From Firmicutes bacterium HGW-Firmicutes-14 (GTDB taxonomy: Bacteria; Bacillota; Thermincolia; Thermincolales; UBA2595), in contig PHAB01000009.1 of NCBI GenBank assembly GCA_002840275.1, positions 62,001 to 126,000 of the forward strand: a stretch of 64,000 nucleotides of DNA, given 5' to 3'. Made by a program: the position numbers and the translations under genes. Below the pieces are notes generated by a model. That model was not told the DNA's origin and made no database searches. It worked only from the letters and a program-made list of their open reading frames with translations. Positions 1 through 64,000 of this stretch are shown here, in pieces. How positions within the stretch are numbered: position 1 is the stretch's first letter; each line of letters starts with the position of its first letter.

Positions 1-642
1 CACATGGTCTCCTATGGCAATGGCCAGAGCGCCGCCGCTTCCTCCCTCACCTATGACCGTAGCAATGACAGGCACCTTCAGGGACATCATCCTGGTCAGG
101 TTGGTGGCAATTGCCTCAGCCTGTCCCCGTTCCTCGGCGCCTATTCCAGGGAAAGCACCGGGGGTATCAACAAAAGATATTACCGGCCTGCCGAATTTTT
201 CAGCCTGTTCCATCAGCCTGATAGCCTTCCGGTTTCCCTCGGGGTGAGGCATACCAAAGTTTCTGGTCAGGTTATCCTTTGTATCCTTGCCCTTGACATG
301 ACCGATTACAGTAACCGGCTGTCCGTTGAACCTGGCTATTCCCCCAATGACCGCCGGGTCATCCCCAAAACGCCGGTCCCCATGCAATTCAAAAAAGTCC
401 TCAAAAATCAGTTTTATGTAGTCAGCTGTCCCAGGCCTTTCCGGGTGCCTGGCCAGCAATACCCTCTGCCAGGGTGTCAGTTTTCCGTAGATTTCCCTTG
501 TCAGGCTGTCTGCCTTATTCTGCAAGGTTTTTATTTCATCTGACAGGTCAATTTCCTTTTCACTGCTAAAATTCTTCAGTTCCTGTATTTTAGCTTCCAG
601 TTCAACTATCGGCTTTTCAAATTCCAGCAATATATTAGCCAT
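1..642 (-). CDS. accA: Acetyl-CoA carboxylase carboxyltransferase alpha subunit (3' end beyond window)
   Basis: With AccD this forms the carboxyltransferase that moves CO2 from carboxybiotin to acetyl-CoA, the first step of fatty acid synthesis, in the cytoplasm. The minus frame reads [19 protein letters not shown] and stays open to base 1, giving 214 codons of an expected ~315. Hallmarks include [17 protein letters not shown], the [20 protein letters not shown] stretch and the oxyanion-type [10 protein letters not shown] near the cut end. The ATG at 642 follows CGGAGG by 8 bases and overlaps the end of accD by 8 bases, so the two subunits are translationally coupled. The C-terminus lies outside the window. 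Confidence 0.97.
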
Positions 643-1495
643 TTTTGTATCCTCCGGTTGAATGCAAATCTAGAAGCCTCGCCAGGGTGCTTTTCATCTG
701 GGACCTGGGCACAACCATATCCACAAACCCGTGTTCCAGCATAAATTCAGCTGTCTGGAACCCCTCGGGCAATTTCTGCCTGATGGTCTGCTCTATCACC
801 CTTGGCCCGGTAAAACCTATCTGTGCCCCCGGTTCGGCCAGGATTATATCCCCCATGGAAGCAAAACTGGCGGTAACTCCGCCTGTGGTCGGGTTGGTAA
901 GCACCGATATAAACAAAAGCCCGGCCTTGTCTAACCTGGCCAGGACACCACATGTCTTAGCCATCTGCATCAGGGATATGATCCCCTCCTGCATCCTGGC
1001 CCCACCTGAAGCAGAAAAGATGATTAAAGGGACGCTTTTTTCGACAGCCCGTTCGGCTGCCCTGGTCACCTTTTCACCCACTACCGACCCCATGCTGCCC
1101 ATGATAAAATTTGGGTCCATAACCCCAATAATAACCGGCCTTCCTCCTATGGCAGCCTCACCGGTTACGATGGCTTCCCTGAGTTTGGTAGCCTGCTGGG
1201 CCGAAGTAATTTTTTCAGGATAATCCTTGAAGCCAAGAGGGTTTATTGATACCATGCCAGCATCAAGTTCGTTAAAACTGCCTTCATCAACGGTGGCCTT
1301 GATTCTCTCCCAGGCGCCCATTTTGAAATATGAACCGCATTTTTTACAGGTCTTTAGGTCTCTATCGAGTTCTTTCGTATAAACAATTTCGTTGCAGACA
1401 GGACATTTCTGCCATAATCCTTCTGGAATATCCTTCTTTGCGGTATCTGCATGCACTGTAACATACTTGGGCTTGCGAAACAAGTCTTTAAACAT
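635..1495 (-). CDS. accD: Acetyl-CoA carboxylase carboxyltransferase beta subunit
   Basis: Partner of AccA in the acetyl-CoA carboxyltransferase. The 286 aa match the family length. A four-cysteine zinc ribbon lies near residues 31-53 (CPVC ... CKKC), followed by the crotonase-like carboxyltransferase fold with [11 protein letters not shown] and [13 protein letters not shown]. Its 3' end overlaps the accA start, so accD-accA form an operon. The ribosome site is weak: a GAGGTG lies about 14 bases before the ATG, which is long. No alternative start fits the N-terminus better. Confidence 0.97.
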
Positions 1496-1548
1496 TACAG
1501 ACTAATGCACCTCTATTCTCCATATTGCATTTGGTGTAATAATGAAAT

Positions 1549-1746
1549 TCACCTTACATTGGTATTAAGTATCTCCAGGGCTTCATCAACTTCGGATTCC
1601 GGTACCAGAATCTCCACAGCCCCAGAATCTCCTACATGCGGCAATCCAATGGCACGCAGCATTACCAACAGCCCTTCGTTGCTTAAAACATTATGCAGTG
1701 AATCAGCAACTGATCTGTTCGGTGCAATATACACCACTGTCCACAT
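1549..1746 (-). CDS. DUF2007-family putative signal-transducing protein
   Basis: A 65 aa cytoplasmic protein starting MWTVVYIAPNRSVADSL, with a beta-alpha-beta layout like the DUF2007 (GlnB-like fold) family. No enzymatic residues are evident and its role is unknown. The ATG at 1746 is chosen because AAGGAGG lies 8 bases upstream; an in-frame ATG 21 bases earlier lacks a ribosome site. It lies between mtrB and accD on the same strand and may be cotranscribed with either. Some databases call close relatives glutamate decarboxylase, which this length rules out. Confidence 0.7.
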   Translation of the reverse strand: MWTVVYIAPNRSVADSLHNVLSNEGLLVMLRAIGLPHVGDSGAVEILVPESEVDEALEILNTNVR

Positions 1747-1857
1747 GTGTTCAAGCCTCCTTCTCAAACCCTACTCTGAAGGCGCGGTATCTCTGTACAC
1801 CACATCTATAAAGTCCTTTCGACTAGTATTATCGAGATTCCTTTATTTTTAAACAAA

Positions 1858-1892
1858 TATAAAGAAATCCAGGGCGGCTAACCCTGGACCTA
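1858..1892 (-). terminator. Rho-independent terminator after mtrB
   Basis: On the minus strand TCCAGGG, a 7-base loop and CCCTGGA are followed by TTTCTTTATATTT. It lies a few bases past the mtrB stop. Confidence 0.75.
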
Positions 1893-1896
1893 TTTC

Positions 1897-2127
1897 TTAA
1901 ACACCTGACTCGCATTGACCGTGTTTTGTAAAGACCTGGGCCCTTCCCCTTATTTTCATTGCCGAAGTATGTTCCGTGAACTGGGCAATCATCACTTCTC
2001 CCTTATCGAGTTTTTCCGTATGGTGGAACTTGGTATCCTGGCCCCGGGTAAGACCTATGATGTTGACCCCATTCTCCAGGGCCTTGATTACAATATATTC
2101 ACCGGTAATTTCTTTTTCCTTCAACAA
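1897..2127 (-). CDS. mtrB: TRAP, trp RNA-binding attenuation protein
   Basis: The tryptophan-activated RNA-binding protein that forms an 11-mer ring and binds GAG/UAG repeats in trp leader RNA, ending transcription or blocking translation of tryptophan genes. The whole family signature is present: [50 protein letters not shown]. These closely match Bacillus MtrB, including the Lys/Arg-rich RNA-binding face and the Thr/His tryptophan-pocket region. About 76 aa. The start is uncertain: AGAGGTG sits 5 bases before TTG at 2127 and 8 before TTG at 2124, and GTG at 2133 overlaps the ribosome site. No trp operon or anti-TRAP gene is in the window. Confidence 0.93.
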
Positions 2128-2249
2128 TATCACCTCTCAGACTTTTGCCCAGGCAAGGTAATAATACCACAATTGCTATAAATATGCAAGGAATCCCTCG
2201 CCGGGACAAGTCCCGGTATATAAGGGCTTTGTACACATTCCGCGGCCGT

Positions 2250-5200
2250 TTATTCGTATTTAATATATGTGGAATTATCCCCCAGCAGGGCGTTCAGTTC
2301 TTCTATCACCGGAGACCCCAGGTCAACCCACCAGTCCCGCTTGGTCCTGATACCCTTCCTGGTCGCCTCAAAAAAAAGACATACAGGAGATGTGCCGCTG
2401 TGGCGGCGCAGAATACCCTGAATCTGCCGGAGGCATTCTTCACCGTTGTTCTCCGGCACCTTGATATAAAGGACAGAGAATACCCCGCTGTCAGAACTCC
2501 TGTCATAATCTCCCGAAGCCCCGGGGTTATCTATAGATTGTATGTTTTCAGCTATAACCTTTGTTTCCTCATCCCGTGAATTGTAGTTCACCCTTCCCCT
2601 GACTAGCAGGGCAGTATCCGGTTTGATAAGGGAAATGTTTTCCCTGTAAACCCTGGGAAATACGATAACCTCAACACTCCCTGCCAGGTCTTCCAGCATC
2701 ATGAAAACCATGGGTTCGCCTTTCCGGGTGGTAATCTTGCGCAAACCTGCTACCATTCCTCCGACTATAACGGCAGTATCATCCTTAAGACCGGTTAAAC
2801 TATCGGAGGTATGACTGACTTTTTCCTTCAGCAAGTCTTCGTATTCCTTGAGGGGGTGGCCGCTGATATAAAGGCCCAGAACCTCCTTCTCCATTGCCAG
2901 GAGCTCTTTTACGGGGTATTCGGGCACATCCGGAAGAGGGGCCTCCCCCTGGTCCAGCGGGGTATCGCTTCCTCCCAGGTCAAAAAGGGAAATCTGGCCG
3001 TTCTCCAGGTCCCTCTGTCTCTTCTGGGCAGCATTAACACAGCTGTCCATGGCCGCTACAAGCTGTGCCCGGTTAACTCCCAGGGAATCTAAAGCGCCGC
3101 ATTTAATGAGACTTTCCAACACCCTTTTGGATACATGGCGGTGGTCAACCCGGTCGCAGAAATCCTGGAATGACTTGAAGGGTCCGTCTTTTTTCCGGGC
3201 TTCAATAATAGTCTCAATAGCGCCTACCCCCACATTTTTCACCGCTGCCAGCCCAAACCTGATTTTATCTCCCACAACGGTAAAATTGACAAGACTTTCA
3301 TTGATACAGGGGGGAAGAACCTCAATACCTGCGCCGCGGCTCTCATCAATGTAAAGGGCCACTTTATCGGCAGAGTCCATCACACTGGTCAGTAAAGCTG
3401 CCATAAACGCCAGGGGAAAGTTGGCCTTCAGGTATGCTGTCTGGTAAGAAACCAGGGCATAGGCCGTACTGTGGCTCTTGTTGAAACCATAGCCGGCGAA
3501 ATATTCCATCAAGTCAAAAATCTGACCCGCAATCCCAGGGTCAACCCCCCTGCCCACAGCTCCGTCAACAAACTGGCTCCTTAACCCCGCTATTACTTCC
3601 GGTTTCTTTTTCCCCATTGCCCGGCGCAGCAGGTCTGCTTCCCCCATGGTAAAACCGGCCAGGTCGCTGGCGATGCGCATGACCTGTTCCTGGTACAGGA
3701 TAACCCCATAGGTCTCCCGCAGTATAGGTTCCAGAAGTGGATGCAGGTAGGTGATGGGACTCTGCCCGTGTTTGCGCCTGATAAAGTCTTCCACCATCCC
3801 GCTGCCCAAGGGTCCAGGACGATAAAGGGCAACCAGGGCGATGATATCTTCAAACACTTCGGGCCGCAGTTCTCTTAGTATGGCCCGCATCCCCGAACTC
3901 TCCAGCTGAAACACACCGACACTGTCACCCCTGCCCAGCATCTCAAATGTCATGGAATCGTCAAGGGGTATCGAATCAATGTCAGGTTCCTTCCCTGTTG
4001 TATGTTTGATTATGTTCAGGGCATCACCGATGACGGTAAGAGTCCTCAATCCCAGCAGGTCCATTTTCAGGAGGCCGATTTCCTCAACAGTATCTTTGGG
4101 AAACTGGGTCGCCACCAACCCGTCAGTAGACTTATACAGGGGCAGGTATGTGGTCAGGGGGTCCTTCCCGATGACCACCCCGGCGGCATGGGTTGAAGCA
4201 TGCCTGGGCATCCCTTCAATGGCCCTGGCCATATCCACCAGCTTTTGTACTGCAGGGTCAATTTCATAAGACTGGCGCAGTTCACTGCCGGTTTCCAGGG
4301 CCTTGTCCAGGGTAATCCCCAGTTCTGCGGGGACCATCTTGGCAACCCTGTCCACATCCGCATATGGCATATTGAGGGCCCGGCCCACATCCCTGATGGC
4401 GGCCCGGGCTGCCATAGTACCAAAGGTAATAATCTGGGCAACCCGGTCTGCCCCATAATGTTCGATTACATACCGTATGACCTGCTCCCGTTTCTCATAG
4501 CAAAAATCTATATCAATATCGGGCATGCTCACCCGTTCGGGGTTCAGGAACCTTTCAAAAAGCAGGTCATATTTCAATGGGTCAACATTGGTAATGCCCA
4601 GGACATAGGCCACAAGGCTGCCGGCGGCGCTTCCCCGGCCGGGTCCCACAAGGACTCCGCTATCCCGGGCGAACCTGACAAAGTCCCAGACGATCAGGAA
4701 ATACCCGGGGAATCCCATGTCATTGATAACCCTTAGTTCATAATCAAGCCTGTCTCTTATCCATTTGGCGGCATTGGGATACCGCCGTTCCAATCCTTCC
4801 AGGCATAATTTCCTAAGGTATGACTCGGTAGTATACCCCTCGGGTATTTGGTAGTCGGGAAGATAGGTCTTGTCAAAATCCAGGCTGACATTGCACCGTT
4901 CCGCAATTTCAACTGTATTTGCCAGGGCTTCCGGGTATTCCCCCAAAACAGTGTTCATTTCACCGACATCCTTCAGGTAAAACTCCTCAGTTCCGAATTC
5001 CATCCGGTCTTCATCTTCCACGGTCTTACCTGTCCCGATACATAACAGCACATTCTGTACCTCGGCATCGCCTTTTTTTACATAATGGACATCATTTGTG
5101 GCCACCAGAGGTATACCGGTCTCCCGGCTTATCTTCACCAGTTCGCGGTTGACATTGCCCTGTTCGGCCAGGCCATGGTCCTGAAGTTCCAGGAAGAATT

Positions 5201-5708
5201 TTCCTCTGCCAAAAATCCCGTCATATTCCCGGGCGGCTTCCCGGGCCCGTTCATACTGCCTGTTAATAACCGCTGAGGGAATTTCCCCGCCCAGGCAGGC
5301 GCTGAAGGCTATAAGACCCTCACTGTTTTTCGCCAGGGTCTCTTTATCGGTCCGTGGTTTATAATAAAAACCCCGGGTATAAGCCTCGGAAACAATGTGC
5401 AGGAGGTTGCGGTAGCCCTGATCATTTTGGGCCAGCAGGACGAGGTGGTAATTAGCATCATCCAGTCCCGGTTCCCTGTCTTCCATGGAACGGGGCGCGA
5501 CATAAATTTCGCACCCCAGAATCGGCTTGATTCCCGCCTTATGGGCGGCCTTATAGAAGTCGACCACACCAAACATGGACCCGTGGTCCGTTATGGCCAT
5601 GGCCGTCATTCCTTTTTCAGCTGCAGCAGATACAAGCTCCCTGATCCGGGCTGCCCCGTCCAGGAGGCTGTATTCGGTATGGACATGGAGGTGCACAAAA
5701 TCAGGCAT
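2250..5708 (-). CDS. dnaE: DNA polymerase III alpha subunit (DnaE)
   Basis: Replicative DNA polymerase catalytic subunit, 1152 aa, a normal length for bacterial DnaE (DnaE1-like rather than PolC, since no exonuclease domain interrupts it). Order: N-terminal PHP domain with HLHVHTEYSLLDG, the C-family polymerase core with catalytic Asps in PDIDIDF near residues 396-402 and KMDLLGLRTL near 550, tandem HhH region (KCGALDSLGVNRAQL, ~860), and an OB fold near 1000 (VGGMVAGLRKITTRKGEPM). PHP histidines look intact, so a proofreading-type metal site may persist. The ATG follows CGGAG by 9 bases. It is divergent from the AbrB-like gene. Confidence 0.97.
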   Translation of the reverse strand: MPDFVHLHVHTEYSLLDGAARIRELVSAAAEKGMTAMAITDHGSMFGVVDFYKAAHKAGIKPILGCEIYVAPRSMEDREPGLDDANYHLVLLAQNDQGYRNLLHIVSEAYTRGFYYKPRTDKETLAKNSEGLIAFSACLGGEIPSAVINRQYERAREAAREYDGIFGRGKFFLELQDHGLAEQGNVNRELVKISRETGIPLVATNDVHYVKKGDAEVQNVLLCIGTGKTVEDEDRMEFGTEEFYLKDVGEMNTVLGEYPEALANTVEIAERCNVSLDFDKTYLPDYQIPEGYTTESYLRKLCLEGLERRYPNAAKWIRDRLDYELRVINDMGFPGYFLIVWDFVRFARDSGVLVGPGRGSAAGSLVAYVLGITNVDPLKYDLLFERFLNPERVSMPDIDIDFCYEKREQVIRYVIEHYGADRVAQIITFGTMAARAAIRDVGRALNMPYADVDRVAKMVPAELGITLDKALETGSELRQSYEIDPAVQKLVDMARAIEGMPRHASTHAAGVVIGKDPLTTYLPLYKSTDGLVATQFPKDTVEEIGLLKMDLLGLRTLTVIGDALNIIKHTTGKEPDIDSIPLDDSMTFEMLGRGDSVGVFQLESSGMRAILRELRPEVFEDIIALVALYRPGPLGSGMVEDFIRRKHGQSPITYLHPLLEPILRETYGVILYQEQVMRIASDLAGFTMGEADLLRRAMGKKKPEVIAGLRSQFVDGAVGRGVDPGIAGQIFDLMEYFAGYGFNKSHSTAYALVSYQTAYLKANFPLAFMAALLTSVMDSADKVALYIDESRGAGIEVLPPCINESLVNFTVVGDKIRFGLAAVKNVGVGAIETIIEARKKDGPFKSFQDFCDRVDHRHVSKRVLESLIKCGALDSLGVNRAQLVAAMDSCVNAAQKRQRDLENGQISLFDLGGSDTPLDQGEAPLPDVPEYPVKELLAMEKEVLGLYISGHPLKEYEDLLKEKVSHTSDSLTGLKDDTAVIVGGMVAGLRKITTRKGEPMVFMMLEDLAGSVEVIVFPRVYRENISLIKPDTALLVRGRVNYNSRDEETKVIAENIQSIDNPGASGDYDRSSDSGVFSVLYIKVPENNGEECLRQIQGILRRHSGTSPVCLFFEATRKGIRTKRDWWVDLGSPVIEELNALLGDNSTYIKYE

Positions 5709-5853
5709 AATTTTTGTCTCCGATTGTTAAAAGATTTGATTAAAAGAATTCGCTTAACCATTGACTTTCTCCTTCTAATATTATAGGTTGCTGCCGCCTA
5801 TGAATAATTAATCTGCTGGGTTCCATACTATAAGGTGAAAGAGGTGCAGAAAA

Positions 5854-6081
5854 ATGGCCGAATATATAACTGAGGTTAACCAGGACTATTCCATCGACAT
5901 CCCCACTGAAGTCAGGGACAGGCTGACCCTGGAGCCGGGAGACAAACTTATTATGAGATTTGACAATGCGGAAGAACACCTGGTGGTCGGGAAGCTCCCC
6001 ATGGATGCCATAGAAAAGGCCAGGGAGATAGATGATGCCCTGGGCCGGGAAATACCTATAAAGGAGAATCGGATAAGGTGA
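5854..6081 (+). CDS. AbrB/SpoVT-type swapped-hairpin DNA-binding protein
   Basis: A 75 aa protein beginning MAEYITEVNQDYSIDIPTEV, with the AbrB pattern 'I-P-x-E-V-R-x-x-L-x-L-x-x-G-D-K-L' over residues 14-34. Such proteins act as dimeric transition-state-type regulators or as antitoxins of type II modules. No toxin gene adjoins it: the next plus-strand stretch is the repeat element, then a convergent gene. AGAGGTG is 7 bases before the ATG. It may be a free-standing regulator; its target is unknown. Confidence 0.75.
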   Translation: MAEYITEVNQDYSIDIPTEVRDRLTLEPGDKLIMRFDNAEEHLVVGKLPMDAIEKAREIDDALGREIPIKENRIR

Positions 6082-6084
6082 AGA

Positions 6085-6190
6085 ACCGGTATATTCCTAA
6101 GCGGGGCTTGAATCGTCCATCGGTCGGCGAGCCGCGCCGCGCGGGAGCCGTTCCCGATGGAGATTCGCCCAGAGCGTGGAATATACCGGT
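6085..6190. repeat. Structured inverted-repeat element, copy 1
   Basis: First of three copies (see also 37299 and 42509). It folds as one long arm: outer stem ACCGGTATATTCC / GGAATATACCGGT (13 bp); middle stems in which GAATC pairs with GATTC and CCATCGG with CCGATGG; and a tip CGGC-GAG-CCGC...GCGG-GA-GCCG whose internal loop could form tandem G-A pairs. It begins 4 bases after the AbrB-like stop and ends 48 bases before the convergent 6238 gene. There is no T-tract and no obvious target duplication. Confidence 0.85.
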
Positions 6191-6237
6191 CCGGTCCGTT
6201 TGAATACTATCTTGTCAAAAATCCCATTCAGCCCTTT

Positions 6238-6606
6238 TCAAGACATAAATTTTCCCCGGGCAAATTCCCAATTCTCCCTGTCAATTATCTCTGTTTTGGA
6301 TTCATCCTGCTCAAAGTAATGTATTGCATAGAAGGCGCCGCTATCCGGGTCCCTCAGCCTGCAGGCGGTAAATTCATCCACATCGTCCCCCACAAGCCAG
6401 AACAAAACCCGGTAACCACTGCCGGCATCAAGCATGTGCACCTTTGCTACCTGCTTTCCGGCGGTGCTCCGGCAGTCTTCATTCAGCAGTTTTTCAAACC
6501 ACTTCCTGCTTACCGACCGGGTGACAATATTCCCAAAGCAATCAGGGATTTCAATTGTAATCTTCTCACCAAATAAAGCATCCAGGATTCCCACTGAAAA
6601 AGACAT
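6238..6606 (-). CDS. Unknown 122 aa protein under c-di-GMP riboswitch control
   Basis: I do not recognise a family. The protein starts MSFSVGILDALFGEKI and is acidic and soluble, with no signal peptide or membrane segment. Residues 20-30 (IPDCFGNIVTRSV) and the stretch around AGSGYRVLFWLVGDDVDEF look like a small beta-rich fold. The ATG follows AAGGAGGA by about 7 bases. Transcription enters through a c-di-GMP-I riboswitch with its own terminator just upstream, so its expression should follow the cell's c-di-GMP level. That points to motility, adhesion or surface change, but no domain supports a specific role. The convergent side carries repeat copy 1. Confidence 0.75.
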   Translation of the reverse strand: MSFSVGILDALFGEKITIEIPDCFGNIVTRSVSRKWFEKLLNEDCRSTAGKQVAKVHMLDAGSGYRVLFWLVGDDVDEFTACRLRDPDSGAFYAIHYFEQDESKTEIIDRENWEFARGKFMS

Positions 6607-6654
6607 GGATTCGTCCTCCTTACTTTTAAATTTTCACCATAATATCCTGGTTAT

Positions 6655-6681
6655 AAAAAAACCCTTCGCCAGGCAGCGAAG
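6655..6681 (-). terminator. Riboswitch expression-platform terminator
   Basis: Minus strand CTTCGC-TGCCTG-GCGAAG followed by GG and an unbroken T-run. The loop and inner stem (GCTGCCTGGC) are complementary to the aptamer 3' strand (GCCAGG and GCAGC), so formation of the aptamer and the antiterminator should be mutually exclusive. Confidence 0.85.
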
Positions 6682-6700
6682 AGAGAACTCTTACCTTAGC

Positions 6701-6780
6701 TGCAACCTGGCAATCATAACCGGTGACCCGGCCGTAGACCCATAGTTTTGCGTCCTTCACTTTCGCGAAGTTTGCCCATT
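6701..6780 (-). promoter_or_regulatory. Cyclic di-GMP-I (GEMM) riboswitch aptamer
   Basis: On the minus strand the GEMM-I core is clear: GGGCAAAC, a short hairpin with GCGAAAGT, GGACGCAAAAC, TATGGGTCTACGG, ACCGGTTATG, then GATTGCCAGG closing P1. These correspond in order to the conserved blocks of Vc2 (GGCAAACC, GAAA tetraloop, GGACGCAAAGCC, tetraloop-receptor strand). A terminator lies 20 bases downstream. Because the P1 3' strand can pair with the terminator loop, ligand binding should free the terminator, giving an OFF switch; this direction is inferred. An AT-rich stretch with TATAAT lies just upstream. Confidence 0.88.
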
Positions 6781-7068
6781 ATATGTATTATATATATCGG
6801 TAGAATTTTCAATTTTCTTTATACTTATTATTCGCTATAGTACTACATTTTCCTTCTAACATACGGGAGAGTAAACAGTAAAAAACATCAGATATCCGGT
6901 AATTTAGGGCTAAAATGCCGGATAGCGGGGATAAAATGCGGTTTTTAGGGGTTAAAAAACCGGAAAACCAGGTCGACAACATGGAATAAAAAAAGGACTG
7001 TAATAATTTATGTCGAAGAAATAAATATAGCCCTTTCAATCCCTTATTTAAACTTCAGGATGAAAGCG

Positions 7069-7830
7069 ATGACTAACCTGCCCGGTGGAATTATTTCCAC
7101 AATTAAAAAAACATACAGCAAAATTACGAAATACCTGGCCAACGGTTATGACTGTTACCGCTGTAAGAAGCGTGTCAGGGGAACCACACAGGAATCGGAG
7201 TGTGCTCTTTGCGGTCGCATGTCGTGTCCTGATTGCCTGGTACGGTGTAAAGACTGCGGCCGGCAGATATGCCACGACTGCCATATCCTGTGCCGTAACT
7301 GTTGCTATATAATCTGTGCAGACTGTTCACCCAAGTGCGCAGGATGCGGGAAGCCCATATGTTCAGCCTGTTCTCTTAAATGTGACAGGTGTAAGGAACC
7401 CTTCTGCCCGACCTGTATAATGACCGGTTCTTCAAGGATTTCATACCTGTGCCCCGGTGTAGTCAAACATGATATTCTATGTGAACCCTGCCTTACGGAC
7501 CGGTACAGTAAACTGGAAGAGGCAATTGAAAGAGAATCCCGGGTTAAAGTTTTTTCAAAGAACTATAAAGGGAAGGTATATTATTCAAAACCTGCCAGGA
7601 GACTCTCCACTTCTCTGTTCGAGCTAAGGGAAGAAGCCCTTAAGGCACTGTGTGTTACAACAGCCTTCCTGAACATGGAGCTTGTTTTTAATGTCAGGTA
7701 TATAAGACACCGGGCCCTGCACGGTAATCATATATACTACCTGTGGCAGGCCACCGGTATAGCGGCAAAAAAAAATGGAGCAGATGCCCGGAATGGAAAG
7801 AGCGGAAAGAACGGGAACCGTGGAGGTTAA
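7069..7830 (+). CDS. Cysteine-array (tandem zinc-ribbon-like) protein of unknown function
   Basis: About 253 aa. Residues ~28-125 hold roughly five repeats of C-x2-C-x4-C-x2-C spaced by 2-3 residues (for example CKDCGRQICHDC and CAGCGKPICSAC), so each unit could bind one zinc or the array could form cross-brace knuckles. A further CEPC follows. The C-terminal ~100 residues are basic and cysteine-poor (FSKNYKGKVYYSKPARRL; MELVFNVRYIRHRALHG) and may form a nucleic-acid-binding or nuclease-like domain, which I cannot name. Start at 7069 is preferred (AGGA 8 bases upstream), with ATG at 7060 as an alternative. It ends 42 bases from the convergent glycosylase/HEPN gene. Confidence 0.8.
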   Translation: MTNLPGGIISTIKKTYSKITKYLANGYDCYRCKKRVRGTTQESECALCGRMSCPDCLVRCKDCGRQICHDCHILCRNCCYIICADCSPKCAGCGKPICSACSLKCDRCKEPFCPTCIMTGSSRISYLCPGVVKHDILCEPCLTDRYSKLEEAIERESRVKVFSKNYKGKVYYSKPARRLSTSLFELREEALKALCVTTAFLNMELVFNVRYIRHRALHGNHIYYLWQATGIAAKKNGADARNGKSGKNGNRGG

Positions 7831-7872
7831 AAAGCAACCATGAGCCGCAAAAAAGGGCTCGCCAATATATCT

Positions 7873-8832
7873 TTATCTCAGCCAGACCTCATTCATCAAA
7901 TGAACGAGTACGCGCAGGGTACCGTCATAATGTCCCAGAATCTGCTGGTATTCCGGATGAAAGGATATGTTCCTCAGGTGACGGAAATCATGCAGTATTT
8001 TTTTTTGCCTGCCCGAAATCATCCCGGCAGAGTAAAGATATTCAATCTTATCCCTGAATACCGTAGTTCTCCCATCTTCATTAAGTCTTGGCCCCCCTTT
8101 TATATCATATTTCCTGGAAAGTACTGCTTCCAGGCACTTCAGGGCCTGTTCCACTGCCAGGGTACAAAAAGGATAGTAAAGATAACCATAGGCAAACAGG
8201 GCCTTGGATATTTCAAACATGTTCCTTATATGCAGTGGGACAGAAGAATGCAGTTCCACATCATTTATAGCCCGGATAAAGTCTTTTTCCGTTGTCCTGG
8301 TTGTCTTCCCTGTATTCAAGTCAAGGTTCTTCATGAGTTTACAGATTTCATCCGGTTCGTAATAGTTGGCCGGATTAATTCTTTTAACCGTTGGCCCAAC
8401 ACTGGCAGCCAGCAGGAACCACCATGTTTCGTCCCAGTATCTGCCTGCATTAACAGATGTGGAAGGAGCCACAAAAATACTGGTCGGGCCTATATAATCT
8501 TCCTGAAATCCGTATTCAATGTTCCGCCGGCCCAAATAGCTTTTGGCAGCTTTTTTCCCGTTAAAACAAAAGATATGGGGTGAATATTTGTTTATTTTTG
8601 CGGTCAGGGCCTCCCGGTCAATGTTAAAGTATGTCAGCCCCAGACCATACAGGCTGACAAACTTATAATCCTCAGGTTTCAATTTGACAGGAGTCAGTCC
8701 TGTTTCATGAAGGATATCCCAAAATTTATCACCGGGGCTGTCGTAGTAAAACTTTCCTTTCTCCTGTCCATTACCGATAGGTGCCCCGCAGAAAATGATC
8801 TTCATCTTTATCGACAATACATCAGGCAGCAT
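7873..8832 (-). CDS. Uracil-DNA-glycosylase-superfamily domain fused to a HEPN-like domain
   Basis: 319 aa. The N-terminal ~150 residues resemble the Mug-like UDG superfamily: KIIFCGAPIGNG, FYYDSPGDKFWDILHETGLTP, GLGLTYFN, FCFNGKKAAKSYLG and FVAPSTS...RYWD, where the last block is the DNA-contact loop. The usual GINPG Asn is replaced by GAPIG, so activity on uracil is uncertain. The C-terminal ~150 residues are helical and end with R-N-I-S-F-H near residues 287-292, the R-x4-H signature of HEPN domains (DUF4145-like). The start at 8832 has GGAGAG 7 bases upstream; an earlier in-frame start adds 22 residues without a ribosome site. A repair or defence role is inference only. Confidence 0.7.
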   Translation of the reverse strand: MLPDVLSIKMKIIFCGAPIGNGQEKGKFYYDSPGDKFWDILHETGLTPVKLKPEDYKFVSLYGLGLTYFNIDREALTAKINKYSPHIFCFNGKKAAKSYLGRRNIEYGFQEDYIGPTSIFVAPSTSVNAGRYWDETWWFLLAASVGPTVKRINPANYYEPDEICKLMKNLDLNTGKTTRTTEKDFIRAINDVELHSSVPLHIRNMFEISKALFAYGYLYYPFCTLAVEQALKCLEAVLSRKYDIKGGPRLNEDGRTTVFRDKIEYLYSAGMISGRQKKILHDFRHLRNISFHPEYQQILGHYDGTLRVLVHLMNEVWLR

Positions 8833-8937
8833 TTCCGTTCTCTCCAAAGTACTTATGAATGAATTATAGCGTGCCCAGCACTTGTGCCGGGAATACATTT
8901 AGGGTGACTCTAAGGGGCCGGTTGACAAACCGTTAGG

Positions 8938-10602
8938 TTAAACCTTGATATTATCCAGGGTTCCCTTAAGTTCATCCACAATCTGTTCAAGGGTTCCGGT
9001 AGCTTCAGTAAATTGTTTAACAAGCCTGGCCTGAACTTCAACGTCCGTATTTATGCTTTTCACTCCATCTACCAGCTCTTTGCTGTAGTTAACCAACTCA
9101 GACGTTAAATCAGAAAGGTTCTTCAGCTCTGATACTATGATACCCAATGATCTGCCTGACAGTTTGGCTGCCTTAATACCCTCCAGTATAACACTCTGGT
9201 GGCCTTCCAGCGTTTTAGAAGCCTGGCTGGCATAATCTCTGACAGTCCTGAAAAGTTCCGACACATCCTCAGTCGTCTTGGCAGCATCTTCAGCATTGCT
9301 CTGAACTTCCATAGCCAGGGCTGCCATTTCATTTCCCTCGGTACAGAAATGCGAAGCTTCCTGGACAATCTTGCGGGACATCAGGCCGGCCTGTTCTGCC
9401 AGGATACTGACAACCTGAATAAACTGACCTACTTTATCAACCTGGAATTCCAGGTCTTTAACAACATTATGGGCGACAGACATGGCTTTTTTACTTTCTT
9501 CCATGTTTTCCAGGAACCTTTTAGATGATGCCTTGGCCTCTGAAAGCTCCTCCGCTACTTTTTCCGATGTTTCGGATATCCGCCCAGTGTTCTGTTCCAT
9601 GTTATCTATGGCCCCGCTAACCAGGTCCATCTTGGAAGCAACTGAGTTGGCTGATTCCGTTACATGTTCTGTATTTTTCAGGAGGTCATTCAGGTAACTT
9701 CCAACAAGACTGGCTGAATACTGGGTCTTTTCGGTCAGTTCCCTTAATTTCGAAACCATATTGACAAAAGACCGGCCTAAGGCCGCAACTTCATCACCCG
9801 TATCAAAAATCATGCCGGTAAGGCTGAGGTCACCGGTAGCCACCCTGTTGGCTTCTTCAACAAGGACTTTCACCCGGTTGGAAATGCGGTTAGATATATA
9901 AACGGCCAGGATAATAAGGGCCACTGTAAGGGTGAGGCCTGAAATAAGCATCCGTCCGGCAGCAGCGTAAATCTGGTTATATGTTTCTTCCATGGAAAAA
10001 CCGATTCTAAAAGCGCCCCAGTGCCGGCCATTAACATATATGGGGGATGAAATATCCCACATAATTTCACCGGTATCCCGGTAATATTCCTGAAGCAGAT
10101 ATTTTTCCTTGTTACGGGCAGCTTTAATACCCACCTCATCCTCAAAGATGCGCTTTGAACGGTCTAAAAGCAGCCCCCCGCCCGGCTGGGAAAACTTAGT
10201 GTTATGGGTGGGGAGGTAACCGTTGATATCAACTGCCACTGCATAGACTACCACCGGGTCTTCCAGAAATGAGTCTTCAATACCCCTGATATTCTCATCC
10301 ATATAGGTATCGTATTCGGTATTATATTTCTTCGGGGTGGTCCCGGGAATCGGGCGGTAATCAGTGTCAAAAATCTGCTCCTCGGTAAAATGGCCATTTT
10401 TAACGGCATCACCGAGTATCTTACTCATAGTTGTCGCCCCTGTCTGGGCATAGATAACCCCTCTCTCCATCAGGGTTTTTTTAAGAGTGTCAGATATCTT
10501 GGTGACTTCATATGACAAGAATATTGTAAACAGAGGCACCATTACAATAATAAATATTATACTGTTTTTGGCTTTGAGTGTGTCAAACCTGGAAAGTTTC
10601 AT
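8938..10602 (-). CDS. Methyl-accepting-chemotaxis-type transmembrane receptor with degenerate signalling tip
   Basis: 554 aa. TM1 at ~12-30, an extracellular sensor domain of ~185 aa (Cache-like; VYAVAVDINGYLPTHN and YYRDTGEIMWDISSPIYVNG), TM2 at ~218-238, HAMP (~240-290), then a long coiled-coil cytoplasmic rod. In normal MCPs the hairpin tip reads close to IAxQTNLLALNAAIEAARAGE. Here the matching stretch is LAEQAGLMSRKIVQEASHFC, lacking the residues that contact CheA and CheW. It is therefore probably a receptor-derived sensor with another output, or a decoy. A consensus promoter lies 54 bases upstream. It is monocistronic. Confidence 0.85.
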   Translation of the reverse strand: MKLSRFDTLKAKNSIIFIIVMVPLFTIFLSYEVTKISDTLKKTLMERGVIYAQTGATTMSKILGDAVKNGHFTEEQIFDTDYRPIPGTTPKKYNTEYDTYMDENIRGIEDSFLEDPVVVYAVAVDINGYLPTHNTKFSQPGGGLLLDRSKRIFEDEVGIKAARNKEKYLLQEYYRDTGEIMWDISSPIYVNGRHWGAFRIGFSMEETYNQIYAAAGRMLISGLTLTVALIILAVYISNRISNRVKVLVEEANRVATGDLSLTGMIFDTGDEVAALGRSFVNMVSKLRELTEKTQYSASLVGSYLNDLLKNTEHVTESANSVASKMDLVSGAIDNMEQNTGRISETSEKVAEELSEAKASSKRFLENMEESKKAMSVAHNVVKDLEFQVDKVGQFIQVVSILAEQAGLMSRKIVQEASHFCTEGNEMAALAMEVQSNAEDAAKTTEDVSELFRTVRDYASQASKTLEGHQSVILEGIKAAKLSGRSLGIIVSELKNLSDLTSELVNYSKELVDGVKSINTDVEVQARLVKQFTEATGTLEQIVDELKGTLDNIKV

Positions 10603-10655
10603 AACTTCACCTCAAATACCCATATATATTATTTAAACCCGGGAGACATTTTGAC

Positions 10656-10685
10656 ATATTAAACAGGTTTAGAAAAACGTGTCAA
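10656..10685 (-). promoter_or_regulatory. Sigma-A-type promoter for the MCP-like gene
   Basis: Minus strand TTGACA, 18-base spacer, TAATAT, located 54 bases before the start codon at 10602. Confidence 0.6.
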
Positions 10686-10710
10686 TAATGAATCGTAATT
10701 AGTATTATTT

Positions 10711-10745
10711 GTAATAATAAAACCAAGGGTACAGAACCCTTGGTT
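10711..10745 (-). terminator. Rho-independent terminator after perR
   Basis: Minus strand AACCAAGGGT-TCTGT-ACCCTTGGTT followed by TTATTATTAC. Confidence 0.85.
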
Positions 10746-10768
10746 CTTTCTGTCATTTTAAGCGTAAA

Positions 10769-11164
10769 TCAGATTTTTGTTCCCTTGCAGCTATCGCAGA
10801 TGCCGTAAAACTCCATCCTGTGATAGTTTACATCAAACCCGGTCGTATCCTGGACCATCTTATCCAATCCCTGATAAACCGGAATTGCCACATTAAACAA
10901 TTGGTTGCATTTCTCACAAAGGAAATGATAATGATTTTCGGCATCCCCGTCATAACGGCTGTATGTACTTCCATAATTTAATTCAAGAATCTCCCCCGAG
11001 TCCCTCAATACATTTAGGTTCCGGTATACAGTTCCAAGACTGATATCAGGTACCAATTTTTTCGCCTGCTCATAAATCCAATCTGCTGATGGATGGCACT
11101 TAGTGTTCTGCAGGATATCCAGAATTATCTTTTTCTGTTTGGTCATCCTGGTTGCTTTGGTCAT
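10769..11164 (-). CDS. perR: Fur-family regulator, PerR-like peroxide sensor
   Basis: 131 aa metal-dependent repressor. The N-terminal winged helix contains HPSADWIYEQAKK and SLGTVYRNLNVL. Two CxxC zinc sites (CEKC near 95 and CDSC near 127) are as in PerR and Fur. The His of HPSAD and the YDGDAENHYHF cluster match the PerR regulatory Fe/Mn site better than Fur, but sequence alone cannot fully separate them. The ATG at 11164 is favoured because AAGGTG lies 6 bases upstream; GTG at 11173 sits inside that site. The neighbouring bacillithiol operon fits an oxidative-stress regulon. I did not find a convincing PerR box. Confidence 0.85.
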   Translation of the reverse strand: MTKATRMTKQKKIILDILQNTKCHPSADWIYEQAKKLVPDISLGTVYRNLNVLRDSGEILELNYGSTYSRYDGDAENHYHFLCEKCNQLFNVAIPVYQGLDKMVQDTTGFDVNYHRMEFYGICDSCKGTKI

Positions 11165-11355
11165 TCCCCTCACCTTTCTCTTCCAAATTAGCAGACTCCT
11201 GAGCCGATAGTTTTTTTAATATTCAAAAAATTCGACTCATAATAATCCGTTCCAAAAAGAACTTAACAATAAATAGTATATATTGTTTTTATCCATCAGT
11301 CAACCTGCCTTTACCTGCTTTTTTGGCGAAAAATATTTATATTGCCGTATTTTGT

Positions 11356-12477
11356 CTAATTCCGTGCCATTTCTTGGTAAAAATATTCGTATTTATCGAC
11401 AATAGTATCTATATGGAAATTCCTGACCGCATGTTTACGGGCTCTGCCCGACATTTTTGACCAAAGTTCACCGTTTGTCAGTATTTCAACCGCCTTATCA
11501 GCCATAGTTACTACCTCTCCCGGCTGGAACACGAAACCTGTTTCACCGTTCAGTATAATTTCCTTCAGCCCCCCTGCGATAGATGCTATCACAGGCACAC
11601 CACACGCCATAGCCTCCAGGGCAACCAAGCCGAAACTCTCCTTTTCCGATGGCACGAGACAGAGGTCTGAGATTGAGAGCAGTTCAACCACCCGTTCCTG
11701 TTTGCCCAGGAAATGCACCTTTCCAGCCAAGCCCAATTCTTTCGTACGCCTGTGAGCAGATGATCCTTCCGGACCGTCCCCAACCATCAGCAGCCTGCTC
11801 GGTACCCTCTCGCTGACCCTGGCAAAGATGTCAAGCACATCCGTGATCCGTTTCACAGGGCGGAAATTGGATATATGTATAAGGACCTTCTCATTCCGGC
11901 AGGCATACCTGTCTTTTAAGCCAGGTACCTCCACTCTCCTATACTCTTCCGGGTCAATAAAATTATATATAACTTCAATTGGCCCCGAAATATTGAAGGT
12001 CTGTTCTGTCTCCTCTTTAAGAGAATGTGAAACAGCTGTAACTATATCACTCTCTTCTATACTGTAACGGGTTATATCAAAAAACTGTGGTTCATGTCCC
12101 ACAACGGTAATATCAGTCCCGTGCAGGGTAGTCATGATTGGCAGCCCCCTGTCCTTTATCATCAGCCTGGCCAGGATGGCACTAACAGCGTGGGGAATTG
12201 CATAATGCACATGGACCAGGTCCAGATTGGCCCACCTGGCAACCTCAACTATCTTGCTGGCCAGGGCAATCATATAGGGCGGGAATTTAAATAACGGGTA
12301 ATCCAGGACCTCCACTTCATGATAGTATATGTTCTCATGAAACCTGTCCAGTTTAAATGGCCGTTCATATGATATAAAATGAACCTCGTGCCCTCTCAGG
12401 GCCAGCCGTTTACCAAGTTCGGTGGCGATTACCCCGCTTCCCCCATAGGTTGGATAACAGATTATCCCTATCTTCAT
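11356..12477 (-). CDS. bshA: N-acetyl-alpha-D-glucosaminyl L-malate synthase (bacillithiol)
   Basis: GT4 glycosyltransferase that joins UDP-GlcNAc and L-malate in the first step of bacillithiol synthesis. 373 aa, typical BshA length. The signature N-terminus MKIGIICYPTYGGSGVIATE is nearly diagnostic, with HVHYAIPHA, the nucleotide-sugar Glu motif EKESFGLVALEAMACGVPVI (~290) and HGTDITVVG. It starts 1 base after the bshB1 stop with GGGGGA upstream, so the pair is translationally coupled. bshC, the cysteine-adding step, is not in the window. Confidence 0.93.
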   Translation of the reverse strand: MKIGIICYPTYGGSGVIATELGKRLALRGHEVHFISYERPFKLDRFHENIYYHEVEVLDYPLFKFPPYMIALASKIVEVARWANLDLVHVHYAIPHAVSAILARLMIKDRGLPIMTTLHGTDITVVGHEPQFFDITRYSIEESDIVTAVSHSLKEETEQTFNISGPIEVIYNFIDPEEYRRVEVPGLKDRYACRNEKVLIHISNFRPVKRITDVLDIFARVSERVPSRLLMVGDGPEGSSAHRRTKELGLAGKVHFLGKQERVVELLSISDLCLVPSEKESFGLVALEAMACGVPVIASIAGGLKEIILNGETGFVFQPGEVVTMADKAVEILTNGELWSKMSGRARKHAVRNFHIDTIVDKYEYFYQEMARN

Positions 12478-12478
12478 C

Positions 12479-13198
12479 TCAAATCCCCCAGGTTTTCATC
12501 GGGTCATCCAGCGGGACCGGAGTCCTCACCAGGAATGCCTCACCATATGCAACGCCTATCTGGGCCCCGTAGAACCTGTCCCTGCTTTCTATAAATTGAA
12601 GCGGGGCCTTCACACCAAGAACGGCCAACGGTTTTAATCCGCCTTCACCGAACTGGGAGTAATGGGCGCCGATAGCTTCCCGCTTTTTTTCATAATGTAA
12701 GGAAACATCAACAACAAATGAAAGGCTTTCTATCCTGTTTAAAAAATAATATATTATAATACTTGGCCTGAAGGCTTTCAGTTCAGGTTCCAGCTTCCTC
12801 AGACCTGCTTTGAAATGTGCTTCTGTAACAATCTGCCCGGTCCTGATATGATCCGGGTGCCGGTCATCCCAGTAAGGAGCCAGAAGTATCTTTGGCCGGT
12901 ATGTCCTGATCACCCTGGTTACTTTCATAATGTTTTCGTTATCAGCAGTAATGCCGCCATCAGGCATCTTCAGGTTCATTCTCCATTCAGCCCCCAGGAT
13001 CCTTGAAGCAGTTTCCGCTTCCTCTGCCCTGATTTCAGGAGTGCCCCTTGAACCCATTTCCCCCATGGTCAGGTCTATTATACCTACCTTGTACCCCAGG
13101 GATGTTTCCTTTGCTATCAGCCCTCCGGCTCCAATCTCCACATCGTCCGGGTGGGCGCCAAAAGCCAGAATATCTACAGTTTCCGGATTCTTTTCCAT
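12479..13198 (-). CDS. bshB1: Bacillithiol biosynthesis deacetylase BshB1
   Basis: Zinc-dependent PIG-L/LmbE-family deacetylase that removes the acetyl group of GlcNAc-malate, the second step of bacillithiol synthesis. 239 aa. The zinc motif AHPDDVEIGAGG (~15-25) and the third ligand region HPDHIRTGQI are present, and FYGAQIGVAYGEAF near the C-terminus is typical of BshB1. AGGAGG is 6 bases before the ATG. It is the first gene of the bshB1-bshA operon, with perR just downstream on the same strand. Confidence 0.92.
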   Translation of the reverse strand: MEKNPETVDILAFGAHPDDVEIGAGGLIAKETSLGYKVGIIDLTMGEMGSRGTPEIRAEEAETASRILGAEWRMNLKMPDGGITADNENIMKVTRVIRTYRPKILLAPYWDDRHPDHIRTGQIVTEAHFKAGLRKLEPELKAFRPSIIIYYFLNRIESLSFVVDVSLHYEKKREAIGAHYSQFGEGGLKPLAVLGVKAPLQFIESRDRFYGAQIGVAYGEAFLVRTPVPLDDPMKTWGI

Positions 13199-13263
13199 CT
13201 GCTCCTCCTATAAGGATAAAATTACTTAAATTGCCGGTCCAACAGTATTTTATCATAAACCTG

Positions 13264-14691
13264 TCACTTCAGCATTTGAGTTCTCATTATCTTGTCCAGG
13301 TGGGCCAGGGTGTTACATTCAAACATACGGCTGTGCCTTTTGAAAAGAGAAACCGTGCCTGTATCATTCCATAACCTGCCGGGCAGGGTATTCAGCCACA
13401 GAATATCCTTGACTTTTCTTCTCATATTTTTGAGTATGGCAGCCGCTTTTTCCGAATGCAGGGTTTTGGTATCACTGACAATAATTACAAATGTATCTCC
13501 GGTGATCAGGCGCCCATAATCCCGGGTTATAACATCCAGGGCCCTTTTTAGATCTGTACCCCTGCCCCAGTCCTCACTCCGGTTAATAATGTCAGCCATG
13601 GCTGTCTCAAAGGGACGGTTCTGCCCAAATTCACCGGTTACCCGTTCCACACCCTCTGAAAAAATGAAGCTTTCTATTCCCTCGATAACACTGGATAAAC
13701 CATACATAAATTGCAGGACAAAAGCGGCATACCTGGCCATAGACCCTGATACATCACATATTAGAAGTATCCTTGGTTTTTGGACTTTCCTTGTCCTGTA
13801 CTGAAGATTAAACATTGTCCCGCCGTAACGGATATTGTGCCTGATAGTCCTCCTCAGGTCAAGACGCTGTTTCTTTTTGCTGTGGCGGTACCTCCGGGCT
13901 ATCCTGGTGGCAAGTTTACGGGACAGCTTTGTAATCAGGGCTGCAGCAGTCGGCATATCTGTTTCGGTTATCTTCTGGATGTCCTGGTAAAAAATATTCT
14001 CTTCGTCTTTCAGCCTGTCAACAACCTCCTGAAGCACCCCGTCGATTTCTTCATCACCGGTAAAATCCACCTCAGGCGGTCCGTCTCCCTTTTGTTTCAG
14101 ATAATATTTCCAGTAGTTAAGGGAACTCCTTACCATGCTCGCGATAAGGTCTTCCGGATTATTCACAGGATTGCTCTGGAACTGTTTTTTCAAATATTTT
14201 TGCAGGTTTTTCTTTGTTTCTTCCGGCAGTTTGCAGTATACTTTCTTTTCTTCCTCTGTCAGGGGTATGCTGACCTCCCTGGTTTCTCCTTCACCAGGTC
14301 CTTCCAGTTCATATTTTAATTCCTGCTCCGCTGCCTGCATTTCCCTGGCTTCCTCTTCCCGGGCCGCCCGGTGCTTCTCAGCCCGTTCAGCCCTTTTCTC
14401 AGGTGTGGCAAAAAAGGCTTCAAATGCCCTGTCCAGAATAACCCGGTCCTCCGGGGATTTGGCCAGGGTCGCCAGAAGGGCGGTTTCCACCTGCAGGCGG
14501 TCCAGCATATCAATGCTGGACAGGGCATTGACAGCATCAACGGTTTCAGACGAACTTATCCGAACCCCCAGATGGCGCAGGATGTGAAAAAACCTCATGA
14601 TGTTATTTTCGATATATTCCCTCTCCTCAGGCGCATTTACCGATTCAATTGCCCGTTCAACGGCCTCACCCCTGAGAGTATCCTCATGCAA
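13264..14691 (-). CDS. VWA-domain CoxE-like protein
   Basis: 475 aa. The N-terminal half is charged and helical, with a Glu/Arg-rich stretch (~100-140). The C-terminal half is a von Willebrand A domain of the CoxE type: MIDAS motif DVSGSM near residue 320 and conserved downstream Asp/Thr (GRGTDLKRALD). The TTG start has GGGGG upstream. It follows the MoxR ATPase by 5 bases; MoxR-VWA pairs act as chaperones that insert metals or activate oxidoreductases such as CO dehydrogenase (CoxD/CoxE). The client here is unknown; the nearby molybdenum-cofactor genes make a Mo enzyme possible. Confidence 0.88.
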   Translation of the reverse strand: MHEDTLRGEAVERAIESVNAPEEREYIENNIMRFFHILRHLGVRISSSETVDAVNALSSIDMLDRLQVETALLATLAKSPEDRVILDRAFEAFFATPEKRAERAEKHRAAREEEAREMQAAEQELKYELEGPGEGETREVSIPLTEEEKKVYCKLPEETKKNLQKYLKKQFQSNPVNNPEDLIASMVRSSLNYWKYYLKQKGDGPPEVDFTGDEEIDGVLQEVVDRLKDEENIFYQDIQKITETDMPTAAALITKLSRKLATRIARRYRHSKKKQRLDLRRTIRHNIRYGGTMFNLQYRTRKVQKPRILLICDVSGSMARYAAFVLQFMYGLSSVIEGIESFIFSEGVERVTGEFGQNRPFETAMADIINRSEDWGRGTDLKRALDVITRDYGRLITGDTFVIIVSDTKTLHSEKAAAILKNMRRKVKDILWLNTLPGRLWNDTGTVSLFKRHSRMFECNTLAHLDKIMRTQMLK

Positions 14692-14696
14692 AATAT

Positions 14697-15611
14697 TTAC
14701 CCCCTTCCCCCCGTTTTGCCGGTGCCGTTACTGAGGTAGCCGACCAGTTCCCGGGAACCGAGGTTTTGCCGGAAATTATCTATGTCATCCTTGTTTTTAA
14801 AGATAATGTTCTGGGTTAGGTCAATCATCTCAGGAGTCAGCCTGTCGGCATCCAGGGCTGTCAGCGCCCTGGCCCAGTCGAGCGTTTCGGCTATGGACGG
14901 TTTTTTCCTCAATTCAAGGCGTTCCCTGATGTAGCTGATGGCTTTGGCCACCTCCATAGAAAGGCGCCGGCCTGTTTCCGGTACTTTGGCATTAATTATG
15001 CGCAGTTCTTTTTCCGGTGAGGGGTAATCCAGATAAAGATAAATACACCTTCTTTTAAGGCCGTCCGAAAGTTCCCTTTCGCCGTTACTTGTCAGCACCA
15101 CAATAGGTATCTGCCGTGATTTCAGTGTCCCCCATTCCGGGATGGAGACCTGGAAATCAGACAGTACTTCAAATAAGAAGGCTTCAAACTCCTGGTCAAC
15201 CTTATCCACTTCATCTATCAGAAGCACCGGCTGTTTTTCTGCCCTGATGGCCTTAAGAAGAGGTCTTTCGAGCAGGTATTCCTCAGAAAACAGGTTATCT
15301 TCAGCTGTCAGGCACTGCCCATCCCGGTCAGCCTGGGCAAGCTGAATTTTTATCAGCTGTTTCTGGTAGTTCCATTCATAAAGGGCCTTGTTTTCATCCA
15401 GGCCTTCATAACACTGCAGCCTGATAAGGTCTGTATTAAACACCAGAGCAAGGACTTTGGCTATCTCGGTCTTTCCCACTCCCGGAGGTCCTTCAACCAG
15501 AAGGGGCTTTTTTAGTTTTAATGCCAGGTATGCTGTTACCACGGTATCCTGATCGGCTATATACCCTTGCTGTTCAAATTCCGTTTTGAGCTGTTCTATA
15601 GTCAAATCCAT
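14697..15611 (-). CDS. MoxR-family AAA+ ATPase
   Basis: 304 aa cytoplasmic AAA+ chaperone. Walker A GPPGVGKTEIAK (~residues 40-51), Walker B LLIDEVDKVD and sensor 1 VVLTSNGERELSD are all intact, followed by an Arg-finger region (KRRCIYLYLDYPSP). The ATG at 15611 has GGGAGGG 7 bases upstream; a TTG 15 bases earlier is inside the ribosome site. It heads the MoxR-VWA pair and resembles CoxD. Confidence 0.92.
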   Translation of the reverse strand: MDLTIEQLKTEFEQQGYIADQDTVVTAYLALKLKKPLLVEGPPGVGKTEIAKVLALVFNTDLIRLQCYEGLDENKALYEWNYQKQLIKIQLAQADRDGQCLTAEDNLFSEEYLLERPLLKAIRAEKQPVLLIDEVDKVDQEFEAFLFEVLSDFQVSIPEWGTLKSRQIPIVVLTSNGERELSDGLKRRCIYLYLDYPSPEKELRIINAKVPETGRRLSMEVAKAISYIRERLELRKKPSIAETLDWARALTALDADRLTPEMIDLTQNIIFKNKDDIDNFRQNLGSRELVGYLSNGTGKTGGRG

Positions 15612-15742
15612 AAATAACCCTCCCAATCGTGCCTCATCCGGCTCATTTTCGACTATCTAAATAATAGCATGATTTTTTCACCCGGTTCAATGATATATCT
15701 CACATCAGTTATAAATTTACCATTGAACAAAGAAAGCAGAAT

Positions 15743-15769
15743 AAAAAGGAACATGGCTAACACCATGTT
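15743..15769 (-). terminator. Rho-independent terminator after the Crp/Fnr gene
   Basis: Minus strand AACATGG-TGTTAG-CCATGTT followed by CCTTTTT. Confidence 0.8.
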
Positions 15770-15789
15770 AGGTTTTCGCCATGTCTGGT

Positions 15790-16470
15790 TTACAGCCAGG
15801 TTTTTAGTTTTGCCTCATCTGTGATAATTATTGCCTGCCTGTCCAGTTCAATACACTTATATTTTTTGAAATCCCCCAGGACTCTGGTTACCGTTTCCCG
15901 GGTGGTCCCTATTAAATTGGCCAGTTCCTGGCGGCCCAGGGGAAGGTCGATTTTGACACCACAGGAAGTTTCTTCACCGTGGTCCTTAGCCAGCATGAGC
16001 AGCATACCAGCCAATCTCCCGTAAGTGTCTTTCAAGGCCAGATCTCTGACCTGGATTTGGGCAAGTCTGAGTCTTTTGCTCATCAGACGAAGCAGTTTAA
16101 GGCTTAATTCCGGATTGGTCAGGAGAAACTCTTCCACATCATCATTCATCAGCATGCCAATCTGTCCGTCTTCGATCATCTCAGCGGTAGCGGGGTAAGG
16201 CCCCCTGTCTATCAGTGCAACTTCGGCAAACAGGTCACCATGCTGGAGGATATGGAGAATCTGTTCCTTCCCGTCTTCTGTCATCATATATATCTTTACT
16301 TTCCCTGAAATCACAAAATATACTGCGTCCCCAGGTTCACCTTCCATGAAGATTATCATATTCTTCTTATATTTCCTGACCCTTGCTAACCGGCTGACGG
16401 CCTGAATGTCCTCGCGGGGGAGGTCTCTGAAGAGGGGTATTTTTTCTAAATATACACTGTAATCCTGCAT
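15790..16470 (-). CDS. Crp/Fnr-family transcription regulator
   Basis: 226 aa. N-terminal cyclic-nucleotide-binding fold (~10-125, with GDLFAEVALIDRGPYPAT), dimer helix, and a C-terminal HTH with ELANLIGTTRETVTRVLGDF (~180-200). No Fe-S cysteine cluster like that of E. coli FNR is seen, and the cAMP-contact Arg is shifted, so the ligand is unknown (Crp, haem and redox subfamilies are possible). GGGAGATAACAG precedes the ATG. The cytochrome gene and molybdenum-cofactor genes upstream on the same strand are plausible targets. Confidence 0.88.
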   Translation of the reverse strand: MQDYSVYLEKIPLFRDLPREDIQAVSRLARVRKYKKNMIIFMEGEPGDAVYFVISGKVKIYMMTEDGKEQILHILQHGDLFAEVALIDRGPYPATAEMIEDGQIGMLMNDDVEEFLLTNPELSLKLLRLMSKRLRLAQIQVRDLALKDTYGRLAGMLLMLAKDHGEETSCGVKIDLPLGRQELANLIGTTRETVTRVLGDFKKYKCIELDRQAIIITDEAKLKTWL

Positions 16471-16586
16471 CTGTTATCTCCCTTCAAATCGCATAACAGC
16501 ATCACCTTCAGGCAAAGCTGTATCTATCCCCACTATTAATTTATCGCTAATGGTCAGAATTCCTGCTTTTATCATTTTTATTGTTT

Positions 16587-17093
16587 CTACCGGTCATCAA
16601 TGACCTTCCCATGGCACCTGATACAAATTTCCCGCGAGGGAAGCTGAAGGTTAGTCTTTTCATTGTGTACAAGCCCCCTGTGGCAGTCCGCACAGGATAT
16701 ATCAGCAAAAAAATGGCGCACATGATGGGGCTTCCCTTTTCCGATGATACCTTCGTGGCACTCGAGACATCTCCTGCTAAACTGGGAAGTATCCCATTCT
16801 ATCGTTATGGGTTTCCGGTAATTGCCGGTGAGGTGGTGATATACCTCCCTCAGAGCCTGGGATTTGGTCTTGATCAGGCCGGTTATTCCCGGATCCGAAT
16901 GGCATCTTATGCATTCAACAAAGCTGTGTCCTGATAATTGCCACTTTTTATATATTGGTTCCATCTCATGACATTTCTTACAGAACCCCGGAGAGGATGT
17001 GTATCTGACAGCTCCTGTAAGGATAAAAGCTGCAATTAACACCAAGCCTGCCGCCAGGGTATACCTCCGGTATTTCCCGCACGTCTTATACAT
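16587..17093 (-). CDS. NapC/NirT/NrfH-type pentahaem membrane cytochrome c
   Basis: 168 aa quinol-dehydrogenase-like electron carrier. One N-terminal membrane anchor (~10-32, LAAGLVLIAAFILTGAV) is followed by an exported domain with five CxxCH haem sites: CKKCH, CIRCH, CLECH, CADCH and CIRCH. NrfH and NapC carry four, so one site is extra. The HEMEPIYKKWQLSGH segment matches the first-haem region of the family. Start at 17093 has GGAGG 7 bases upstream. No terminal reductase (NrfA or NapA) adjoins it; it lies downstream of mobB-fdhD-mobA. Confidence 0.85.
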   Translation of the reverse strand: MYKTCGKYRRYTLAAGLVLIAAFILTGAVRYTSSPGFCKKCHEMEPIYKKWQLSGHSFVECIRCHSDPGITGLIKTKSQALREVYHHLTGNYRKPITIEWDTSQFSRRCLECHEGIIGKGKPHHVRHFFADISCADCHRGLVHNEKTNLQLPSREICIRCHGKVIDDR

Positions 17094-17141
17094 CCTAAAA
17101 CCTCCGGGCATTTTTGTTATTTTACGCCCAGAGGAAGGTGA

Positions 17142-17627
17142 TTATTCCGTCAACAGTTTTTGCACCAGGAAGTCAGCCAGACCTTTAATATCATCGGAAT
17201 CAAAACCCGGAATGCCTTCAATCCTGACATCTCCGGCAACAGCCAGCAGTTCTTCCCTTGATGACACCGGTGTCATATGGACACCCTGCCTTAAAACCTC
17301 AATTTTGGGCTTATTCTCCCTTTTGAAACCCTCGGTGATTATCAGGTCTGCACCGGTGATTTTCCGGATAATTTCATCCAGCTGCGGATCCCCGGCAATC
17401 TTTTCGATGATGCCCAGCTTTCCCGGACATGCCAGCACAACGGTGTCAGCCCCGGCCTCGGCATGTTTCCACGTGTCCTTGCCAGGGATATCCATTTCCA
17501 CATCCCTGTGGTGATGTTTGATTGCAGCCACCCTGTACCCGCGGTCTTTGAGTTCCCTGATAAGCTTAACAATCAGGGTCGTCTTCCCGGAATTTGCATA
17601 TCCCACAATAGAAATCACAGGTATCAT
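17142..17627 (-). CDS. mobB: Molybdopterin-guanine dinucleotide biosynthesis adaptor MobB
   Basis: 161 aa GTP-binding adaptor that works with MobA in attaching GMP to molybdopterin. P-loop GYANSGKTTLIVKLI (~9-23), AIKHHHRDVEMDIPGKDTWK and the ADLIITEGFKRENKPKIEV block are all typical. AGGAGG lies 6 bases upstream of the ATG. It forms a run with fdhD and mobA on the same strand. Confidence 0.93.
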   Translation of the reverse strand: MIPVISIVGYANSGKTTLIVKLIRELKDRGYRVAAIKHHHRDVEMDIPGKDTWKHAEAGADTVVLACPGKLGIIEKIAGDPQLDEIIRKITGADLIITEGFKRENKPKIEVLRQGVHMTPVSSREELLAVAGDVRIEGIPGFDSDDIKGLADFLVQKLLTE

Positions 17628-17656
17628 TTCGTCCTCCTGAAATGAGGTATCCCCTC

Positions 17657-18439
17657 TTATTTCATTATCCGTTCGGGAAAGGTATATATGTTCATCCGCC
17701 GGTTTCGCACAAAACCAGCAACAGTAACGCCCAACTCTTCCGCATGCCTGAGGGCCAGGTCTGTCGGAGCCGACCTTGAAGCAATCACCGGCACCCCCAT
17801 TTTAGCCGTCTTTAGCAGAATTTCTGAGGAAATCCTGCCTGTAGTCAGAAGTATCTTATCCCCTGTATCAATACCGTCCATAATACACCGGCCGATAAGC
17901 TTATCCACCGAATTATGCCTGCCCACATCTTCCCGGAAAAACATGATTTTTTCAACAGTGCAAAGGGCCGAACTGTGAACACCGCCGGTAACCCTAAACA
18001 GTTCAGACATGCGCTGGGCCTGTATCATAAGGTTTAAAACCTGGTCCGGGCTGATCCTGAAACCGGTTTCCACCGGCCGGCTGACGGCATCTGTAAGGTG
18101 GTAAAAACTGGTTCCCCTGCCGCATCCGGTCGTAATATAGCGTTTCATAAATGTTTGTTCAGCTATTTGGGCTGTCCGGTGAGAATTTACCCACACACCG
18201 GATTGTTCCGGGTCCACCTTTATGTCTTTAATATCTTCCCCTGATTTCAGGAAACCCTCTGAAAACAAAAAACCCACAGCGAGTTCTTCGGGATATTCGA
18301 AGGTACAGAGGAGAGTGACCAGTTCACTGCCATTAAAATATACAGTCAGCGGATTCTCTCCGGTTATGGGGTCTTCAATCTCTTCACAGATTCCTTCTTT
18401 TATCTGCCAGGCTCTTATTTTATGGTACCTGTTGTCCAT
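17657..18439 (-). CDS. fdhD: Formate dehydrogenase accessory sulfurtransferase FdhD
   Basis: 260 aa. FdhD passes sulfur from IscS/NifS to the Mo-bisMGD cofactor before its insertion into formate dehydrogenase. The usual sulfur-carrying CxxC is altered: the loop after YITTGCGRGTS keeps only one Cys (TGCGRG), a variant also known among Firmicutes. VGRHNSVDKLIG and LLTTGRISSEILLKTAKMG are family hallmarks. GGGAGGGG precedes the ATG. It indicates that the genome encodes a formate dehydrogenase, but no catalytic subunit is in this window. Confidence 0.94.
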   Translation of the reverse strand: MDNRYHKIRAWQIKEGICEEIEDPITGENPLTVYFNGSELVTLLCTFEYPEELAVGFLFSEGFLKSGEDIKDIKVDPEQSGVWVNSHRTAQIAEQTFMKRYITTGCGRGTSFYHLTDAVSRPVETGFRISPDQVLNLMIQAQRMSELFRVTGGVHSSALCTVEKIMFFREDVGRHNSVDKLIGRCIMDGIDTGDKILLTTGRISSEILLKTAKMGVPVIASRSAPTDLALRHAEELGVTVAGFVRNRRMNIYTFPERIMK

Positions 18440-18454
18440 TTTTCCCCTCCCAAA

Positions 18455-19039
18455 CTATTTTAACCACTCCCGGGCCAGGTTAAGGTCGCCGGGGGTGTTA
18501 ACATTAAAGAAAATCCTGTCAGGGTCACCAAACTTTTCTATCTCATCAGCACCCACCAATCTTGTCCTGACCCTTGGATAAAAAGAAATTATCTTGTTTT
18601 GGCCGGTGTCCAGCTGTCTCTCGATTTCTTCTATGCAATCCTTCATATAGACGGCAAAAAGGGGTTGATAGTATTCTCCCAGCTTGGGGACAACAACATC
18701 ATACCCTTGTGACAGCCGGACCATGTATTCCGCCAGTCCCGCGTCAACAAACGGCATGTCACAGGCAGCCAGAAAATTAACCCGGTGCCCCGATGCCTTC
18801 AGACAGGCGTGAATCCCTCCCAGCGGCCCACGACCGGTATAAATGTCAGGAACCGTTTTTAGTCCCATACCGTCATATACAGGGTCAGCGCCTGAAACCA
18901 GCACCTCGGGAAAATGTCCTGATACTGCCTTTATTATTCCTTCCAGCATTTTTTGTTCCTTCACCCTGACCAGAGCCTTATTCCTGCCCATGCGGGTACT
19001 TTTGCCTCCCGCCAGGATTATTGCCGCCGCATCAATCAT
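18455..19039 (-). CDS. mobA: Molybdenum cofactor guanylyltransferase MobA
   Basis: 194 aa. It transfers GMP from GTP to molybdopterin to make MGD. The N-terminal nucleotidyltransferase motif AIILAGGKSTRMGRNKALV and NFLAACDMPFVD (metal Asp) are intact, as is FFNVNTPGDLNLA at the end. The ATG at 19039 has AAGGAG 7 bases before it; an upstream in-frame start adds 21 residues with no ribosome site. First gene of mobA-fdhD-mobB. Confidence 0.93.
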   Translation of the reverse strand: MIDAAAIILAGGKSTRMGRNKALVRVKEQKMLEGIIKAVSGHFPEVLVSGADPVYDGMGLKTVPDIYTGRGPLGGIHACLKASGHRVNFLAACDMPFVDAGLAEYMVRLSQGYDVVVPKLGEYYQPLFAVYMKDCIEEIERQLDTGQNKIISFYPRVRTRLVGADEIEKFGDPDRIFFNVNTPGDLNLAREWLK

Positions 19040-19142
19040 GGAAATCTCCTTATCAGAAAAATCTGCTCCCTCTATTATAATGTTTTTTCTGGGAAATACC
19101 AATAGCGGTCTGAAAAAGTGATGCTGTTAACTAAATAAAGAT

Positions 19143-19177
19143 AAGGGGATGGCTGTTCGCACTACAGCCATCCCCTT
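19143..19177. terminator. Bidirectional-looking terminator between tatA and mobA
   Basis: AAGGGGATGGCTGT, 7-base loop, ACAGCCATCCCCTT. On the minus strand it is followed by ATCTTTATTT. It separates the Fe-S/cytochrome b/tatA operon from the mobA operon. Confidence 0.8.
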
Positions 19178-19209
19178 CTTACTTTTGGTTCATTAATCTG
19201 TACTTGAAT

Positions 19210-19458
19210 CTATACCTGTTTTTCGTTCTCTACAGGAATGACCTCTTTCTTTTCAGTGACAGCTTCTTTTTTATCGGCAGTTGCTTCCTTCCTGTTGTCT
19301 GACGCCGTCACACTGTCCTTCAAGCTTGAAGTCGCATTTCTGAATTCCTTTATACCGGAACCCAGGGCTTTGCCCATTTCCGGCAGCTTTTTGGGGCCGA
19401 AAATCACCAGGGCAATTATCAGCACAATGATTAATTCCATAGGTCCAATGCCAAACAC
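19210..19458 (-). CDS. tatA: Twin-arginine translocase subunit TatA
   Basis: 82 aa. One membrane helix (GPMELIIVLIIALVIFGPKK), the FGPKKLPEMGKALG hinge and amphipathic helix, then a charged tail rich in Lys, Glu and Ala. The GTG at 19458 has AAGGAGG 7 bases upstream; the longer open frame upstream is not coding. It is the last gene of an operon with a Tat-signal Fe-S protein, so it likely serves that substrate. No tatC is seen. Confidence 0.93.
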   Translation of the reverse strand: MFGIGPMELIIVLIIALVIFGPKKLPEMGKALGSGIKEFRNATSSLKDSVTASDNRKEATADKKEAVTEKKEVIPVENEKQV

Positions 19459-19498
19459 TTTTGATCCCTCCTTTTCTGCTAGTGCCCCTTCAGGCAGA

Positions 19499-20227
19499 TT
19501 AACCTGCCAGTTTTTCTTCATCCCCGCCCTTTTTACCTGAAAACAGTTCATCACACCAGAGGGGATGCCGGTGTTCCGCATAATCCAGGCACACCCTGCC
19601 GGTAAACATTCCGGGCAGCAGTTTCCTGTTTTCCTTGATAATGAAGGCCCCCAGATGGGCAATTATGCCGAAAATCACCATGAAAGTCCCGATATTATGC
19701 AGCATGGTCACCCCGTCCAGGAAGCCGTCCGAAAAAGATACCGAAGGCATGTTCTTGAGTACCTTAAAAATTCCGGTAATAATCGTTACCCCGATACTTA
19801 TGGCAATAAATACATATGCCAGCCTCTGTTCCGCCAGGTACTTATGAGATGGCGGCTCCTTGCCCCCTGTCACAATTGCCTTCATAATCAGGTATGACTG
19901 TTTCAGGTCACCGCGGCGGGGAAGGATGCTGAAGTCCCGGCGCAAACCATGGTATACCAAGTGGTAGACGGAAGCAAAAATCAATACAGCAGCAGCAATA
20001 TAATGGAGATTAAGGGTGACGGCAAAATCTGATGTCCAGGCCATACCTGGCAGTTGGTCAACCATGTATCTCCTGTATACCGGCATTTGACCAAATCCGG
20101 TAAAAATCAGGAGAAATGTAGATAAAGTCACCGTCCAGTGGATAAATCTTACCGTAAGGCAGTGTCTTTCAATTTGCGGGGTGTTTCCGTCGGGTTTATA
20201 AGTTAGCTTATCAGACCTGGGAGTCAT
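19499..20227 (-). CDS. FdnI-type cytochrome b membrane subunit
   Basis: About 242 aa di-haem cytochrome b of the formate dehydrogenase gamma family, passing electrons between an Fe-S subunit and the quinone pool. Four membrane segments are visible (for example TVTLSTFLLIFTGFGQ and FAVTLNLHYIAAAVLIF). Haem-ligand His candidates lie in RFIHWTV, NLHYIAA, YHLVYHG and MLHNIGTF. Its start overlaps the end of the Fe-S gene; AAAGGGG is 9 bases before the ATG at 20227, with ATG codons at 20236 and 20233 as alternatives. An unusually charged tail (SGKKGGDEEKLAG) ends it. Confidence 0.88.
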   Translation of the reverse strand: MTPRSDKLTYKPDGNTPQIERHCLTVRFIHWTVTLSTFLLIFTGFGQMPVYRRYMVDQLPGMAWTSDFAVTLNLHYIAAAVLIFASVYHLVYHGLRRDFSILPRRGDLKQSYLIMKAIVTGGKEPPSHKYLAEQRLAYVFIAISIGVTIITGIFKVLKNMPSVSFSDGFLDGVTMLHNIGTFMVIFGIIAHLGAFIIKENRKLLPGMFTGRVCLDYAEHRHPLWCDELFSGKKGGDEEKLAG

Positions 20228-21230
20228 CAGCATCATCCCCTTTCATGGTCTTAAACGCCCTGTACCCGGCTGTGAAAATGCCGGCTATGGGTGCCACAAG
20301 GATTCCGGCAGCAATACCGTTGGGAGTATCCAGGAAATTACCCGGATTCACCGGCATACCAGGGAAGCCCGGCGCCTCAGGGTTGGGCTGTTTGGCCTTT
20401 TGGGCCATCAGCGCCTTGTCAATTTTTTCAAAAGGAACGGGGGAAACATAAAAGGTTGATGTGCCGCCATTTTCCTTTTCACCGTAAACATAGCCGTTTA
20501 TTTCCCCGGCCCGCCCCTTCGCCTGGGCAAGCATCTCAGATTTTGGTCCAAACCGGACAGCCCCTTTAGGGCAGGCCTCAACACACGCCGGATCCTTCCC
20601 GGCCCTGACCAGGTCAATACACAGGTCACATTTATACATAACTCCTCCACCCAAATAATCAGGCAGGATTTTCATGTACAGCCCCACACCGGCCTGCCGG
20701 GCCGGTATACCCCAGGGGCAGACATCCCGGCACTTGGCGCCTCCGAAACAGGTCTCCGGGTTTATCAGTACAGCCCCTTCTTTCGTTACCTCCTGGGCGC
20801 CGAACGGACATATGTTGGCACATGGGGGGTTGGTACAGTGCATACATCTCCGGGGCATATTAACGGTTTGCACCCTGCCGTTATGTTCAACTTTCGCCTT
20901 CTGCACAAAGGTCCAGTTATATGGGGTAAGTCTTGTGGTCAGGCCTTTCTTATCTGACCAGTCTTCCTTTTTGTCCTGGGGCCAGTAATTCGGAATGTCC
21001 TGCACCGGCTGCGGAAACCTTTCCCTGTTCTTTGCCCGGCAGGAACTGACACAAAGGGGGACATCCAGATCCTTACACCCGTCGCAAAGAGTCATATCAA
21101 TAAAAGTACCTGCCGGTTCAGAGCCGGTGGAGGCTTCAGCCGCTTTTTCCCCACCACTCAATACCAAGCCGGCGGCAACACCGGAAGCAATGGTACGTTT
21201 GAAAAAATCTCTTCTCGATATCTCAGCCAT
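20211..21230 (-). CDS. Tat-exported four-cluster 4Fe-4S electron-transfer subunit (FdoH/DmsB-like)
   Basis: 339 aa. The N-terminal twin-arginine signal ISRRDFFKRTIASG is followed by a ferredoxin-like domain with four cysteine groups (CDGC...CVSSC; CMHCTNPPCANICP; CFGGAKCRDVCP; CDLC...CVEACP), each able to hold a 4Fe-4S cluster. A single C-terminal helix (~300-325) anchors it. It hands electrons from a molybdopterin catalytic subunit to cytochrome b. No catalytic subunit adjoins it: the next gene upstream is a symporter. Unusually, the Tat signal is on this subunit. ATG at 21230 follows AAGGAGG by 7 bases. Confidence 0.9.
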   Translation of the reverse strand: MAEISRRDFFKRTIASGVAAGLVLSGGEKAAEASTGSEPAGTFIDMTLCDGCKDLDVPLCVSSCRAKNRERFPQPVQDIPNYWPQDKKEDWSDKKGLTTRLTPYNWTFVQKAKVEHNGRVQTVNMPRRCMHCTNPPCANICPFGAQEVTKEGAVLINPETCFGGAKCRDVCPWGIPARQAGVGLYMKILPDYLGGGVMYKCDLCIDLVRAGKDPACVEACPKGAVRFGPKSEMLAQAKGRAGEINGYVYGEKENGGTSTFYVSPVPFEKIDKALMAQKAKQPNPEAPGFPGMPVNPGNFLDTPNGIAAGILVAPIAGIFTAGYRAFKTMKGDDADDSQV

Positions 21231-21272
21231 AATCAATCCTCCTTTTTAGTTACTCTTGTTTCACCTTTCACT

Positions 21273-21289
21273 ATACCCCCTAGGGGTAT
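21273..21289. promoter_or_regulatory. CsoR/CstR-like operator palindrome, proximal
   Basis: ATACCCC-CTA-GGGGTAT, a perfect 7-bp inverted repeat with G/C tracts as in operators of the CsoR/CstR/RcnR family (copper or persulfide sensors). It lies 43 bases before the Fe-S protein start. Identity of the binding protein is inferred. Confidence 0.6.
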
Positions 21290-21305
21290 TTTATATAAAA
21301 GATAT

Positions 21306-21324
21306 CATACCCACCCAGGGTATG
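21306..21324. promoter_or_regulatory. CsoR/CstR-like operator palindrome, distal
   Basis: CATACCC-ACCCA-GGGTATG, a second perfect 7-bp inverted repeat of the same type, 16 bases beyond the first. Two sites in one promoter region argue against chance. Confidence 0.55.
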
Positions 21325-21344
21325 TCAATATGGTTTTCAAAATT

Positions 21345-21380
21345 AAATGAAAAAGGAGAAATGACCCATGTCACTTCTCC
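21345..21380 (-). terminator. Rho-independent terminator after the symporter operon
   Basis: Minus strand GGAGAAGTGAC-ATGG-GTCATTTCTCC followed by TTTTTCATTT. Confidence 0.85.
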
Positions 21381-21404
21381 TCTGCCACTTCTCATCTTAT
21401 TAAT

Positions 21405-21569
21405 TCAACCCCATCGCGGCCAGAAGGCCGCATAAACACACGCTATGCCCAAGGCGGCCCAAAGGCCTGATTTCAAGGGAAGACCAAAGTATTTTATCGA
21501 GATGGTTATAACGGCCAGTATGGCCAGGTATGAGACATATACCAAAATGTTTCTGTTCAATCCGGTCAA
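21405..21569 (-). CDS. Small two-helix membrane protein in the symporter operon
   Basis: A 54 aa frame starting TTG-ACC, preceded by GGGAG at 5 bases. It reads TGLNRNILVYVSYLAILAVI then ISIKYFGLPLKSGLWAALG and ends FWPRWG. Two hydrophobic helices are separated by a short basic turn. A 61 aa frame covering the same bases (start 21585) lacks a ribosome site and is polar, so I reject it. The gene begins 22 bases after the symporter stop and ends just before the terminator, so it is the last gene of the DUF485-symporter operon. No family recognised. Confidence 0.65.
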   Translation of the reverse strand: MTGLNRNILVYVSYLAILAVITISIKYFGLPLKSGLWAALGIACVYAAFWPRWG

Positions 21570-21591
21570 CTCCGCTCCCGAACATTGAGGG

Positions 21592-23679
21592 TCATATTAT
21601 TATAACCTCATCTTCCTCAATGTAATTACGGTTTTTCAGGTTAAGCTCCTCCGGGGCGTGCAGCACAAGCATCTTCCATCCCGAATTCTTCGGGATGTGC
21701 CTGTGGGTGATCTTGGAAACAACGTAAATAAGGATCAGGGAAAACGGGACTGCCCAGATAGCCGGCTGCTCACAAAGGGTCCTAACCACCGGATGGGCTG
21801 AAAACCAGACTCCCAGTGACGGTATAACCTCTTTATCTGCCAGCATGGTGGTAACAATAGCCACCAGTGCTGATCCACCGCCCACCAGCATTCCGACTCC
21901 CGCGCCAATGGCAGTACATTTTCTCCACCAGGTGCTGACAATCAGCATCGGAAAATATGATGCCGCACCGATGGCAAAAGCCCAGCCAACCATCATGTTA
22001 ATATCAAAGTTCTCCACATACATTCCCAGCATGATTGCTGTGGAGCCCGAAATAATTGCAAATACACGGAAGGCTGATACCTTCTGGGACGGAGTAGCCT
22101 TGGGATTGATCATGGTCCCGTAAACATCATGAGCCAGGGCGCTGGTCAGGGAGACCAACAGGCCCGAAAAAGTCGTCATAAAACCGGCAAAAGCGCCCAT
22201 TGAAGTAATAGCTGACAACAAATCCCCAAAATGAGGAATGTAGTTGTTCAACAGCCGGGGCAGGACCAGTACAACAGAGTCGGTTGACCTGGCGCCCCCC
22301 GCCACAGCGTAAAGCTCAGGTACCCAGGCACGGCCCATCACACCGAATATGGGGGGAAAAATATAAAAACAACCCAGAAGTATCATTACCCAAAATGTAG
22401 TCTTCTTGGCAGTCTTCCCATCAGGATTTGTATAGAACCTGACAAGTATGTGGGGCAGGCCCGCTGTACCACATACAATAGCAATGATCAGGGAATATGT
22501 GTACAAGACAGGATGGCCGTACTGGGAAGTGAGGGTTCCATAAGGTTCAATCCAGGTCTTATCCGTAGGAGCATTTGGAACCGGCTGGCCTGCCTTATAG
22601 GTAATTATAGTTGCTTGTTCAGGTCCGGCAGGGGTCACAGTAAATTTCGCCGAAACCTCCAGGGGAATTTTATCCCGGGTAACCGGGTCTATCACCATAA
22701 CGGTTTCTCCGTTTTTGGTAACTGTTATCGGCTTCCCGGTTTCAAATTCTGAACCTTTTTTAAATAAATGGGCAATCGCCTTCCCCCCGGCCGGCAGGAC
22801 AACTTCCCTGGTTTCATCAGGCAGGCGGGAAAGCATCAACTGCTGAGAAACAATCGTGTCAGAATCTTTTGGGACCCTGCGGCTGGGGGTAATACGGACA
22901 AGGGTATCCTGTTGGAAAATCCCCTTAATTGTTGTCCCAAAGGTAATATCGTTAAGAGGCGGGTCAGGTTTGTAAGTAGCCGAATAATCGGACCTGAATA
23001 CAGGAAGGCGGCTGCCGTTTTCATTATCATTATGGAACATATCCAGGTTGGCGCCATATCCCCCAAGGTAAATAAACATGATTAACACCGGCACGGAAAT
23101 GGCCATCATTTTAATCCAATACTGTACAGCCTGGACAAAGGTAATACCTTTCATTCCTCCGAGGGCTACATTAAAAGTTATAACTGCACCTACAACCAGG
23201 ACCCCTACCCAATAAGGGGTGTTTAGTATATTAACCAGGGCGGTACCGGCCCCTTTCATCTGGGGCATGGTATAGAATAATCCGATACACAGGACCAGGA
23301 TCACTGCTACTTTGCGGAATGCCGGACTGTCATAACGGCCTTCAGCAAAATCCGGAATGGTATACGCACCAAACCTCCTCAGGGGCCCGGCAATAAACAG
23401 GAGCAGGAAAAGATAACCGGTCGCATAACCCACCGGGTACCATATATTATCATAGCCGGTTTTCATAATCATTCCCGCAACACCCATGAAAGATGCCGCA
23501 CTCAGGTATTCTCCCGAGATGGCGGCAGAATTCATGGAGACACTTACAGCCCGGGAAGCAACATACATGTCAGCTGTGCCTCTAACCGACTTTCTGATAT
23601 AAAAGCCCAGTACTATTGTCAAGATTACCAGGAAGATTACCGCCAATAACGGAATTACCTGAATCCCTTGCTGCTGCAT
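21592..23679 (-). CDS. Sodium:solute symporter, ActP-like acetate/monocarboxylate permease with an extracytoplasmic insert
   Basis: 695 aa, SSS family, about 145 residues longer than typical ActP. The core motifs are present: SAAISGEYLSAASFMGVAGM (~50), IPDFAEGRYDSPAFRK and GLPHILVRFYTNPDG. About 180 largely hydrophilic residues (~215-400), between two membrane helices, form an insert with several beta-rich stretches (TVTKNGETVMVIDPVT). Start at 23679 has AAAGGA upstream. It is coupled to a DUF485 gene as in actP loci. Substrate (acetate, pyruvate or another short acid) is inferred. Confidence 0.88.
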   Translation of the reverse strand: MQQQGIQVIPLLAVIFLVILTIVLGFYIRKSVRGTADMYVASRAVSVSMNSAAISGEYLSAASFMGVAGMIMKTGYDNIWYPVGYATGYLFLLLFIAGPLRRFGAYTIPDFAEGRYDSPAFRKVAVILVLCIGLFYTMPQMKGAGTALVNILNTPYWVGVLVVGAVITFNVALGGMKGITFVQAVQYWIKMMAISVPVLIMFIYLGGYGANLDMFHNDNENGSRLPVFRSDYSATYKPDPPLNDITFGTTIKGIFQQDTLVRITPSRRVPKDSDTIVSQQLMLSRLPDETREVVLPAGGKAIAHLFKKGSEFETGKPITVTKNGETVMVIDPVTRDKIPLEVSAKFTVTPAGPEQATIITYKAGQPVPNAPTDKTWIEPYGTLTSQYGHPVLYTYSLIIAIVCGTAGLPHILVRFYTNPDGKTAKKTTFWVMILLGCFYIFPPIFGVMGRAWVPELYAVAGGARSTDSVVLVLPRLLNNYIPHFGDLLSAITSMGAFAGFMTTFSGLLVSLTSALAHDVYGTMINPKATPSQKVSAFRVFAIISGSTAIMLGMYVENFDINMMVGWAFAIGAASYFPMLIVSTWWRKCTAIGAGVGMLVGGGSALVAIVTTMLADKEVIPSLGVWFSAHPVVRTLCEQPAIWAVPFSLILIYVVSKITHRHIPKNSGWKMLVLHAPEELNLKNRNYIEEDEVIII

Positions 23680-23714
23680 TGTCCCAAGTCCTTTCACATC
23701 CGGTTAATTGACTG

Positions 23715-24020
23715 TCAGTTGTCTTCCGGGTCAGTCCAGGATACGGCTTCCCTTTCAAGGTTAATGGATGACCTGACATATATCCATGAAATCAACCATG
23801 TCACGGGGTAAATCAAAACCGCCAGGAAAAACCATGTCAGGGTAAAACCGGCTACCCTTAAATTCATTATCCTGGGGATAGCCAGGTTGAGTACCGGCAG
23901 TCCCAGAAGTACCAGTATAAATACAAAGAACAGCCTTACGCTGAGCCTGAACTGGCTTGACATAATCCTGTTAACATACTCTTCGCTGTATAGGTCCAGC
24001 TTTTTCTCTTCACGGCTCAC
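23715..24020 (-). CDS. DUF485-family small membrane subunit
   Basis: 101 aa with two membrane helices (FFVFILVLLGLPVLNLAIP and GFTLTWFFLAVLIYPVTWLI). DUF485 proteins accompany ActP-type symporters and are thought to assist them. GTG start, GGGAGG 7 bases upstream. It lies 35 bases upstream of the symporter start. Confidence 0.85.
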   Translation of the reverse strand: MSREEKKLDLYSEEYVNRIMSSQFRLSVRLFFVFILVLLGLPVLNLAIPRIMNLRVAGFTLTWFFLAVLIYPVTWLISWIYVRSSINLEREAVSWTDPEDN

Positions 24021-24139
24021 GGCCTTACCTCCCAGTCGGTCCTATAACAATTATAATTGCAGCCCGCCAAACAGGCATCATAAATTCCGTAAACAGCTGT
24101 TTTCCCGGCTCTAACGGCTTAAACCCACAATTTCGGCGG

Positions 24140-24625
24140 TCAGATAAGTTTCCTGCTGATTACCAGGCGACATACATCATCTCCGTCAGCCAGCAGTTTC
24201 TCAAAGGTAAGTTCCAGGGGGAAGGGTGAAATCCTGCCATGATCTCCGCACTTGGCTATCCTGCAAAGAGATGCGGTTTCTTCCCCGGATGCCCCTGCTT
24301 TGCGCCAGGATTCGACAAGAGGGCAATAAGAAAATTCTATAATGGCTTCGTCGTCATCCGCCTTTACCAGTTTCTGTTCAAAAACCTTTTCCCCCACCGG
24401 GGAAATAAGATTACGGGCCCATTCTCCCGCAGAATCGGTGGAGGGCATCGCGATTCCTTTAAGCCTGCCAAATTCGAATATGGCTCTTTCTATTTCGGGA
24501 AGTTTTTCGATTTTCCCGCTCTCAGACAATTCCCTGACAATGAGGTAAAGCCATAAAGCCCGGTCCTCAATGGCGGACCTGACTTCATCCCTGACTGCAT
24601 CTGTTACCCGGTTATTAGTTTGCAT
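24140..24625 (-). CDS. L-2-amino-thiazoline-4-carboxylate hydrolase-family protein
   Basis: 161 aa. It matches the ATC-hydrolase-type family (PF14196), whose members are often of unknown activity. The shared core is CPLVESWRKAGASGEE, LCRIAKCGDHG and LLADGDDVCRLVI, three cysteine-containing blocks over ~95-160. The ATG at 24625 has AAGGAG 8 bases upstream; a longer open frame is not coding. Downstream of the methyltransferase and pfkA on the same strand. Confidence 0.7.
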   Translation of the reverse strand: MQTNNRVTDAVRDEVRSAIEDRALWLYLIVRELSESGKIEKLPEIERAIFEFGRLKGIAMPSTDSAGEWARNLISPVGEKVFEQKLVKADDDEAIIEFSYCPLVESWRKAGASGEETASLCRIAKCGDHGRISPFPLELTFEKLLADGDDVCRLVISRKLI

Positions 24626-24656
24626 ATAAAAATCTCCTTCCCATTTATCTTTTCGA

Positions 24657-25424
24657 TTAATCATTCCCTTTAGCAAAAGGCTTCCGGACAACGTAAAAGG
24701 CCCTCCGGGTATCGGGCCTGGGTGGTTCAAAGGAAAAACCATGGTATACATCCATAAGTAAAAAACCTGTTTCTTCTAAAAACCGCGTAATATCAGGATG
24801 TTTATATGCCTTTTCTTTGTGTACTTCCACAAATTTTTCATAGAGTTCTCCCCGGCGGATAAAACCTGTAAGGCATATTTCCCATATATCGGTTTCCCTG
24901 TTGTAGGAAGTCTCCCATATAAGGGACATGTCGGTATCATCAATAAAGGTCGTGTCTCCGCCGCTGCCTGACAGTTTTTCCACGGCGTTCAGGTCAAAAA
25001 TGAAAAGCCCCCCGGGGCGCAGCGAATCAAAAACATTCTGAAAAACCAGCCTCAGGTCGTCCGGGTCAATAATATAGTTTAAACCGTCATGATAACAGGT
25101 GACCAGGTCAACCTCTTCCGGCAGTTCCAGGCGTCTCATGTCCTGTTCCAGGAAATAGGCCCTGATACCCTTTTGATGGGCTTTTTCCGCAGCCTTTTTG
25201 AGCATCCCGGGCGCAATATCTATCCCATATACCTTATAACCCCGGGCTGCCAGCGGTAACACCGTGTTTCCCGTGCCACATGCCAAATCGGCAATATTCC
25301 CGGTGGGGGAGTTAAATCTATCTGTTATGGCCTCCATATAATCTGCCCATTCCTCGTAGTCTATCCCTGCCATCAGGTAATCATAAATATCAGCCAATTT
25401 ATTATACTGATCCACCTTATGCAT
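24657..25424 (-). CDS. Class I SAM-dependent methyltransferase
   Basis: 255 aa. N-terminal YNKLADIYDYLMAGIDYEEW, SAM-binding motif I IADLACGTGNTVLPLAARG (~44-62), acidic end of strand 2 (YGIDIAPGML), and DLVTCYHDGLNYI. The family methylates small molecules; the substrate cannot be told. Its start overlaps the last 8 bases of pfkA, so the two are translationally coupled. Confidence 0.88.
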   Translation of the reverse strand: MHKVDQYNKLADIYDYLMAGIDYEEWADYMEAITDRFNSPTGNIADLACGTGNTVLPLAARGYKVYGIDIAPGMLKKAAEKAHQKGIRAYFLEQDMRRLELPEEVDLVTCYHDGLNYIIDPDDLRLVFQNVFDSLRPGGLFIFDLNAVEKLSGSGGDTTFIDDTDMSLIWETSYNRETDIWEICLTGFIRRGELYEKFVEVHKEKAYKHPDITRFLEETGFLLMDVYHGFSFEPPRPDTRRAFYVVRKPFAKGND

Positions 25425-26517
25425 CACCAAATCCTATTCCAACTGCCTTGGCGGCAAACACCACATCACTGTCAGCAGGGACGCGACGCAGTTCCCTGAC
25501 TGCTTCCGCTATAGGGACAGACTCAATGTTTGTCCCCCGGAGACAGACCATTTCGCCTATTTTGCCTTCCATCAGTATCTTCACAGCATGGGCCCCATAC
25601 CGCGTACCCAGGAGCCTGTCAAAGGGTGTGGGGCTCCCCCCCCTCTGTAAGTGTCCAAGCACCGTTACCCTGGTTTCCATCCCGGTACATTTTTCCAGCT
25701 CACTACCGACAACATTGCCGATGCCGCCTAACCTGACAGGGTCTGCACTGTCCTCAATCATCTTCTGGATAACCATCTCACCGCCTGCCGGCTTAGCTCC
25801 TTCGGCTACTACCACTATGCTGAACTTTTTCCCTTTGAGTTTCCTGGAAACAATCTTTCGGCAGACATTCTCAAAAGTAAAAGGGATTTCCGGTATCAGA
25901 ATAACATCCGCACCGCCTGCAACCCCGGAATGTAAGGCAATCCACCCGGCGTACCGCCCCATAACCTCCAGGACCATAACCCGGTGATGGGATTCGGCAG
26001 TGGTATGAAGCTTGTCAATAGCCTCAGTGGCTGTGACCAGGGCAGTATCAAAACCAAAGGTGACATCTGTGGCTGACAGGTCATTATCAATGGTCTTAGG
26101 CACCCCTATGACAGGCAGACCTTTGTCACAAAACTCCTTGGCAATACTGAGACTCCCGTCCCCCCCTATAACCACCAGGGCATCAACTTCCATTTCTTTC
26201 AGATTATTAATTATATGGTCCGACATATCCACATAGACCCGTTCCCCATCCTTCATAATGGGATATCTGAAGGGATTGTCACGGTTTGTGGTTCCCAGGA
26301 TAGTACCGCCTCTCGGGAGTATGCCCGAAACGGCAGCCAGGTCCATCCTCTTGGCCATGTTGTTGATCAGACCTCCAAACCCGTCGAGAAAGCCGACAAC
26401 CTCCAGGTCATATTTATTGATGGCAGTCTTGACGACAGCCCGTATTACAGCATTCAGGCCCGGGCAGTCCCCTCCACCGGTTAATACCCCTATTCGCTTA
26501 ATCTGGCTTTTTGCCAT
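25417..26517 (-). CDS. pfkA: 6-phosphofructokinase
   Basis: 366 aa, the length of group III/'clade X' PFKs rather than the ~320 aa Bacillus type. It phosphorylates fructose-6-phosphate. GVLTGGGDCPGLNAVIR binds phosphate; IGGDGSLSIA carries Gly at the site equivalent to residue 104, which favours ATP; PKTIDND carries Lys at 124, as in PPi-dependent enzymes. This mix occurs in actinobacterial ATP-PFKs, so the donor needs an assay. MGRYAGWIALHSG and HLQRGGSPTPFDR are intact. Divergent from the CBS-ACT gene. Confidence 0.94.
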   Translation of the reverse strand: MAKSQIKRIGVLTGGGDCPGLNAVIRAVVKTAINKYDLEVVGFLDGFGGLINNMAKRMDLAAVSGILPRGGTILGTTNRDNPFRYPIMKDGERVYVDMSDHIINNLKEMEVDALVVIGGDGSLSIAKEFCDKGLPVIGVPKTIDNDLSATDVTFGFDTALVTATEAIDKLHTTAESHHRVMVLEVMGRYAGWIALHSGVAGGADVILIPEIPFTFENVCRKIVSRKLKGKKFSIVVVAEGAKPAGGEMVIQKMIEDSADPVRLGGIGNVVGSELEKCTGMETRVTVLGHLQRGGSPTPFDRLLGTRYGAHAVKILMEGKIGEMVCLRGTNIESVPIAEAVRELRRVPADSDVVFAAKAVGIGFGDA

Positions 26518-26565
26518 TATATTACCTCCTTTGTTCAGAACTCCTATTGCTTATTCACGGTGTCC

Positions 26566-26586
26566 TTCGACATTCGACATTCGACA
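26566..26586. repeat. Three tandem copies of TTCGACA
   Basis: A perfect 7-base triplet repeat in the divergent region between pfkA and the CBS-ACT gene, 49 bases upstream of pfkA. A related TGTCGAATAAAG lies further along. It may be an operator or a slippage tract; no regulator is identified. Confidence 0.6.
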
Positions 26587-26735
26587 TGGTGACTTTTATT
26601 TCCTTCATGCATATATATTTAGTATAAACTAGTAATTCTTTTTACTTATTGGACAAGGAATTATAGGACCTTATGTCGAATAAAGTTGAAACCTGTACTT
26701 CATTCCTCTAATCTTTGCTATGGGAAGGTGTTAAT

Positions 26736-27380
26736 ATGTTTGTCAAAGACCTTATGTCGTGGCCGGTAATAACAATATTCGATACATCCACTGTCGGTGA
26801 GGCTTTGGAACTCCTTAGGGCCAAGAAAATCAGGCATTTGCCGGTTGTTGGTACTAATCAGATCCTGGTAGGAGTTGTATCAGAAACTGACCTGATAAAA
26901 GTTTTTCCAAACGGCAGGGAATTATCAACATTTGAATCAAACCTCCTGGCCAGGACCCCGGTGTCCAAGGTGATGAAAAAAGCGCTGTATATTGCGCCTG
27001 ACAAGACAGTCGAAGAAGCCGCCCTGGTAATGCGCACCAACAGGATTAGTTGTCTGCCCGTTCTGGATGAAAACGGGAAACTGATTGGACTGATTTCCAA
27101 AAATGATATTATCGATGCCTTCATCACATCCCTTGGCCTGAAAGAAGGCGGCACAAGGATTTCGCTTGTTTACCAGAGAAAATGGGGGTTCCTATCAGAG
27201 CTGGTGACTTTTGCCGATAAGCGCAACATAAGAATTGATAATATTGTGTCCTTTGATAAAGAACTGGTTTTGAAAATAAGCGGTAAAGCAATGGAGTTCA
27301 TTAATGACCTGCGCAAGGCAGGTTACAACATTACAGATGTTTCATATATCGAACCCGACCGGCTGGAAAAAGCTGAATAG
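26736..27380 (+). CDS. CBS-pair plus ACT-like domain protein (AcuB-type)
   Basis: 214 aa. Two CBS domains (~1-55 with FVKDLMSWPVITI; ~75-135 with VMKKALYIAPDKTVEE) bind adenosyl ligands, followed by a C-terminal ACT-like segment (~150-205). This layout matches AcuB, linked to acetoin/acetate use in Bacillus. ATG at 26736 follows GGGAAGGTG by 5 bases. It lies next to pfkA and the ActP-like operon, so a role in carbon-state sensing is plausible. Confidence 0.82.
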   Translation: MFVKDLMSWPVITIFDTSTVGEALELLRAKKIRHLPVVGTNQILVGVVSETDLIKVFPNGRELSTFESNLLARTPVSKVMKKALYIAPDKTVEEAALVMRTNRISCLPVLDENGKLIGLISKNDIIDAFITSLGLKEGGTRISLVYQRKWGFLSELVTFADKRNIRIDNIVSFDKELVLKISGKAMEFINDLRKAGYNITDVSYIEPDRLEKAE

Positions 27381-27417
27381 CCGCCAGAACTGAATTTAGT
27401 GACAGTGCCATTGGATA

Positions 27418-27451
27418 AGGAGCCATACCTAAGAATCGGCTCCTTTTTCTA
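27418..27451 (+). terminator. Rho-independent terminator after the CBS-ACT gene
   Basis: AGGAGCC, 13-base loop, GGCTCCT, then TTTTCTATTTT. Confidence 0.85.
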
Positions 27452-27652
27452 TTTTAGAAATACCGGAATCCCCCACAAAGAATAAGGTCCGTTTGCACCA
27501 AAAAAACGTACATTTATCATTATATCATATTTTTTGGGTAGGTGTCCCATAAGTATAACCGGGGATGCTGTTTTTTTGACCATAAAAGTGGTAATGGCAG
27601 ATATGTTCTTCATGACGGCAACAACTCAGCTTGGACGAAGGGAAAAATAATC

Positions 27653-27700
27653 CCAGGACGGGGCAAATGTTTTCCGGAGGAATCATTTGCCCCGTCCTGG
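27653..27700. repeat. Perfect 17-bp inverted repeat in a convergent gap
   Basis: CCAGGACGGGGCAAATG, a 14-base spacer, CATTTGCCCCGTCCTGG. No T-run follows on either strand, and it differs in sequence from the three-copy element. The rest of the 382-base gap (27381-27762) holds a terminator at each end and no credible gene. Confidence 0.85.
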
Positions 27701-27718
27701 CTTGGCTTATATTGGGAA

Positions 27719-27749
27719 GTAAAAAGAGGCGCCTCATTTGAGACACCTC
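27719..27749 (-). terminator. Rho-independent terminator after the KamA-family gene
   Basis: Minus strand GAGGTGTCTC-AAAT-GAGGCGCCTC followed by TTTTTACTTC. Confidence 0.85.
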
Positions 27750-27762
27750 CCTGTATTATTTC

Positions 27763-29637
27763 TTAAAAATAGTACCATATGCTGTCATATTCCTCGGGAT
27801 TTTCCCCTCTCCTGTACATTTCCACCAGGAAATCCAGGATGGGAACATCTTCATGAAAATATGGCCTGGTATCGGCAAATCCGTGATCCCAGGGAAAGAA
27901 CTCGTATACCCTGGCACCGTTGGGCAGCACCGATATAACTTCATGGTCCTGTCCTGCCCTGAGGTAGCTCTTGCCAATACGCGGAATATTAAACACAGCT
28001 TCATCGGTGCGGTCCAGCCCGGGGCTCAACCTTGCCTCTTCAGCCTGTTCCTGGACCAGCCTGGCAATAGGAACCCTATAAGCCCTGGTCTCCTCCTTGC
28101 CCTTTGCATTAAATGTATAATAAGGGTCCACCCCTATTGATCTTATGGCCTTTCTTAAGCTGACCATTTCAAATTTACGGGCGTTCTCCATGGTAAAAAC
28201 GGTCTGGTTATATACCGGAATACCCCTGGACCTTAAGTTCTGTATTGCCTTCATGCTTTCGGGGGTAACCTCGTAAGGGTGTTCAAAGTGGGTCATCAGG
28301 GCAATCTCTCTCCTGCCGGGTTCGATATACCCCGCCAGCATGTCTGCCAGTTCCCCGGTAATTCTCATGGGCAGAACCACCGGCACCCTGGTCCCGATCC
28401 GGACCCTCCGGATGTGTTCCATTCCGGCCAGCCTGTCTAGGACTTTCTTTATCATCCGGTCATTCATGATTCCCGGGTCACCGCCGGTAACAAGTATTTC
28501 ATTGAGCCCGGTGTTTTCACTGACCCAGTCAAGGGCTTCATCCAGCTTGTTCCCGGATGCTGTCGCATCTGACGCCAAGACATCGGTAATCTCCCAGTTT
28601 CTCTGGCAGTAGACACAAATCTGGGCACAGGTGTTATGAGGTTTAAATATGGCAATCATTGGGTATCGTCTGGTAACCAGGTCAACAGGAGATGTATCCT
28701 TTTCCCCCATAAAATCCAGGTCTCCCCCGCCATGCTTAGCCATAAGGACATTTTCTACGTAATCCAGAGGTGGTATTACCTGTGCCCTTACGGCATGGTC
28801 TGCCATCCTGTGAGGTTTATAATCCATAAGGGACAAATAATATGGGGTTATCCCAAAAGGCAGCCTGTTTCCGGTTGCCCTTTCAACAGCCATTTTCTCC
28901 CTGGCAGTCAACTGAATGAGGTCTTCCAGGGTTTTCCTGTCCCTAATGGTATGCCGGCTCTGCCATACCCAGTCTTCCCAATCCTCGTGAGAACCGCCAA
29001 AATATGTTAGAATCCTGTCCCGGTTTCGAAGCCTGAGCTTGATGTTTTCCTCTTCCAGGCCGCTGGGGTAACTCCTGATTCTTTCGTGAATCTTCCCTCC
29101 GACAATATTGAGAACTTCTGACCGCACCCTGGCTACCGCCCTCTGGTCGCCTTTGTCGTACTTTTCCATTGACAGTACTTTTCTGTCTAAATCTGTTTTC
29201 CCTTTCATCCCCAGGAATAACCGGCGCAATTCTTCTATAAAAGCCACGGATACTTCAACTTTATGGTTATGGGCAAGCTTCACCATAATTTCGAGAATAC
29301 CGTGGCCTGTTATTTCCTCACTTCTCCTGGAAAAGATGTTTTTCAGGACATTTATACACCTGCGGGCAATATTCCTGTCCACCATGGCCATATTGCCCCA
29401 ATCCAGCACATTGTGCTGGCTGATTAAAGTCCTGCGCTCAAAATCCGTCAGATAATTAAATATGCGTTTTCTGATGGTTTCAATTTCCGCATCCTGTTTC
29501 ACAAGCTGGTGGAAAACAGGATTTTCCGACCAAAAGAGCTCCAGTTGCTTTATTACAATTTCCCATTGTTGAGACTGATTTCTAAGCCGGTTGTAACTTA
29601 GGGCATTTTCCTTCTCTAATTGTTTAATGAGTTCCAT
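27763..29637 (-). CDS. KamA-family radical SAM aminomutase with a long N-terminal extension
   Basis: 624 aa. Radical SAM/PLP enzymes of this family shift an amino group between the alpha and beta carbons (lysine to beta-lysine, glutamate to beta-glutamate). The 4Fe-4S motif CAQICVYC places Cys at residues 337, 341 and 344. NEILVTGGDPGIMND, RIGTRVPVVLPMRIT and GIPVYNQTVF match KamA. About 200 extra residues precede the usual start of the family, with charged helices and no recognised domain. Start at 29637 follows GGGAGGG. A c-di-AMP riboswitch controls it, which suits osmolyte (beta-amino acid) synthesis. The true substrate is unknown. Confidence 0.88.
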   Translation of the reverse strand: MELIKQLEKENALSYNRLRNQSQQWEIVIKQLELFWSENPVFHQLVKQDAEIETIRKRIFNYLTDFERRTLISQHNVLDWGNMAMVDRNIARRCINVLKNIFSRRSEEITGHGILEIMVKLAHNHKVEVSVAFIEELRRLFLGMKGKTDLDRKVLSMEKYDKGDQRAVARVRSEVLNIVGGKIHERIRSYPSGLEEENIKLRLRNRDRILTYFGGSHEDWEDWVWQSRHTIRDRKTLEDLIQLTAREKMAVERATGNRLPFGITPYYLSLMDYKPHRMADHAVRAQVIPPLDYVENVLMAKHGGGDLDFMGEKDTSPVDLVTRRYPMIAIFKPHNTCAQICVYCQRNWEITDVLASDATASGNKLDEALDWVSENTGLNEILVTGGDPGIMNDRMIKKVLDRLAGMEHIRRVRIGTRVPVVLPMRITGELADMLAGYIEPGRREIALMTHFEHPYEVTPESMKAIQNLRSRGIPVYNQTVFTMENARKFEMVSLRKAIRSIGVDPYYTFNAKGKEETRAYRVPIARLVQEQAEEARLSPGLDRTDEAVFNIPRIGKSYLRAGQDHEVISVLPNGARVYEFFPWDHGFADTRPYFHEDVPILDFLVEMYRRGENPEEYDSIWYYF

Positions 29638-29718
29638 AACCAATCCCTCCCCGTTATATTTCTGATCTTGACAATCAGGTGAAAACAGGTGAATATGTGT
29701 TACAGTACGGTCGAAGTG

Positions 29719-29745
29719 GAAAAAAAAACACCCTGGAGGGCGCTC
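29719..29745 (-). terminator. Terminator of the ydaO riboswitch
   Basis: Minus strand CGCCC-TCCA-GGGTG followed by eight or more T. It lies after the aptamer and before the KamA-family start, as expected of a transcription-control platform. Confidence 0.75.
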
Positions 29746-29789
29746 TTGTTATTTTCGGAAAACCAAAGTCACAGATGCCGAAAAAAGTG

Positions 29790-29916
29790 CACAAAGCAAC
29801 TCCCTTGCCACGCTTACGAGGTTAGCTGACGGATTCGGAAGGAAGAGTCTCCCTACCCACCAAGTGGGATTCACCCCGAGATTTGGTTCCCCCGCTTCTA
29901 AAAAAGAATTAAGCGT
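29790..29916 (-). promoter_or_regulatory. Cyclic di-AMP (ydaO/yuaA) riboswitch
   Basis: On the minus strand the conserved blocks appear in order: AGAAGCGGGGGAACCAA, CGGGGTGAATC, TGGGTAGGGAGACTC, CCGAATCCGTCAGC, and TAACCTCGTAAGC. These are the strongly conserved joining regions of RF00379. A TTGACC/TATAAT promoter lies upstream and a terminator downstream. ydaO switches turn genes off when c-di-AMP binds, and usually control potassium, osmolyte or wall-hydrolase genes. The exact 3' border is approximate. Confidence 0.92.
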
Positions 29917-29940
29917 ATCTCCGTATATATTATTATCAAT

Positions 29941-29970
29941 ATTATATCATTCCACAGTAGTTAAGGTCAA
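29941..29970 (-). promoter_or_regulatory. Sigma-A promoter of the c-di-AMP riboswitch
   Basis: Minus strand TTGACC, 18-base spacer, TATAAT. Predicted transcription start is about 15-20 bases before the aptamer. Confidence 0.75.
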
Positions 29971-29993
29971 GTAACATGCTTCATTAGAATTCG

Positions 29994-30452
29994 TTAAATG
30001 CCTCCTGGAAAGCCTAACTGGCGCCACGCCTCATAAAGCACTATAGCCACGGAATTGGAGAGGTTCAGGGACCGGACTTCATTAATCATCGGGATCCGTA
30101 CACACCTTTCCGGATTGGCTTCCAGCAGTTCTTTTGGCAGACCGGCTGTTTCCCTGCCATATACCAGGAAATCGTCCTCCCCGTATTTTACATCAGTATA
30201 ATATTGTCTCCCCTTAGTTGTTACGTAATAAAACCTGGAACCGGTATACTTGGAAAACAGTTGTCCGATACCATCGTAATAACGGATATCAACCTGGCTC
30301 CAGTAGTCAAGTCCTGCCCTTTTTAGGTATTTATCTTCCACGGAAAACCCAAGAGGTCTGACGAGATGTAGTACACACCCCGTCACTGCACACGTCCTGG
30401 CAATATTGCCGGTGTTATATGGTATCTCTGGTTCTACCAGAACAATATTCAC
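29994..30452 (-). CDS. trmL: tRNA (cytidine/uridine-2'-O-)-methyltransferase
   Basis: 152 aa SPOUT methyltransferase that modifies position 34 of tRNA-Leu. MNIVLVEPEIPYNTGNIART at the start, then LVYGRETAGLPKELLE and the knot motif IPMINEVRSLNLSNSVAIVL, cover the whole fold. Family length is 150-160. GTG start with GGGTGG upstream. Transcribed toward the c-di-AMP leader. Confidence 0.94.
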   Translation of the reverse strand: MNIVLVEPEIPYNTGNIARTCAVTGCVLHLVRPLGFSVEDKYLKRAGLDYWSQVDIRYYDGIGQLFSKYTGSRFYYVTTKGRQYYTDVKYGEDDFLVYGRETAGLPKELLEANPERCVRIPMINEVRSLNLSNSVAIVLYEAWRQLGFPGGI

Positions 30453-30487
30453 GGTATTACCACCCTGCCTGCAAATCTGATATATTA

Positions 30488-30742
30488 TTATTTTTTTTCA
30501 TCATTTTTTTCGTCCGGAGGCAGCTTCTGAACTTCTTTTAGCTGGGCCTTCAAACAGACAAACAGGTAGCTGTAAAGATACATCGATGCTGCAAAAATCA
30601 TTACTATTGCAACAGTATCAAGCACTCTGAGAGGGATATCATAAACGGAAGTTACTACGGTTCCCTGAAACCTATTGGGTACCAGTAAAAAAATAATTCC
30701 CAGCAGGTGAACTAAAAAGGTAAAAATCAACCTTTCTCTCAC
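30488..30742 (-). CDS. Small two-helix membrane protein
   Basis: 84 aa starting GTG at 30742, with GGGGAGG 7 bases upstream. Two hydrophobic helices (LIFTFLVHLLGIIFLLVP and TVAIVMIFAASMYLYSYLFV) precede a charged tail ending PPDEKNDEKK. No family recognised. Downstream of the alpha/beta hydrolase, upstream of trmL. Confidence 0.7.
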   Translation of the reverse strand: MRERLIFTFLVHLLGIIFLLVPNRFQGTVVTSVYDIPLRVLDTVAIVMIFAASMYLYSYLFVCLKAQLKEVQKLPPDEKNDEKK

Positions 30743-30785
30743 TATAAGACCTCCCCGGTGACCTAAAGGCAGTCGACTGACTAAA

Positions 30786-31568
30786 TTATACCACATTAGC
30801 CCTGCCTTTCCAATAATGGGTCAGGTTTTCAACCCATCTGACCGTCTCCTGTTCCACCAGGTTGTAATGAGCATTAAAACGGTGATCCCCTTCCTTCACA
30901 AATAGCCGGCTCTTGGGTTTGCGGGCTGCCTCATACAGCCGGACACCCTGTATGAACGGAACGGTTTCATCAGAAGTCCCGTGAACAATTAAAAGGGGTC
31001 TGGGAGATACCCGGGACGCCGCTCCAAGTACATCATAACGGGCCAGGTCATTAAAAAAACCCCTTTTTAACAAATAAAAATCGTCGCCTTCCGGTATCGT
31101 GAACACATCTTCAGGGCCATCCAGAAGGTCACGGGCGCGTTCAATAAAGGTTTCCGTCAGGTCTGACGGAGCCGCCCAAGTACATACCGCACCGACCCTG
31201 ATATCCAGGGCCGCATGACAAATAGCCGTGGTCCCGCCAAAACTCCTTCCCAGAACAACTATTTTACCCTTGGTAACGGAAGAAACGAAATCCACAGCTG
31301 CCGACAGGTTCTCAATATATTTGCTTAGGGTAATATCTGCAAAATCCCCTTCACTTTCTCCGGTTCCCGAAAAGTCAAACCGAAGGGTCGGAATGTTCAG
31401 GGTGCAGAACCGTTCTGCCAGGTGAACTGCCCGGCCGCTGCCGGTCATGTTTCCCCTGAACCCATGGCAGATAATAAGTGCGGGATTTCTATCATTAATA
31501 CGTTTGGGGCAGTGCAGTTCCCCGGTCAGTATACAGCCATCCCGGCTTGAAAAACTGATTATTTCCAT
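30786..31568 (-). CDS. Alpha/beta hydrolase, peptidase S9/DLH-like
   Basis: 260 aa cytoplasmic hydrolase. Oxyanion region ICHGFRGNMTGSG (~33), nucleophile elbow LGRSFGGTTAI (~112), acid IVHGTSDETVPF (~200) and His KEGDHRFNAHYN (~227) complete a Ser-Asp-His triad. The N-terminal ISFSSRDGCILTGELH matches esterases of this group. No signal peptide. Substrate unknown. It lies 16 bases after the PhoU-like gene and is probably cotranscribed with it. Confidence 0.85.
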   Translation of the reverse strand: MEIISFSSRDGCILTGELHCPKRINDRNPALIICHGFRGNMTGSGRAVHLAERFCTLNIPTLRFDFSGTGESEGDFADITLSKYIENLSAAVDFVSSVTKGKIVVLGRSFGGTTAICHAALDIRVGAVCTWAAPSDLTETFIERARDLLDGPEDVFTIPEGDDFYLLKRGFFNDLARYDVLGAASRVSPRPLLIVHGTSDETVPFIQGVRLYEAARKPKSRLFVKEGDHRFNAHYNLVEQETVRWVENLTHYWKGRANVV

Positions 31569-31584
31569 AATAAGTCCCTGGGTA

Positions 31585-32205
31585 TTACTCTTCTTTGAAG
31601 GCCAGGGCGATAGCCTTCAGATATCTTAAAATATCTTTAAGTGAATCAAGTATTACCAGGTAAACCAACGATGATTTAGGCAGACAGATCCCCCTAATCA
31701 GGCGCTCCTGATGTTCTTCAGCATATTTCCGGCCGATGGCTTCATATTTATCAGACCGTTCGATAATATGGCTGATAATAACAGGGTTCTTGGTAAGAAT
31801 CAAGTCATGGACATTCTGCAGTCCTTCAAGAGCCGCGGTGAAGAAGTCTTTTAGTTCTGACAGGGCCTTGTCACTGAAAAGTAACCCGTCATCAGCTTTG
31901 ATCCGGATTTGTTCTACAGTCTTGTCAAGGCTGTATTTTATTTTCTTTAGCTCACTGTTTACCTCAATGATGGTGGTCGAAGGCAGGACCTTTGACTCTT
32001 CCCTGGCGGCAATTACCGCCTGGTTCAGCTTTTTGGCCGCCTGTTCTATCCTAGCGCCGACCTTCTCGGCCTCACTCAGGCTTTCCCGGTTGTGCCGCAG
32101 AAGTCCGTCGAATGCTTTGGCTGTCATTTGTTCAGTCTCATGTGAGATTTCATCCAAAATCTTGCATACATCATCAAATTCGTGACTGCAAATTGATTTT
32201 GTCAT
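31585..32205 (-). CDS. PhoU-like helical-bundle protein
   Basis: 206 aa, all-helical. Residues ~1-200 hold two PhoU-like three-helix units (EISHETEQMTAKAFDGLL; NPVIISHIIERSDKYEAIG), the second near the ExxxD metal pattern. PhoU-like proteins tune phosphate transport or sit as C-terminal domains of Na/Pi transporters; here it is free-standing. ATG at 32205 follows GGAGG; a GTG three codons earlier abuts the ribosome site. Confidence 0.6.
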   Translation of the reverse strand: MTKSICSHEFDDVCKILDEISHETEQMTAKAFDGLLRHNRESLSEAEKVGARIEQAAKKLNQAVIAAREESKVLPSTTIIEVNSELKKIKYSLDKTVEQIRIKADDGLLFSDKALSELKDFFTAALEGLQNVHDLILTKNPVIISHIIERSDKYEAIGRKYAEEHQERLIRGICLPKSSLVYLVILDSLKDILRYLKAIALAFKEE

Positions 32206-32430
32206 ACTTACCACCCTCCTGCCGTTTGTTTTTATTAATTATATCAAAAAACCCGTCTGCCTGCCATTAGATTTCGGTTTAACTGATTAAAATTGCGGGT
32301 AAACGGGGCTGAACGGCAACTAACGGTATCAAGAGTGTTTAAATTGTATACATCTGCAGGGTCTTATAATTAGGAAGCTGTATATAAATAATGACATTGC
32401 CGTAATAACAAGCTATCCAGCCCAATTTCG

Positions 32431-32459
32431 TTGACACCTACCCCAATTTTTGATAAATT
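32431..32459 (+). promoter_or_regulatory. Sigma-A-type promoter for aconitase
   Basis: TTGACA, 17-base spacer, TAAATT, about 40 bases upstream of the aconitase start. The rest of the ~290-base divergent gap shows no clear structure. Confidence 0.55.
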
Positions 32460-32497
32460 AAGTAATGGTGAGATAGGACAAGGAGGTTGCTATTAAA

Positions 32498-34417
32498 TTG
32501 GGATATAATATTGTACAGAAAATCTTCGGGAATCATCTCCTTACAGGTGAAATGGTACCCGGACAGGAAATCTCCATTAAAATCGACCAGACCCTGACCC
32601 AGGATGCAACAGGTACTATGGCCTACCTGCAGTTTGAAGCCATGGGAGTTGCCCGGGTTAAGACAAAGGTTTCGGTGAGTTACGTAGACCACAATACCCT
32701 TCAGACCGGGTTTGAAAATGCTGATGATCATAGGTTCCTGCAGACAATAGCAGCAAAGCACGGGATACATTTTTCCCGTCCGGGCAATGGAATCTGCCAC
32801 CAGGTCCACCTTGAACGCTTCGGAGTCCCCGGCATGACACTGTTGGGTTCCGACAGCCATACTCCCACTGCGGGAGGTTTGGGGATGATTGCCATTGGCG
32901 CCGGAGGCCTTGATGTGGCCGCAGCAATGGCCGGAGGCCCATTTTATCTGAATATGCCAAAGGTTGTAAACGTCAGGCTTACAGGAAGACTACGTCCCTG
33001 GGTATCAGCAAAAGACGTTATCCTCGAACTGCTCCGCACAATGACCGTTAAGGGCGGGGTAGGTAAAATTATTGAATATTCCGGAGAAGGAGTGACAACC
33101 CTTAGTGTTCCCGAGCGGGCCACCATCACCAACATGGGGGCCGAACTTGGGGCTACTTCTTCAGTGTTTCCCAGTGACAAAGTAACTCTGGCTTTTCTGA
33201 CAGCCCAGAAGAGAGAAAAAGACTGGGTGGAAATCACCGCCGATGCTGATGCTGTATATGATGAAGTTGTTGAAATAAACCTGTCGGAACTGGAACCGAT
33301 GGCAGCCCGGCCCCACAGTCCTGATAATGCCGCCAGGGTCAAAGAAATAGGGCCGATTCCGGTTCAGCAGGTTGTTATCGGCAGTTGCACCAATTCCTCA
33401 TATACGGACCTGATGAGGGTAGCCGGTATCCTGAAAGGTAAAAAGGTCCATCCCTCAATCAACCTGAGCATAGCCCCCGGTTCCCGCCAGGTTTTCGAAA
33501 TGCTGGCCCGCAACGGAGCCCTTGCTGATATAATATCTTCCGGAGCAAGGATACTGGAAACCGCCTGCGGCCCGTGTATAGGAATGGGCCAGTCGCCTTC
33601 TTCAGGTGCGGTTACCGTACGGACCTTTAACAGGAATTTTGAGGGGCGGAGCGGGACCGCTGATGCCAGAGTTTATCTGTGCAGCCCTGAGGTGGCTGCG
33701 GCAACAGCCCTTTCGGGAGTTCTCACTGACCCCAGGGATCTTGGAGAATTCATTGAGATCACCGCCCCGGAGGAATTTCTGGTGGATGACGGAATGATAA
33801 TTCCCCCCGCGGAAGACCCCGCCGGGGTTGAAGTCCTGAGAGGTCCAAATATTAAGCCTCTGCCTGTGAACAAAAAGCTTCCTAAAACCGTCAAGGGCAC
33901 TGTCCTGCTCAAACTTGAAGACAATATCACCACTGACCATATCATGCCTGCAGGAGCAAAGGTACTGCCTCTAAGGTCCAACATCCCGGCCATTTCCCTG
34001 TTTGTTTTTTCCGGTATCGATGTATCTTTTCACGACAGGGCAAGGGCAGCAGGCGGCGGTTTTGTCACCGGTGGGCACAATTACGGCCAGGGTTCCAGCA
34101 GGGAACATGCCGCCCTTGCCCCCATGTACCTGGGCATTAAGGCTGTCATTGCCAAATCATTTGCCCGCATCCATAAGGCGAATCTTATCAATTTTGGAAT
34201 TCTCCCTCTCACTTTTGCAGATGAGAAAGACTATGACACTTTTAAAGTAGATGATACTTTCGAAATCAGCGTATCCAATCTGGGTAAAACAAACGAACTG
34301 ACGGTAAAAAACACCACTAACGGAACTACCTTTAAGGTTCAGCATGACCTGACATCCCGTCAGGTGGAGATTATCAAGGCAGGAGGCCTTCTCAACCATA
34401 CAAAAGCAAATGCCTGA
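32498..34417 (+). CDS. Aconitate hydratase (mAcn/Aquifex-type)
   Basis: 639 aa. It isomerises citrate and isocitrate through cis-aconitate. The 4Fe-4S ligands are Cys297 (GSCTNSS) and Cys357/Cys360 (CGPCIGMGQ). LLGSDSHTPTAGGLGMIA and the C-terminal swivel-domain GSSREHAALAPMYLG complete the active site. The length fits the compact single-chain family, shorter than AcnA (~890). TTG start with AAGGAGG 10 bases upstream. 3-isopropylmalate dehydratase is excluded by the fused swivel domain. Confidence 0.94.
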   Translation: MGYNIVQKIFGNHLLTGEMVPGQEISIKIDQTLTQDATGTMAYLQFEAMGVARVKTKVSVSYVDHNTLQTGFENADDHRFLQTIAAKHGIHFSRPGNGICHQVHLERFGVPGMTLLGSDSHTPTAGGLGMIAIGAGGLDVAAAMAGGPFYLNMPKVVNVRLTGRLRPWVSAKDVILELLRTMTVKGGVGKIIEYSGEGVTTLSVPERATITNMGAELGATSSVFPSDKVTLAFLTAQKREKDWVEITADADAVYDEVVEINLSELEPMAARPHSPDNAARVKEIGPIPVQQVVIGSCTNSSYTDLMRVAGILKGKKVHPSINLSIAPGSRQVFEMLARNGALADIISSGARILETACGPCIGMGQSPSSGAVTVRTFNRNFEGRSGTADARVYLCSPEVAAATALSGVLTDPRDLGEFIEITAPEEFLVDDGMIIPPAEDPAGVEVLRGPNIKPLPVNKKLPKTVKGTVLLKLEDNITTDHIMPAGAKVLPLRSNIPAISLFVFSGIDVSFHDRARAAGGGFVTGGHNYGQGSSREHAALAPMYLGIKAVIAKSFARIHKANLINFGILPLTFADEKDYDTFKVDDTFEISVSNLGKTNELTVKNTTNGTTFKVQHDLTSRQVEIIKAGGLLNHTKANA

Positions 34418-34423
34418 TTATAC

Positions 34424-34462
34424 GGGGGCTGCCCTTATAAGGGAGCCCCCGCCCCTTTTTTT
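34424..34462 (+). terminator. Rho-independent terminator after aconitase
   Basis: GGGGGCT-GCCC-TTATAA-GGG-AGCCCCC stem followed by GCCCCTTTTTTT. Confidence 0.85.
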
Positions 34463-34587
34463 CGACCATTCACCCTCCCATATCGTCAATAACCCTTAAA
34501 ATTATTGTGCTTTTTGTTACTTTTATAGTATATTGAAGAGAAGCATATATTGAGACTTCCGATTGACATCAGGGGGGTGCTTCTCCA

Positions 34588-36498
34588 ATGGAAAAAATTC
34601 AGATTCTGGAACAAATTGCCCCGTTTAATCTTCTTGAACAAAGCGTGCTGATGGAAATAAGGCCCAAGATAAAGGAAAAAACTTTTGCCAAGGGGAGTTT
34701 TTTCTTTAAACAGGGAGATGCAGCCTTACGGACTCTCTTTATTATAATTGATGGGGTTGCCGAGATAATCGTTCGTAATGAAAAAGGGGTCGAATCCGTG
34801 GTAGGTCTGAGAAGACCCTACGATATTTTCGGCGAAACAGTACTCCTGACAGAAAAGAATTATCCCGCTTCAGCCAGGGCAGTGACTGAATGCACCTGCC
34901 TTCTCCTGGACAGGGACACATTTGATTCCCTGCTTCATCAAAGCAGGGAATTTTCCGGGTTTTTCAGCCGGCTGATTACCGATCGGCTGAGGGATATGTT
35001 TGAGGAAGTCGTAAAAGAACAGTCCTATGATGCCTATGGAATGGATGCCCAGCCGTTCCGCAAAAGAGTGTGTGATGTAATGACTTCCCCGGTTATCACT
35101 TGCAGGGAAAACGACCTTGTGACTACAGCCGCCAGGATTCTGACAAAAAACAGGATAAGTTCCCTGGTGGTTGTTGACCGGTTGAACAAACCGGTGGGGA
35201 TGGTAACAGAAACCGACCTGGTGGCAAGGATCCTGACCAGGGGGGACTGTTCGGTTGGCGAAACTGAAGTAAGGGAAATCATGACTCCGAACCCCATCTC
35301 CCTGTCCTCCGATGCATTCTTTTATCAGGCGCTCCTGACCATGGTGAAGAATAAAGTAAAACAACTGCCTGTCATAGAAGACAATACCCTTTTGGGTATA
35401 GTAACCCTGCGTGACCTGGTGCAGAGCCGCAGTACAGGGGCCATCACAACAGTGAGCAATATTGAATCTGAAACCACCATAGAGGGTCTCAAAAAATCCA
35501 GTAACGGTATTGACAGCGTTCTGAAAGCCCTGATAGCTGAAAAAGCCTCATCAAGAGAAATATGTGAGGTCATGACGGAATTATATGACCGGTTAACCAA
35601 GAAAGTAATTGAAATATCGGAAAAGCAGATGGTAGCGGAAGGGTTCGGCCCCCCCCCTGTTGATTACTGCTGGATTACAATGGGCAGCAGCGGCCGGAAG
35701 GAACAAATTAACCGGACAGATCAGGATAACGGCATAATCTATGATGATTCCAACCCGGCAAAACTGAAGGAAGCCGAAGAGTATTTTTCAGCTCTTGCCG
35801 CTAAAATAGTTGATGGACTGTACCAGGTAGGTTTTGCCCTCTGCAAAGGCAATGTAATGGCTACCAATCCCCAGTGGCGCAGGCCATATAAAGATTGGGT
35901 TTCCACACTGGCTTACTGGGTCCGGGAGCCGCACTCAGAGATGTTGCGCAATTTCACAATTTTCCTTGATTTCAGGCCGGTATACGGGTCCTGGGATCTG
36001 GCAAACAAATTGAAACATGCGGTTATCCGGATGATTCAGGATAACCCCATTGTCTTGCATTTCCTGACCCGGGACGATTTGGCCCATGGTGTCCCTCTCG
36101 GGTTTTTCAAACAGTTCATTACCGCCAGGTCCAAGGACCATAAGGGAGAAATCAACATTAAAGAGAGCGCCCTTGTACATATCGTGGATTGTATAAGAAT
36201 TTTTTCCATCAGAGATGGGATTTCTGAAACAAATACATTTTTAAGAATCTGTCTTCTTACTGATAATAAGACCCTGCCAAAAGATGATGCTGAATTTATC
36301 GAAGCCGCTTATGAAACACTGCTGACCTTCCGCAACAGGGAAAACCTGCGGAAGGCAAGTATAGGCCTGGAGCCTGATAACTATCTCAACCCGTACAAAC
36401 TAAGCAAACGGGAACAAGCAGTTTTGAAGGAGGCATTTCAGGCTATCGACAGGCTTCAAAGCTTTACCGGTTCCTATTTTAGGGTAGAAGGGTTTTAA
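34588..36498 (+). CDS. cNMP-binding / CBS-pair / DUF294 nucleotidyltransferase-like protein
   Basis: 636 aa. Order: cyclic-nucleotide-binding fold (~10-130, GSFFFKQGDAALRTLFIIID), two CBS domains (~155-290, VCDVMTSPVITC; VREIMTPNPISL), then a DUF294 nucleotidyltransferase domain with MGSSGRKEQINRTDQDNG (~370-387; GS and D-x-D type residues intact), and the DUF294_C helical domain. Related to GlnD-like enzymes; the protein substrate is unknown. It is followed by a DEDDh exonuclease, the usual partner, often found near actP loci. The ActP-like operon lies 11 kb away here. Confidence 0.9.
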   Translation: MEKIQILEQIAPFNLLEQSVLMEIRPKIKEKTFAKGSFFFKQGDAALRTLFIIIDGVAEIIVRNEKGVESVVGLRRPYDIFGETVLLTEKNYPASARAVTECTCLLLDRDTFDSLLHQSREFSGFFSRLITDRLRDMFEEVVKEQSYDAYGMDAQPFRKRVCDVMTSPVITCRENDLVTTAARILTKNRISSLVVVDRLNKPVGMVTETDLVARILTRGDCSVGETEVREIMTPNPISLSSDAFFYQALLTMVKNKVKQLPVIEDNTLLGIVTLRDLVQSRSTGAITTVSNIESETTIEGLKKSSNGIDSVLKALIAEKASSREICEVMTELYDRLTKKVIEISEKQMVAEGFGPPPVDYCWITMGSSGRKEQINRTDQDNGIIYDDSNPAKLKEAEEYFSALAAKIVDGLYQVGFALCKGNVMATNPQWRRPYKDWVSTLAYWVREPHSEMLRNFTIFLDFRPVYGSWDLANKLKHAVIRMIQDNPIVLHFLTRDDLAHGVPLGFFKQFITARSKDHKGEINIKESALVHIVDCIRIFSIRDGISETNTFLRICLLTDNKTLPKDDAEFIEAAYETLLTFRNRENLRKASIGLEPDNYLNPYKLSKREQAVLKEAFQAIDRLQSFTGSYFRVEGF

Positions 36499-36547
36499 TT
36501 CCGGTTAAGCAAACTGCCGGTAATCCACCATAGGAAGTGTATGCCTC

Positions 36548-37279
36548 ATGAGAGACCTGTTTAGGATTTTACAATGGGCCGTGGGCCTCAGGAGTCCCCG
36601 GGAAGAAATCCACTCAGGAGAAATCGACCCCGCTGTCCTCCTGGAAATCAGGTATAAGACCATGGCCGAAAAAAATAAAGTTCCAGCCGACATCCCCCTA
36701 TGCAAAGCAAGGTTTGTGGTTTTTGACCTGGAAACTACAGGCCTGTACCCCTACGGAGGGGATGAGATAACTTCTGTCAGCGCCGTAGTGGTAGATAACG
36801 GGAGGCTTAAAAGGGATACATATTTTGACTACCTGGTAAATCCCAAAAGGCCTATACCCCCTATTGCCACTGAAATAACGGGTATCACAGATGAAATGGT
36901 CAGTGATGCGCCCTCGGTATTATGGGTGCTGAATGAATTCCTGGATTTTGCCCGTAACAGTATCCTGGTGGCTCACTGTATAGATTTTGACTTCCATTTC
37001 ATCAACCTTAAGCTTAAACAGTTTTGTCATACAAAAATCCATCACCCGACAGTTGATACAAACATCCTGGCCAACGCTTTTTTGACAGGGAAAGGCTGTA
37101 TTAACCTGGATGAATTATTACGGTTTTTCAGAATTGAGCCCGAGGGGCGCCATACTTCTCTCGGCGACTCTCTGATGACCGCCCAGGTACTTATTGATTT
37201 TCTGCAGATTCTGGCTGAACGGGGAATACATACCCTCAGTGACCTGAATTATTATCTGCACTGGAGGGCATTCCAGTAA
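36548..37279 (+). CDS. DEDDh 3'-5' exonuclease (PolC/DnaQ epsilon-like)
   Basis: 243 aa. Exo I VFDLETTGLYPYGGDEI (~61), Exo II AHCIDFDFHFI (~138) and Exo III with HTSLGDS (~201) give all DEDDh metal ligands and the general-base His. The N-terminal ~55 residues are extra. It lies 50 bases after the CBS-DUF294 gene, a conserved pairing that suggests a joint regulatory or nucleotide-clearing role. AGGA upstream of the ATG. Repeat copy 2 begins 20 bases after the stop. Confidence 0.88.
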   Translation: MRDLFRILQWAVGLRSPREEIHSGEIDPAVLLEIRYKTMAEKNKVPADIPLCKARFVVFDLETTGLYPYGGDEITSVSAVVVDNGRLKRDTYFDYLVNPKRPIPPIATEITGITDEMVSDAPSVLWVLNEFLDFARNSILVAHCIDFDFHFINLKLKQFCHTKIHHPTVDTNILANAFLTGKGCINLDELLRFFRIEPEGRHTSLGDSLMTAQVLIDFLQILAERGIHTLSDLNYYLHWRAFQ

Positions 37280-37298
37280 ATGAAACTTTTGACAAAGA

Positions 37299-37415
37299 AC
37301 CGGTGCGGTATGTTCCTAAGCGGGGCTTAAATCGTCCATCGGCCCGGCGATCCGCATATAGCGGGAGCCGTTCCCGATGGAGATTTGCCCAGAGCGTGGA
37401 ATATACCGCACCGGT
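37299..37415. repeat. Structured inverted-repeat element, copy 2
   Basis: Same orientation as copy 1. Outer stem 18 bp (ACCGGTGCGGTATGTTCC with one G-T type change, against GGAATATACCGCACCGGT). The middle stem is AAATC/GATTT where copy 1 has GAATC/GATTC. Tip: CGGC-GAT-CCGC-ATATA-GCGG-GA-GCCG. It starts 20 bases after the exonuclease stop and ends 47 bases before the convergent ylxP stop. Confidence 0.88.
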
Positions 37416-37461
37416 CCTTCTGTAAAAAAGTTTTGCTAACAATCCTTATGACTCAACTTCT

Positions 37462-37743
37462 TTAAATTATTTCAGTCTTATAAGAAACCAGTTCCGCTTC
37501 CGTACTCCGTTCAATAAACCTGATAACCTCATTTAACATACTGTCTGCATGCCTGCGCTCTGAACTCACAGCCGCAAAACTGAGAACAGCTTTTTTCCAC
37601 TGTTCCTGCTGTTCTGTCTCAGCGATAGATACATTGAACCTGGACCTGACCCTGCTAATCAGGCTCTTGATTTCCCGCCTCTTATCCTTTAGGGAATTAG
37701 ACCATTCGAGCCGCAATTCAACGGAGCCTAATCCAACAACCAT
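37462..37743 (-). CDS. ylxP: DUF503 (YlxP-like) protein
   Basis: 93 aa, full family length. MVVGLGSVELRL, SLKDKRREIKSLISRVRSRF and NVSIAETEQQEQWKKA define DUF503. Usually encoded beside infB-rbfA and thought to act in ribosome or translation-related work; here it stands apart. GGAGGG precedes the ATG. Confidence 0.9.
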   Translation of the reverse strand: MVVGLGSVELRLEWSNSLKDKRREIKSLISRVRSRFNVSIAETEQQEQWKKAVLSFAAVSSERRHADSMLNEVIRFIERSTEAELVSYKTEII

Positions 37744-37801
37744 TGGTTTGACCCTCCAGCCAATTATTTATCACCTGTGGTCATCCATTTTACCACTGCA
37801 A

Positions 37802-38584
37802 TTATGCCTTGCTGTTCATTGACAGTTCATTGAACTTTCCGGTTTCCCTGGTTTTATCGAGCAATTCTTCGGTAATAAGTTCCCCTTCCTCAGCTATTAT
37901 TTCACCGCTGGCTGTTTCGATACGTTTACTTACCTTTCTTCCCAGCAAATACTCCCGCTGTCTTTCCTCAAACAGTTTCGCGGCTTCAGATTTGTTGTTT
38001 TCAGTCTTACTGTCTGCAGATCGTTTATCCCCGGAAGTATCCTTTTTAGGGGCTTCCTGTTTTTCTTCACGGGCCTGAACACCCGGCTTTTTGGTTTGTT
38101 TGCCCGTTTCATCCCCTTCATTGATAACCAGGATATCCCTGCCAAATGTTATTGTCACATCAGAGGAAACAAAACTGCCGGTGTCTGAATTATCTGGCCC
38201 TGTTATCTCACACCCCGATATTTTCCCTCCATTGTTTTCATCGATAATATATTCACTGACAGTGCCAATCATCCTGCCATTTTTTGTTAATACCCTGGTA
38301 CCTTTAACCCGGACATTTTTTTCAAGCAGCGCCGGAATTTCAGGCACATCCCCTAATTCAGCCACTGATGAGATGCTCTGCACGGTTACGGCATCTTCCC
38401 CTATACCTTCCACATTACTGAAGGGTAATACTTTAATACCCAGGTACCTGAGACCTATGTCTACAATCAGGTACTCCGCCGTCCCCTTGTCAGGGTTGAC
38501 CACCAGGTCACATACCTTGCCTATTTCCTTTCCATCCTCAATACTAATTACAGATAACCCTAACAGTTCTGCACTTCTCTTCAT
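37802..38584 (-). CDS. PRC-barrel domain protein
   Basis: 260 aa. A PRC-barrel at ~1-75 (LLGLSVISIEDGKEIGKVCD) and a second at ~85-155 (VRVKGTRVLTKNGRMIGTVS), then a Lys/Glu-rich low-complexity linker (~165-210) and a conserved tail with LLGRKVSKRIETASGEII. PRC-barrels bind RNA or protein partners (RimM, reaction-centre H subunit); this two-barrel form is often linked to sporulation or cell-surface function, which I cannot confirm. Start at 38584 with AGGAGAG upstream, overlapping the previous gene's end closely. Confidence 0.8.
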   Translation of the reverse strand: MKRSAELLGLSVISIEDGKEIGKVCDLVVNPDKGTAEYLIVDIGLRYLGIKVLPFSNVEGIGEDAVTVQSISSVAELGDVPEIPALLEKNVRVKGTRVLTKNGRMIGTVSEYIIDENNGGKISGCEITGPDNSDTGSFVSSDVTITFGRDILVINEGDETGKQTKKPGVQAREEKQEAPKKDTSGDKRSADSKTENNKSEAAKLFEERQREYLLGRKVSKRIETASGEIIAEEGELITEELLDKTRETGKFNELSMNSKA

Positions 38585-38586
38585 AC

Positions 38587-39087
38587 CTACTCTCCTATCC
38601 ACTCATTTACTTTTTCCTCAACAGTTATCCTTATCAGCGCCGGAACCATTGAATGCGGCAGGTTGGGTGTATTCGCTTTTGCCAGCATCTCACCCATTGC
38701 TTCTATATACTTAAGATTCATCTGTATTTCCTTCCTGATATAAGAGGGTATCCCTGAATAACATTCTCTTCCAAACCCTGCCAAAAATTGTTCCGCTTCC
38801 TTGTACCGGCCAAGTTCCATTAGCAGTCCAAAAACGTCAAAAGCGAGCATAATTCTAATGTCCTGAGACGGATTCAAGTCAATGGCTGAAGAAAAATACT
38901 TTACAGCAAGGTCCAGCTTTCCCTCGGCTTTTGCATCAAATCCCCGGTTGACAAAAGAATTAAGCAGTTCCGAATTGTCATCACTGCCAAGGCGTTCAAC
39001 GCCCAACGCTATCGCCCCCCTGTCTGACCCCGGTCTACCTTGAATACTCTGGATACCGGAATATACTTTATTTCGACAAATTACCAC
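38587..39087 (-). CDS. TPR-like helical-repeat protein
   Basis: 166 aa. Two tetratricopeptide-like units can be seen at ~45-110 (NRGFDAKAEGKLDLAVKYFS; LMELGRYKEAEQFLAGFGRE). No catalytic residues, signal or membrane segment. GTG start with AGGA 5 bases upstream. It is transcribed into the PRC-barrel gene, with 2 bases between them, so the two are coupled. Function unknown. Confidence 0.65.
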   Translation of the reverse strand: MVICRNKVYSGIQSIQGRPGSDRGAIALGVERLGSDDNSELLNSFVNRGFDAKAEGKLDLAVKYFSSAIDLNPSQDIRIMLAFDVFGLLMELGRYKEAEQFLAGFGRECYSGIPSYIRKEIQMNLKYIEAMGEMLAKANTPNLPHSMVPALIRITVEEKVNEWIGE

Positions 39088-39185
39088 TTAATTCCTGCAC
39101 TATATACAAACAATTTTAGATAAAATTTACGTTTCAAAAGGTTACTTTCACAATTGATGTGCATAATAAACCAGGAGGGTTTATT

Positions 39186-39431
39186 ATGACATGGCCGTTA
39201 ATTTTATTCATGGCAGCACTTGGCTTTGTGGAATACCTTTGTGCCCAATATTTTGTTAAAAAAGTTTTCGGGACGTCTGACAATAAGGCTCACCTGATCC
39301 TCAGCGGAACAATACTTTTCTTCTGCCTGCTGCCCAGGAATTATTTGTTCATAGCTTTTTTTATAACCGCCTTTCTGACACCGATAATTGTTTTATTCGG
39401 ATTGATAGTGTTTGAAAAAGCCGGGAAGTGA
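39186..39431 (+). CDS. Small hydrophobic membrane protein
   Basis: 81 aa with two to three membrane helices (TWPLILFMAALGFVEYLCA; LILSGTILFFCLLP; FIAFFITAFLTPIIVLFGLI). ATG at 39186 follows AGGAGGG by 6 bases. It is monocistronic between a divergent TPR gene and a strong bidirectional terminator. No family recognised. Confidence 0.7.
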   Translation: MTWPLILFMAALGFVEYLCAQYFVKKVFGTSDNKAHLILSGTILFFCLLPRNYLFIAFFITAFLTPIIVLFGLIVFEKAGK

Positions 39432-39437
39432 AGACTT

Positions 39438-39489
39438 AAAAAGAACCCTCCCGGGGCAGTCAAATTTGACTGCCCCGGAGGGTTCTTTT
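39438..39489. terminator. Bidirectional terminator between the small membrane protein and glgA
   Basis: AAAGAACCCTCC, GGGGCAGTCAAA and their mirror images form a ~24-bp stem with one bulged C, flanked by A-runs and T-runs so that it can end transcription from both sides. Confidence 0.9.
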
Positions 39490-39498
39490 ATGTCCGGG

Positions 39499-40983
39499 TT
39501 AAGCTATCCGGTACATGCGGGAAACCTTTTCCACAGCCAGGTCGTATATCTCCAGGTATTCGGCAGCAGACCTGTTCCACGAAAAATCCTGTTCCATGGC
39601 GTTAATAACCAGCCGCCGCCACTTTTCAGAGTCCTCCCGGTATAACCTGAGAGACCTCTTTATGGTTTCCACCATCACCCCTGAGTTGTAAGGCTCAAAG
39701 GAGAATCCGTTTCCTGACCCTGTACCGGGGTCATAATCTATAATTGTATCTGCAAGCCCTCCGGTTGCCCGGACTATGGGCACAGTCCCGTACCTGAGGC
39801 TGATTAGCTGGCCAAGGCCGCATGGTTCAAACCGGGACGGCATGAGGAACATATCCGCCCCCGCATAGATGCGCTGGGCAAGTATGCCGTTAAAACCTAT
39901 ATACACTCCCATCTTGTCAGGATATCGCTCCCTCATCCGGGCAAACATTTCTTCGTAATAAGTATCTCCGGAACCGAGGACAATAAACTGAATGTCTTCC
40001 TTCATAATTTTATCAATTGCTTCATCAATGAGATCAAGGCCTTTCTGGTCCACAAGACGGGTGATTATACCGATTACCGGCACATCCTTTACAGGAAGGT
40101 CCATTTCCTTTTGCAGGGCAAATTTGTTTTCCTGTTTATCCCTGACAGAAGCCGAATCATATGTGCGGAAAATTCTCGGGTCTGTTTTTGGGTTAAACTC
40201 ATGATAGTTTATGCCATTGACTATACCATAAAGGTCCTGAGACCGCTTACGGAGCAACCCCTCAAACCCAAGGCCGAACTCCGGTGTCCGGATCTCCTGA
40301 GCATACCGTTTACTTACTGTATTTATCACATCGGCATACATCAGCCCGGCCTTTATAAAGCTGACCTGGTTATAAAATTCGAGGGCCTCCGGATTAAAGT
40401 ACTCATTTCCCACCCCCAGAAGCCGCAGGCATTCCCTTGGGAAATTACCCTGATACATAAGATTATGGACAGTAAAAATTGCTGCCATCCGTTTGTAAAA
40501 GGGGTCATTCCTGTACTCCTCCCTCAATAAAAAGGGTATTGGCCCGGATTGCCAGTCATTGCAGTGGATAATATCCGGCTGGAAGTTGACCCTTTTCAGC
40601 ATTTCTATGGATGCAATACTGAAAAAGGCGAATCTTTCAGCCTCATCATGATGACAGTAAATCCCTTCCCTGTCAAAGTAATGATAGCTGTCAATAAAAT
40701 ATACAGGTACCTTCTTTGTGCCTCCTCCTGCAATTTTCGCTTCAATATGGGATAACCGCACTATACATGTTTCTGTCCGGTCACCGATTCTAACCGGGAA
40801 ATCTGCAACTGTTTCAACATCCGTAATCCCGCGGTACCTGGGTAGAACTACTCTCACATCATTCCCCAGGGCAGTGAGGGCCTTAGGCAGAGAGCCTGCC
40901 ACATCTGCCAGTCCGCCTGTTTTGGCAAAAGGCACAACTTCCGGGGAGACAAATAAGATTTTTAAATTCCTGTCCAGCATCAT
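39499..40983 (-). CDS. glgA: Glycogen synthase (ADP-glucose), copy 1
   Basis: 494 aa GT5 enzyme that extends alpha-1,4-glucan from ADP-glucose. The ADP-binding KTGGLADVAGSLPKAL near the N-terminus (~19), HCNDWQSGPIPFLL (~137), GIVNGINYHEFNP (~255) and MPSRFEPCGLGQLISLRYG (~378) are all present. GGAGG is upstream of the ATG. It is similar throughout to the second glgA at 44435, so the two are paralogues from duplication. No glgB, glgC or glgP is nearby. Confidence 0.95.
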   Translation of the reverse strand: MMLDRNLKILFVSPEVVPFAKTGGLADVAGSLPKALTALGNDVRVVLPRYRGITDVETVADFPVRIGDRTETCIVRLSHIEAKIAGGGTKKVPVYFIDSYHYFDREGIYCHHDEAERFAFFSIASIEMLKRVNFQPDIIHCNDWQSGPIPFLLREEYRNDPFYKRMAAIFTVHNLMYQGNFPRECLRLLGVGNEYFNPEALEFYNQVSFIKAGLMYADVINTVSKRYAQEIRTPEFGLGFEGLLRKRSQDLYGIVNGINYHEFNPKTDPRIFRTYDSASVRDKQENKFALQKEMDLPVKDVPVIGIITRLVDQKGLDLIDEAIDKIMKEDIQFIVLGSGDTYYEEMFARMRERYPDKMGVYIGFNGILAQRIYAGADMFLMPSRFEPCGLGQLISLRYGTVPIVRATGGLADTIIDYDPGTGSGNGFSFEPYNSGVMVETIKRSLRLYREDSEKWRRLVINAMEQDFSWNRSAAEYLEIYDLAVEKVSRMYRIA

Positions 40984-41159
40984 CTATAATTACCTCCGAT
41001 ATTGTTGTTAAAATCATAATTAGATTATGGAACTTGGAATGTTTTTATTCTGTCCCTCTATTTTAAAAATAATCGTTACCCCCAGAAACACACGGTCAGA
41101 TTCGATAACTATAGTAAATTATAGAAGTTATAACAAACTCCAAGAAAGGAGGCCCATTT

Positions 41160-42494
41160 GTGAAACACCAAAAAAAATCGGTATCTGTGCTGTTGGTCCT
41201 GCTGTTTACGGCTTCCTTTCTGTTAAACACCGGATTTTCTTACCGGTTTTCGTCCTTTGGGACAGAGTCTCTATCCATGTCTGCAACAGCACCTTCCAAC
41301 TTCCCCTTCAATGATGCCGATGGACATTGGGCTGAAGCGGCAATCGCTGAAATGTATGCCAAGGAAATTATCAGCGGCTATGAAGATTCCACATTCAGGC
41401 CCAATAAACCGGTGACATTTCTTGAAGCTGTTATCACGCTCTGTAAATTGTTAAAATATGAGCCTACGGAAGTTGATATCACTTATAACAGCTATTTAAA
41501 TGATTACTTCAACATTCCTGACTGGGCTGTAGGTTATATCAGTGTGGCCCTTAAACACGAAATTGTGCTTTACAGCGAACTTCAGAAAATTTCTCAACAG
41601 CAGCCGCTGATCAGACAGGATGCCGCTGTCCTGGCGGTAAGGGCCCTGGGGCTGGCAAAACAGGCCAAAAAGAAAAAAGACACCTCTCTCCCTTTCATTG
41701 ATGTTTCCCAGATAGATGAACACACCAAGCCATATATAGCCTTGGTGTGTGAACGCAAAGTAATGAATGGATTGCCGGACGGCAGTTTTCAGCCTGCAAG
41801 CCCTATTTCCAGGGCAGAAATGGTTGTCCTCCTCAGCAGAATCGCCCAGCAGATTCCTTATATCAATTCAGGGGAGTTAGCGGGATTAATTACCACTGTC
41901 AACGGGCAGGACGGCCTGGTAATAATCGAAAAACCCGACAGCAGTATCGAGGAATTCAGCCTTCCGGAAAAATTCCTGATATACCTTGATGATGAACCCT
42001 CTGAACTTAACAGGCTTTCGGCCGGTAACCACTTAAGGGTTATTTCTTCCAAAACCACAGGTCTGACTGTTTTACTGGCCCAGCAGGTTGTTCCTGATAC
42101 CGGGGCTATTGTTGAATTCGAACCGATCAATGTTTATTCCTTACCGGCCCCTGTCCGGGAGTGGGTCGAAACCAACAAAGCCACGGAAAACTATGTTGCC
42201 GGGATCTACGATAACAACCTGTATTTCCTTACCACCCGGGGAGAAAAAATGACAGGCGGATATACGGTTGAGATAACAAAAGTCTCCGGTACTGTAGATG
42301 AAACAGGCATCAATTACAGGGTCTGGGTTGAAAGAAGCGACCCGGCCAAAGATGCATTTGTCAAACAGGTTATAACCTACCCCGTTGCCATTGTGCGTAC
42401 AAATTTTTCAGGGCAAAACATAAACAGCATCTTTTTCGTGGACGAATTCAATCAGGTCCTGGCGGAAATACCCCCTCCCGCAAACATTAACTAA
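41160..42494 (+). CDS. S-layer homology (SLH) domain surface protein
   Basis: 444 aa exported protein. Signal peptide ~1-40 (VSVLLVLLFTASFLLNTGFS). Three SLH-type repeats: ~45-95 (FNDADGHWAEAAIAEMY and SGYEDSTFRPNKPVT), ~115-160 (more divergent) and ~178-225 (NGLPDGSFQPASPISRAEM). These bind pyruvylated wall polymer. The C-terminal ~220 aa are beta-rich and unrecognised. GTG start with AGGAGG upstream. Repeat copy 3 begins 15 bases after the stop. Confidence 0.9.
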   Translation: MKHQKKSVSVLLVLLFTASFLLNTGFSYRFSSFGTESLSMSATAPSNFPFNDADGHWAEAAIAEMYAKEIISGYEDSTFRPNKPVTFLEAVITLCKLLKYEPTEVDITYNSYLNDYFNIPDWAVGYISVALKHEIVLYSELQKISQQQPLIRQDAAVLAVRALGLAKQAKKKKDTSLPFIDVSQIDEHTKPYIALVCERKVMNGLPDGSFQPASPISRAEMVVLLSRIAQQIPYINSGELAGLITTVNGQDGLVIIEKPDSSIEEFSLPEKFLIYLDDEPSELNRLSAGNHLRVISSKTTGLTVLLAQQVVPDTGAIVEFEPINVYSLPAPVREWVETNKATENYVAGIYDNNLYFLTTRGEKMTGGYTVEITKVSGTVDETGINYRVWVERSDPAKDAFVKQVITYPVAIVRTNFSGQNINSIFFVDEFNQVLAEIPPPANIN

Positions 42495-42508
42495 GCATAA
42501 ATTGAAGC

Positions 42509-42635
42509 AGAAGAACCGGGCCGGTATATTCCACGCTCTGGGCGAAATCTCCATCGGGAACGGCTCCCGCCTTGCGGCTCGCCGACCGATGGACGATTTA
42601 AGCCCCGCTTAGGAATATACCGGCCCGGTTCTTCT
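42509..42635. repeat. Structured inverted-repeat element, copy 3 (opposite orientation)
   Basis: Reverse orientation. The outer stem is a perfect 24 bp: AGAAGAACCGGG plus CCGGTATATTCC against their complement. Read in the copy 1 sense, the middle stem is AAATC/GATTT and the tip CGGC-GAG-CCGC-AAG-GCGG-GA-GCCG. It ends 51 bases before the convergent Nif3 gene stop, close to the 47-48 base spacing of the other copies. Confidence 0.9.
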
Positions 42636-42686
42636 ATTAACAACCATTTTTGTCAATAAGCCCCATGCCAGAGTCGGCAACTTTTT

Positions 42687-43610
42687 TTATTCAGGGACAA
42701 ATTCCGCCTCCACGCCAATCCGGCTAAAAAATTCGGTCATCCGTTCCAAAGCCGGTTTCTCTGTATAATAGTGCCCTCCTCCTATAACGTTTATTTCCAA
42801 TTCCCTGGCTTTCTGCAGGAAACGTTCATTGGCTTTTTTAACGGTATCTATCTTTACGTCTTCAATTGCTGTCCCTGTCAGGAACGTGTCACAACCATGC
42901 CCATGAGCCTCTTCAACCAGGTTTTCATAAGCCCTGCCCCCGGCAATAACAGCAATACGTTCTATTTTTAGGTTCTTTCTATTGCCAATAACCGTAATTT
43001 CTTCGGCTCCTGTCCTTATTCTGAGGATACTGACAAGGGAATGCAGGTCAGTAACAGGAGGCGTGCCAAATACCCCGGTAGGTTTATTAACAATGGGGGC
43101 AAATTCCCCTTCCAGTTCCATGCCAAGGGTCTCAGCCAGGCATACTGAGGGTGACCATGGTCCGTTAAAGTCAAAGGGCACATGCAAACTGTAAACAGAC
43201 ACCCTCTTGGCCCTGATTAATTCCAACACCTCCCGTGATATAGGAAGGAATCCCTTTTTCTCCTCAAAACCACAGCAGTGGTGGGTAAAAATCAGGTCAC
43301 CCGGACCACACCTCGAAAGCACTTCACACATAACCCCGGTGTTGGGAAATACAACACAAAAAATCTTGCTAACCTCATTTTCCCCTTTAATCATCAGCCC
43401 ATTATAGTATCTCAGAAACTGTTTTTCGTAGTATTTCCGGACGTTTATCCCGGCTTCGTGGTTTATAGCAGGGAATATAAAGCTGAGGGGTTCATAATTA
43501 TGGGCTGATTTGGTTGTCACCGGTAAAAATATATTTAGCAATTCGTTATGTCCGGCCACATCGATGGGAAACACCTTTTCAAGTTCTCCGCAAATGTGTT
43601 TGAGTTCCAT
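42687..43610 (-). CDS. Nif3-family dinuclear metal protein (GTP cyclohydrolase I type 2-like)
   Basis: 307 aa. Metal ligands in THHCCGFEEKKG (~110), LHVPFDFNGPWSPS (~143) and GGGHYYTEKPALE (~277) follow the Nif3/YqfO pattern. The motif order is intact, but the N-terminal ~60 residues differ from the usual LeuAWDNVG opening and include an HNELLN segment. Function of the family is uncertain. GGGAGG is upstream of the ATG. Confidence 0.8.
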   Translation of the reverse strand: MELKHICGELEKVFPIDVAGHNELLNIFLPVTTKSAHNYEPLSFIFPAINHEAGINVRKYYEKQFLRYYNGLMIKGENEVSKIFCVVFPNTGVMCEVLSRCGPGDLIFTHHCCGFEEKKGFLPISREVLELIRAKRVSVYSLHVPFDFNGPWSPSVCLAETLGMELEGEFAPIVNKPTGVFGTPPVTDLHSLVSILRIRTGAEEITVIGNRKNLKIERIAVIAGGRAYENLVEEAHGHGCDTFLTGTAIEDVKIDTVKKANERFLQKARELEINVIGGGHYYTEKPALERMTEFFSRIGVEAEFVPE

Positions 43611-43695
43611 AAGACACCTCCCGGATACCGCTGGATTTTGCCACAGGTTTGTTTTATACTACTTAGTAATAACCTTACTCAACGGAGGGCTGAAA

Positions 43696-44412
43696 TTGAA
43701 ACGTATTTACCGTAAGGAACTTTGGCAGAGGATAGGAACAGCCAATGAGGATTTCCGTCTTGTGGAGGAGGGAGATCATATCGCCCTTGGACTCTCCGGC
43801 GGAAAAGACAGTACCACCCTGCTTTATGTCATGACAGAATGGCAAAAATTCTCCCCCGTGGAGTTCAAAATCACCGCAATCACCCTTGATATGGGCTGGG
43901 AAGCTGACTTTACACCACTCATCAGGTATTGTGAAGAACTAAAAGTCCCCTGTCATATCGAACCAACCAAAATCGGGCCAATTGTATTTGAAACCCGCCG
44001 GGAAGCCAACCCCTGTTCCCTCTGTGCCAAACTCAGAAGAGGGACCCTGCACAACCTGGCAAAAAGCATGGGATGCAACAAGGTGGCCCTGGGCCATCAC
44101 CTGGATGATGCCCTGGAAACCCTGCTTATGGCTATGTCATTCGAAAGCAGGATCAAAACTTTCAAACCCCGGACTTACCTGGACAGAAAGGATATAACCC
44201 TTATCAGGCCTATGATTTATGTCGAAGAGAACACATTAAACAAAATAGTTAAGAGGTTTAAGCTGCCGGTTATCCCTAACCCATGTCCTGCTAATGGGCA
44301 CACCAGGAGACAGGATATGAAAGATGTAATAGGTTTTTGGGGGAAGTTTAACCCCAGGTTAAGAGAAAACCTCCTGGGTGCCCTGAGGAACAGCAGCCTG
44401 TGGCCCCGTTAA
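43696..44412 (+). CDS. TtcA-like PP-loop ATPase (tRNA 2-thiolation family)
   Basis: 238 aa. PP-loop LGLSGGKDSTTLLYVM (~31-46), a CxxC pair (PCSLCAKLRRG, ~107) and a third Cys in PNPCPANGHTRRQ (~198) match the Fe-S-dependent TtcA/TtuA group. HHLDDALETLLMAM is the usual metal/ATP segment. TTG at 43696 has CGGAGGG upstream; the longer frame to 43510 is non-coding. The tRNA site (C32 or other) is unclear. It ends 22 bases from the convergent second glgA. Confidence 0.86.
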   Translation: MKRIYRKELWQRIGTANEDFRLVEEGDHIALGLSGGKDSTTLLYVMTEWQKFSPVEFKITAITLDMGWEADFTPLIRYCEELKVPCHIEPTKIGPIVFETRREANPCSLCAKLRRGTLHNLAKSMGCNKVALGHHLDDALETLLMAMSFESRIKTFKPRTYLDRKDITLIRPMIYVEENTLNKIVKRFKLPVIPNPCPANGHTRRQDMKDVIGFWGKFNPRLRENLLGALRNSSLWPR

Positions 44413-44434
44413 CTTTGCTATTATATGGTTTCTC

Positions 44435-45937
44435 TCATTTCCGGGATATTCCTTCTACTGTTGTAGTATGAAGCAGCCTTTTTTCTATGGCTGCCCGGTA
44501 CAGTTTAACATATTCCGCAGCTGATGCGGGCCACGAAAAGTCCATCCTCATCACACTTGTGACCAGCCTGGTCCAGAGGTCTTTCCTGTCGTTATAAATA
44601 GAAATGGCTCTCAGGACTGTCTTCATGAACGCTTCTGACGAATACTCATGAAAAACAAAACCGTTTCCATTTCCGGTATTCTCATCATAGTCTGTCACCG
44701 TATCAGCCAGGCCTCCGGTGGCCCTGACCACAGGAATTGTGCCATACCTGAGACTTATAAGCTGTCCCAGTCCGCACGGCTCAAACCTTGAAGGCATGAG
44801 AAAAATGTCCGCACCCGCGTAAATCTGCTGGGCCAGCCGGGCATTAAAACCGATATATGCAGCTGTTTTATCAGTGTATTTCTGTGCCATATCGGTGAAG
44901 AACTTTTCGTAATAAGGGTCCCCTGACCCTAGCAGGGCAATTTGAATGTTATATTTCATCAGTTCGGCAAAACTATCGGCAACCAGGTCAAGACCCTTCT
45001 GGTCAACCAGTCTTGAAATAAGGCCTATTACAGGCACATCCCTTTCCGGAAGCTTCATGGCCTGCTGCACGGCACGCTTGTTTTCTCTTTTGCCCTCTAT
45101 GGATTTTTCATCATAGTTCCTGGCTATGTTTGGGTCTGTGGCGGGATTAAATTCATGGTAGTGGATGCCGTTGACAATTCCGTAGAGGTCACCGGCCCTG
45201 GACCTTAACAGCCCGTCCATCCCCTCGCCGTAATCCGGGGTCTGAATTTCCCGGGCATATGTTTTGCTGACGGTATTTATTATATCGGCATAGAGCAGAC
45301 CTGCCTTGAGGTAACTTACATTCCCATAAAATTCAAGTTTATCCTGGTTGTAATAATCTTCTGCTAATCCCAGGAGGCCCAGGCACTCCCTGGGATAATT
45401 CCCCTGGTAGTGGAGATTGTGTACGGTAAATACCGACGCAATGTCCCTGTAAAACGGTAATATTCCATATATATCTTTTAGAAGCAGGGGGATAGGACCT
45501 GTCTGCCAGTCGTTGCAATGAATTATGTCAGGTTTGAAATCCAGGCCGGGAAGCATTTCGATTACCGCACGGCAGAAAAAGGCGAAACGTTCACATTCAT
45601 CGTAATAGCAGTACAGGTTATCCCGGTCAAAATACTGGTAATTATCCACAAAATATACGGGGACGGTCTTTCTCACATCTCCCTGGAAGGCATCAAGATA
45701 ATACTCACGGATAATTGCAGTTTCCTTCCGGTAACCCATTAAAACTGGGAAATCCATCCTTGTCTCAGTCGGATGGGTGATAAACTTATATCTGGGCATA
45801 GCGATTCTGACATCATGGCCCATCACTGCAAGGGCCTGGGGAAGAGACCCCGCCACATCAGCCAATCCTCCTGTTTTGGCAAAAGGTGAAACCTCTGCAG
45901 AGACAAAAAGAATTTTTAATTTTTTCTGGCTGGCCAA
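44435..45937 (-). CDS. glgA: Glycogen synthase (ADP-glucose), copy 2
   Basis: 500 aa paralogue of the 39499 gene with the same motif set: FAKTGGLADVAGSLPQAL (~17), IIHCNDWQTGPIPLLL, GIVNGIHYHEFNPATDP and FMPSRFEPCGLGQLISLRY. TTG start with GGGAGGAAACTAATT before it. It begins 2 bases after galT ends, so galT-glgA form an operon feeding sugar phosphates toward glycogen. Confidence 0.95.
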   Translation of the reverse strand: MASQKKLKILFVSAEVSPFAKTGGLADVAGSLPQALAVMGHDVRIAMPRYKFITHPTETRMDFPVLMGYRKETAIIREYYLDAFQGDVRKTVPVYFVDNYQYFDRDNLYCYYDECERFAFFCRAVIEMLPGLDFKPDIIHCNDWQTGPIPLLLKDIYGILPFYRDIASVFTVHNLHYQGNYPRECLGLLGLAEDYYNQDKLEFYGNVSYLKAGLLYADIINTVSKTYAREIQTPDYGEGMDGLLRSRAGDLYGIVNGIHYHEFNPATDPNIARNYDEKSIEGKRENKRAVQQAMKLPERDVPVIGLISRLVDQKGLDLVADSFAELMKYNIQIALLGSGDPYYEKFFTDMAQKYTDKTAAYIGFNARLAQQIYAGADIFLMPSRFEPCGLGQLISLRYGTIPVVRATGGLADTVTDYDENTGNGNGFVFHEYSSEAFMKTVLRAISIYNDRKDLWTRLVTSVMRMDFSWPASAAEYVKLYRAAIEKRLLHTTTVEGISRK

Positions 45938-45939
45938 AA

Positions 45940-46971
45940 TTAGTTTCCTCCCTTTCTGACCGGCTCCTGCCGCATTCCCGGATCTGCTTCACGCAATACC
46001 GCAGCGCTTATTTCCGGGGCAACCGGGTTAATAAATACCCCAGTCCCCAGTTCAAACCCGGCTGCAACTGAAAGCCTTGGCATAATTTCTAAATGCCAGT
46101 GATAATCCCTGTAACCCTTATCCAGGGGAGCAGAGTGCAGGACAATATTGTAAGGCGGGTAGTCTAAGGCCTGTTCAATTCTTCCCACGGTTTTTCTGAG
46201 GATCCGGCCGAGGGATGTGAGCTCTTTGTCCCCGATACCCCGGAAATCGGCTTCATGCCTCCTGGGAAGAATCCAGGTCTCATATGGGAAGCGCGAAGCA
46301 AACGGGGAGAATACCACAAAATCGGCGCCTGTTTCTATAACCCGCTCCCCGCCGGTTCCCTGGCCTGAGATCATCCGGCAGTAACCACACACCCCGTGTT
46401 TTTCCCGGTATTTCTCAGCACCGGCTGTTTCCCTCAGAACATTTTCAGGAACAACAGGCACCGAAATTAACTGCCAGTGAACATGTTCAATGGAAGAACC
46501 GGCGGCAGTGCCGCAGTTTTTAAATACCTGGATATATCTTACCATAGGATTCCTGCTTAAAACCCTGAATCTCTCCACCAAAGCCTGTATTACCAGTTCG
46601 GCCTGCCGGTCAGATAACTGTCCGAAAGACACCGAATGGTCAGGACAGTCGACAATTACTTCATGGGCCCCAACTGCCGTCATGATATTGCCGTCAGGTG
46701 TTTCGCGGCAATCAGGGGCGCCTTGGACTGTAACGGCGGGGAATTTGTTTGGGAAAGCCCTGACTGTCCACCCCGGGGTATTGGGTTCCCCTCCCAGGGG
46801 TCTCCAGGCCAGAACTTCGGGTGGAGTTTTATTCTCATTGCCATAACAGAATATACAGTCATTATGTTTCAAATGATGGCCTTGAAGGTTAAAATCATGC
46901 GGCCGCTTGCTTCTCTCGGCGGCGACGATTACCCAGGTCCCGGTAACCGCGTCCTTCCTCAATTCAGGCAA
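45940..46971 (-). CDS. galT: Galactose-1-phosphate uridylyltransferase-family protein
   Basis: 343 aa HIT-superfamily transferase. Zinc cysteines NDCIFCYGNENKTPPE (~42) and VCGYCRMI (~193), active-site histidine triad SIEHVHWQLISVPV (~160), and DYHWHLEIMPRL near the C-terminus. Family members in anaerobes often act as UDP- or ADP-sugar pyrophosphorylases or phosphorylases; given the glgA partner, ADP-glucose exchange is possible but unproven. TTG at 46971 follows GGAGG; a hairpin terminator sits just upstream. Confidence 0.88.
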   Translation of the reverse strand: MPELRKDAVTGTWVIVAAERSKRPHDFNLQGHHLKHNDCIFCYGNENKTPPEVLAWRPLGGEPNTPGWTVRAFPNKFPAVTVQGAPDCRETPDGNIMTAVGAHEVIVDCPDHSVSFGQLSDRQAELVIQALVERFRVLSRNPMVRYIQVFKNCGTAAGSSIEHVHWQLISVPVVPENVLRETAGAEKYREKHGVCGYCRMISGQGTGGERVIETGADFVVFSPFASRFPYETWILPRRHEADFRGIGDKELTSLGRILRKTVGRIEQALDYPPYNIVLHSAPLDKGYRDYHWHLEIMPRLSVAAGFELGTGVFINPVAPEISAAVLREADPGMRQEPVRKGGN

Positions 46972-46984
46972 AACAGCACCTCCA

Positions 46985-47018
46985 TATAAAAACAATTACC
47001 CTTATAAACCGGGTAATT
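46985..47018 (-). terminator. Terminator between nth and galT
   Basis: Minus strand AATTACCC-GGTTTATAA-GGGTAATT followed by GTTTTTAT. Confidence 0.75.
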
Positions 47019-47081
47019 TTATTATATGAACACAGATGTCATTATTCTACTTTATTCGCTGTTTTTGTGGTTTAATCCTTT

Positions 47082-47720
47082 TTATTTAAAAAATTCATTA
47101 TAATGCCTGCAGTACTGCCGCAAGTTACACTCAGTACATTTTGGCTTTTTGGCCCTGCATACATTCCTGCCGTGAAAAATCAACCAGTGGTGGGCTTTAT
47201 TTCGCAGGCCTTCCGGAATTATTTTCATCAGTTCTTCTTCCGTCTTTTCCGGTGAAGGTGCAGAAACCAGGCCCAGCCGGTTGGACACCCTGAAGACATG
47301 AGTATCAACTGCCATCACATCCCTGCCAAAGGCATTGGCCAGGACCACATTAGCAGTTTTACGGCCTACTCCGGGAAGTGATACCAAGTCCTCAAAGACA
47401 GATGGCACCTCCGAATCGTACCTTTCAGAAAGTATCCTGCTGGTCTCAATTATGTTCTTGGCCTTGTTTTTATACAGACCGCAGCTCTTTATTTCTTCTT
47501 CCAGCTGTTTCACGGACAGCCGGGAAAAATCACCGGGAGTTGAGAATTTGGCAAACAATGTCCGGGTAATACCATTAACCTGCCTGTCTGTGGTCTGGGC
47601 AGACAGAATAGTGGCAATCAGAAGTTCAAAAGGGGTTTTAAAGTTAAGTTCCGTCCTGGGTTCAGGGTATATTTCGCCAAGTTTCTGCAAAATATCATTG
47701 ACATCTGAAGATTTGAGCAT
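47082..47720 (-). CDS. nth: Endonuclease III (DNA glycosylase/AP lyase)
   Basis: 212 aa base-excision repair enzyme for oxidised pyrimidines. HhH LPGVGRKTANVVLANAF (catalytic Lys, ~123) and MAVDTHVFRVSNRLGL (catalytic Asp) are intact. The C-terminal cluster CRAKKPKCTECNLRQYC has the C-x6-C-x2-C-x5-C spacing of the 4Fe-4S loop. Start at 47720 is 1 base from the preceding gene's stop; an upstream GTG would add 17 residues. Confidence 0.95.
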   Translation of the reverse strand: MLKSSDVNDILQKLGEIYPEPRTELNFKTPFELLIATILSAQTTDRQVNGITRTLFAKFSTPGDFSRLSVKQLEEEIKSCGLYKNKAKNIIETSRILSERYDSEVPSVFEDLVSLPGVGRKTANVVLANAFGRDVMAVDTHVFRVSNRLGLVSAPSPEKTEEELMKIIPEGLRNKAHHWLIFHGRNVCRAKKPKCTECNLRQYCRHYNEFFK

Positions 47721-47721
47721 C

Positions 47722-48204
47722 TTATCTGACTCTCCCCAGAATAACGGTACGGCTCCCTTTCTCTTTTTCACAGTTTTTGCATGAATGATACCAAAAAAAG
47801 AATTCAGTGGTCAAAACTTTCTTTGACATTAGGTACCCGTCAAACTGTTTTAAGGCTTTCGGGACCAGGAACTTGGGACCGGTAAAGGCCTTGCCCAGCA
47901 GTTTTAGATTGCCTGGTGTACGGATATTATTATCCTTGGCTGAAGGTGGTTCGATCTCCACCATTATCCTTCCGGCCAGCAGACCGTCTTCAAAAATTAT
48001 GAAAAAAGGCGAAACTGCCTGAAAGCCCTTGTTTTTAATTTCCTTTAACGTCTTCTCTATTTTAATCTCAGGGTTCATGGGAAAATGCGATACCATGGGT
48101 GTTTTAGATGTATAAAAAGTCCTTCCTGACAGGTCGAATTCCTTTAGGTCAAGTTCTGCAAATTCTTCCGTTGTCAGGTCAGGGCAGTGGCACCTTATAT
48201 CCAT
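47722..48204 (-). CDS. Conserved-looking unknown protein coupled to nth
   Basis: 160 aa. No known domain. Notable are a Cys/His-bearing start (MDIRCHCPDL), a basic beta-rich middle and CKNCEKEKGSR near the C-terminus, so a metal or Fe-S site is possible. GAGGTG is 5 bases before the ATG. Its stop and the nth start are 1 base apart, suggesting a coupled operon and perhaps a repair or redox link. Confidence 0.7.
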   Translation of the reverse strand: MDIRCHCPDLTTEEFAELDLKEFDLSGRTFYTSKTPMVSHFPMNPEIKIEKTLKEIKNKGFQAVSPFFIIFEDGLLAGRIMVEIEPPSAKDNNIRTPGNLKLLGKAFTGPKFLVPKALKQFDGYLMSKKVLTTEFFFWYHSCKNCEKEKGSRTVILGRVR

Positions 48205-48213
48205 ATCATCACC

Positions 48214-48579
48214 TCAACGGGATTTTCCCAAATCTTTCTGATATTCCGGCATCTGCTGCTGCTTAAAAAACATCCCTACGCCAAGATTCACTCCTATCCC
48301 CACAGGCCATAACTTTTTGTGGGTCTCCAGTGGGATAAACACAGAGAGTATAATCAGGACAATTGTCCCCATTATACTCCACTTTATGATGTTTCCGGCT
48401 TTTTCGGGGTGACCCAGGCGCCGCCAGTTTACTGCAGCCAAAACCGCCCCAAACAGGAAATGAGGGATTGAAACCAGCAGCACAACCACCGGGTTTATCA
48501 TTTTTTTTTGCACCCCATGGGTGACAACCGCTCCATGGTTTTTTTTGCCTGAGGATGTCTTTTTGCGACCGGAAGCCAT
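48214..48579 (-). CDS. Two- or three-helix membrane protein
   Basis: 121 aa. A basic N-terminus (ASGRKKTSSGKKNHG) precedes hydrophobic segments (VVVLLVSIPHFLFGAVLAAV; IIKWSIMGTIVLIILSVFIP; WPVGIGVNLGVGMFF). ATG at 48579 has GGGAGG upstream. First gene of the set leading to nth. Function unknown. Confidence 0.7.
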   Translation of the reverse strand: MASGRKKTSSGKKNHGAVVTHGVQKKMINPVVVLLVSIPHFLFGAVLAAVNWRRLGHPEKAGNIIKWSIMGTIVLIILSVFIPLETHKKLWPVGIGVNLGVGMFFKQQQMPEYQKDLGKSR

Positions 48580-48701
48580 CGGTAACCTCCCAGGTTTCAT
48601 TATTAGTCTTACGATTCTATATTATACCAAAAAATCGCTCTGTAAAACACTCCATACAAAGCATAAAATCCCCGGCCGGGGATTTATTGGTTTTGCACAG
48701 A

Positions 48702-49103
48702 TTAAAAGTCCCGTAAATTATACCTGTAATTCCAGGAATATATGTAGGCAAAAATATTGTATAAAGCCAGATAAGCAGAAACATAAAACATTGCCCCAAA
48801 GGTGCCTTCTTTTAATAACATCATTATAACTAATAATGAACTGCACAGAAATGCCCCTGTCCCCAGGGTAAATAAACCAAGGCCCCACATCCGCCTGTTA
48901 TACATTCCATATGCACCCAGAATCACCGGCACCACTGCAGTGATGGTGACAGGGACGGCAAAGTCTCCGACATCCCCCGCAATTCCGATATCCTTCAAAA
49001 AACTGCTTCCCAGCAGGACAAAATGTACCAGGGTAATAAAAGAGTTTATAACAGCTATGTTAATTACAAATTTAAATGTGGCGCTTCTCCTGTCATTGAA
49101 CAA
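48702..49103 (-). CDS. Four-helix membrane protein
   Basis: 133 aa with four likely membrane spans (INIAVINSFITLVHFVLLG; AVPVTITAVVPVILGAYGM; LGLFTLGTGAFLCSSLLVI; FYVSAYLALYNIFAYIYSW). TTG start with GGAGG upstream. No family recognised; monocistronic. Confidence 0.7.
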   Translation of the reverse strand: MFNDRRSATFKFVINIAVINSFITLVHFVLLGSSFLKDIGIAGDVGDFAVPVTITAVVPVILGAYGMYNRRMWGLGLFTLGTGAFLCSSLLVIMMLLKEGTFGAMFYVSAYLALYNIFAYIYSWNYRYNLRDF

Positions 49104-49293
49104 TATTATCTACCTCCACTTTTAGGTGCATAAACCTTATAAATATACTACCATGAATAAAATGTTTTGTATAGCTGGTCTGCAATGTTTGTGCACCGGT
49201 TGAGTATACTAAAGAAGGATTAAGATAATCACTGCAAGAAAATTACTATATTACTAAAATGGCTTTTGGGCCATCTAAACCCGGGAGGTAATA

Positions 49294-49485
49294 ATGATAT
49301 CGCGTGAATTGATTGACAGGATTAATCATTTGTGGCACAAACAGAAATCAGTCGGCCTTACCCCGGAAGAAAAAGAAGAACAGAAAAAAGCCAGGGAGGA
49401 GTACCTGACTGCAATCAGGGGACAGGTCAGGGGCATGCTGGAGGATATTAAAAATCCGGGGGACAGGCAATCAGACGGTCACTAA
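49294..49485 (+). CDS. DUF896 (YnzC-like) protein
   Basis: 63 aa, full length for the family. ELIDRINHLWHKQKSVGLTP and EEYLTAIRGQVRGMLEDIK are diagnostic; a three-helix bundle of unknown function, SOS-linked in Bacillus (YnzC). GGGAGG is 5 bases before the ATG. The stretch after it (49490-49653) holds no credible gene. Confidence 0.88.
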   Translation: MISRELIDRINHLWHKQKSVGLTPEEKEEQKKAREEYLTAIRGQVRGMLEDIKNPGDRQSDGH

Positions 49486-49653
49486 TGGCACCGGCTGGAT
49501 TACGTGGCCGCACAGAAAGCAGCAGGAACCCTGCCGGAGGTATTTGTCATAAAAAGGATAACTCTTCATTTATATACCGCCTCCCGAATATAATGTTCGC
49601 GCTGCCCTGGCCAAGTACCTGCACTCATCGGAACGAACATAGACGGATACTAG

Positions 49654-49690
49654 AAAAAAAGGGGGTCTCATATGCAAATGGGGCCCCCCA
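49654..49690 (-). terminator. Rho-independent terminator after the ferredoxin gene
   Basis: Minus strand GGGGGG...CCCCC hairpin followed by seven T. Confidence 0.75.
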
Positions 49691-49712
49691 TATTAATTCA
49701 GCCTCTTAGCAA

Positions 49713-49901
49713 TTACTCTTCTTTTATGGCGGCAGTAGGACACCCTTCGACAGCCTCATGGGCACACTGCTCTTTATCCTCGGGAACTTCACTTATCTTG
49801 GCTACGGCCTTGTCTTCATCGCCCCATTCAAAAATATCCGGGCAGGTGGTAATACATGCTCCACAACTGATACACAGGTCATCAAATACTTCAACTTTCA
49901 T
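49713..49901 (-). CDS. 4Fe-4S ferredoxin, single-cluster type
   Basis: 62 aa acidic electron carrier. CISCGACITTCP (~10-21) plus GCPTAAI (~54) give the four cluster ligands; a further Cys at ~46 (EQCAHEAVEG) may form a disulfide as in monocluster clostridial/thermophile ferredoxins. It lies 68 bases downstream of the HMA selenoprotein gene on the same strand. Confidence 0.93.
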   Translation of the reverse strand: MKVEVFDDLCISCGACITTCPDIFEWGDEDKAVAKISEVPEDKEQCAHEAVEGCPTAAIKEE

Positions 49902-49969
49902 TGCGTTTTCTCACTCCTCGGTCCAATAGTATATTACTTTGACTTTTTTCGTGTATATTATAGTCCCTT

Positions 49970-50524
49970 CTATGGGGATTTATTCAGCCGGCCTCCCACA
50001 TCACCCAGAACTTTTCGTACACCCGGAAATATAATTACATCACTTACCGCCTGTCTGAATTCTTCACCCAGGGGCCGTTCAGCTCGATAATTAATTTCAA
50101 ACTGTTCACGGGCGGGGTGAAAATCGATGTTTTGCACCGCCTTAAACCCTTCCAGGGTTTGTCTGACCCTTTTCACTCATCCACCACACAGCAGGCCGGT
50201 CACATTCAGCACAGCCGTCCGCCGGCCGTCTTCTGTTTCGGAGTCCGCCGAAACCGTTACCTGGGGATTAACCCAGACATTATGCATCCCAGGACCCCGG
50301 GAGTGGAAACAAAGGGAATCCTGCCCATTACCTGAACCAGAATTTTGGGAATTATCCACTGCCCTTGCAGCTGCGACAAAAGGTATACTTACAAAATCCT
50401 CAAACATATCAACCATTAGTTTGGCATTGGTGTTTTTATCATCAATCAATCCCCGCACAAACTTGAGGGGAAGCAGTGCGAAAGACTGGCTTAAACCAAT
50501 ATATTCCCTGATGACTTCCCGCAT
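49970..50524 (-). CDS. Probable selenoprotein: HMA (heavy-metal-associated) domain with CxxU
   Basis: 184 aa if TGA at 50177-50179 is read as selenocysteine. The frame is open on both sides: residues 1-115 end in TAVLNVTGLLCGG, then U116, then VKRVRQTLEGFKAVQNIDFH. Joined, this is a standard HMA domain whose metal motif CGGC is CGGU. A 17-base hairpin, AAACCCT-TCC-AGGGTTT on the plus strand, starts 16 bases after the TGA, with G in its loop, as in bacterial SECIS elements. The first ~70 residues are a helical domain of unknown type (IREYIGLSQSFALLPLKFV). GAGGTG precedes the ATG. Role in metal or selenium/redox handling is inferred. Confidence 0.82.
50144..50160 (-). other. Candidate SECIS hairpin for the HMA selenoprotein
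   Basis: On the coding strand AAACCCT-GGA-AGGGTTT, a 7-bp stem with a 3-base loop beginning with G. The loop starts 23 bases after the UGA, inside the range seen for bacterial SECIS elements. Confidence 0.7.
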
Positions 50525-50545
50525 TATTCTTCACCTCACCCACAT

Positions 50546-50580
50546 GTTTTACCGGCACGGCTGACGTGCCCCGGTAAAAC
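50546..50580. repeat. Inverted repeat in the selenoprotein leader
   Basis: GTTTTACCGG-CACG-GCTGA-CGTG-CC-CCGGTAAAAC, a ~14-bp stem with a 2-base bulge, 21 bases upstream of the selenoprotein start. It could be a regulator operator, an RNA stem near the start, or a weak terminator of upstream transcription. Confidence 0.7.
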
Positions 50581-50640
50581 TATTATTCCCCAGGGGAAGG
50601 TATACATGTAACCGGCGACAAGGCATAAACTTGTCCTGAA

Positions 50641-50693
50641 AAACAGCAAAGTATACTGCCGCCTCCTGCAAATATTGGAGGGACAGTATACTT
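50641..50693. terminator. Terminator after the aldo/keto reductase
   Basis: AAGTATACTG on each side of a CTCC/GGAG inner stem; on the minus strand it is followed by TGCTGTTTTTC. Confidence 0.7.
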
Positions 50694-50744
50694 ATAAAAA
50701 TCTTTTCAGGGACGTCATATTTAATTTCTGCCGGGAATCCTGAT

Positions 50745-51755
50745 TTACCGTTTTTCCAGGTGACCGGCAGCCTCTCTAAGCATTTCCCTTATAGGAAGGC
50801 CATAAGGACACCTGGTTTCACATTCACCGCAATCAGCACACTCAGAAGCCTTGACACGAAGCGGCTGATACCCTTCAACCGCCCATTCCTGAAGCCCGTA
50901 ACGGGTCCAGTAGCCGTCCAACAGGAAAACCAGGGGGATATCGATTCCCTGTGAACACGGAAGACAGTATTCACAACGGCGGCAGAGATTCCCTTCCAGT
51001 GCTGAAACCTCTTCCCTGAGGACCTCATTATCTTCTTCTGTCAGCAGCCTACCTTCTGTAGCCAGGATGTTTTCTTCCACCTGTTGGGGAGTGTCCATAC
51101 CGGGAATAACCGTGGCAAATCCCTTTTCCAGAATAAACTTCAGGGTCAGGACCTTATTCTTTAAAGCGCCCCCGGCAAAGGGTTTCATGGCTATGGTCCC
51201 TGCATCCATCTGGGAAGCCAGGGGAAGAAGTTCTTCAATCCCGGCTGTTTCAATGGGGTTAAAGGGAAACTGTACGGTTTCAAATTCCCCCGTCCTAACA
51301 GCCTTGACCAATACAGCGGGAATATGCCCGGTTATGCCTATGTGCCGGACCTTGCCAAGTTCCCGCGCTTCCTTAAGAGCAACAAGGGCGCCGTCCGGCG
51401 CCAGGACCTGCTCAAGGGATGATTCATCTTTTACGTTGTGTACCTGGTAAAGGTCTATATAATCAGTTTTCAGGTCCTGCAGGCTCCGTTCAATTTCTTT
51501 TTTCATGTCTTCCCTGTTCCTGGCCATTGACTTTGTAGCAATGATCAGCTTTTCCCTGTGCCGGACAAGTACTCTGCCTATCTTGGCTTCACTGTCCGAA
51601 TATGCCCTGGCAGTATCAATAAAGTTTATCCCGTAGGAAACCGCGGTCTCGATAACTGCGGAGGCTTGGCTTTCACTGACCCTCTGGATGGGAATACCCC
51701 CCATGCCGATAGCGGATACTATCATTTTCGTACGGCCCAGCCGGCGCATTTCCAT
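50745..51755 (-). CDS. Aldo/keto reductase with C-terminal 4Fe-4S domain
   Basis: 336 aa. AKR barrel with NFIDTARAYSDSEAKIG (catalytic Asp/Tyr, ~47), KLIIATKSMA (Lys), LYQVHNV (His) and NAD(P)-binding ATVIPGMDTPQQVEEN (~218). A C-terminal ferredoxin-like part has LCRRCEYCLPCSQGI (~262) and CADCGECETRCPYGLP (~310), enough for one or two clusters. Substrate unknown; common in strict anaerobes. ATG at 51755 has GGGGAGG upstream. Confidence 0.9.
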   Translation of the reverse strand: MEMRRLGRTKMIVSAIGMGGIPIQRVSESQASAVIETAVSYGINFIDTARAYSDSEAKIGRVLVRHREKLIIATKSMARNREDMKKEIERSLQDLKTDYIDLYQVHNVKDESSLEQVLAPDGALVALKEARELGKVRHIGITGHIPAVLVKAVRTGEFETVQFPFNPIETAGIEELLPLASQMDAGTIAMKPFAGGALKNKVLTLKFILEKGFATVIPGMDTPQQVEENILATEGRLLTEEDNEVLREEVSALEGNLCRRCEYCLPCSQGIDIPLVFLLDGYWTRYGLQEWAVEGYQPLRVKASECADCGECETRCPYGLPIREMLREAAGHLEKR

Positions 51756-51844
51756 ACAGAACACCTCCCCTTTAGTATACCCTTTTTATGTGTCTTTTCA
51801 ATATGTTCTTTTAATATTACCACATTGGTCTTTGACCGTCAAAA

Positions 51845-52184
51845 TTAACTGGTTCTGTCAATTAATTGCTTTAGATGGGCATATACTGCCAGCTGTTCCT
51901 GTATTGGCATCCGGTTCAGGCCGCTGGTGGAAGGGGCCACAAAATCACTGACTATCCCAAAAGCGGTTACTTCTTCCAGCATAATGATGCCCCTTCTCGG
52001 CCGACCTAAGGCCTGGATTATAACCAATAAATAGTATCTTCAGCCCAGAATTGATGATATCAGGCAGTGGTTTTTGCTCTTCCACCTTTTCCAACCTTTC
52101 CTTATTTATAGTGTCTAAATTTAGTTTCCCCGGAGAATAGGATACATATAGATTTTTGCCCAGGATAAAATAAGAATGAATCAT
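51845..52184 (-). pseudogene. Decayed Mug-type uracil-DNA glycosylase with internal deletion
   Basis: One frame (from 52184) gives ILFIGYNPGLRSAEKGHHYAG and SNRFW, the N-terminal half of Mug. The reading then shifts frame and resumes at VAPSTSGLNRMPIQEQLAVY, the C-terminal end. The middle ~80 residues, including strands 2-4, are missing, and the two pieces overlap out of frame around 51945-52027. GYNPG and APSTSGLNR keep the ancestral catalytic motifs. A sequencing artefact would need to remove ~240 bases, so true loss is more likely. Confidence 0.82.
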
Positions 52185-52205
52185 TATACTGGGAGGTAAT
52201 AAATA

Positions 52206-52394
52206 ATGAAAGAGAAACAGTCCAAAGAGATCTTCGAAGAAGTTAAGAAAAAAGCGACCCGGGGCAAAGCGCCTGCGGATGCCGGTATAGACGGGGAGGT
52301 TTACCAGTCGGCTCCATATACGCCCGCGGGCGACAGGGTAACCCCCTATGAAGCAGATGAAGACCTGGGTGAAAAGGGCAATATTCAGGAATAA
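52206..52394 (+). CDS. Small hydrophilic protein of unknown function
   Basis: 62 aa, charged, probably unstructured (MKEKQSKEIFEEVKKKATRG then a Gly/Pro/Asp-rich tail). GGGAGG 9 bases before the ATG and a terminator directly after support expression. No family recognised. Confidence 0.6.
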   Translation: MKEKQSKEIFEEVKKKATRGKAPADAGIDGEVYQSAPYTPAGDRVTPYEADEDLGEKGNIQE

Positions 52395-52425
52395 AACAGG
52401 CTTGCCATACCGGCAAGCCTGTTTT
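52393..52425. terminator. Bidirectional terminator
   Basis: AAAACAGGCTTGCC-ATACC-GGCAAGCCTGTTTT, serving the small plus gene and the convergent thioesterase gene. Confidence 0.9.
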
Positions 52426-52430
52426 GTTTG

Positions 52431-52859
52431 TTATTCAACTGAACTTGTAATCAGTTTCCATAATTCGAGATCGCTCTTAGTGATGTTTACCGGTCTCCCC
52501 GAACTGTTGACAAATGCATGGGTAGTACTGCCATAAGCCAAAATCCTGCCTTCTTCAGATATCAGCTGATAACCGAAAACAATCCTCACCGGGGTAAGTT
52601 TCGTAATAACCGTCCTGATTGTCACCAGGTCGTCATACCGGGCGGAACTTTTGTACTTACATTCAGCCTCTGCTACCGGAAGCATGATTCCCCTTGCTTC
52701 AAACATTGTATATGGAAGTCCCATGCTGCGGAAAAGCTCGGTCCTCCCCACCTCAAACCAAGTAAAGTGGTTTCCGTAATAAACAAATCCCATCTGGTCG
52801 GTTTCTTCATATCTGACCCGTATTTGTGTACTGTTCTCAACACTGAATTCACTGTCCAT
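52431..52859 (-). CDS. YbgC/FadM-type acyl-CoA thioesterase
   Basis: 142 aa hot-dog fold. VRYEETDQMGFVYYGNHFTW (~15-34) contains the catalytic Asp of this subfamily and the conserved Asn-His. It cleaves acyl-CoA or acyl-ACP thioesters; chain length unknown. AGGGGTGG is upstream. It follows the patatin gene, which suggests a lipid-turnover pair. Confidence 0.9.
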   Translation of the reverse strand: MDSEFSVENSTQIRVRYEETDQMGFVYYGNHFTWFEVGRTELFRSMGLPYTMFEARGIMLPVAEAECKYKSSARYDDLVTIRTVITKLTPVRIVFGYQLISEEGRILAYGSTTHAFVNSSGRPVNITKSDLELWKLITSSVE

Positions 52860-52883
52860 CGTGAACCACCCCTTTGTACGATA

Positions 52884-53858
52884 TCAAACACCATATTTAC
52901 GCAGGTACGTCCGGTAATCCCATTTACCGAAGAATTCTTCTGCGGCCGTTACACCTGATTGAAAAAGTTCCTCGGCTTTTTTACGGGAGATGTTAAAGTC
53001 TGTTGCTCTCACATCCAGGGTAGGGATAACTACCGTCCGCTGAAAGTTCTTTTCTTCCACATACCTGATATCATGGGCCTCCATCATGGTACCCAGCACC
53101 GCTGATAACAGAGAAACAGGTCCCTTTATATCATGCCCCCTGTCCTCATTTGGGGCCATCAATTTAAATCCAAAGGTTGGTACTTTCCCGCCCATCTGGC
53201 ATTGGTCGAACAGCCAGACCGGGTAATTGCTCAGCACACCTCCGTCAATTATATAGCTGGTCCTCTCATTATTATCATTGTCAATATATTGCAGCTTCAC
53301 CGGTTCAAAAAATACCGGTATACTTATACTCATTCGTACCGCCCGGGCAATGTCAAGATAATCCGGGTCAATACCGTACCGTTCGATGTCCTGGGGCAGG
53401 ACAAGCATCCTTCCGCTGGAAATGTCAGAAGCGATCAACCTGAGCCTATACCTTTCATCCGGGGACCTGGTATTTTTACGAACCACCAGGTCCCCAAAAC
53501 GCTGTACACCTTTGTCCTTCAACCTGTCTCTGATCCAATTCTCAATATAGTCACCCTTGTACAGCCCCAGGTGAAACCTCATCCTCCAAAAAGGTCCCAG
53601 GATGGGCAGGTTCCCTAAACAGGTAGTATCTTCGAAGAGGGAGTATTTGATATTAAAAACCAGGTCGGCTATTTCCCCGGAGCTGTAACCTGCTGCCACC
53701 AGGGATGCAATAATTGCTCCGGCCGAAGTTCCGGCCACATATGCCCAGTCATAGTGTTCTTCAGCTACAGTCAGGGCTCCTGCAATTCCAATACCTTTGA
53801 CTCCCCCGCCTTCAAATACGGCATTGGCGATTTTTTTTAATTTTTGTCCTTTAATCAT
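52884..53858 (-). CDS. Patatin-like phospholipase
   Basis: 324 aa. FEGGGVKGIGIAGAL (oxyanion, ~16), nucleophile AGTSAGAIIASLV (Ser ~45) and IIDGGVLSNYPVWLF (catalytic Asp ~205) make the Ser-Asp dyad. No signal peptide, so it acts inside the cell or at the membrane face, releasing fatty acids from lipids. GGTGG precedes the ATG. It lies 25 bases upstream of the thioesterase gene. Confidence 0.92.
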   Translation of the reverse strand: MIKGQKLKKIANAVFEGGGVKGIGIAGALTVAEEHYDWAYVAGTSAGAIIASLVAAGYSSGEIADLVFNIKYSLFEDTTCLGNLPILGPFWRMRFHLGLYKGDYIENWIRDRLKDKGVQRFGDLVVRKNTRSPDERYRLRLIASDISSGRMLVLPQDIERYGIDPDYLDIARAVRMSISIPVFFEPVKLQYIDNDNNERTSYIIDGGVLSNYPVWLFDQCQMGGKVPTFGFKLMAPNEDRGHDIKGPVSLLSAVLGTMMEAHDIRYVEEKNFQRTVVIPTLDVRATDFNISRKKAEELFQSGVTAAEEFFGKWDYRTYLRKYGV

Positions 53859-53941
53859 AAATTCACCACCCGGAATATACTATTCTCCCGGTGGCAGTCA
53901 TTGACACTCTTCTAAGCCATTTGCTCAGCCGGCTTTGAGGT

Positions 53942-54778
53942 TCAAAATGTCCTGAGTTCAGTCAAAACAAGCCTTATATTCTCAACATGCATTTTAAGCA
54001 TAGCACCTCCGATGGGTTCGTTTCTAAACTTAATGCCTTTTAGGACATCTGTTATTTCCCGCTCCTGAAGACCCTGGACGAACAGGTCCTGGGCCTTTTC
54101 CACCAGTTCGGACAGATATTCCCTGTCACTCCTGATCCGTTCAGTAATTTCCGGACCTTCAGCAATATCGCCGTGTCCCGGCACGACATAACGGATGCCG
54201 TATTCTTCCACCAGCTTCAGGGCCATATCAAGAGATCTCAGATAGGCCGCTGTATTAAAATAGACAAAAGGAAACTCCAGGTCCGATATGTAATCCCCGG
54301 CAAACATTACCTTTTTCTCCCTGCTGATAATAAAAATACTGTCTGCGGTATGGCCGGGGGCGTGTACCAGGACCAGTTCATCTCCTTTCAGGGGAATCCT
54401 GTATTCATTTTCAAAGGTTATATCAATTTCAGGAAAAACAAAGGGAATCCTGCGGTTAATATAATAAGTCTGGTCGATTTCTCTCAACTGATACAACTGT
54501 GCCTCACTGTCACAATAGAGGAATTCCTCCTGCCCGATAAGCCTGGCGCCTTTGAAATACTGGTATCCCACAATATGGTCAAAATCAGAATGAGTGAATA
54601 TGACATACTTATTAAAACTTTTCCTCCGGCTGGCAAAATCTGCAATCACCTGGATTTCCACCGGAAAATAACACGGGTCAATGATTATATTAGCAGCTTC
54701 ATTGAGGATCACCGGACTGTTTATCTGCCATATTGAACTTTGATAAATATAGATATCCCGGGTCAGTTGAAAGGGCAA
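53942..54778 (-). CDS. Metallo-beta-lactamase-fold hydrolase
   Basis: 278 aa. Metal motif THSDFDHIVGYQYF (H-x-D-x-D-H, ~80), HAPGHTADSIF (~150), AGDYISDLEFP and VPGHGDIAEG complete a binuclear zinc site. Group includes glyoxalase II-like and quorum-quenching enzymes; substrate unknown. The start is uncertain: TTG at 54778 has GGCGGTGA nearby, while the frame stays open to ATG at 54844. Confidence 0.82.
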   Translation of the reverse strand: MPFQLTRDIYIYQSSIWQINSPVILNEAANIIIDPCYFPVEIQVIADFASRRKSFNKYVIFTHSDFDHIVGYQYFKGARLIGQEEFLYCDSEAQLYQLREIDQTYYINRRIPFVFPEIDITFENEYRIPLKGDELVLVHAPGHTADSIFIISREKKVMFAGDYISDLEFPFVYFNTAAYLRSLDMALKLVEEYGIRYVVPGHGDIAEGPEITERIRSDREYLSELVEKAQDLFVQGLQEREITDVLKGIKFRNEPIGGAMLKMHVENIRLVLTELRTF

Positions 54779-54849
54779 TGTTATCACCGCCTTTGTTGTA
54801 GGTAACCAAAAAAAGGGAAGGTTTGCCGAAAGCAAACCACCCATAACTA

Positions 54850-55017
54850 TTAACTCAAAGTATCATCTTCTTCCTCTTCATCCCTCTCTGTCATATTATC
54901 CCCTTCAACTGTTGCTGAAGTGATAATATAGGGGTCCAGTTCAGCCCGGCCGCTTAACTCCTGGTTCAGCCTGTAAAGATATGACCCGTTGTACTGTTTC
55001 TCTCTGTCCTTTTCCAT
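54850..55017 (-). CDS. Small acidic protein (55 aa)
   Basis: Reads MEKDREKQYNGSYLYRLNQE and ends with an Asp/Glu-rich tail (TERDEEEEDDTLS). AAGGAG lies 13 bases before the ATG, a long spacing. It sits between two same-strand genes. No family recognised; coding status is moderate. Confidence 0.5.
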   Translation of the reverse strand: MEKDREKQYNGSYLYRLNQELSGRAELDPYIITSATVEGDNMTERDEEEEDDTLS

Positions 55018-55089
55018 CTCTTTGTTCAGGCTCCTTTTCGTTTTTTCCTATGTTATACACCGGAGGCCTTAATTATTCCTATAATGAAT

Positions 55090-55311
55090 TCAATCATCAC
55101 TTAGGACAGCCGAACCGGCTACAGTAATAGCTGCCGTACCACATAGGGGTACAGCCATAAGCGCCGCAGAAGCCAGGATTCTTGCCGGCTTTGCAGGCCC
55201 TTCGGCGGTTATTTCCCTGATCAACACCCAGACAACCGGTAAGACTAAAAGGACGTTAATTAACATCATGATTTGTTTAAACTGTTTATGGATCGATTTT
55301 TTCTGTTTCAA
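55090..55311 (-). CDS. Small membrane protein (73 aa)
   Basis: TTG start at 55311 with AGGAGG 7 bases upstream. Basic N-terminus (KQKKSIHKQFKQI), two hydrophobic helices (INVLLVLPVVWVLI; ILASAALMAVPLCGTAAITV). It overlaps the previous gene by 26 bases. Unknown function. Confidence 0.6.
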   Translation of the reverse strand: MKQKKSIHKQFKQIMMLINVLLVLPVVWVLIREITAEGPAKPARILASAALMAVPLCGTAAITVAGSAVLSDD

Positions 55312-55666
55312 CCAAGCGCCTCCTGTCTTCAGTATCGTCTCGGGATTCCTTGAAACCATATTGGTCCCCGGCATATTCAGAATCAACATGGCGCCACTTA
55401 TTTCCGTATAGGTTCATTTGTTCTTCCCAGAGGCTGCTGCAGCAGGGGCACTTCAATAATACCCTGTTATCCGGACGGTTCATGGCCAGAGCCTTGAACC
55501 TTTCTCTGGATGTGCCACAGGAACAGGTGTGTGTCCCCCAATCTCCGGAGGAACCCAGGGGCTGTATTTTGGGTGAATTTCTTCTGATTGATTTCTTAAG
55601 GCTGTAATTTATAATGACCAAAAGCCAAATGAAAGCTAAAATTAAAAAAAATATCACTTTAACCAT
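55286..55666 (-). CDS. Membrane-anchored cysteine-rich small protein
   Basis: 126 aa. N-terminal helix (VIFFLILAFIWLLVIINYSL) anchors a soluble domain with CSCG (~55) and CPCC (~80), which could form a zinc ribbon. ATG at 55666 has AGGGTG upstream. No family recognised; possibly part of the downstream set of small membrane proteins. Confidence 0.65.
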   Translation of the reverse strand: MVKVIFFLILAFIWLLVIINYSLKKSIRRNSPKIQPLGSSGDWGTHTCSCGTSRERFKALAMNRPDNRVLLKCPCCSSLWEEQMNLYGNKWRHVDSEYAGDQYGFKESRDDTEDRRRLVETEKIDP

Positions 55667-55688
55667 AATATCACCCTGTTCTATGATG

Positions 55689-56123
55689 CTATTCTCCGGG
55701 CTTCCTCTCTTCACTGGCATAGACCGTCCCGTCCGCCTTCCCATCATCCAGTGATGTCCCGGGGACAGTCTTTTCCTGACCGTGGGAGACCAGTATTACC
55801 CCTGCAACAATTACCAGCACACCAAGCCATCTGGTCAATGGGATATTTTCCCTGAAAATCAGCCAGGCAGCTATCACCCCCAACACGTAGGCACTACTTT
55901 GCAAAGGATAGGCAAAACTCAGGTCAGCCCGGGTCAGGACAGCAAACCAAACGACCGTTGCCACAACATAAAGGGCAAGGCCGGCCAGAATCAGCGGGGA
56001 CATCAGCACTCTGACCAGGTTATCCCAGGAAAAGCCGCCAATCCTGTTAAGGCCCATTTTCCAAAGAATCTGACCCGCAGTCAGCAAAACAACATTAAAA
56101 AGAATCAGAGGCATTATTTTCAA
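55689..56123 (-). CDS. EamA/SMR-type four-helix transporter subunit
   Basis: 144 aa with four membrane helices (MPLILFNVVLLTAGQILWKM; LALYVVATVVWFAVL; YPLQSSAYVLGVIAAWLIF; WLGVLVIVAGVILVS). Half-size DMT proteins like ArnE/F or undecaprenyl-sugar flippases; with the GT2 and DUF2304 neighbours it probably flips a lipid-linked sugar. TTG at 56123 has GGGGG upstream. It overlaps the DUF2304 gene. Confidence 0.82.
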   Translation of the reverse strand: MKIMPLILFNVVLLTAGQILWKMGLNRIGGFSWDNLVRVLMSPLILAGLALYVVATVVWFAVLTRADLSFAYPLQSSAYVLGVIAAWLIFRENIPLTRWLGVLVIVAGVILVSHGQEKTVPGTSLDDGKADGTVYASEERKPGE

Positions 56124-56490
56124 GAGTGTTCCCCCCATTAACCATCTCATTGAGGTCATCGATTTTTTTATTCAGAATACCTATTTCCTGGGCAAGCTTT
56201 ACATTTTGGGTGTGCAGGCCCGATATTATTACCGAATAATGAAGAATCAGGGCAAAACAGAACAGGATACCAACTATGAACAGGAGTGAAGGGGCATAGA
56301 AAATACCCAATCGTTCTGCCACACCTTCCAGCAAGTCTGTCCATAATGTCAGGACTATCATAAAAATGCTGACGAAAAGCCACAGCAATGAATACTGTTC
56401 CTTGAGCCTCCTGCTGCGGACAAACTCCAGAACTACCACCAGGAAACCCAGGCTGAACATGGCAGAAAAAAAGAAAATATCTGTTTTCAT
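56095..56490 (-). CDS. DUF2304 membrane protein
   Basis: 131 aa with three helices (FFFSAMFSLGFLVVVLEFV; SLLWLFVSIFMIVLTLWTDL; PSLLFIVGILFCFALILHYS) and a coiled tail (LAQEIGILNKKIDDLNEM). Members accompany GT2 glycosyltransferases. ATG overlaps the GT2 stop (ATGA). Confidence 0.88.
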   Translation of the reverse strand: MKTDIFFFSAMFSLGFLVVVLEFVRSRRLKEQYSLLWLFVSIFMIVLTLWTDLLEGVAERLGIFYAPSLLFIVGILFCFALILHYSVIISGLHTQNVKLAQEIGILNKKIDDLNEMVNGGNTLENNASDSF

Positions 56491-57227
56491 TTTAATGCCT
56501 CCTTATTGTGGACCCTGATCAAATTCATGAAAACAGCTAACAATACCTTTATCATGTAGTAAACCGACCTCAGGGCTGTTATAGACGACTTTCCGTGTTC
56601 CCTCTGGGACATTGTGACCGGCACTTCCCTGATAGTAAACCCCAGTTTTTTCAACAGCACCAGGGCTTCCACCTCGGGATAATCAGTGGGATAGTTGTCG
56701 GCGAAATACCTGATCACCCTTTTACTCACTGCCCGGTACCCGCTGGTGGTATCTTTTACGACCTGCCTGTTGATAAGGGATACAACCTTGGAAAAGATTA
56801 TTATCCCGATTTTGCGGGCCATGGGGGCCTTATAGCCGGTAAATTCCACAAATCTGGACCCCACTACCATGTCGGCTTCCCCTTCCAGCACGGGGCCGAT
56901 TACCTTAAACAGGTCCCCGGGGTTGTGCTGTCCGTCAGCATCAACCTGTACAGCCACATCATAATCGTATTTGGAGGCGTAAAGATAACCGGTCTGGACC
57001 GCTCCGCCTATGCCCAGGTTAAAAGGCAGATCTATTACGGATGCTCCCGCTTTCCTGGCCACAGAAGAAGTCCTGTCCTTTGACCCGTCATTCACCACCA
57101 GGACATCTATCCCGGGATATTCCAGGATGCTGGCAATTACTCCGGGCAGACTGTGTTCTTCATTATAGGCGGGAATTATTACAAGAACCTGTTTGTGTTT
57201 GGGCTTTTTGGGATACTGGCAGTCCAT
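56487..57227 (-). CDS. GT2 glycosyltransferase, dolichyl-phosphate-mannose-synthase-like
   Basis: 246 aa. VLVIIPAYNEEHSLPGVIAS (~15), VLVVNDGSKDRTSSVARKAG (~47) and VAVQVDADGQHNPGDLFKVI (DxD-type, ~90) are intact, then DTTSGYRAVSKRVI. It transfers a sugar to polyprenyl phosphate. Start at 57227 has GAGAGG 7 bases upstream. First gene of GT2-DUF2304-EamA. Confidence 0.92.
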   Translation of the reverse strand: MDCQYPKKPKHKQVLVIIPAYNEEHSLPGVIASILEYPGIDVLVVNDGSKDRTSSVARKAGASVIDLPFNLGIGGAVQTGYLYASKYDYDVAVQVDADGQHNPGDLFKVIGPVLEGEADMVVGSRFVEFTGYKAPMARKIGIIIFSKVVSLINRQVVKDTTSGYRAVSKRVIRYFADNYPTDYPEVEALVLLKKLGFTIREVPVTMSQREHGKSSITALRSVYYMIKVLLAVFMNLIRVHNKEALK

Positions 57228-57344
57228 TTTCATTCCTCTCAATCTGAGCCTGAAGGAGCTGTTCCGGACAGCTTGGCCGGAAATCTATACCTATTATACA
57301 ATACATTTCCCAAACAAGCCACATTCTAACAAAACCGGGCACAT

Positions 57345-57385
57345 AAAACCGGGTACGGATGCCCCTTTCCAGGACAACCGTACCC
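57345..57385 (-). terminator. Terminator after hrb
   Basis: Minus strand GGGTACGG, 19-base loop, CCGTACCC, then GGTTTTATG. Confidence 0.6.
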
Positions 57386-57432
57386 TTGTAAATACTTTTA
57401 TACACCTTATTTATCAGACTTTGTTTAGGTTC

Positions 57433-58149
57433 CTATTTTGTCTTCCTGAAATAAGTATAAGTCATCGGTTCCGTATCTTTAATAACAGCCCCTTCAACAA
57501 CCTCAGCCACAAAAAGAGTGTGGGTCCCAACATCAACGGTCTGGTCACGGAGAATACGTCCCTCAATAAAAGCAATACCCCCTGTGACAAGGGGCACCCC
57601 TGTGGCCCCCCTGACATATTCAAGGCCGGCGAACTTATCCTTGTCTCTGCCTGAACTGTAACCAAATCTTCTCACCAGGTCGTGACCGTCTTCTCCCAGT
57701 ATCGTAATACCCACAACACCGCTTTCGGTGATGAATTCGTGGGTTAGGTTGGCCTTGTTTATGCCCAGGGCTATCCGCATAGGATCGCTGGTCACCTGGA
57801 AAACCGTGTTTGCCGCCTGGCCGTTTACCCGGTCACCCTTAACAGATGTGACCACGAACAGGCCGTAAGATATCTTAAATAATGCAGACTGCATAGCCTT
57901 GGGGTCATTTTTACCCATCTCTGCTACCGGCCGGTCTGCCCCTGCGGCTGCTGGCTGCCCGCCAGTATTACCGGCTTCAGATTCGTCACCGTTCACAGGT
58001 TCAAACAGATCCTTCCCCACTCCACATACCGGACAAACCCATGTTTCAGAGACATCTTCAAAGGCAGTCCCGCCAGGGACACCGTTATCGGGATCACCCG
58101 CAGCCGGGTCATATACGTAACCACATACAGAACAGCGCCATTTCTTCAC
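57433..58149 (-). CDS. hrb: Rubredoxin-flavin reductase fusion (high-molecular-weight rubredoxin)
   Basis: 238 aa. N-terminal rubredoxin [20 protein letters not shown] ... [13 protein letters not shown] (~5-48, four iron-binding Cys), a Gly/Ala linker (~60-75), then an FMN-binding flavin reductase domain ([41 protein letters not shown]). It passes electrons from NAD(P)H-dependent enzymes to O2- or NO-reducing flavodiiron proteins. In Moorella Hrb the rubredoxin is C-terminal, so domain order is reversed here. GTG start. A palindrome lies upstream. Confidence 0.88.
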
Positions 58150-58199
58150 AGTTTAATCCCCCTTGATAACTATAATGTTTTAATGATACCAGTTGTTAG

Positions 58200-58225
58200 T
58201 TAATAATTTCTTGCGCAATTATTAA
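58200..58225. promoter_or_regulatory. Operator-like palindrome upstream of hrb
   Basis: TTAATAATT-TCTTGCGC-AATTATTAA, a perfect 9-bp inverted repeat 51 bases before hrb. AT-rich and similar in style to Fur/PerR or FNR-type sites; the binding protein is not known. Confidence 0.45.
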
Positions 58226-58344
58226 CATTTCATTAATATTAGAAGTTCGTTTTTTACCTGATTATGTTCACCTTCATCATTTCCTGTTTTGACCCAATTT
58301 ATTAAAGCCATAGTATGCGGATTTGCATGTTTTCCTTTATCTGT

Positions 58345-59067
58345 TCAGGGGGTTTGTTTTATGGTTTCCTCCCCAGATTCAAATTTATAGCCTACCCCCC
58401 AAAACGTTTTGATATATTCAGGCTTATTGGGGTTTCTCTCAATTTTTTCCCTCAACCGCCGGATATGTACCGTCAGGGTGTTTTCATCCCCGTAAAAATC
58501 CGGTTCCCAGAGCGCTTCCAGGAGCTGCTGCCTGGTAAAGACACGGGGGGAATTAACTGCCAGGTACCATAACAGATTAAATTCCTTAGCAGTCAGCTCA
58601 ACCTGGTTCCCATCTCTTTTCACAGTGCGGTCCTTAAGGTTCACTTCGAGGCCCCGGCAGGTTATCAGTTCACGTTTCCCGTCAGGGCCAGCCGGCTGCC
58701 TGTAACGGCGCAGCACGGCTTTAACCCTCATTACCAGTTCCGTGGGGCTGAAGGGTTTGGTCTGGTAGTCATCCGCTCCCAGGGTAAAGCCCACTACTTT
58801 GTCTACTTCCTCCCCGCGGGCAGAAAGGATTATTACCGGGATATCCTTAACGCTTTTTATCTTTTTACATACCTCAAAACCTTCAATTTTCGGCAGCATA
58901 AGGTCGAGAATCAATAGGTCAGGGTTAACCTTTTCCGTCATATCCAGGGCCTGTTCCCCATCGGTGGCCATATATACCGTGTATCCCTCCTGGCGGAGCG
59001 AATGTTCCACTATCTTTATTATCTTGGGATCATCATCCACAATCAGGACCTTTTTCTCTGTCATCAT
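58345..59067 (-). CDS. OmpR-family response regulator
   Basis: 240 aa. Receiver with KVLIVDDDPKIIKIV (~5), phosphorylated Asp in LLILDLMLPK (~55) and Lys in TKPFSPTELVMRV (~105); C-terminal winged helix with KEFNLLWYLAVNSPRVFTRQ and TVHIRRLREKIERNP. It overlaps the kinase gene by 4 bases (ATGA). Target genes unknown. Confidence 0.94.
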   Translation of the reverse strand: MMTEKKVLIVDDDPKIIKIVEHSLRQEGYTVYMATDGEQALDMTEKVNPDLLILDLMLPKIEGFEVCKKIKSVKDIPVIILSARGEEVDKVVGFTLGADDYQTKPFSPTELVMRVKAVLRRYRQPAGPDGKRELITCRGLEVNLKDRTVKRDGNQVELTAKEFNLLWYLAVNSPRVFTRQQLLEALWEPDFYGDENTLTVHIRRLREKIERNPNKPEYIKTFWGVGYKFESGEETIKQTP

Positions 59068-60680
59068 ACCGCCTCCTTATCTCCGCTTTTTACCGGCAGA
59101 CTGAAACAAAAGGCACAGCCTTGTCCCGGTTGGCTGTCTACCCATATGCTGCCACCCTGAAGTTCCACAAAATGCCTGACAAGACTCAATCCTATTCCTG
59201 TACCGCTCAGGCTGTGCATCAGGGGGCCTTCAGCCTGGTAGAATTTATTAAAGACTTGTTCAGCCTGGTCCTCAGCAAGCCCCGGTCCATCATCTCTTAC
59301 ACAAACCAGTACTGATTTCCTGTCATCTGATAGTACAGCCTCCAGGGAGATTTCCCCTTCCTGAGGAGAAAACTTGTTGGCATTAGAAAGCAAATTAACC
59401 AAAACCTTTTTTGTCTTCTCTCTGTCCATAAGAATGCTGGGCAGGTTGTCATCCAAGCTGACAATTACCTGCTGGCTCTTCTGCTGGAAAAGGGGCTTCA
59501 TCTGCCTCAACACCTGGGAAACCGCTTCATCCAGGGAACTCATCTCCGGGTAAACCTTCATCTGGCCGGCCTCCAGCTTTGACATGTCCAGCAGATTATT
59601 GATTTCAACCAGCAGCCTCTGGCTGCTTTCATTTATTTCTGCCAAATAATCCCTCTGGGTTGAATTAAGAGGGCCTGTTTCCCCATCCATCAGGATTTCG
59701 GCAAAGGCCACAATCGCCGTCAAAGGGGTACGCAACTCATGGTTCGTATTGGCCAAAAATTCTGATTTCAGCCGGTTGACCATGGCCAGCTGACCATTTA
59801 TTTCGGCGAGTTTTTCCTTCTGTTCCCGGAGTACCTTGTTTGTCTCGTAGAGATTCACCAGGGAAACAACAAAAAGCCCGCGGAGGATGCAGGCAAAAGC
59901 GCCGATTTTATAGATATGACCAATAAGGTTGTAGGAATCATATGCACTTGCATAAAGGGTAAATGCCACTTCACTGAAAATGCTGAAGACAAGAGCAGCC
60001 TTTAGGTACCCGGCTGAAGAATATTCCGCATTCTGGGCATTTGTTCCTTTCACAAAAAGATATAGAAGGGATACTGCTTCAAGAAATATCACCACATATT
60101 CCAGGACCACTTTTGACCGCGTCTGTCCGTAACCCTCCCGGTACATGTGAGGCAGGATTTCCACATCAGCGGCGATAAAAACCAGGGCCGCCGAAGTCAG
60201 GGCAATTGTAACGACAAGATGCATTACGGCATTTATCTTTATCCTGGATTTAGTTGAATAGAATACTGCCAGCAATATACCTGCAGCCTGAACCAACCTT
60301 CCTATAATCCAGTAAGCAGAAGCCTTGTCTACGCTATTGGGGGTAAAAAAATCAGGCATGCCATTATAAGACAGGGTGTGGGCAAAATCGATTATACCCA
60401 CCGACAGAAACGTAAGACAAATAACTAATTCATACATGCTCCGGGTCTGCTTGTAGTTATACCAGGCCACTATAAATACCGCAATACTTACAACAACACT
60501 GAGAAACTCCAGTATTACGTGAAGGGTAAGGAAAACGGGGACATCAATTATCCGGAATAGCCCGGGAACCCAGCCGACAGCAAGTATGCCGGCCATAAGC
60601 AGCCCAATCAGGAATATCAGCCTGCAATTGTCCTGATTCTTATTGTGAATAACTTTCAAAGCCGGTACCGTCATACTCAT
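59064..60680 (-). CDS. Sensor histidine kinase with MASE3 membrane sensor
   Basis: About 538 aa. Six to eight membrane helices form a MASE3 domain, with the diagnostic FAHTLSYNGMPDFFTPNSVD (~135). Then a short coil, H-box FLANTNHELRTPLTAIVAFA (~310), N-box LLSNANKFSPQ, G1 VRDDGPGLAEDQAEQVF and G2 GTGIGLSLV. Start uncertain: ATG at 60680 or 60674, TTG at 60716, or the full open frame to 60788. Confidence 0.9.
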   Translation of the reverse strand: MSMTVPALKVIHNKNQDNCRLIFLIGLLMAGILAVGWVPGLFRIIDVPVFLTLHVILEFLSVVVSIAVFIVAWYNYKQTRSMYELVICLTFLSVGIIDFAHTLSYNGMPDFFTPNSVDKASAYWIIGRLVQAAGILLAVFYSTKSRIKINAVMHLVVTIALTSAALVFIAADVEILPHMYREGYGQTRSKVVLEYVVIFLEAVSLLYLFVKGTNAQNAEYSSAGYLKAALVFSIFSEVAFTLYASAYDSYNLIGHIYKIGAFACILRGLFVVSLVNLYETNKVLREQKEKLAEINGQLAMVNRLKSEFLANTNHELRTPLTAIVAFAEILMDGETGPLNSTQRDYLAEINESSQRLLVEINNLLDMSKLEAGQMKVYPEMSSLDEAVSQVLRQMKPLFQQKSQQVIVSLDDNLPSILMDREKTKKVLVNLLSNANKFSPQEGEISLEAVLSDDRKSVLVCVRDDGPGLAEDQAEQVFNKFYQAEGPLMHSLSGTGIGLSLVRHFVELQGGSIWVDSQPGQGCAFCFSLPVKSGDKEAV

Positions 60681-60813
60681 TCTGCCTTTTAACTCATTTC
60701 CCAACAAATTCCTCAAAATAACCTCTTTATCCTCTTTTTTGTTGGAGAAACTCCTACTTTTTTTAGTAGCAGAATGCAGGCATAACAAATTAAATATGGG
60801 GTGCCCTCATTTT

Positions 60814-61218
60814 TCAATGGAGTTTTTTCATTATCAAGTCATGGCCTTGTTCAAAGAGAAGTCCCACCACAAACCATACCGGAGCATAGTCCAGCCGTAT
60901 CAGTCCCGCAACGGAATATCTGGATGTCCCGGAATAATCCCACGGAATGAGGCCGACAGTAAGCTGGATAATACGCCCGGTAATAAATTCTATACTAAAT
61001 ATAACTGCAATCCATATAATCCCCCGGCCGTACCACGCCACATCACGAATCCGTTCATGGAGGGGTTCGAGAAAGACAGCTGCTCCATAAATAGGGAACA
61101 TCCACAGGTAGCTGAACCCCCTCATGCTCATATCCCCTTTGAGCAAAGAGCCGGCACCGGTCCATAATATCTCCATAGTAATACCCATCAGGCCGTAAAT
61201 TAAAAAACGATATTTCAT
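60814..61218 (-). CDS. CmpB/YmaF-like putative ABC-transporter permease (PF06541 family)
   Basis: 134 aa with four membrane helices. FLIYGLMGITMEILWTGAGS, SYLWMFPIYGAAVFLEPLHE and ITGRIIQLTVGLIPWDYS match the family. Function is unproven despite the name. Weak ribosome site. It lies downstream of the PstS-like gene. Confidence 0.78.
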   Translation of the reverse strand: MKYRFLIYGLMGITMEILWTGAGSLLKGDMSMRGFSYLWMFPIYGAAVFLEPLHERIRDVAWYGRGIIWIAVIFSIEFITGRIIQLTVGLIPWDYSGTSRYSVAGLIRLDYAPVWFVVGLLFEQGHDLIMKKLH

Positions 61219-61277
61219 ACATATAGTTTGAGCCCCGTCAGGAAAATTATTATCGGAATAACATGGCAGATACCTTT

Positions 61278-62165
61278 TTATTTCCTTTTTGCATCATCCT
61301 GTTCAAACGGCATATAACCGTTCTCCATGAGGATTTTCGTTCCCTGCGGGCCCGTGACAAAATCGATAAACCTTGAAACCTTATCGTCCGGCTCACCTTT
61401 TAATACAAAAGCCAGTTCCTTGATAAAAGGATATTTTCCCGAGGCAGCCATTTCGTTAGTCGGTTCTGCCCCGTCTAATGTTAGCAGACGGATATTATAA
61501 CCACCCAGGATTTTAGCGCCCAGGTCCGTCCAGCCGATACTGTTTTCAATGGATGAGATAGCCTCATTCATTGCCTGGTCAGTTGTAAGCAAAACAGCCT
61601 CCTTTGATATGTCCAATTCTGAAAAACCTTTAATATAGCTGTTCCAGATAAGTCTGGAGGAATCCGTTTCTTCTCTGGTAAGGACCGTAATGTTTTCATC
61701 AGGTCCTCCGGCAGCTTTCCAGTTGCTGATTTTGCCGCTGTAAATCCCGACCAGTTGTTGGCTGCTTAATCCTGCAATATCAAGGTCACCGTTCACAGCA
61801 AATGCTATCAGCACTTTTGCATAAGGGATATATCTCAGCTCAGGATTCTTCTCCCCTGGAAACAGTTCTCTGGATACCATGCCGATATCAATGATTCCTT
61901 CGTTTACACTTCTAATCCCGCCCGTAGAGCCAAGACTCTCGGGAATTTCTATTTTTATATCAGGGTTTTTTTCCATAAAAACTTCTGCAAGCAGGCGGGT
62001 GATAGGAATGTTGGTACCTGACCCGCCTACAGCCAGGTATTGGATTTTCTTATCTTCGTCGTCTCTTATTGCCGGTTTTTTCCAGTTGCCACATCCGGCC
62101 AGAAGGGGCGCTACCGCCATGAGTGCTGCAATAATTATCCGGGCGATATAGATTTTTTTTGTCAT
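61278..62165 (-). CDS. PstS-like phosphate-binding lipoprotein
   Basis: 295 aa. Lipobox LLAGCGNW (~24) marks a membrane-anchored substrate-binding protein. VGGSGTNIPITRLLAEVFM, ESLGSTGGIRSVNEGIIDIG (anion loop) and GWTDLGAKILGGYNIR follow the PBP-like-2 phosphate family. No pstCAB follows; it begins 20 bases after the GGDEF/HD-GYP gene, so it may serve as a sensor or scavenger. Confidence 0.87.
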   Translation of the reverse strand: MTKKIYIARIIIAALMAVAPLLAGCGNWKKPAIRDDEDKKIQYLAVGGSGTNIPITRLLAEVFMEKNPDIKIEIPESLGSTGGIRSVNEGIIDIGMVSRELFPGEKNPELRYIPYAKVLIAFAVNGDLDIAGLSSQQLVGIYSGKISNWKAAGGPDENITVLTREETDSSRLIWNSYIKGFSELDISKEAVLLTTDQAMNEAISSIENSIGWTDLGAKILGGYNIRLLTLDGAEPTNEMAASGKYPFIKELAFVLKGEPDDKVSRFIDFVTGPQGTKILMENGYMPFEQDDAKRK

Positions 62166-62185
62166 TAAACCCTTTTCCCCTTTCT

Positions 62186-64000
62186 TCAGGAAATCAGTCT
62201 GCCGTCTTCAAATTTGGTGTTATCGAGAATTTCTAGAAAGACTTCAACTATATCCGGGTCAAAATCGGCACCTGAACATTTAACCAGTTCCTCCCTGGAT
62301 TGTTCATAAGACTTCCTGCCCTGGTAAGGGCGCAAAGATGTCATTGCGTCAAAGCTGTCAGCAACCTTGAGAATTCGCGCCTCAAAGGGGATTTGTTCCC
62401 CCTTAATACCCATGGGGTACCCCCCTCCGTTAAACTTTTCGTGGTGGTATAAGATCATAGGCACCACGTCTTTAAGGGATTTTACCGAACTGACTATCTG
62501 GGCCCCCCATGCAGGATGCTGCTGTATGATGTTCATTTCCGCCTCACTAAGGGGCCCCTGTTTATTTAACAGTTCCCTGTCTATCTCAATCTTCCCAATG
62601 TCATGCAGGTAAGCGCCGACTTTAATATTCTTCAGGTCTTTTTCCGGTAGTTTAAAGGCCTCCGCAATCATGACGGAGTACTGAACAACCCGTTCTGAGT
62701 GGCCGTATGTATATTTGTCCTTGGAATTTATTACTGAAATCAATGTTTTTATGGTATTTATGAGGTCAAGTTCCGATTTGTCAAGTTCGGTCTTTAGTTC
62801 ATCCAGAACAGAATAATATAACACTACCTTGTTTTTACTGATATACTTGGCTTTATACAAGGCATCATCAGCCATCTTGATGAGGTCATCTTTCCTGGTG
62901 GCATTTACCGGATAAGTGGCAATCCCCAGGGATATTGTCAGTCTCCCTGCAGGCTGTTCATCCCGTCCGTCAAATGGATAGCTCTCAACCTCCTTCCGGA
63001 TCCTTTCACCTACCATAAGGGCCTGGTCAGGGCCGGTGTCTATCAAAATAAGGGCAAACTCCTCACCGCCATAACGGGCGGCAATATCAACTCCCCTGAT
63101 GGTTTTCCGGGTAATCTCTCCAATGGAACGCAGTACCCTGTCTCCCGCCGGATGACCCTGGGAATCATTATAGTGCTTGAAACAGTCAATATCCATCATT
63201 ACAAGGGACAAAGGCAAGGAGAAACGTTCGGCCCTTTCTATTTCTTCCTGAAGACGCTGCTGGAAATACCGGTGGTTATAAAGGCCGGTCAAACCGTCCA
63301 GAGTGGCAAGAAGTTCGGCCTGTTCCAGCCTCTCTTTAATTCTGTCGGCCATGTAATTGATGGCTTTCCCCAACTGTCCGAACTCGTCCCCGGTAATAAC
63401 TTCAATTTTTTTGCTGAAATCACCGTGGGTTATTGCTGTTGTGGTATTAAGCATCTTAATCAGGGGGCGTACGATGACTTTTGCCAGCAATAGACTAATG
63501 AAGAACACCATGATCCCGGTCATAACCGTAATCCTGAAAATATCCTCCGATGTCTCCTGCTGGGCAGCCAGGATATCATCATTTGGTATCAGTACTGATA
63601 CAATTCCTTCGCTCCCTATGTTTTTCCAAATATTTATATACTGGCTCCCATCCCGGGGAGAAACAACCTGGAATTGGTTACCCTTCTTCATGGATTCCAG
63701 AAGGCCGGGCAGTATTGTATCCCGGGTATCTCTGTCAAGGGTTGAACTGATCAGTTCCCCTGCATAAATAATGTTAATTTCCACACCTTCCCTGTTTTTT
63801 ATTTCAATTAGCTCGCCTTGGCTAATATGCCGGTCTATTATCAGGGCCCCTATAGGCATCTCACTCTCATCTTGGGCGGGGTCAAATTTAACAGGGGTCC
63901 CCGCGTACAGTTCAAGCCCGTTTTCAGTAATCCCAAACCCTGAACTGGTAATACCGGCAAGGGCTTTAGTTACCAGTTTATCCTCTTCCCTGTTAGGCTT
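62186..64000 (-). CDS. Sensor-HAMP-GGDEF-HD-GYP cyclic-di-GMP enzyme (5' end beyond window)
   Basis: At least 605 codons; the frame is open to the right edge (starting PNREEDKLVTKALAGI), so the N-terminus lies outside. A single-Cache-like outer segment, a membrane helix (ITVMTGIMVFFISLLLAKVI), HAMP (~210-265), a GGDEF domain with RYGGEEFALIL, and an HD-GYP domain with HDIGKIEIDRELLN and HHEKFNGGGYP (HHE...GYP intact). It could both make and break c-di-GMP; with intact motifs both are possible. The pstS-like gene follows by 20 bases. Confidence 0.9.
   Translation of the reverse strand, partial: KPNREEDKLVTKALAGITSSGFGITENGLELYAGTPVKFDPAQDESEMPIGALIIDRHISQGELIEIKNREGVEINIIYAGELISSTLDRDTRDTILPGLLESMKKGNQFQVVSPRDGSQYINIWKNIGSEGIVSVLIPNDDILAAQQETSEDIFRITVMTGIMVFFISLLLAKVIVRPLIKMLNTTTAITHGDFSKKIEVITGDEFGQLGKAINYMADRIKERLEQAELLATLDGLTGLYNHRYFQQRLQEEIERAERFSLPLSLVMMDIDCFKHYNDSQGHPAGDRVLRSIGEITRKTIRGVDIAARYGGEEFALILIDTGPDQALMVGERIRKEVESYPFDGRDEQPAGRLTISLGIATYPVNATRKDDLIKMADDALYKAKYISKNKVVLYYSVLDELKTELDKSELDLINTIKTLISVINSKDKYTYGHSERVVQYSVMIAEAFKLPEKDLKNIKVGAYLHDIGKIEIDRELLNKQGPLSEAEMNIIQQHPAWGAQIVSSVKSLKDVVPMILYHHEKFNGGGYPMGIKGEQIPFEARILKVADSFDAMTSLRPYQGRKSYEQSREELVKCSGADFDPDIVEVFLEILDNTKFEDGRLIS

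Follow-up and report, generated by a model that had tools for sequence, protein, structure and literature searches.

A candidate family of selenocysteine-containing HMA-domain proteins recognised through a conserved in-frame UGA

On the minus strand of the window (the whole stretch of DNA analysed, 64,000 nucleotides from Firmicutes bacterium HGW-Firmicutes-14), two open reading frames, 50177-50524(-) and 49970-50176(-), join into one frame through a TGA, which raises the question of whether this codon ends a gene or encodes selenocysteine (Sec) and, if the latter, what kind of protein is made (Table 1). A sequence-only reading, made without database searches, had described two same-frame ORFs parted only by the TGA, a split at the second Cys of an HMA metal motif (giving CGGU) and a 7-bp hairpin 16 bases 3' of the TGA, and had proposed a selenoprotein; each of these descriptions proved accurate. 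The joined frame, 49970-50524(-), runs for 184 codons with a single internal stop, the TGA at 50179-50177 (codon 116), around which the joined protein reads LLCGGUVKRVRQTLEGF. Because seven TGA-joined frames of such size (at least 100 plus at least 60 codons) occur in the 64-kb window, the geometry by itself is unremarkable and the case rests on comparison. The evidence that rises above chance is conservation, namely the shared TGA column, the pN/pS values on both sides of it and the covariation of the hairpin.

Table 1. Coordinates of the features assigned or predicted at the locus.
Feature	Position	Strand	Details
Joined selenoprotein gene (predicted)	49970..50524	-	184 residues, Sec at 116
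UGA read as selenocysteine (CGGU; predicted)	50177..50179	-	TGA at this column in 17/17 members
bSECIS-like hairpin	50144..50160	-	7-bp stem, 50154-50160 with 50144-50150; loop GGA, 50151-50153
N-terminal two-helix domain (residues 2-61)	50342..50521	-	model pLDDT about 70; no library match
Extra strand (residues 88-98) before HMA core	50231..50263	-	part of conserved NxxVNPxV motif; model
HMA domain (residues 105-161)	50042..50212	-	PF00403, 31.5 bits; structure model
One-cluster ferredoxin downstream, possible electron donor	49713..49901	-	Fer4_13, 52 bits; adjacent in 9/9 loci of this order

A search of 61 genomes with the single protein recovered, apart from the window copy, ten homologues that all hold a single in-frame TGA, together with a few weak HMA-type matches. 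Searches with two profiles, covering 398 genomes of the phylum (other phyla were outside the scope), brought the family to 17 members from the family-level groups f1, f2, f4, f34, f35, f39, f66 and f75. The TGA and the first Cys are invariant in all 17, with the motif occurring as CGGU (nine members), CDAU, CGLU and CFLU (two). Four members (L053, L056, L057 and L058) have CxxxU (CYSVU twice, CYSLU and CYTLU), a spacing unusual for an HMA motif. Every member continues past the TGA, where termination in all of the homologues would have refuted the sequence-only reading. The weakest member was found at E = 3e-31, followed by matches no better than 5e-11 that cover the HMA core only and lack the TGA; most of these sit in frames of 820–970 residues, which are read as P-type ATPases from their length and HMA content. 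One expectation failed: homologues with CGGC had been predicted, but no close Cys homologue occurs between these two E-values in the 398 genomes searched with the two profiles, and Cys is found at this position only in distant, ordinary HMA domains. For the nine full-length members pN/pS was 0.42 before the TGA and 0.36 after it, and by this measure purifying selection acts alike on the parts before and behind the TGA. A search of genome contigs returned no match with the single protein and five records with the alignment (the named ones Bacillota, most of them Thermincola), class-level searches around G122 and G117 took in only 3 genomes each, and the plasmid collection searched held no match.

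The stem of the hairpin begins 16 nt after the UGA, placing the loop about 23–24 nt after it. The published bSECIS model calls for a stem-loop lying 16–37 nt from the UGA and bearing a G within the first two nucleotides of the loop (PMC13188914); the window hairpin meets the rules for loop position and loop G, and a G is present in the loop in 17/17 members. The isolated hairpin (−7.1) falls short of the energy rule of that model (−7.5 kcal/mol), which the 53-nt fold (−11.2) satisfies, and the fold of the window hairpin taken by itself is weak and not significant (z = −1.56). Across the family, the hairpin is kept with covarying pairs: 86% of cells in the pairing are paired, double changes occur in 6/8 pairs, the covariation score was reached by 0/500 shuffles, and the score of 0.41 fell to at most 0.19 when the partner was slid by one column. 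In 17/17 members the local 27-nt fold has greater stability than synonymous recodings have on average (1000 recodings; mean z = −1.77), with the best 27-nt fold differing from the hairpin in L029, L057 and L059. As the members are related, the selection, hairpin and fold statistics are not independent tests. An Rfam scan of positions 49500–50700 gave no match at E ≤ 1.

The genes selA, selB, selC and selD, which the sequence-only reading had left to be looked for, are all present in the genome (99.96% complete): SelA scored 639 bits, SelB 351 bits and a tRNA-Sec with anticodon TCA 75 bits, and two SelD homologues were over the cut-off. The latter form a pair of selenophosphate synthetase genes that both hold an in-frame TGA (G000:C15:219296-220216 and G000:C4:9543-10460; L010 and L011). 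Within the phylum, selA was over the cut-off in 16/17 carriers of the family compared to 36/51 non-carriers (Fisher p = 0.05), a weak association, given how common Sec use is in the phylum; the lone carrier without selA over the cut-off is a genome that is 75% complete. Machinery, homologues reading past the TGA and conserved hairpin together support the selenoprotein interpretation on comparative grounds, without peptide or 75Se data. There is very little doubt that the locus is a single selenoprotein gene, in which the UGA at codon 116 would be decoded as Sec by SelB and tRNA-Sec, aided by the hairpin behind it.

HMA domains are a textbook thiol metal site, with MxCxxC as the canonical metal motif. 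The match of PF00403 to the joined protein exceeds the cut-off of 24.8 bits and places the TGA at the second Cys of this motif, as had been claimed. MxCxxC itself is absent from the family, which has [LI]CxxU or [LI]CxxxU with the Met replaced by Leu or Ile (Leu in the window protein), and two CxxxU members miss the PF00403 cut-off (L056, 20.4 bits; L058, 19.1 bits); the domain is read as HMA-derived with an altered motif. An AlphaFold2 model built with the 17 sequences (mean pLDDT 72, pTM 0.47) orders the protein as a two-helix hairpin, a disordered linker, the strand at residues 88–98 and an HMA-like core (pLDDT about 90), in which a helix takes the position of the fourth HMA strand. The strand at 88–98 may substitute at the edge for this missing strand, an inference drawn only from the order of elements in the model. 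Foldseek returned many weak matches, with HMA domains (Menkes domain 3, Ccc2a and MerP) among the first; matches to RNA polymerase subunit L and gyrase were taken as shared topology, not homology. The helical N-terminal domain, about 60 residues long, is present in 9 members, while the 8 short members begin just before NxxVNPxxxV. It had been called unfamiliar, and indeed no library model matched it, though a profile search found weak stand-alone relatives in G050 and G118. That the members constitute a Sec-containing HMA protein family with a Cys–Sec active pair is held with nearly the same assurance as the decoding of the gene, though without protein-level evidence of Sec.

The genes around the family offer some indication of its role. 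A ferredoxin lies directly downstream on the same strand at all loci with the gene order of the window, and ferredoxins adjoin the gene in 11/17 members (9 downstream loci and 2 FixC/FixX loci), the latter being those of G117 and G118, where FixC-like and FixX-like genes lie upstream of the Sec-HMA gene. The adjacency in the Thermincolaceae sits in a long conserved stretch of gene order and represents few independent events. Genes of the mer, ars or P-type ATPase kinds were not recognised beside the Sec-HMA gene. Two small hydrophobic proteins without a family above cut-off, 48214-48600(-) and 48702-49103(-), are kept downstream of the gene in most relatives of the window's family. Elsewhere in the window are two riboswitches, c-di-AMP (ydaO/yuaA) at 29795-29925(-) and c-di-GMP-I at 6698-6786(-), both well above the Rfam gathering scores.

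In the f39 and f66 genomes (4 loci), the Sec-HMA gene is flanked by two small genes that profile comparison identified as the halves of one protein of ~120 residues, ‘twin WxxMG’; every searched genome of the window's family encodes this protein at another locus. No Pfam or NCBIfam model matches it. Twin WxxMG was found in 13/17 carriers and 1/381 other genomes (Fisher p = 4e-20, uncorrected for kinship), the single non-carrier (G006) being 63% complete. Because gene neighbourhood, fusion and co-occurrence come together, a functional link between the Sec-HMA protein and twin WxxMG is likely. The protein is glycine-rich, with examples of the split halves at L067:933-1238 and 1735-2031 and of the fused form at L114:4327-4674 (G000 contig C46). 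Between the halves, the Sec-HMA gene lies on the opposite strand in L068, L069 and L070 but shares their strand in L067, as though a single gene had been inverted in place. Near the fused gene (L114–L119) are a Met/Pro-rich unknown protein, a rubrerythrin-like protein and a NapC/NirT-type multihaem cytochrome, and a rubrerythrin-like gene also stands beside the Sec-HMA gene in L053 (L053:1580-2158).

A selenolate at an HMA ligand position is expected to bind soft metals tightly and to cycle easily between redox states. In the mechanism proposed, the HMA-fold domain would bear a Cys–Sec pair (CGGU) where an ordinary HMA domain has CxxC, the ferredoxin encoded next door (FixC/FixX-like proteins in two other lineages) would keep this pair reduced, the selenolate might bind, and perhaps reduce or transfer, a soft metal or metalloid, and the small helical twin WxxMG protein would act together with the Sec-HMA protein. 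This function, a ferredoxin-reduced pair handling a soft metal(loid) with twin WxxMG, is inferred throughout, metal binding included, and is put forward tentatively, with doubt slightly outweighing belief. The substrate is a guess, since the neighbourhood of the gene shows no recognised mer, ars or P-type ATPase gene. The protein could instead be purely a carrier or buffer of soft metals, in which Sec binds Hg, Cu or Ag more strongly than Cys would and no redox turnover takes place; this remains a genuine possibility, if the less probable one, given that the fold is that of HMA, that Sec and Cys occupy both metal-ligand positions and that known HMA-related selenoproteins bear mercury or metal protein names (PMC13188914). 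It sits less easily with the loss of the motif Met to Leu or Ile, the CxxxU spacing in four members and the neighbours, which are ferredoxins or FixC/FixX rather than any recognised metal pump or mer gene. That Sec is strictly retained and that the neighbours are ferredoxins or FixC/FixX slightly favour a redox role over pure metal carriage. The fullest version of the redox reading, an obligate-Sec HMA family that has a ferredoxin-driven Cys–Sec redox centre and, with twin-WxxMG and perhaps rubrerythrin-like proteins, makes up an as yet undescribed anaerobic module to handle or detoxify a soft metal(loid), is rather doubtful as a whole.

Explanations that deny Sec at the TGA fare far worse. 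Two separate proteins could arise by termination at the TGA and restart at the GTG, a possible start, directly behind it in the window, but other members have GTT, GTC or GTA as the codon after the TGA, and L059 has AGT, such that the start is not conserved; the split would also cut the HMA domain within its first helix, and the hairpin covaries, leaving restart highly improbable and here rejected. Equally hard to credit is the insertion of another amino acid, such as Trp, or unspecific readthrough, for which there is nothing but the in-frame UGA itself, against a complete Sec system, a UGA that replaces the motif Cys, a hairpin at the right distance and the many other frames of the window that UGA terminates. 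Stop-split genes are often pseudogenes, but a TGA common to 17 loci from 17 genomes and the constraint on the codons behind it rule out, to near certainty, decay or sequencing error.

A gene finder that applies the standard code would break the gene into two false ones in every carrier, and annotation seems to have overlooked a whole small family of proteins. The apparent use of Sec with no close Cys version suggests that the selenium chemistry is essential to the family; for want of a close Cys homologue, the classical test of pairing Sec with Cys forms is satisfied against distant HMA domains alone. The Sec-HMA protein allows a direct test of Sec versus Cys at a thiol metal site, and the finding draws attention to a partner protein, as yet uncharacterised, whose distribution nearly matches that of the family.

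Novelty was assessed against NCBIfam release 20 (June 2026) and Table 1 of PMC13188914, a 2026 catalogue of 119 selenoprotein families, and no matching family was present in either; a description of an HMA CxxU family was not found in the papers searched. NCBIfam release 20 holds two HMA-related selenoprotein models, NF041115 and NF045683, and Table 1 of PMC13188914 lists no HMA CxxU families aside from MerT-type proteins, to which the present family, having no MerT match, does not belong. The window protein scored 25.6 bits for NF041115 (cut-off 95; other members at most 32), and scores for NF045683 were at most 22.5 bits (cut-off 375). As the scores are far below these cut-offs and Table 1 has no such entry, this is a new selenoprotein family, as the sequence-only reading had suggested, within known kinds (selenoprotein, HMA) and for the libraries searched. 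Scores for MerP (TIGR02052, at most 28.2 vs 92.55) and CopZ (NF033795, at most 29.9 vs 91) were likewise below the cut-offs.

Among known systems, NF041115 (UxxU metal-binding (seleno)protein), the ‘putative mercuric reductase’ of PMC13188914 Table 1, is likewise small and HMA-like and carries Sec within its metal motif, but has two Sec (UxxU) in a 74-position model, whereas in the window family Sec follows Cys in the motif, a strand precedes the domain and many members carry the helical N-terminal domain. NF045683 (MerT/CopZ fusion-like heavy metal transport selenoprotein) and the MerT selenoproteins (PF02411, C/SxxU) share a Sec-bearing motif and an HMA-like part with the window family, which is without the MerT membrane part. 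The CxxU redox selenoproteins (SelW-like and AhpD-like; PMC13188914 Table 1) have the CxxU motif in common with it, but their folds differ. CopZ, MerP and the HMA domains of P-type ATPases (PF00403) possess the same fold and the same two ligand positions, from which the window family departs in having Sec for the second Cys, Leu or Ile for the Met, an added strand before the core and a helix in place of the fourth strand.
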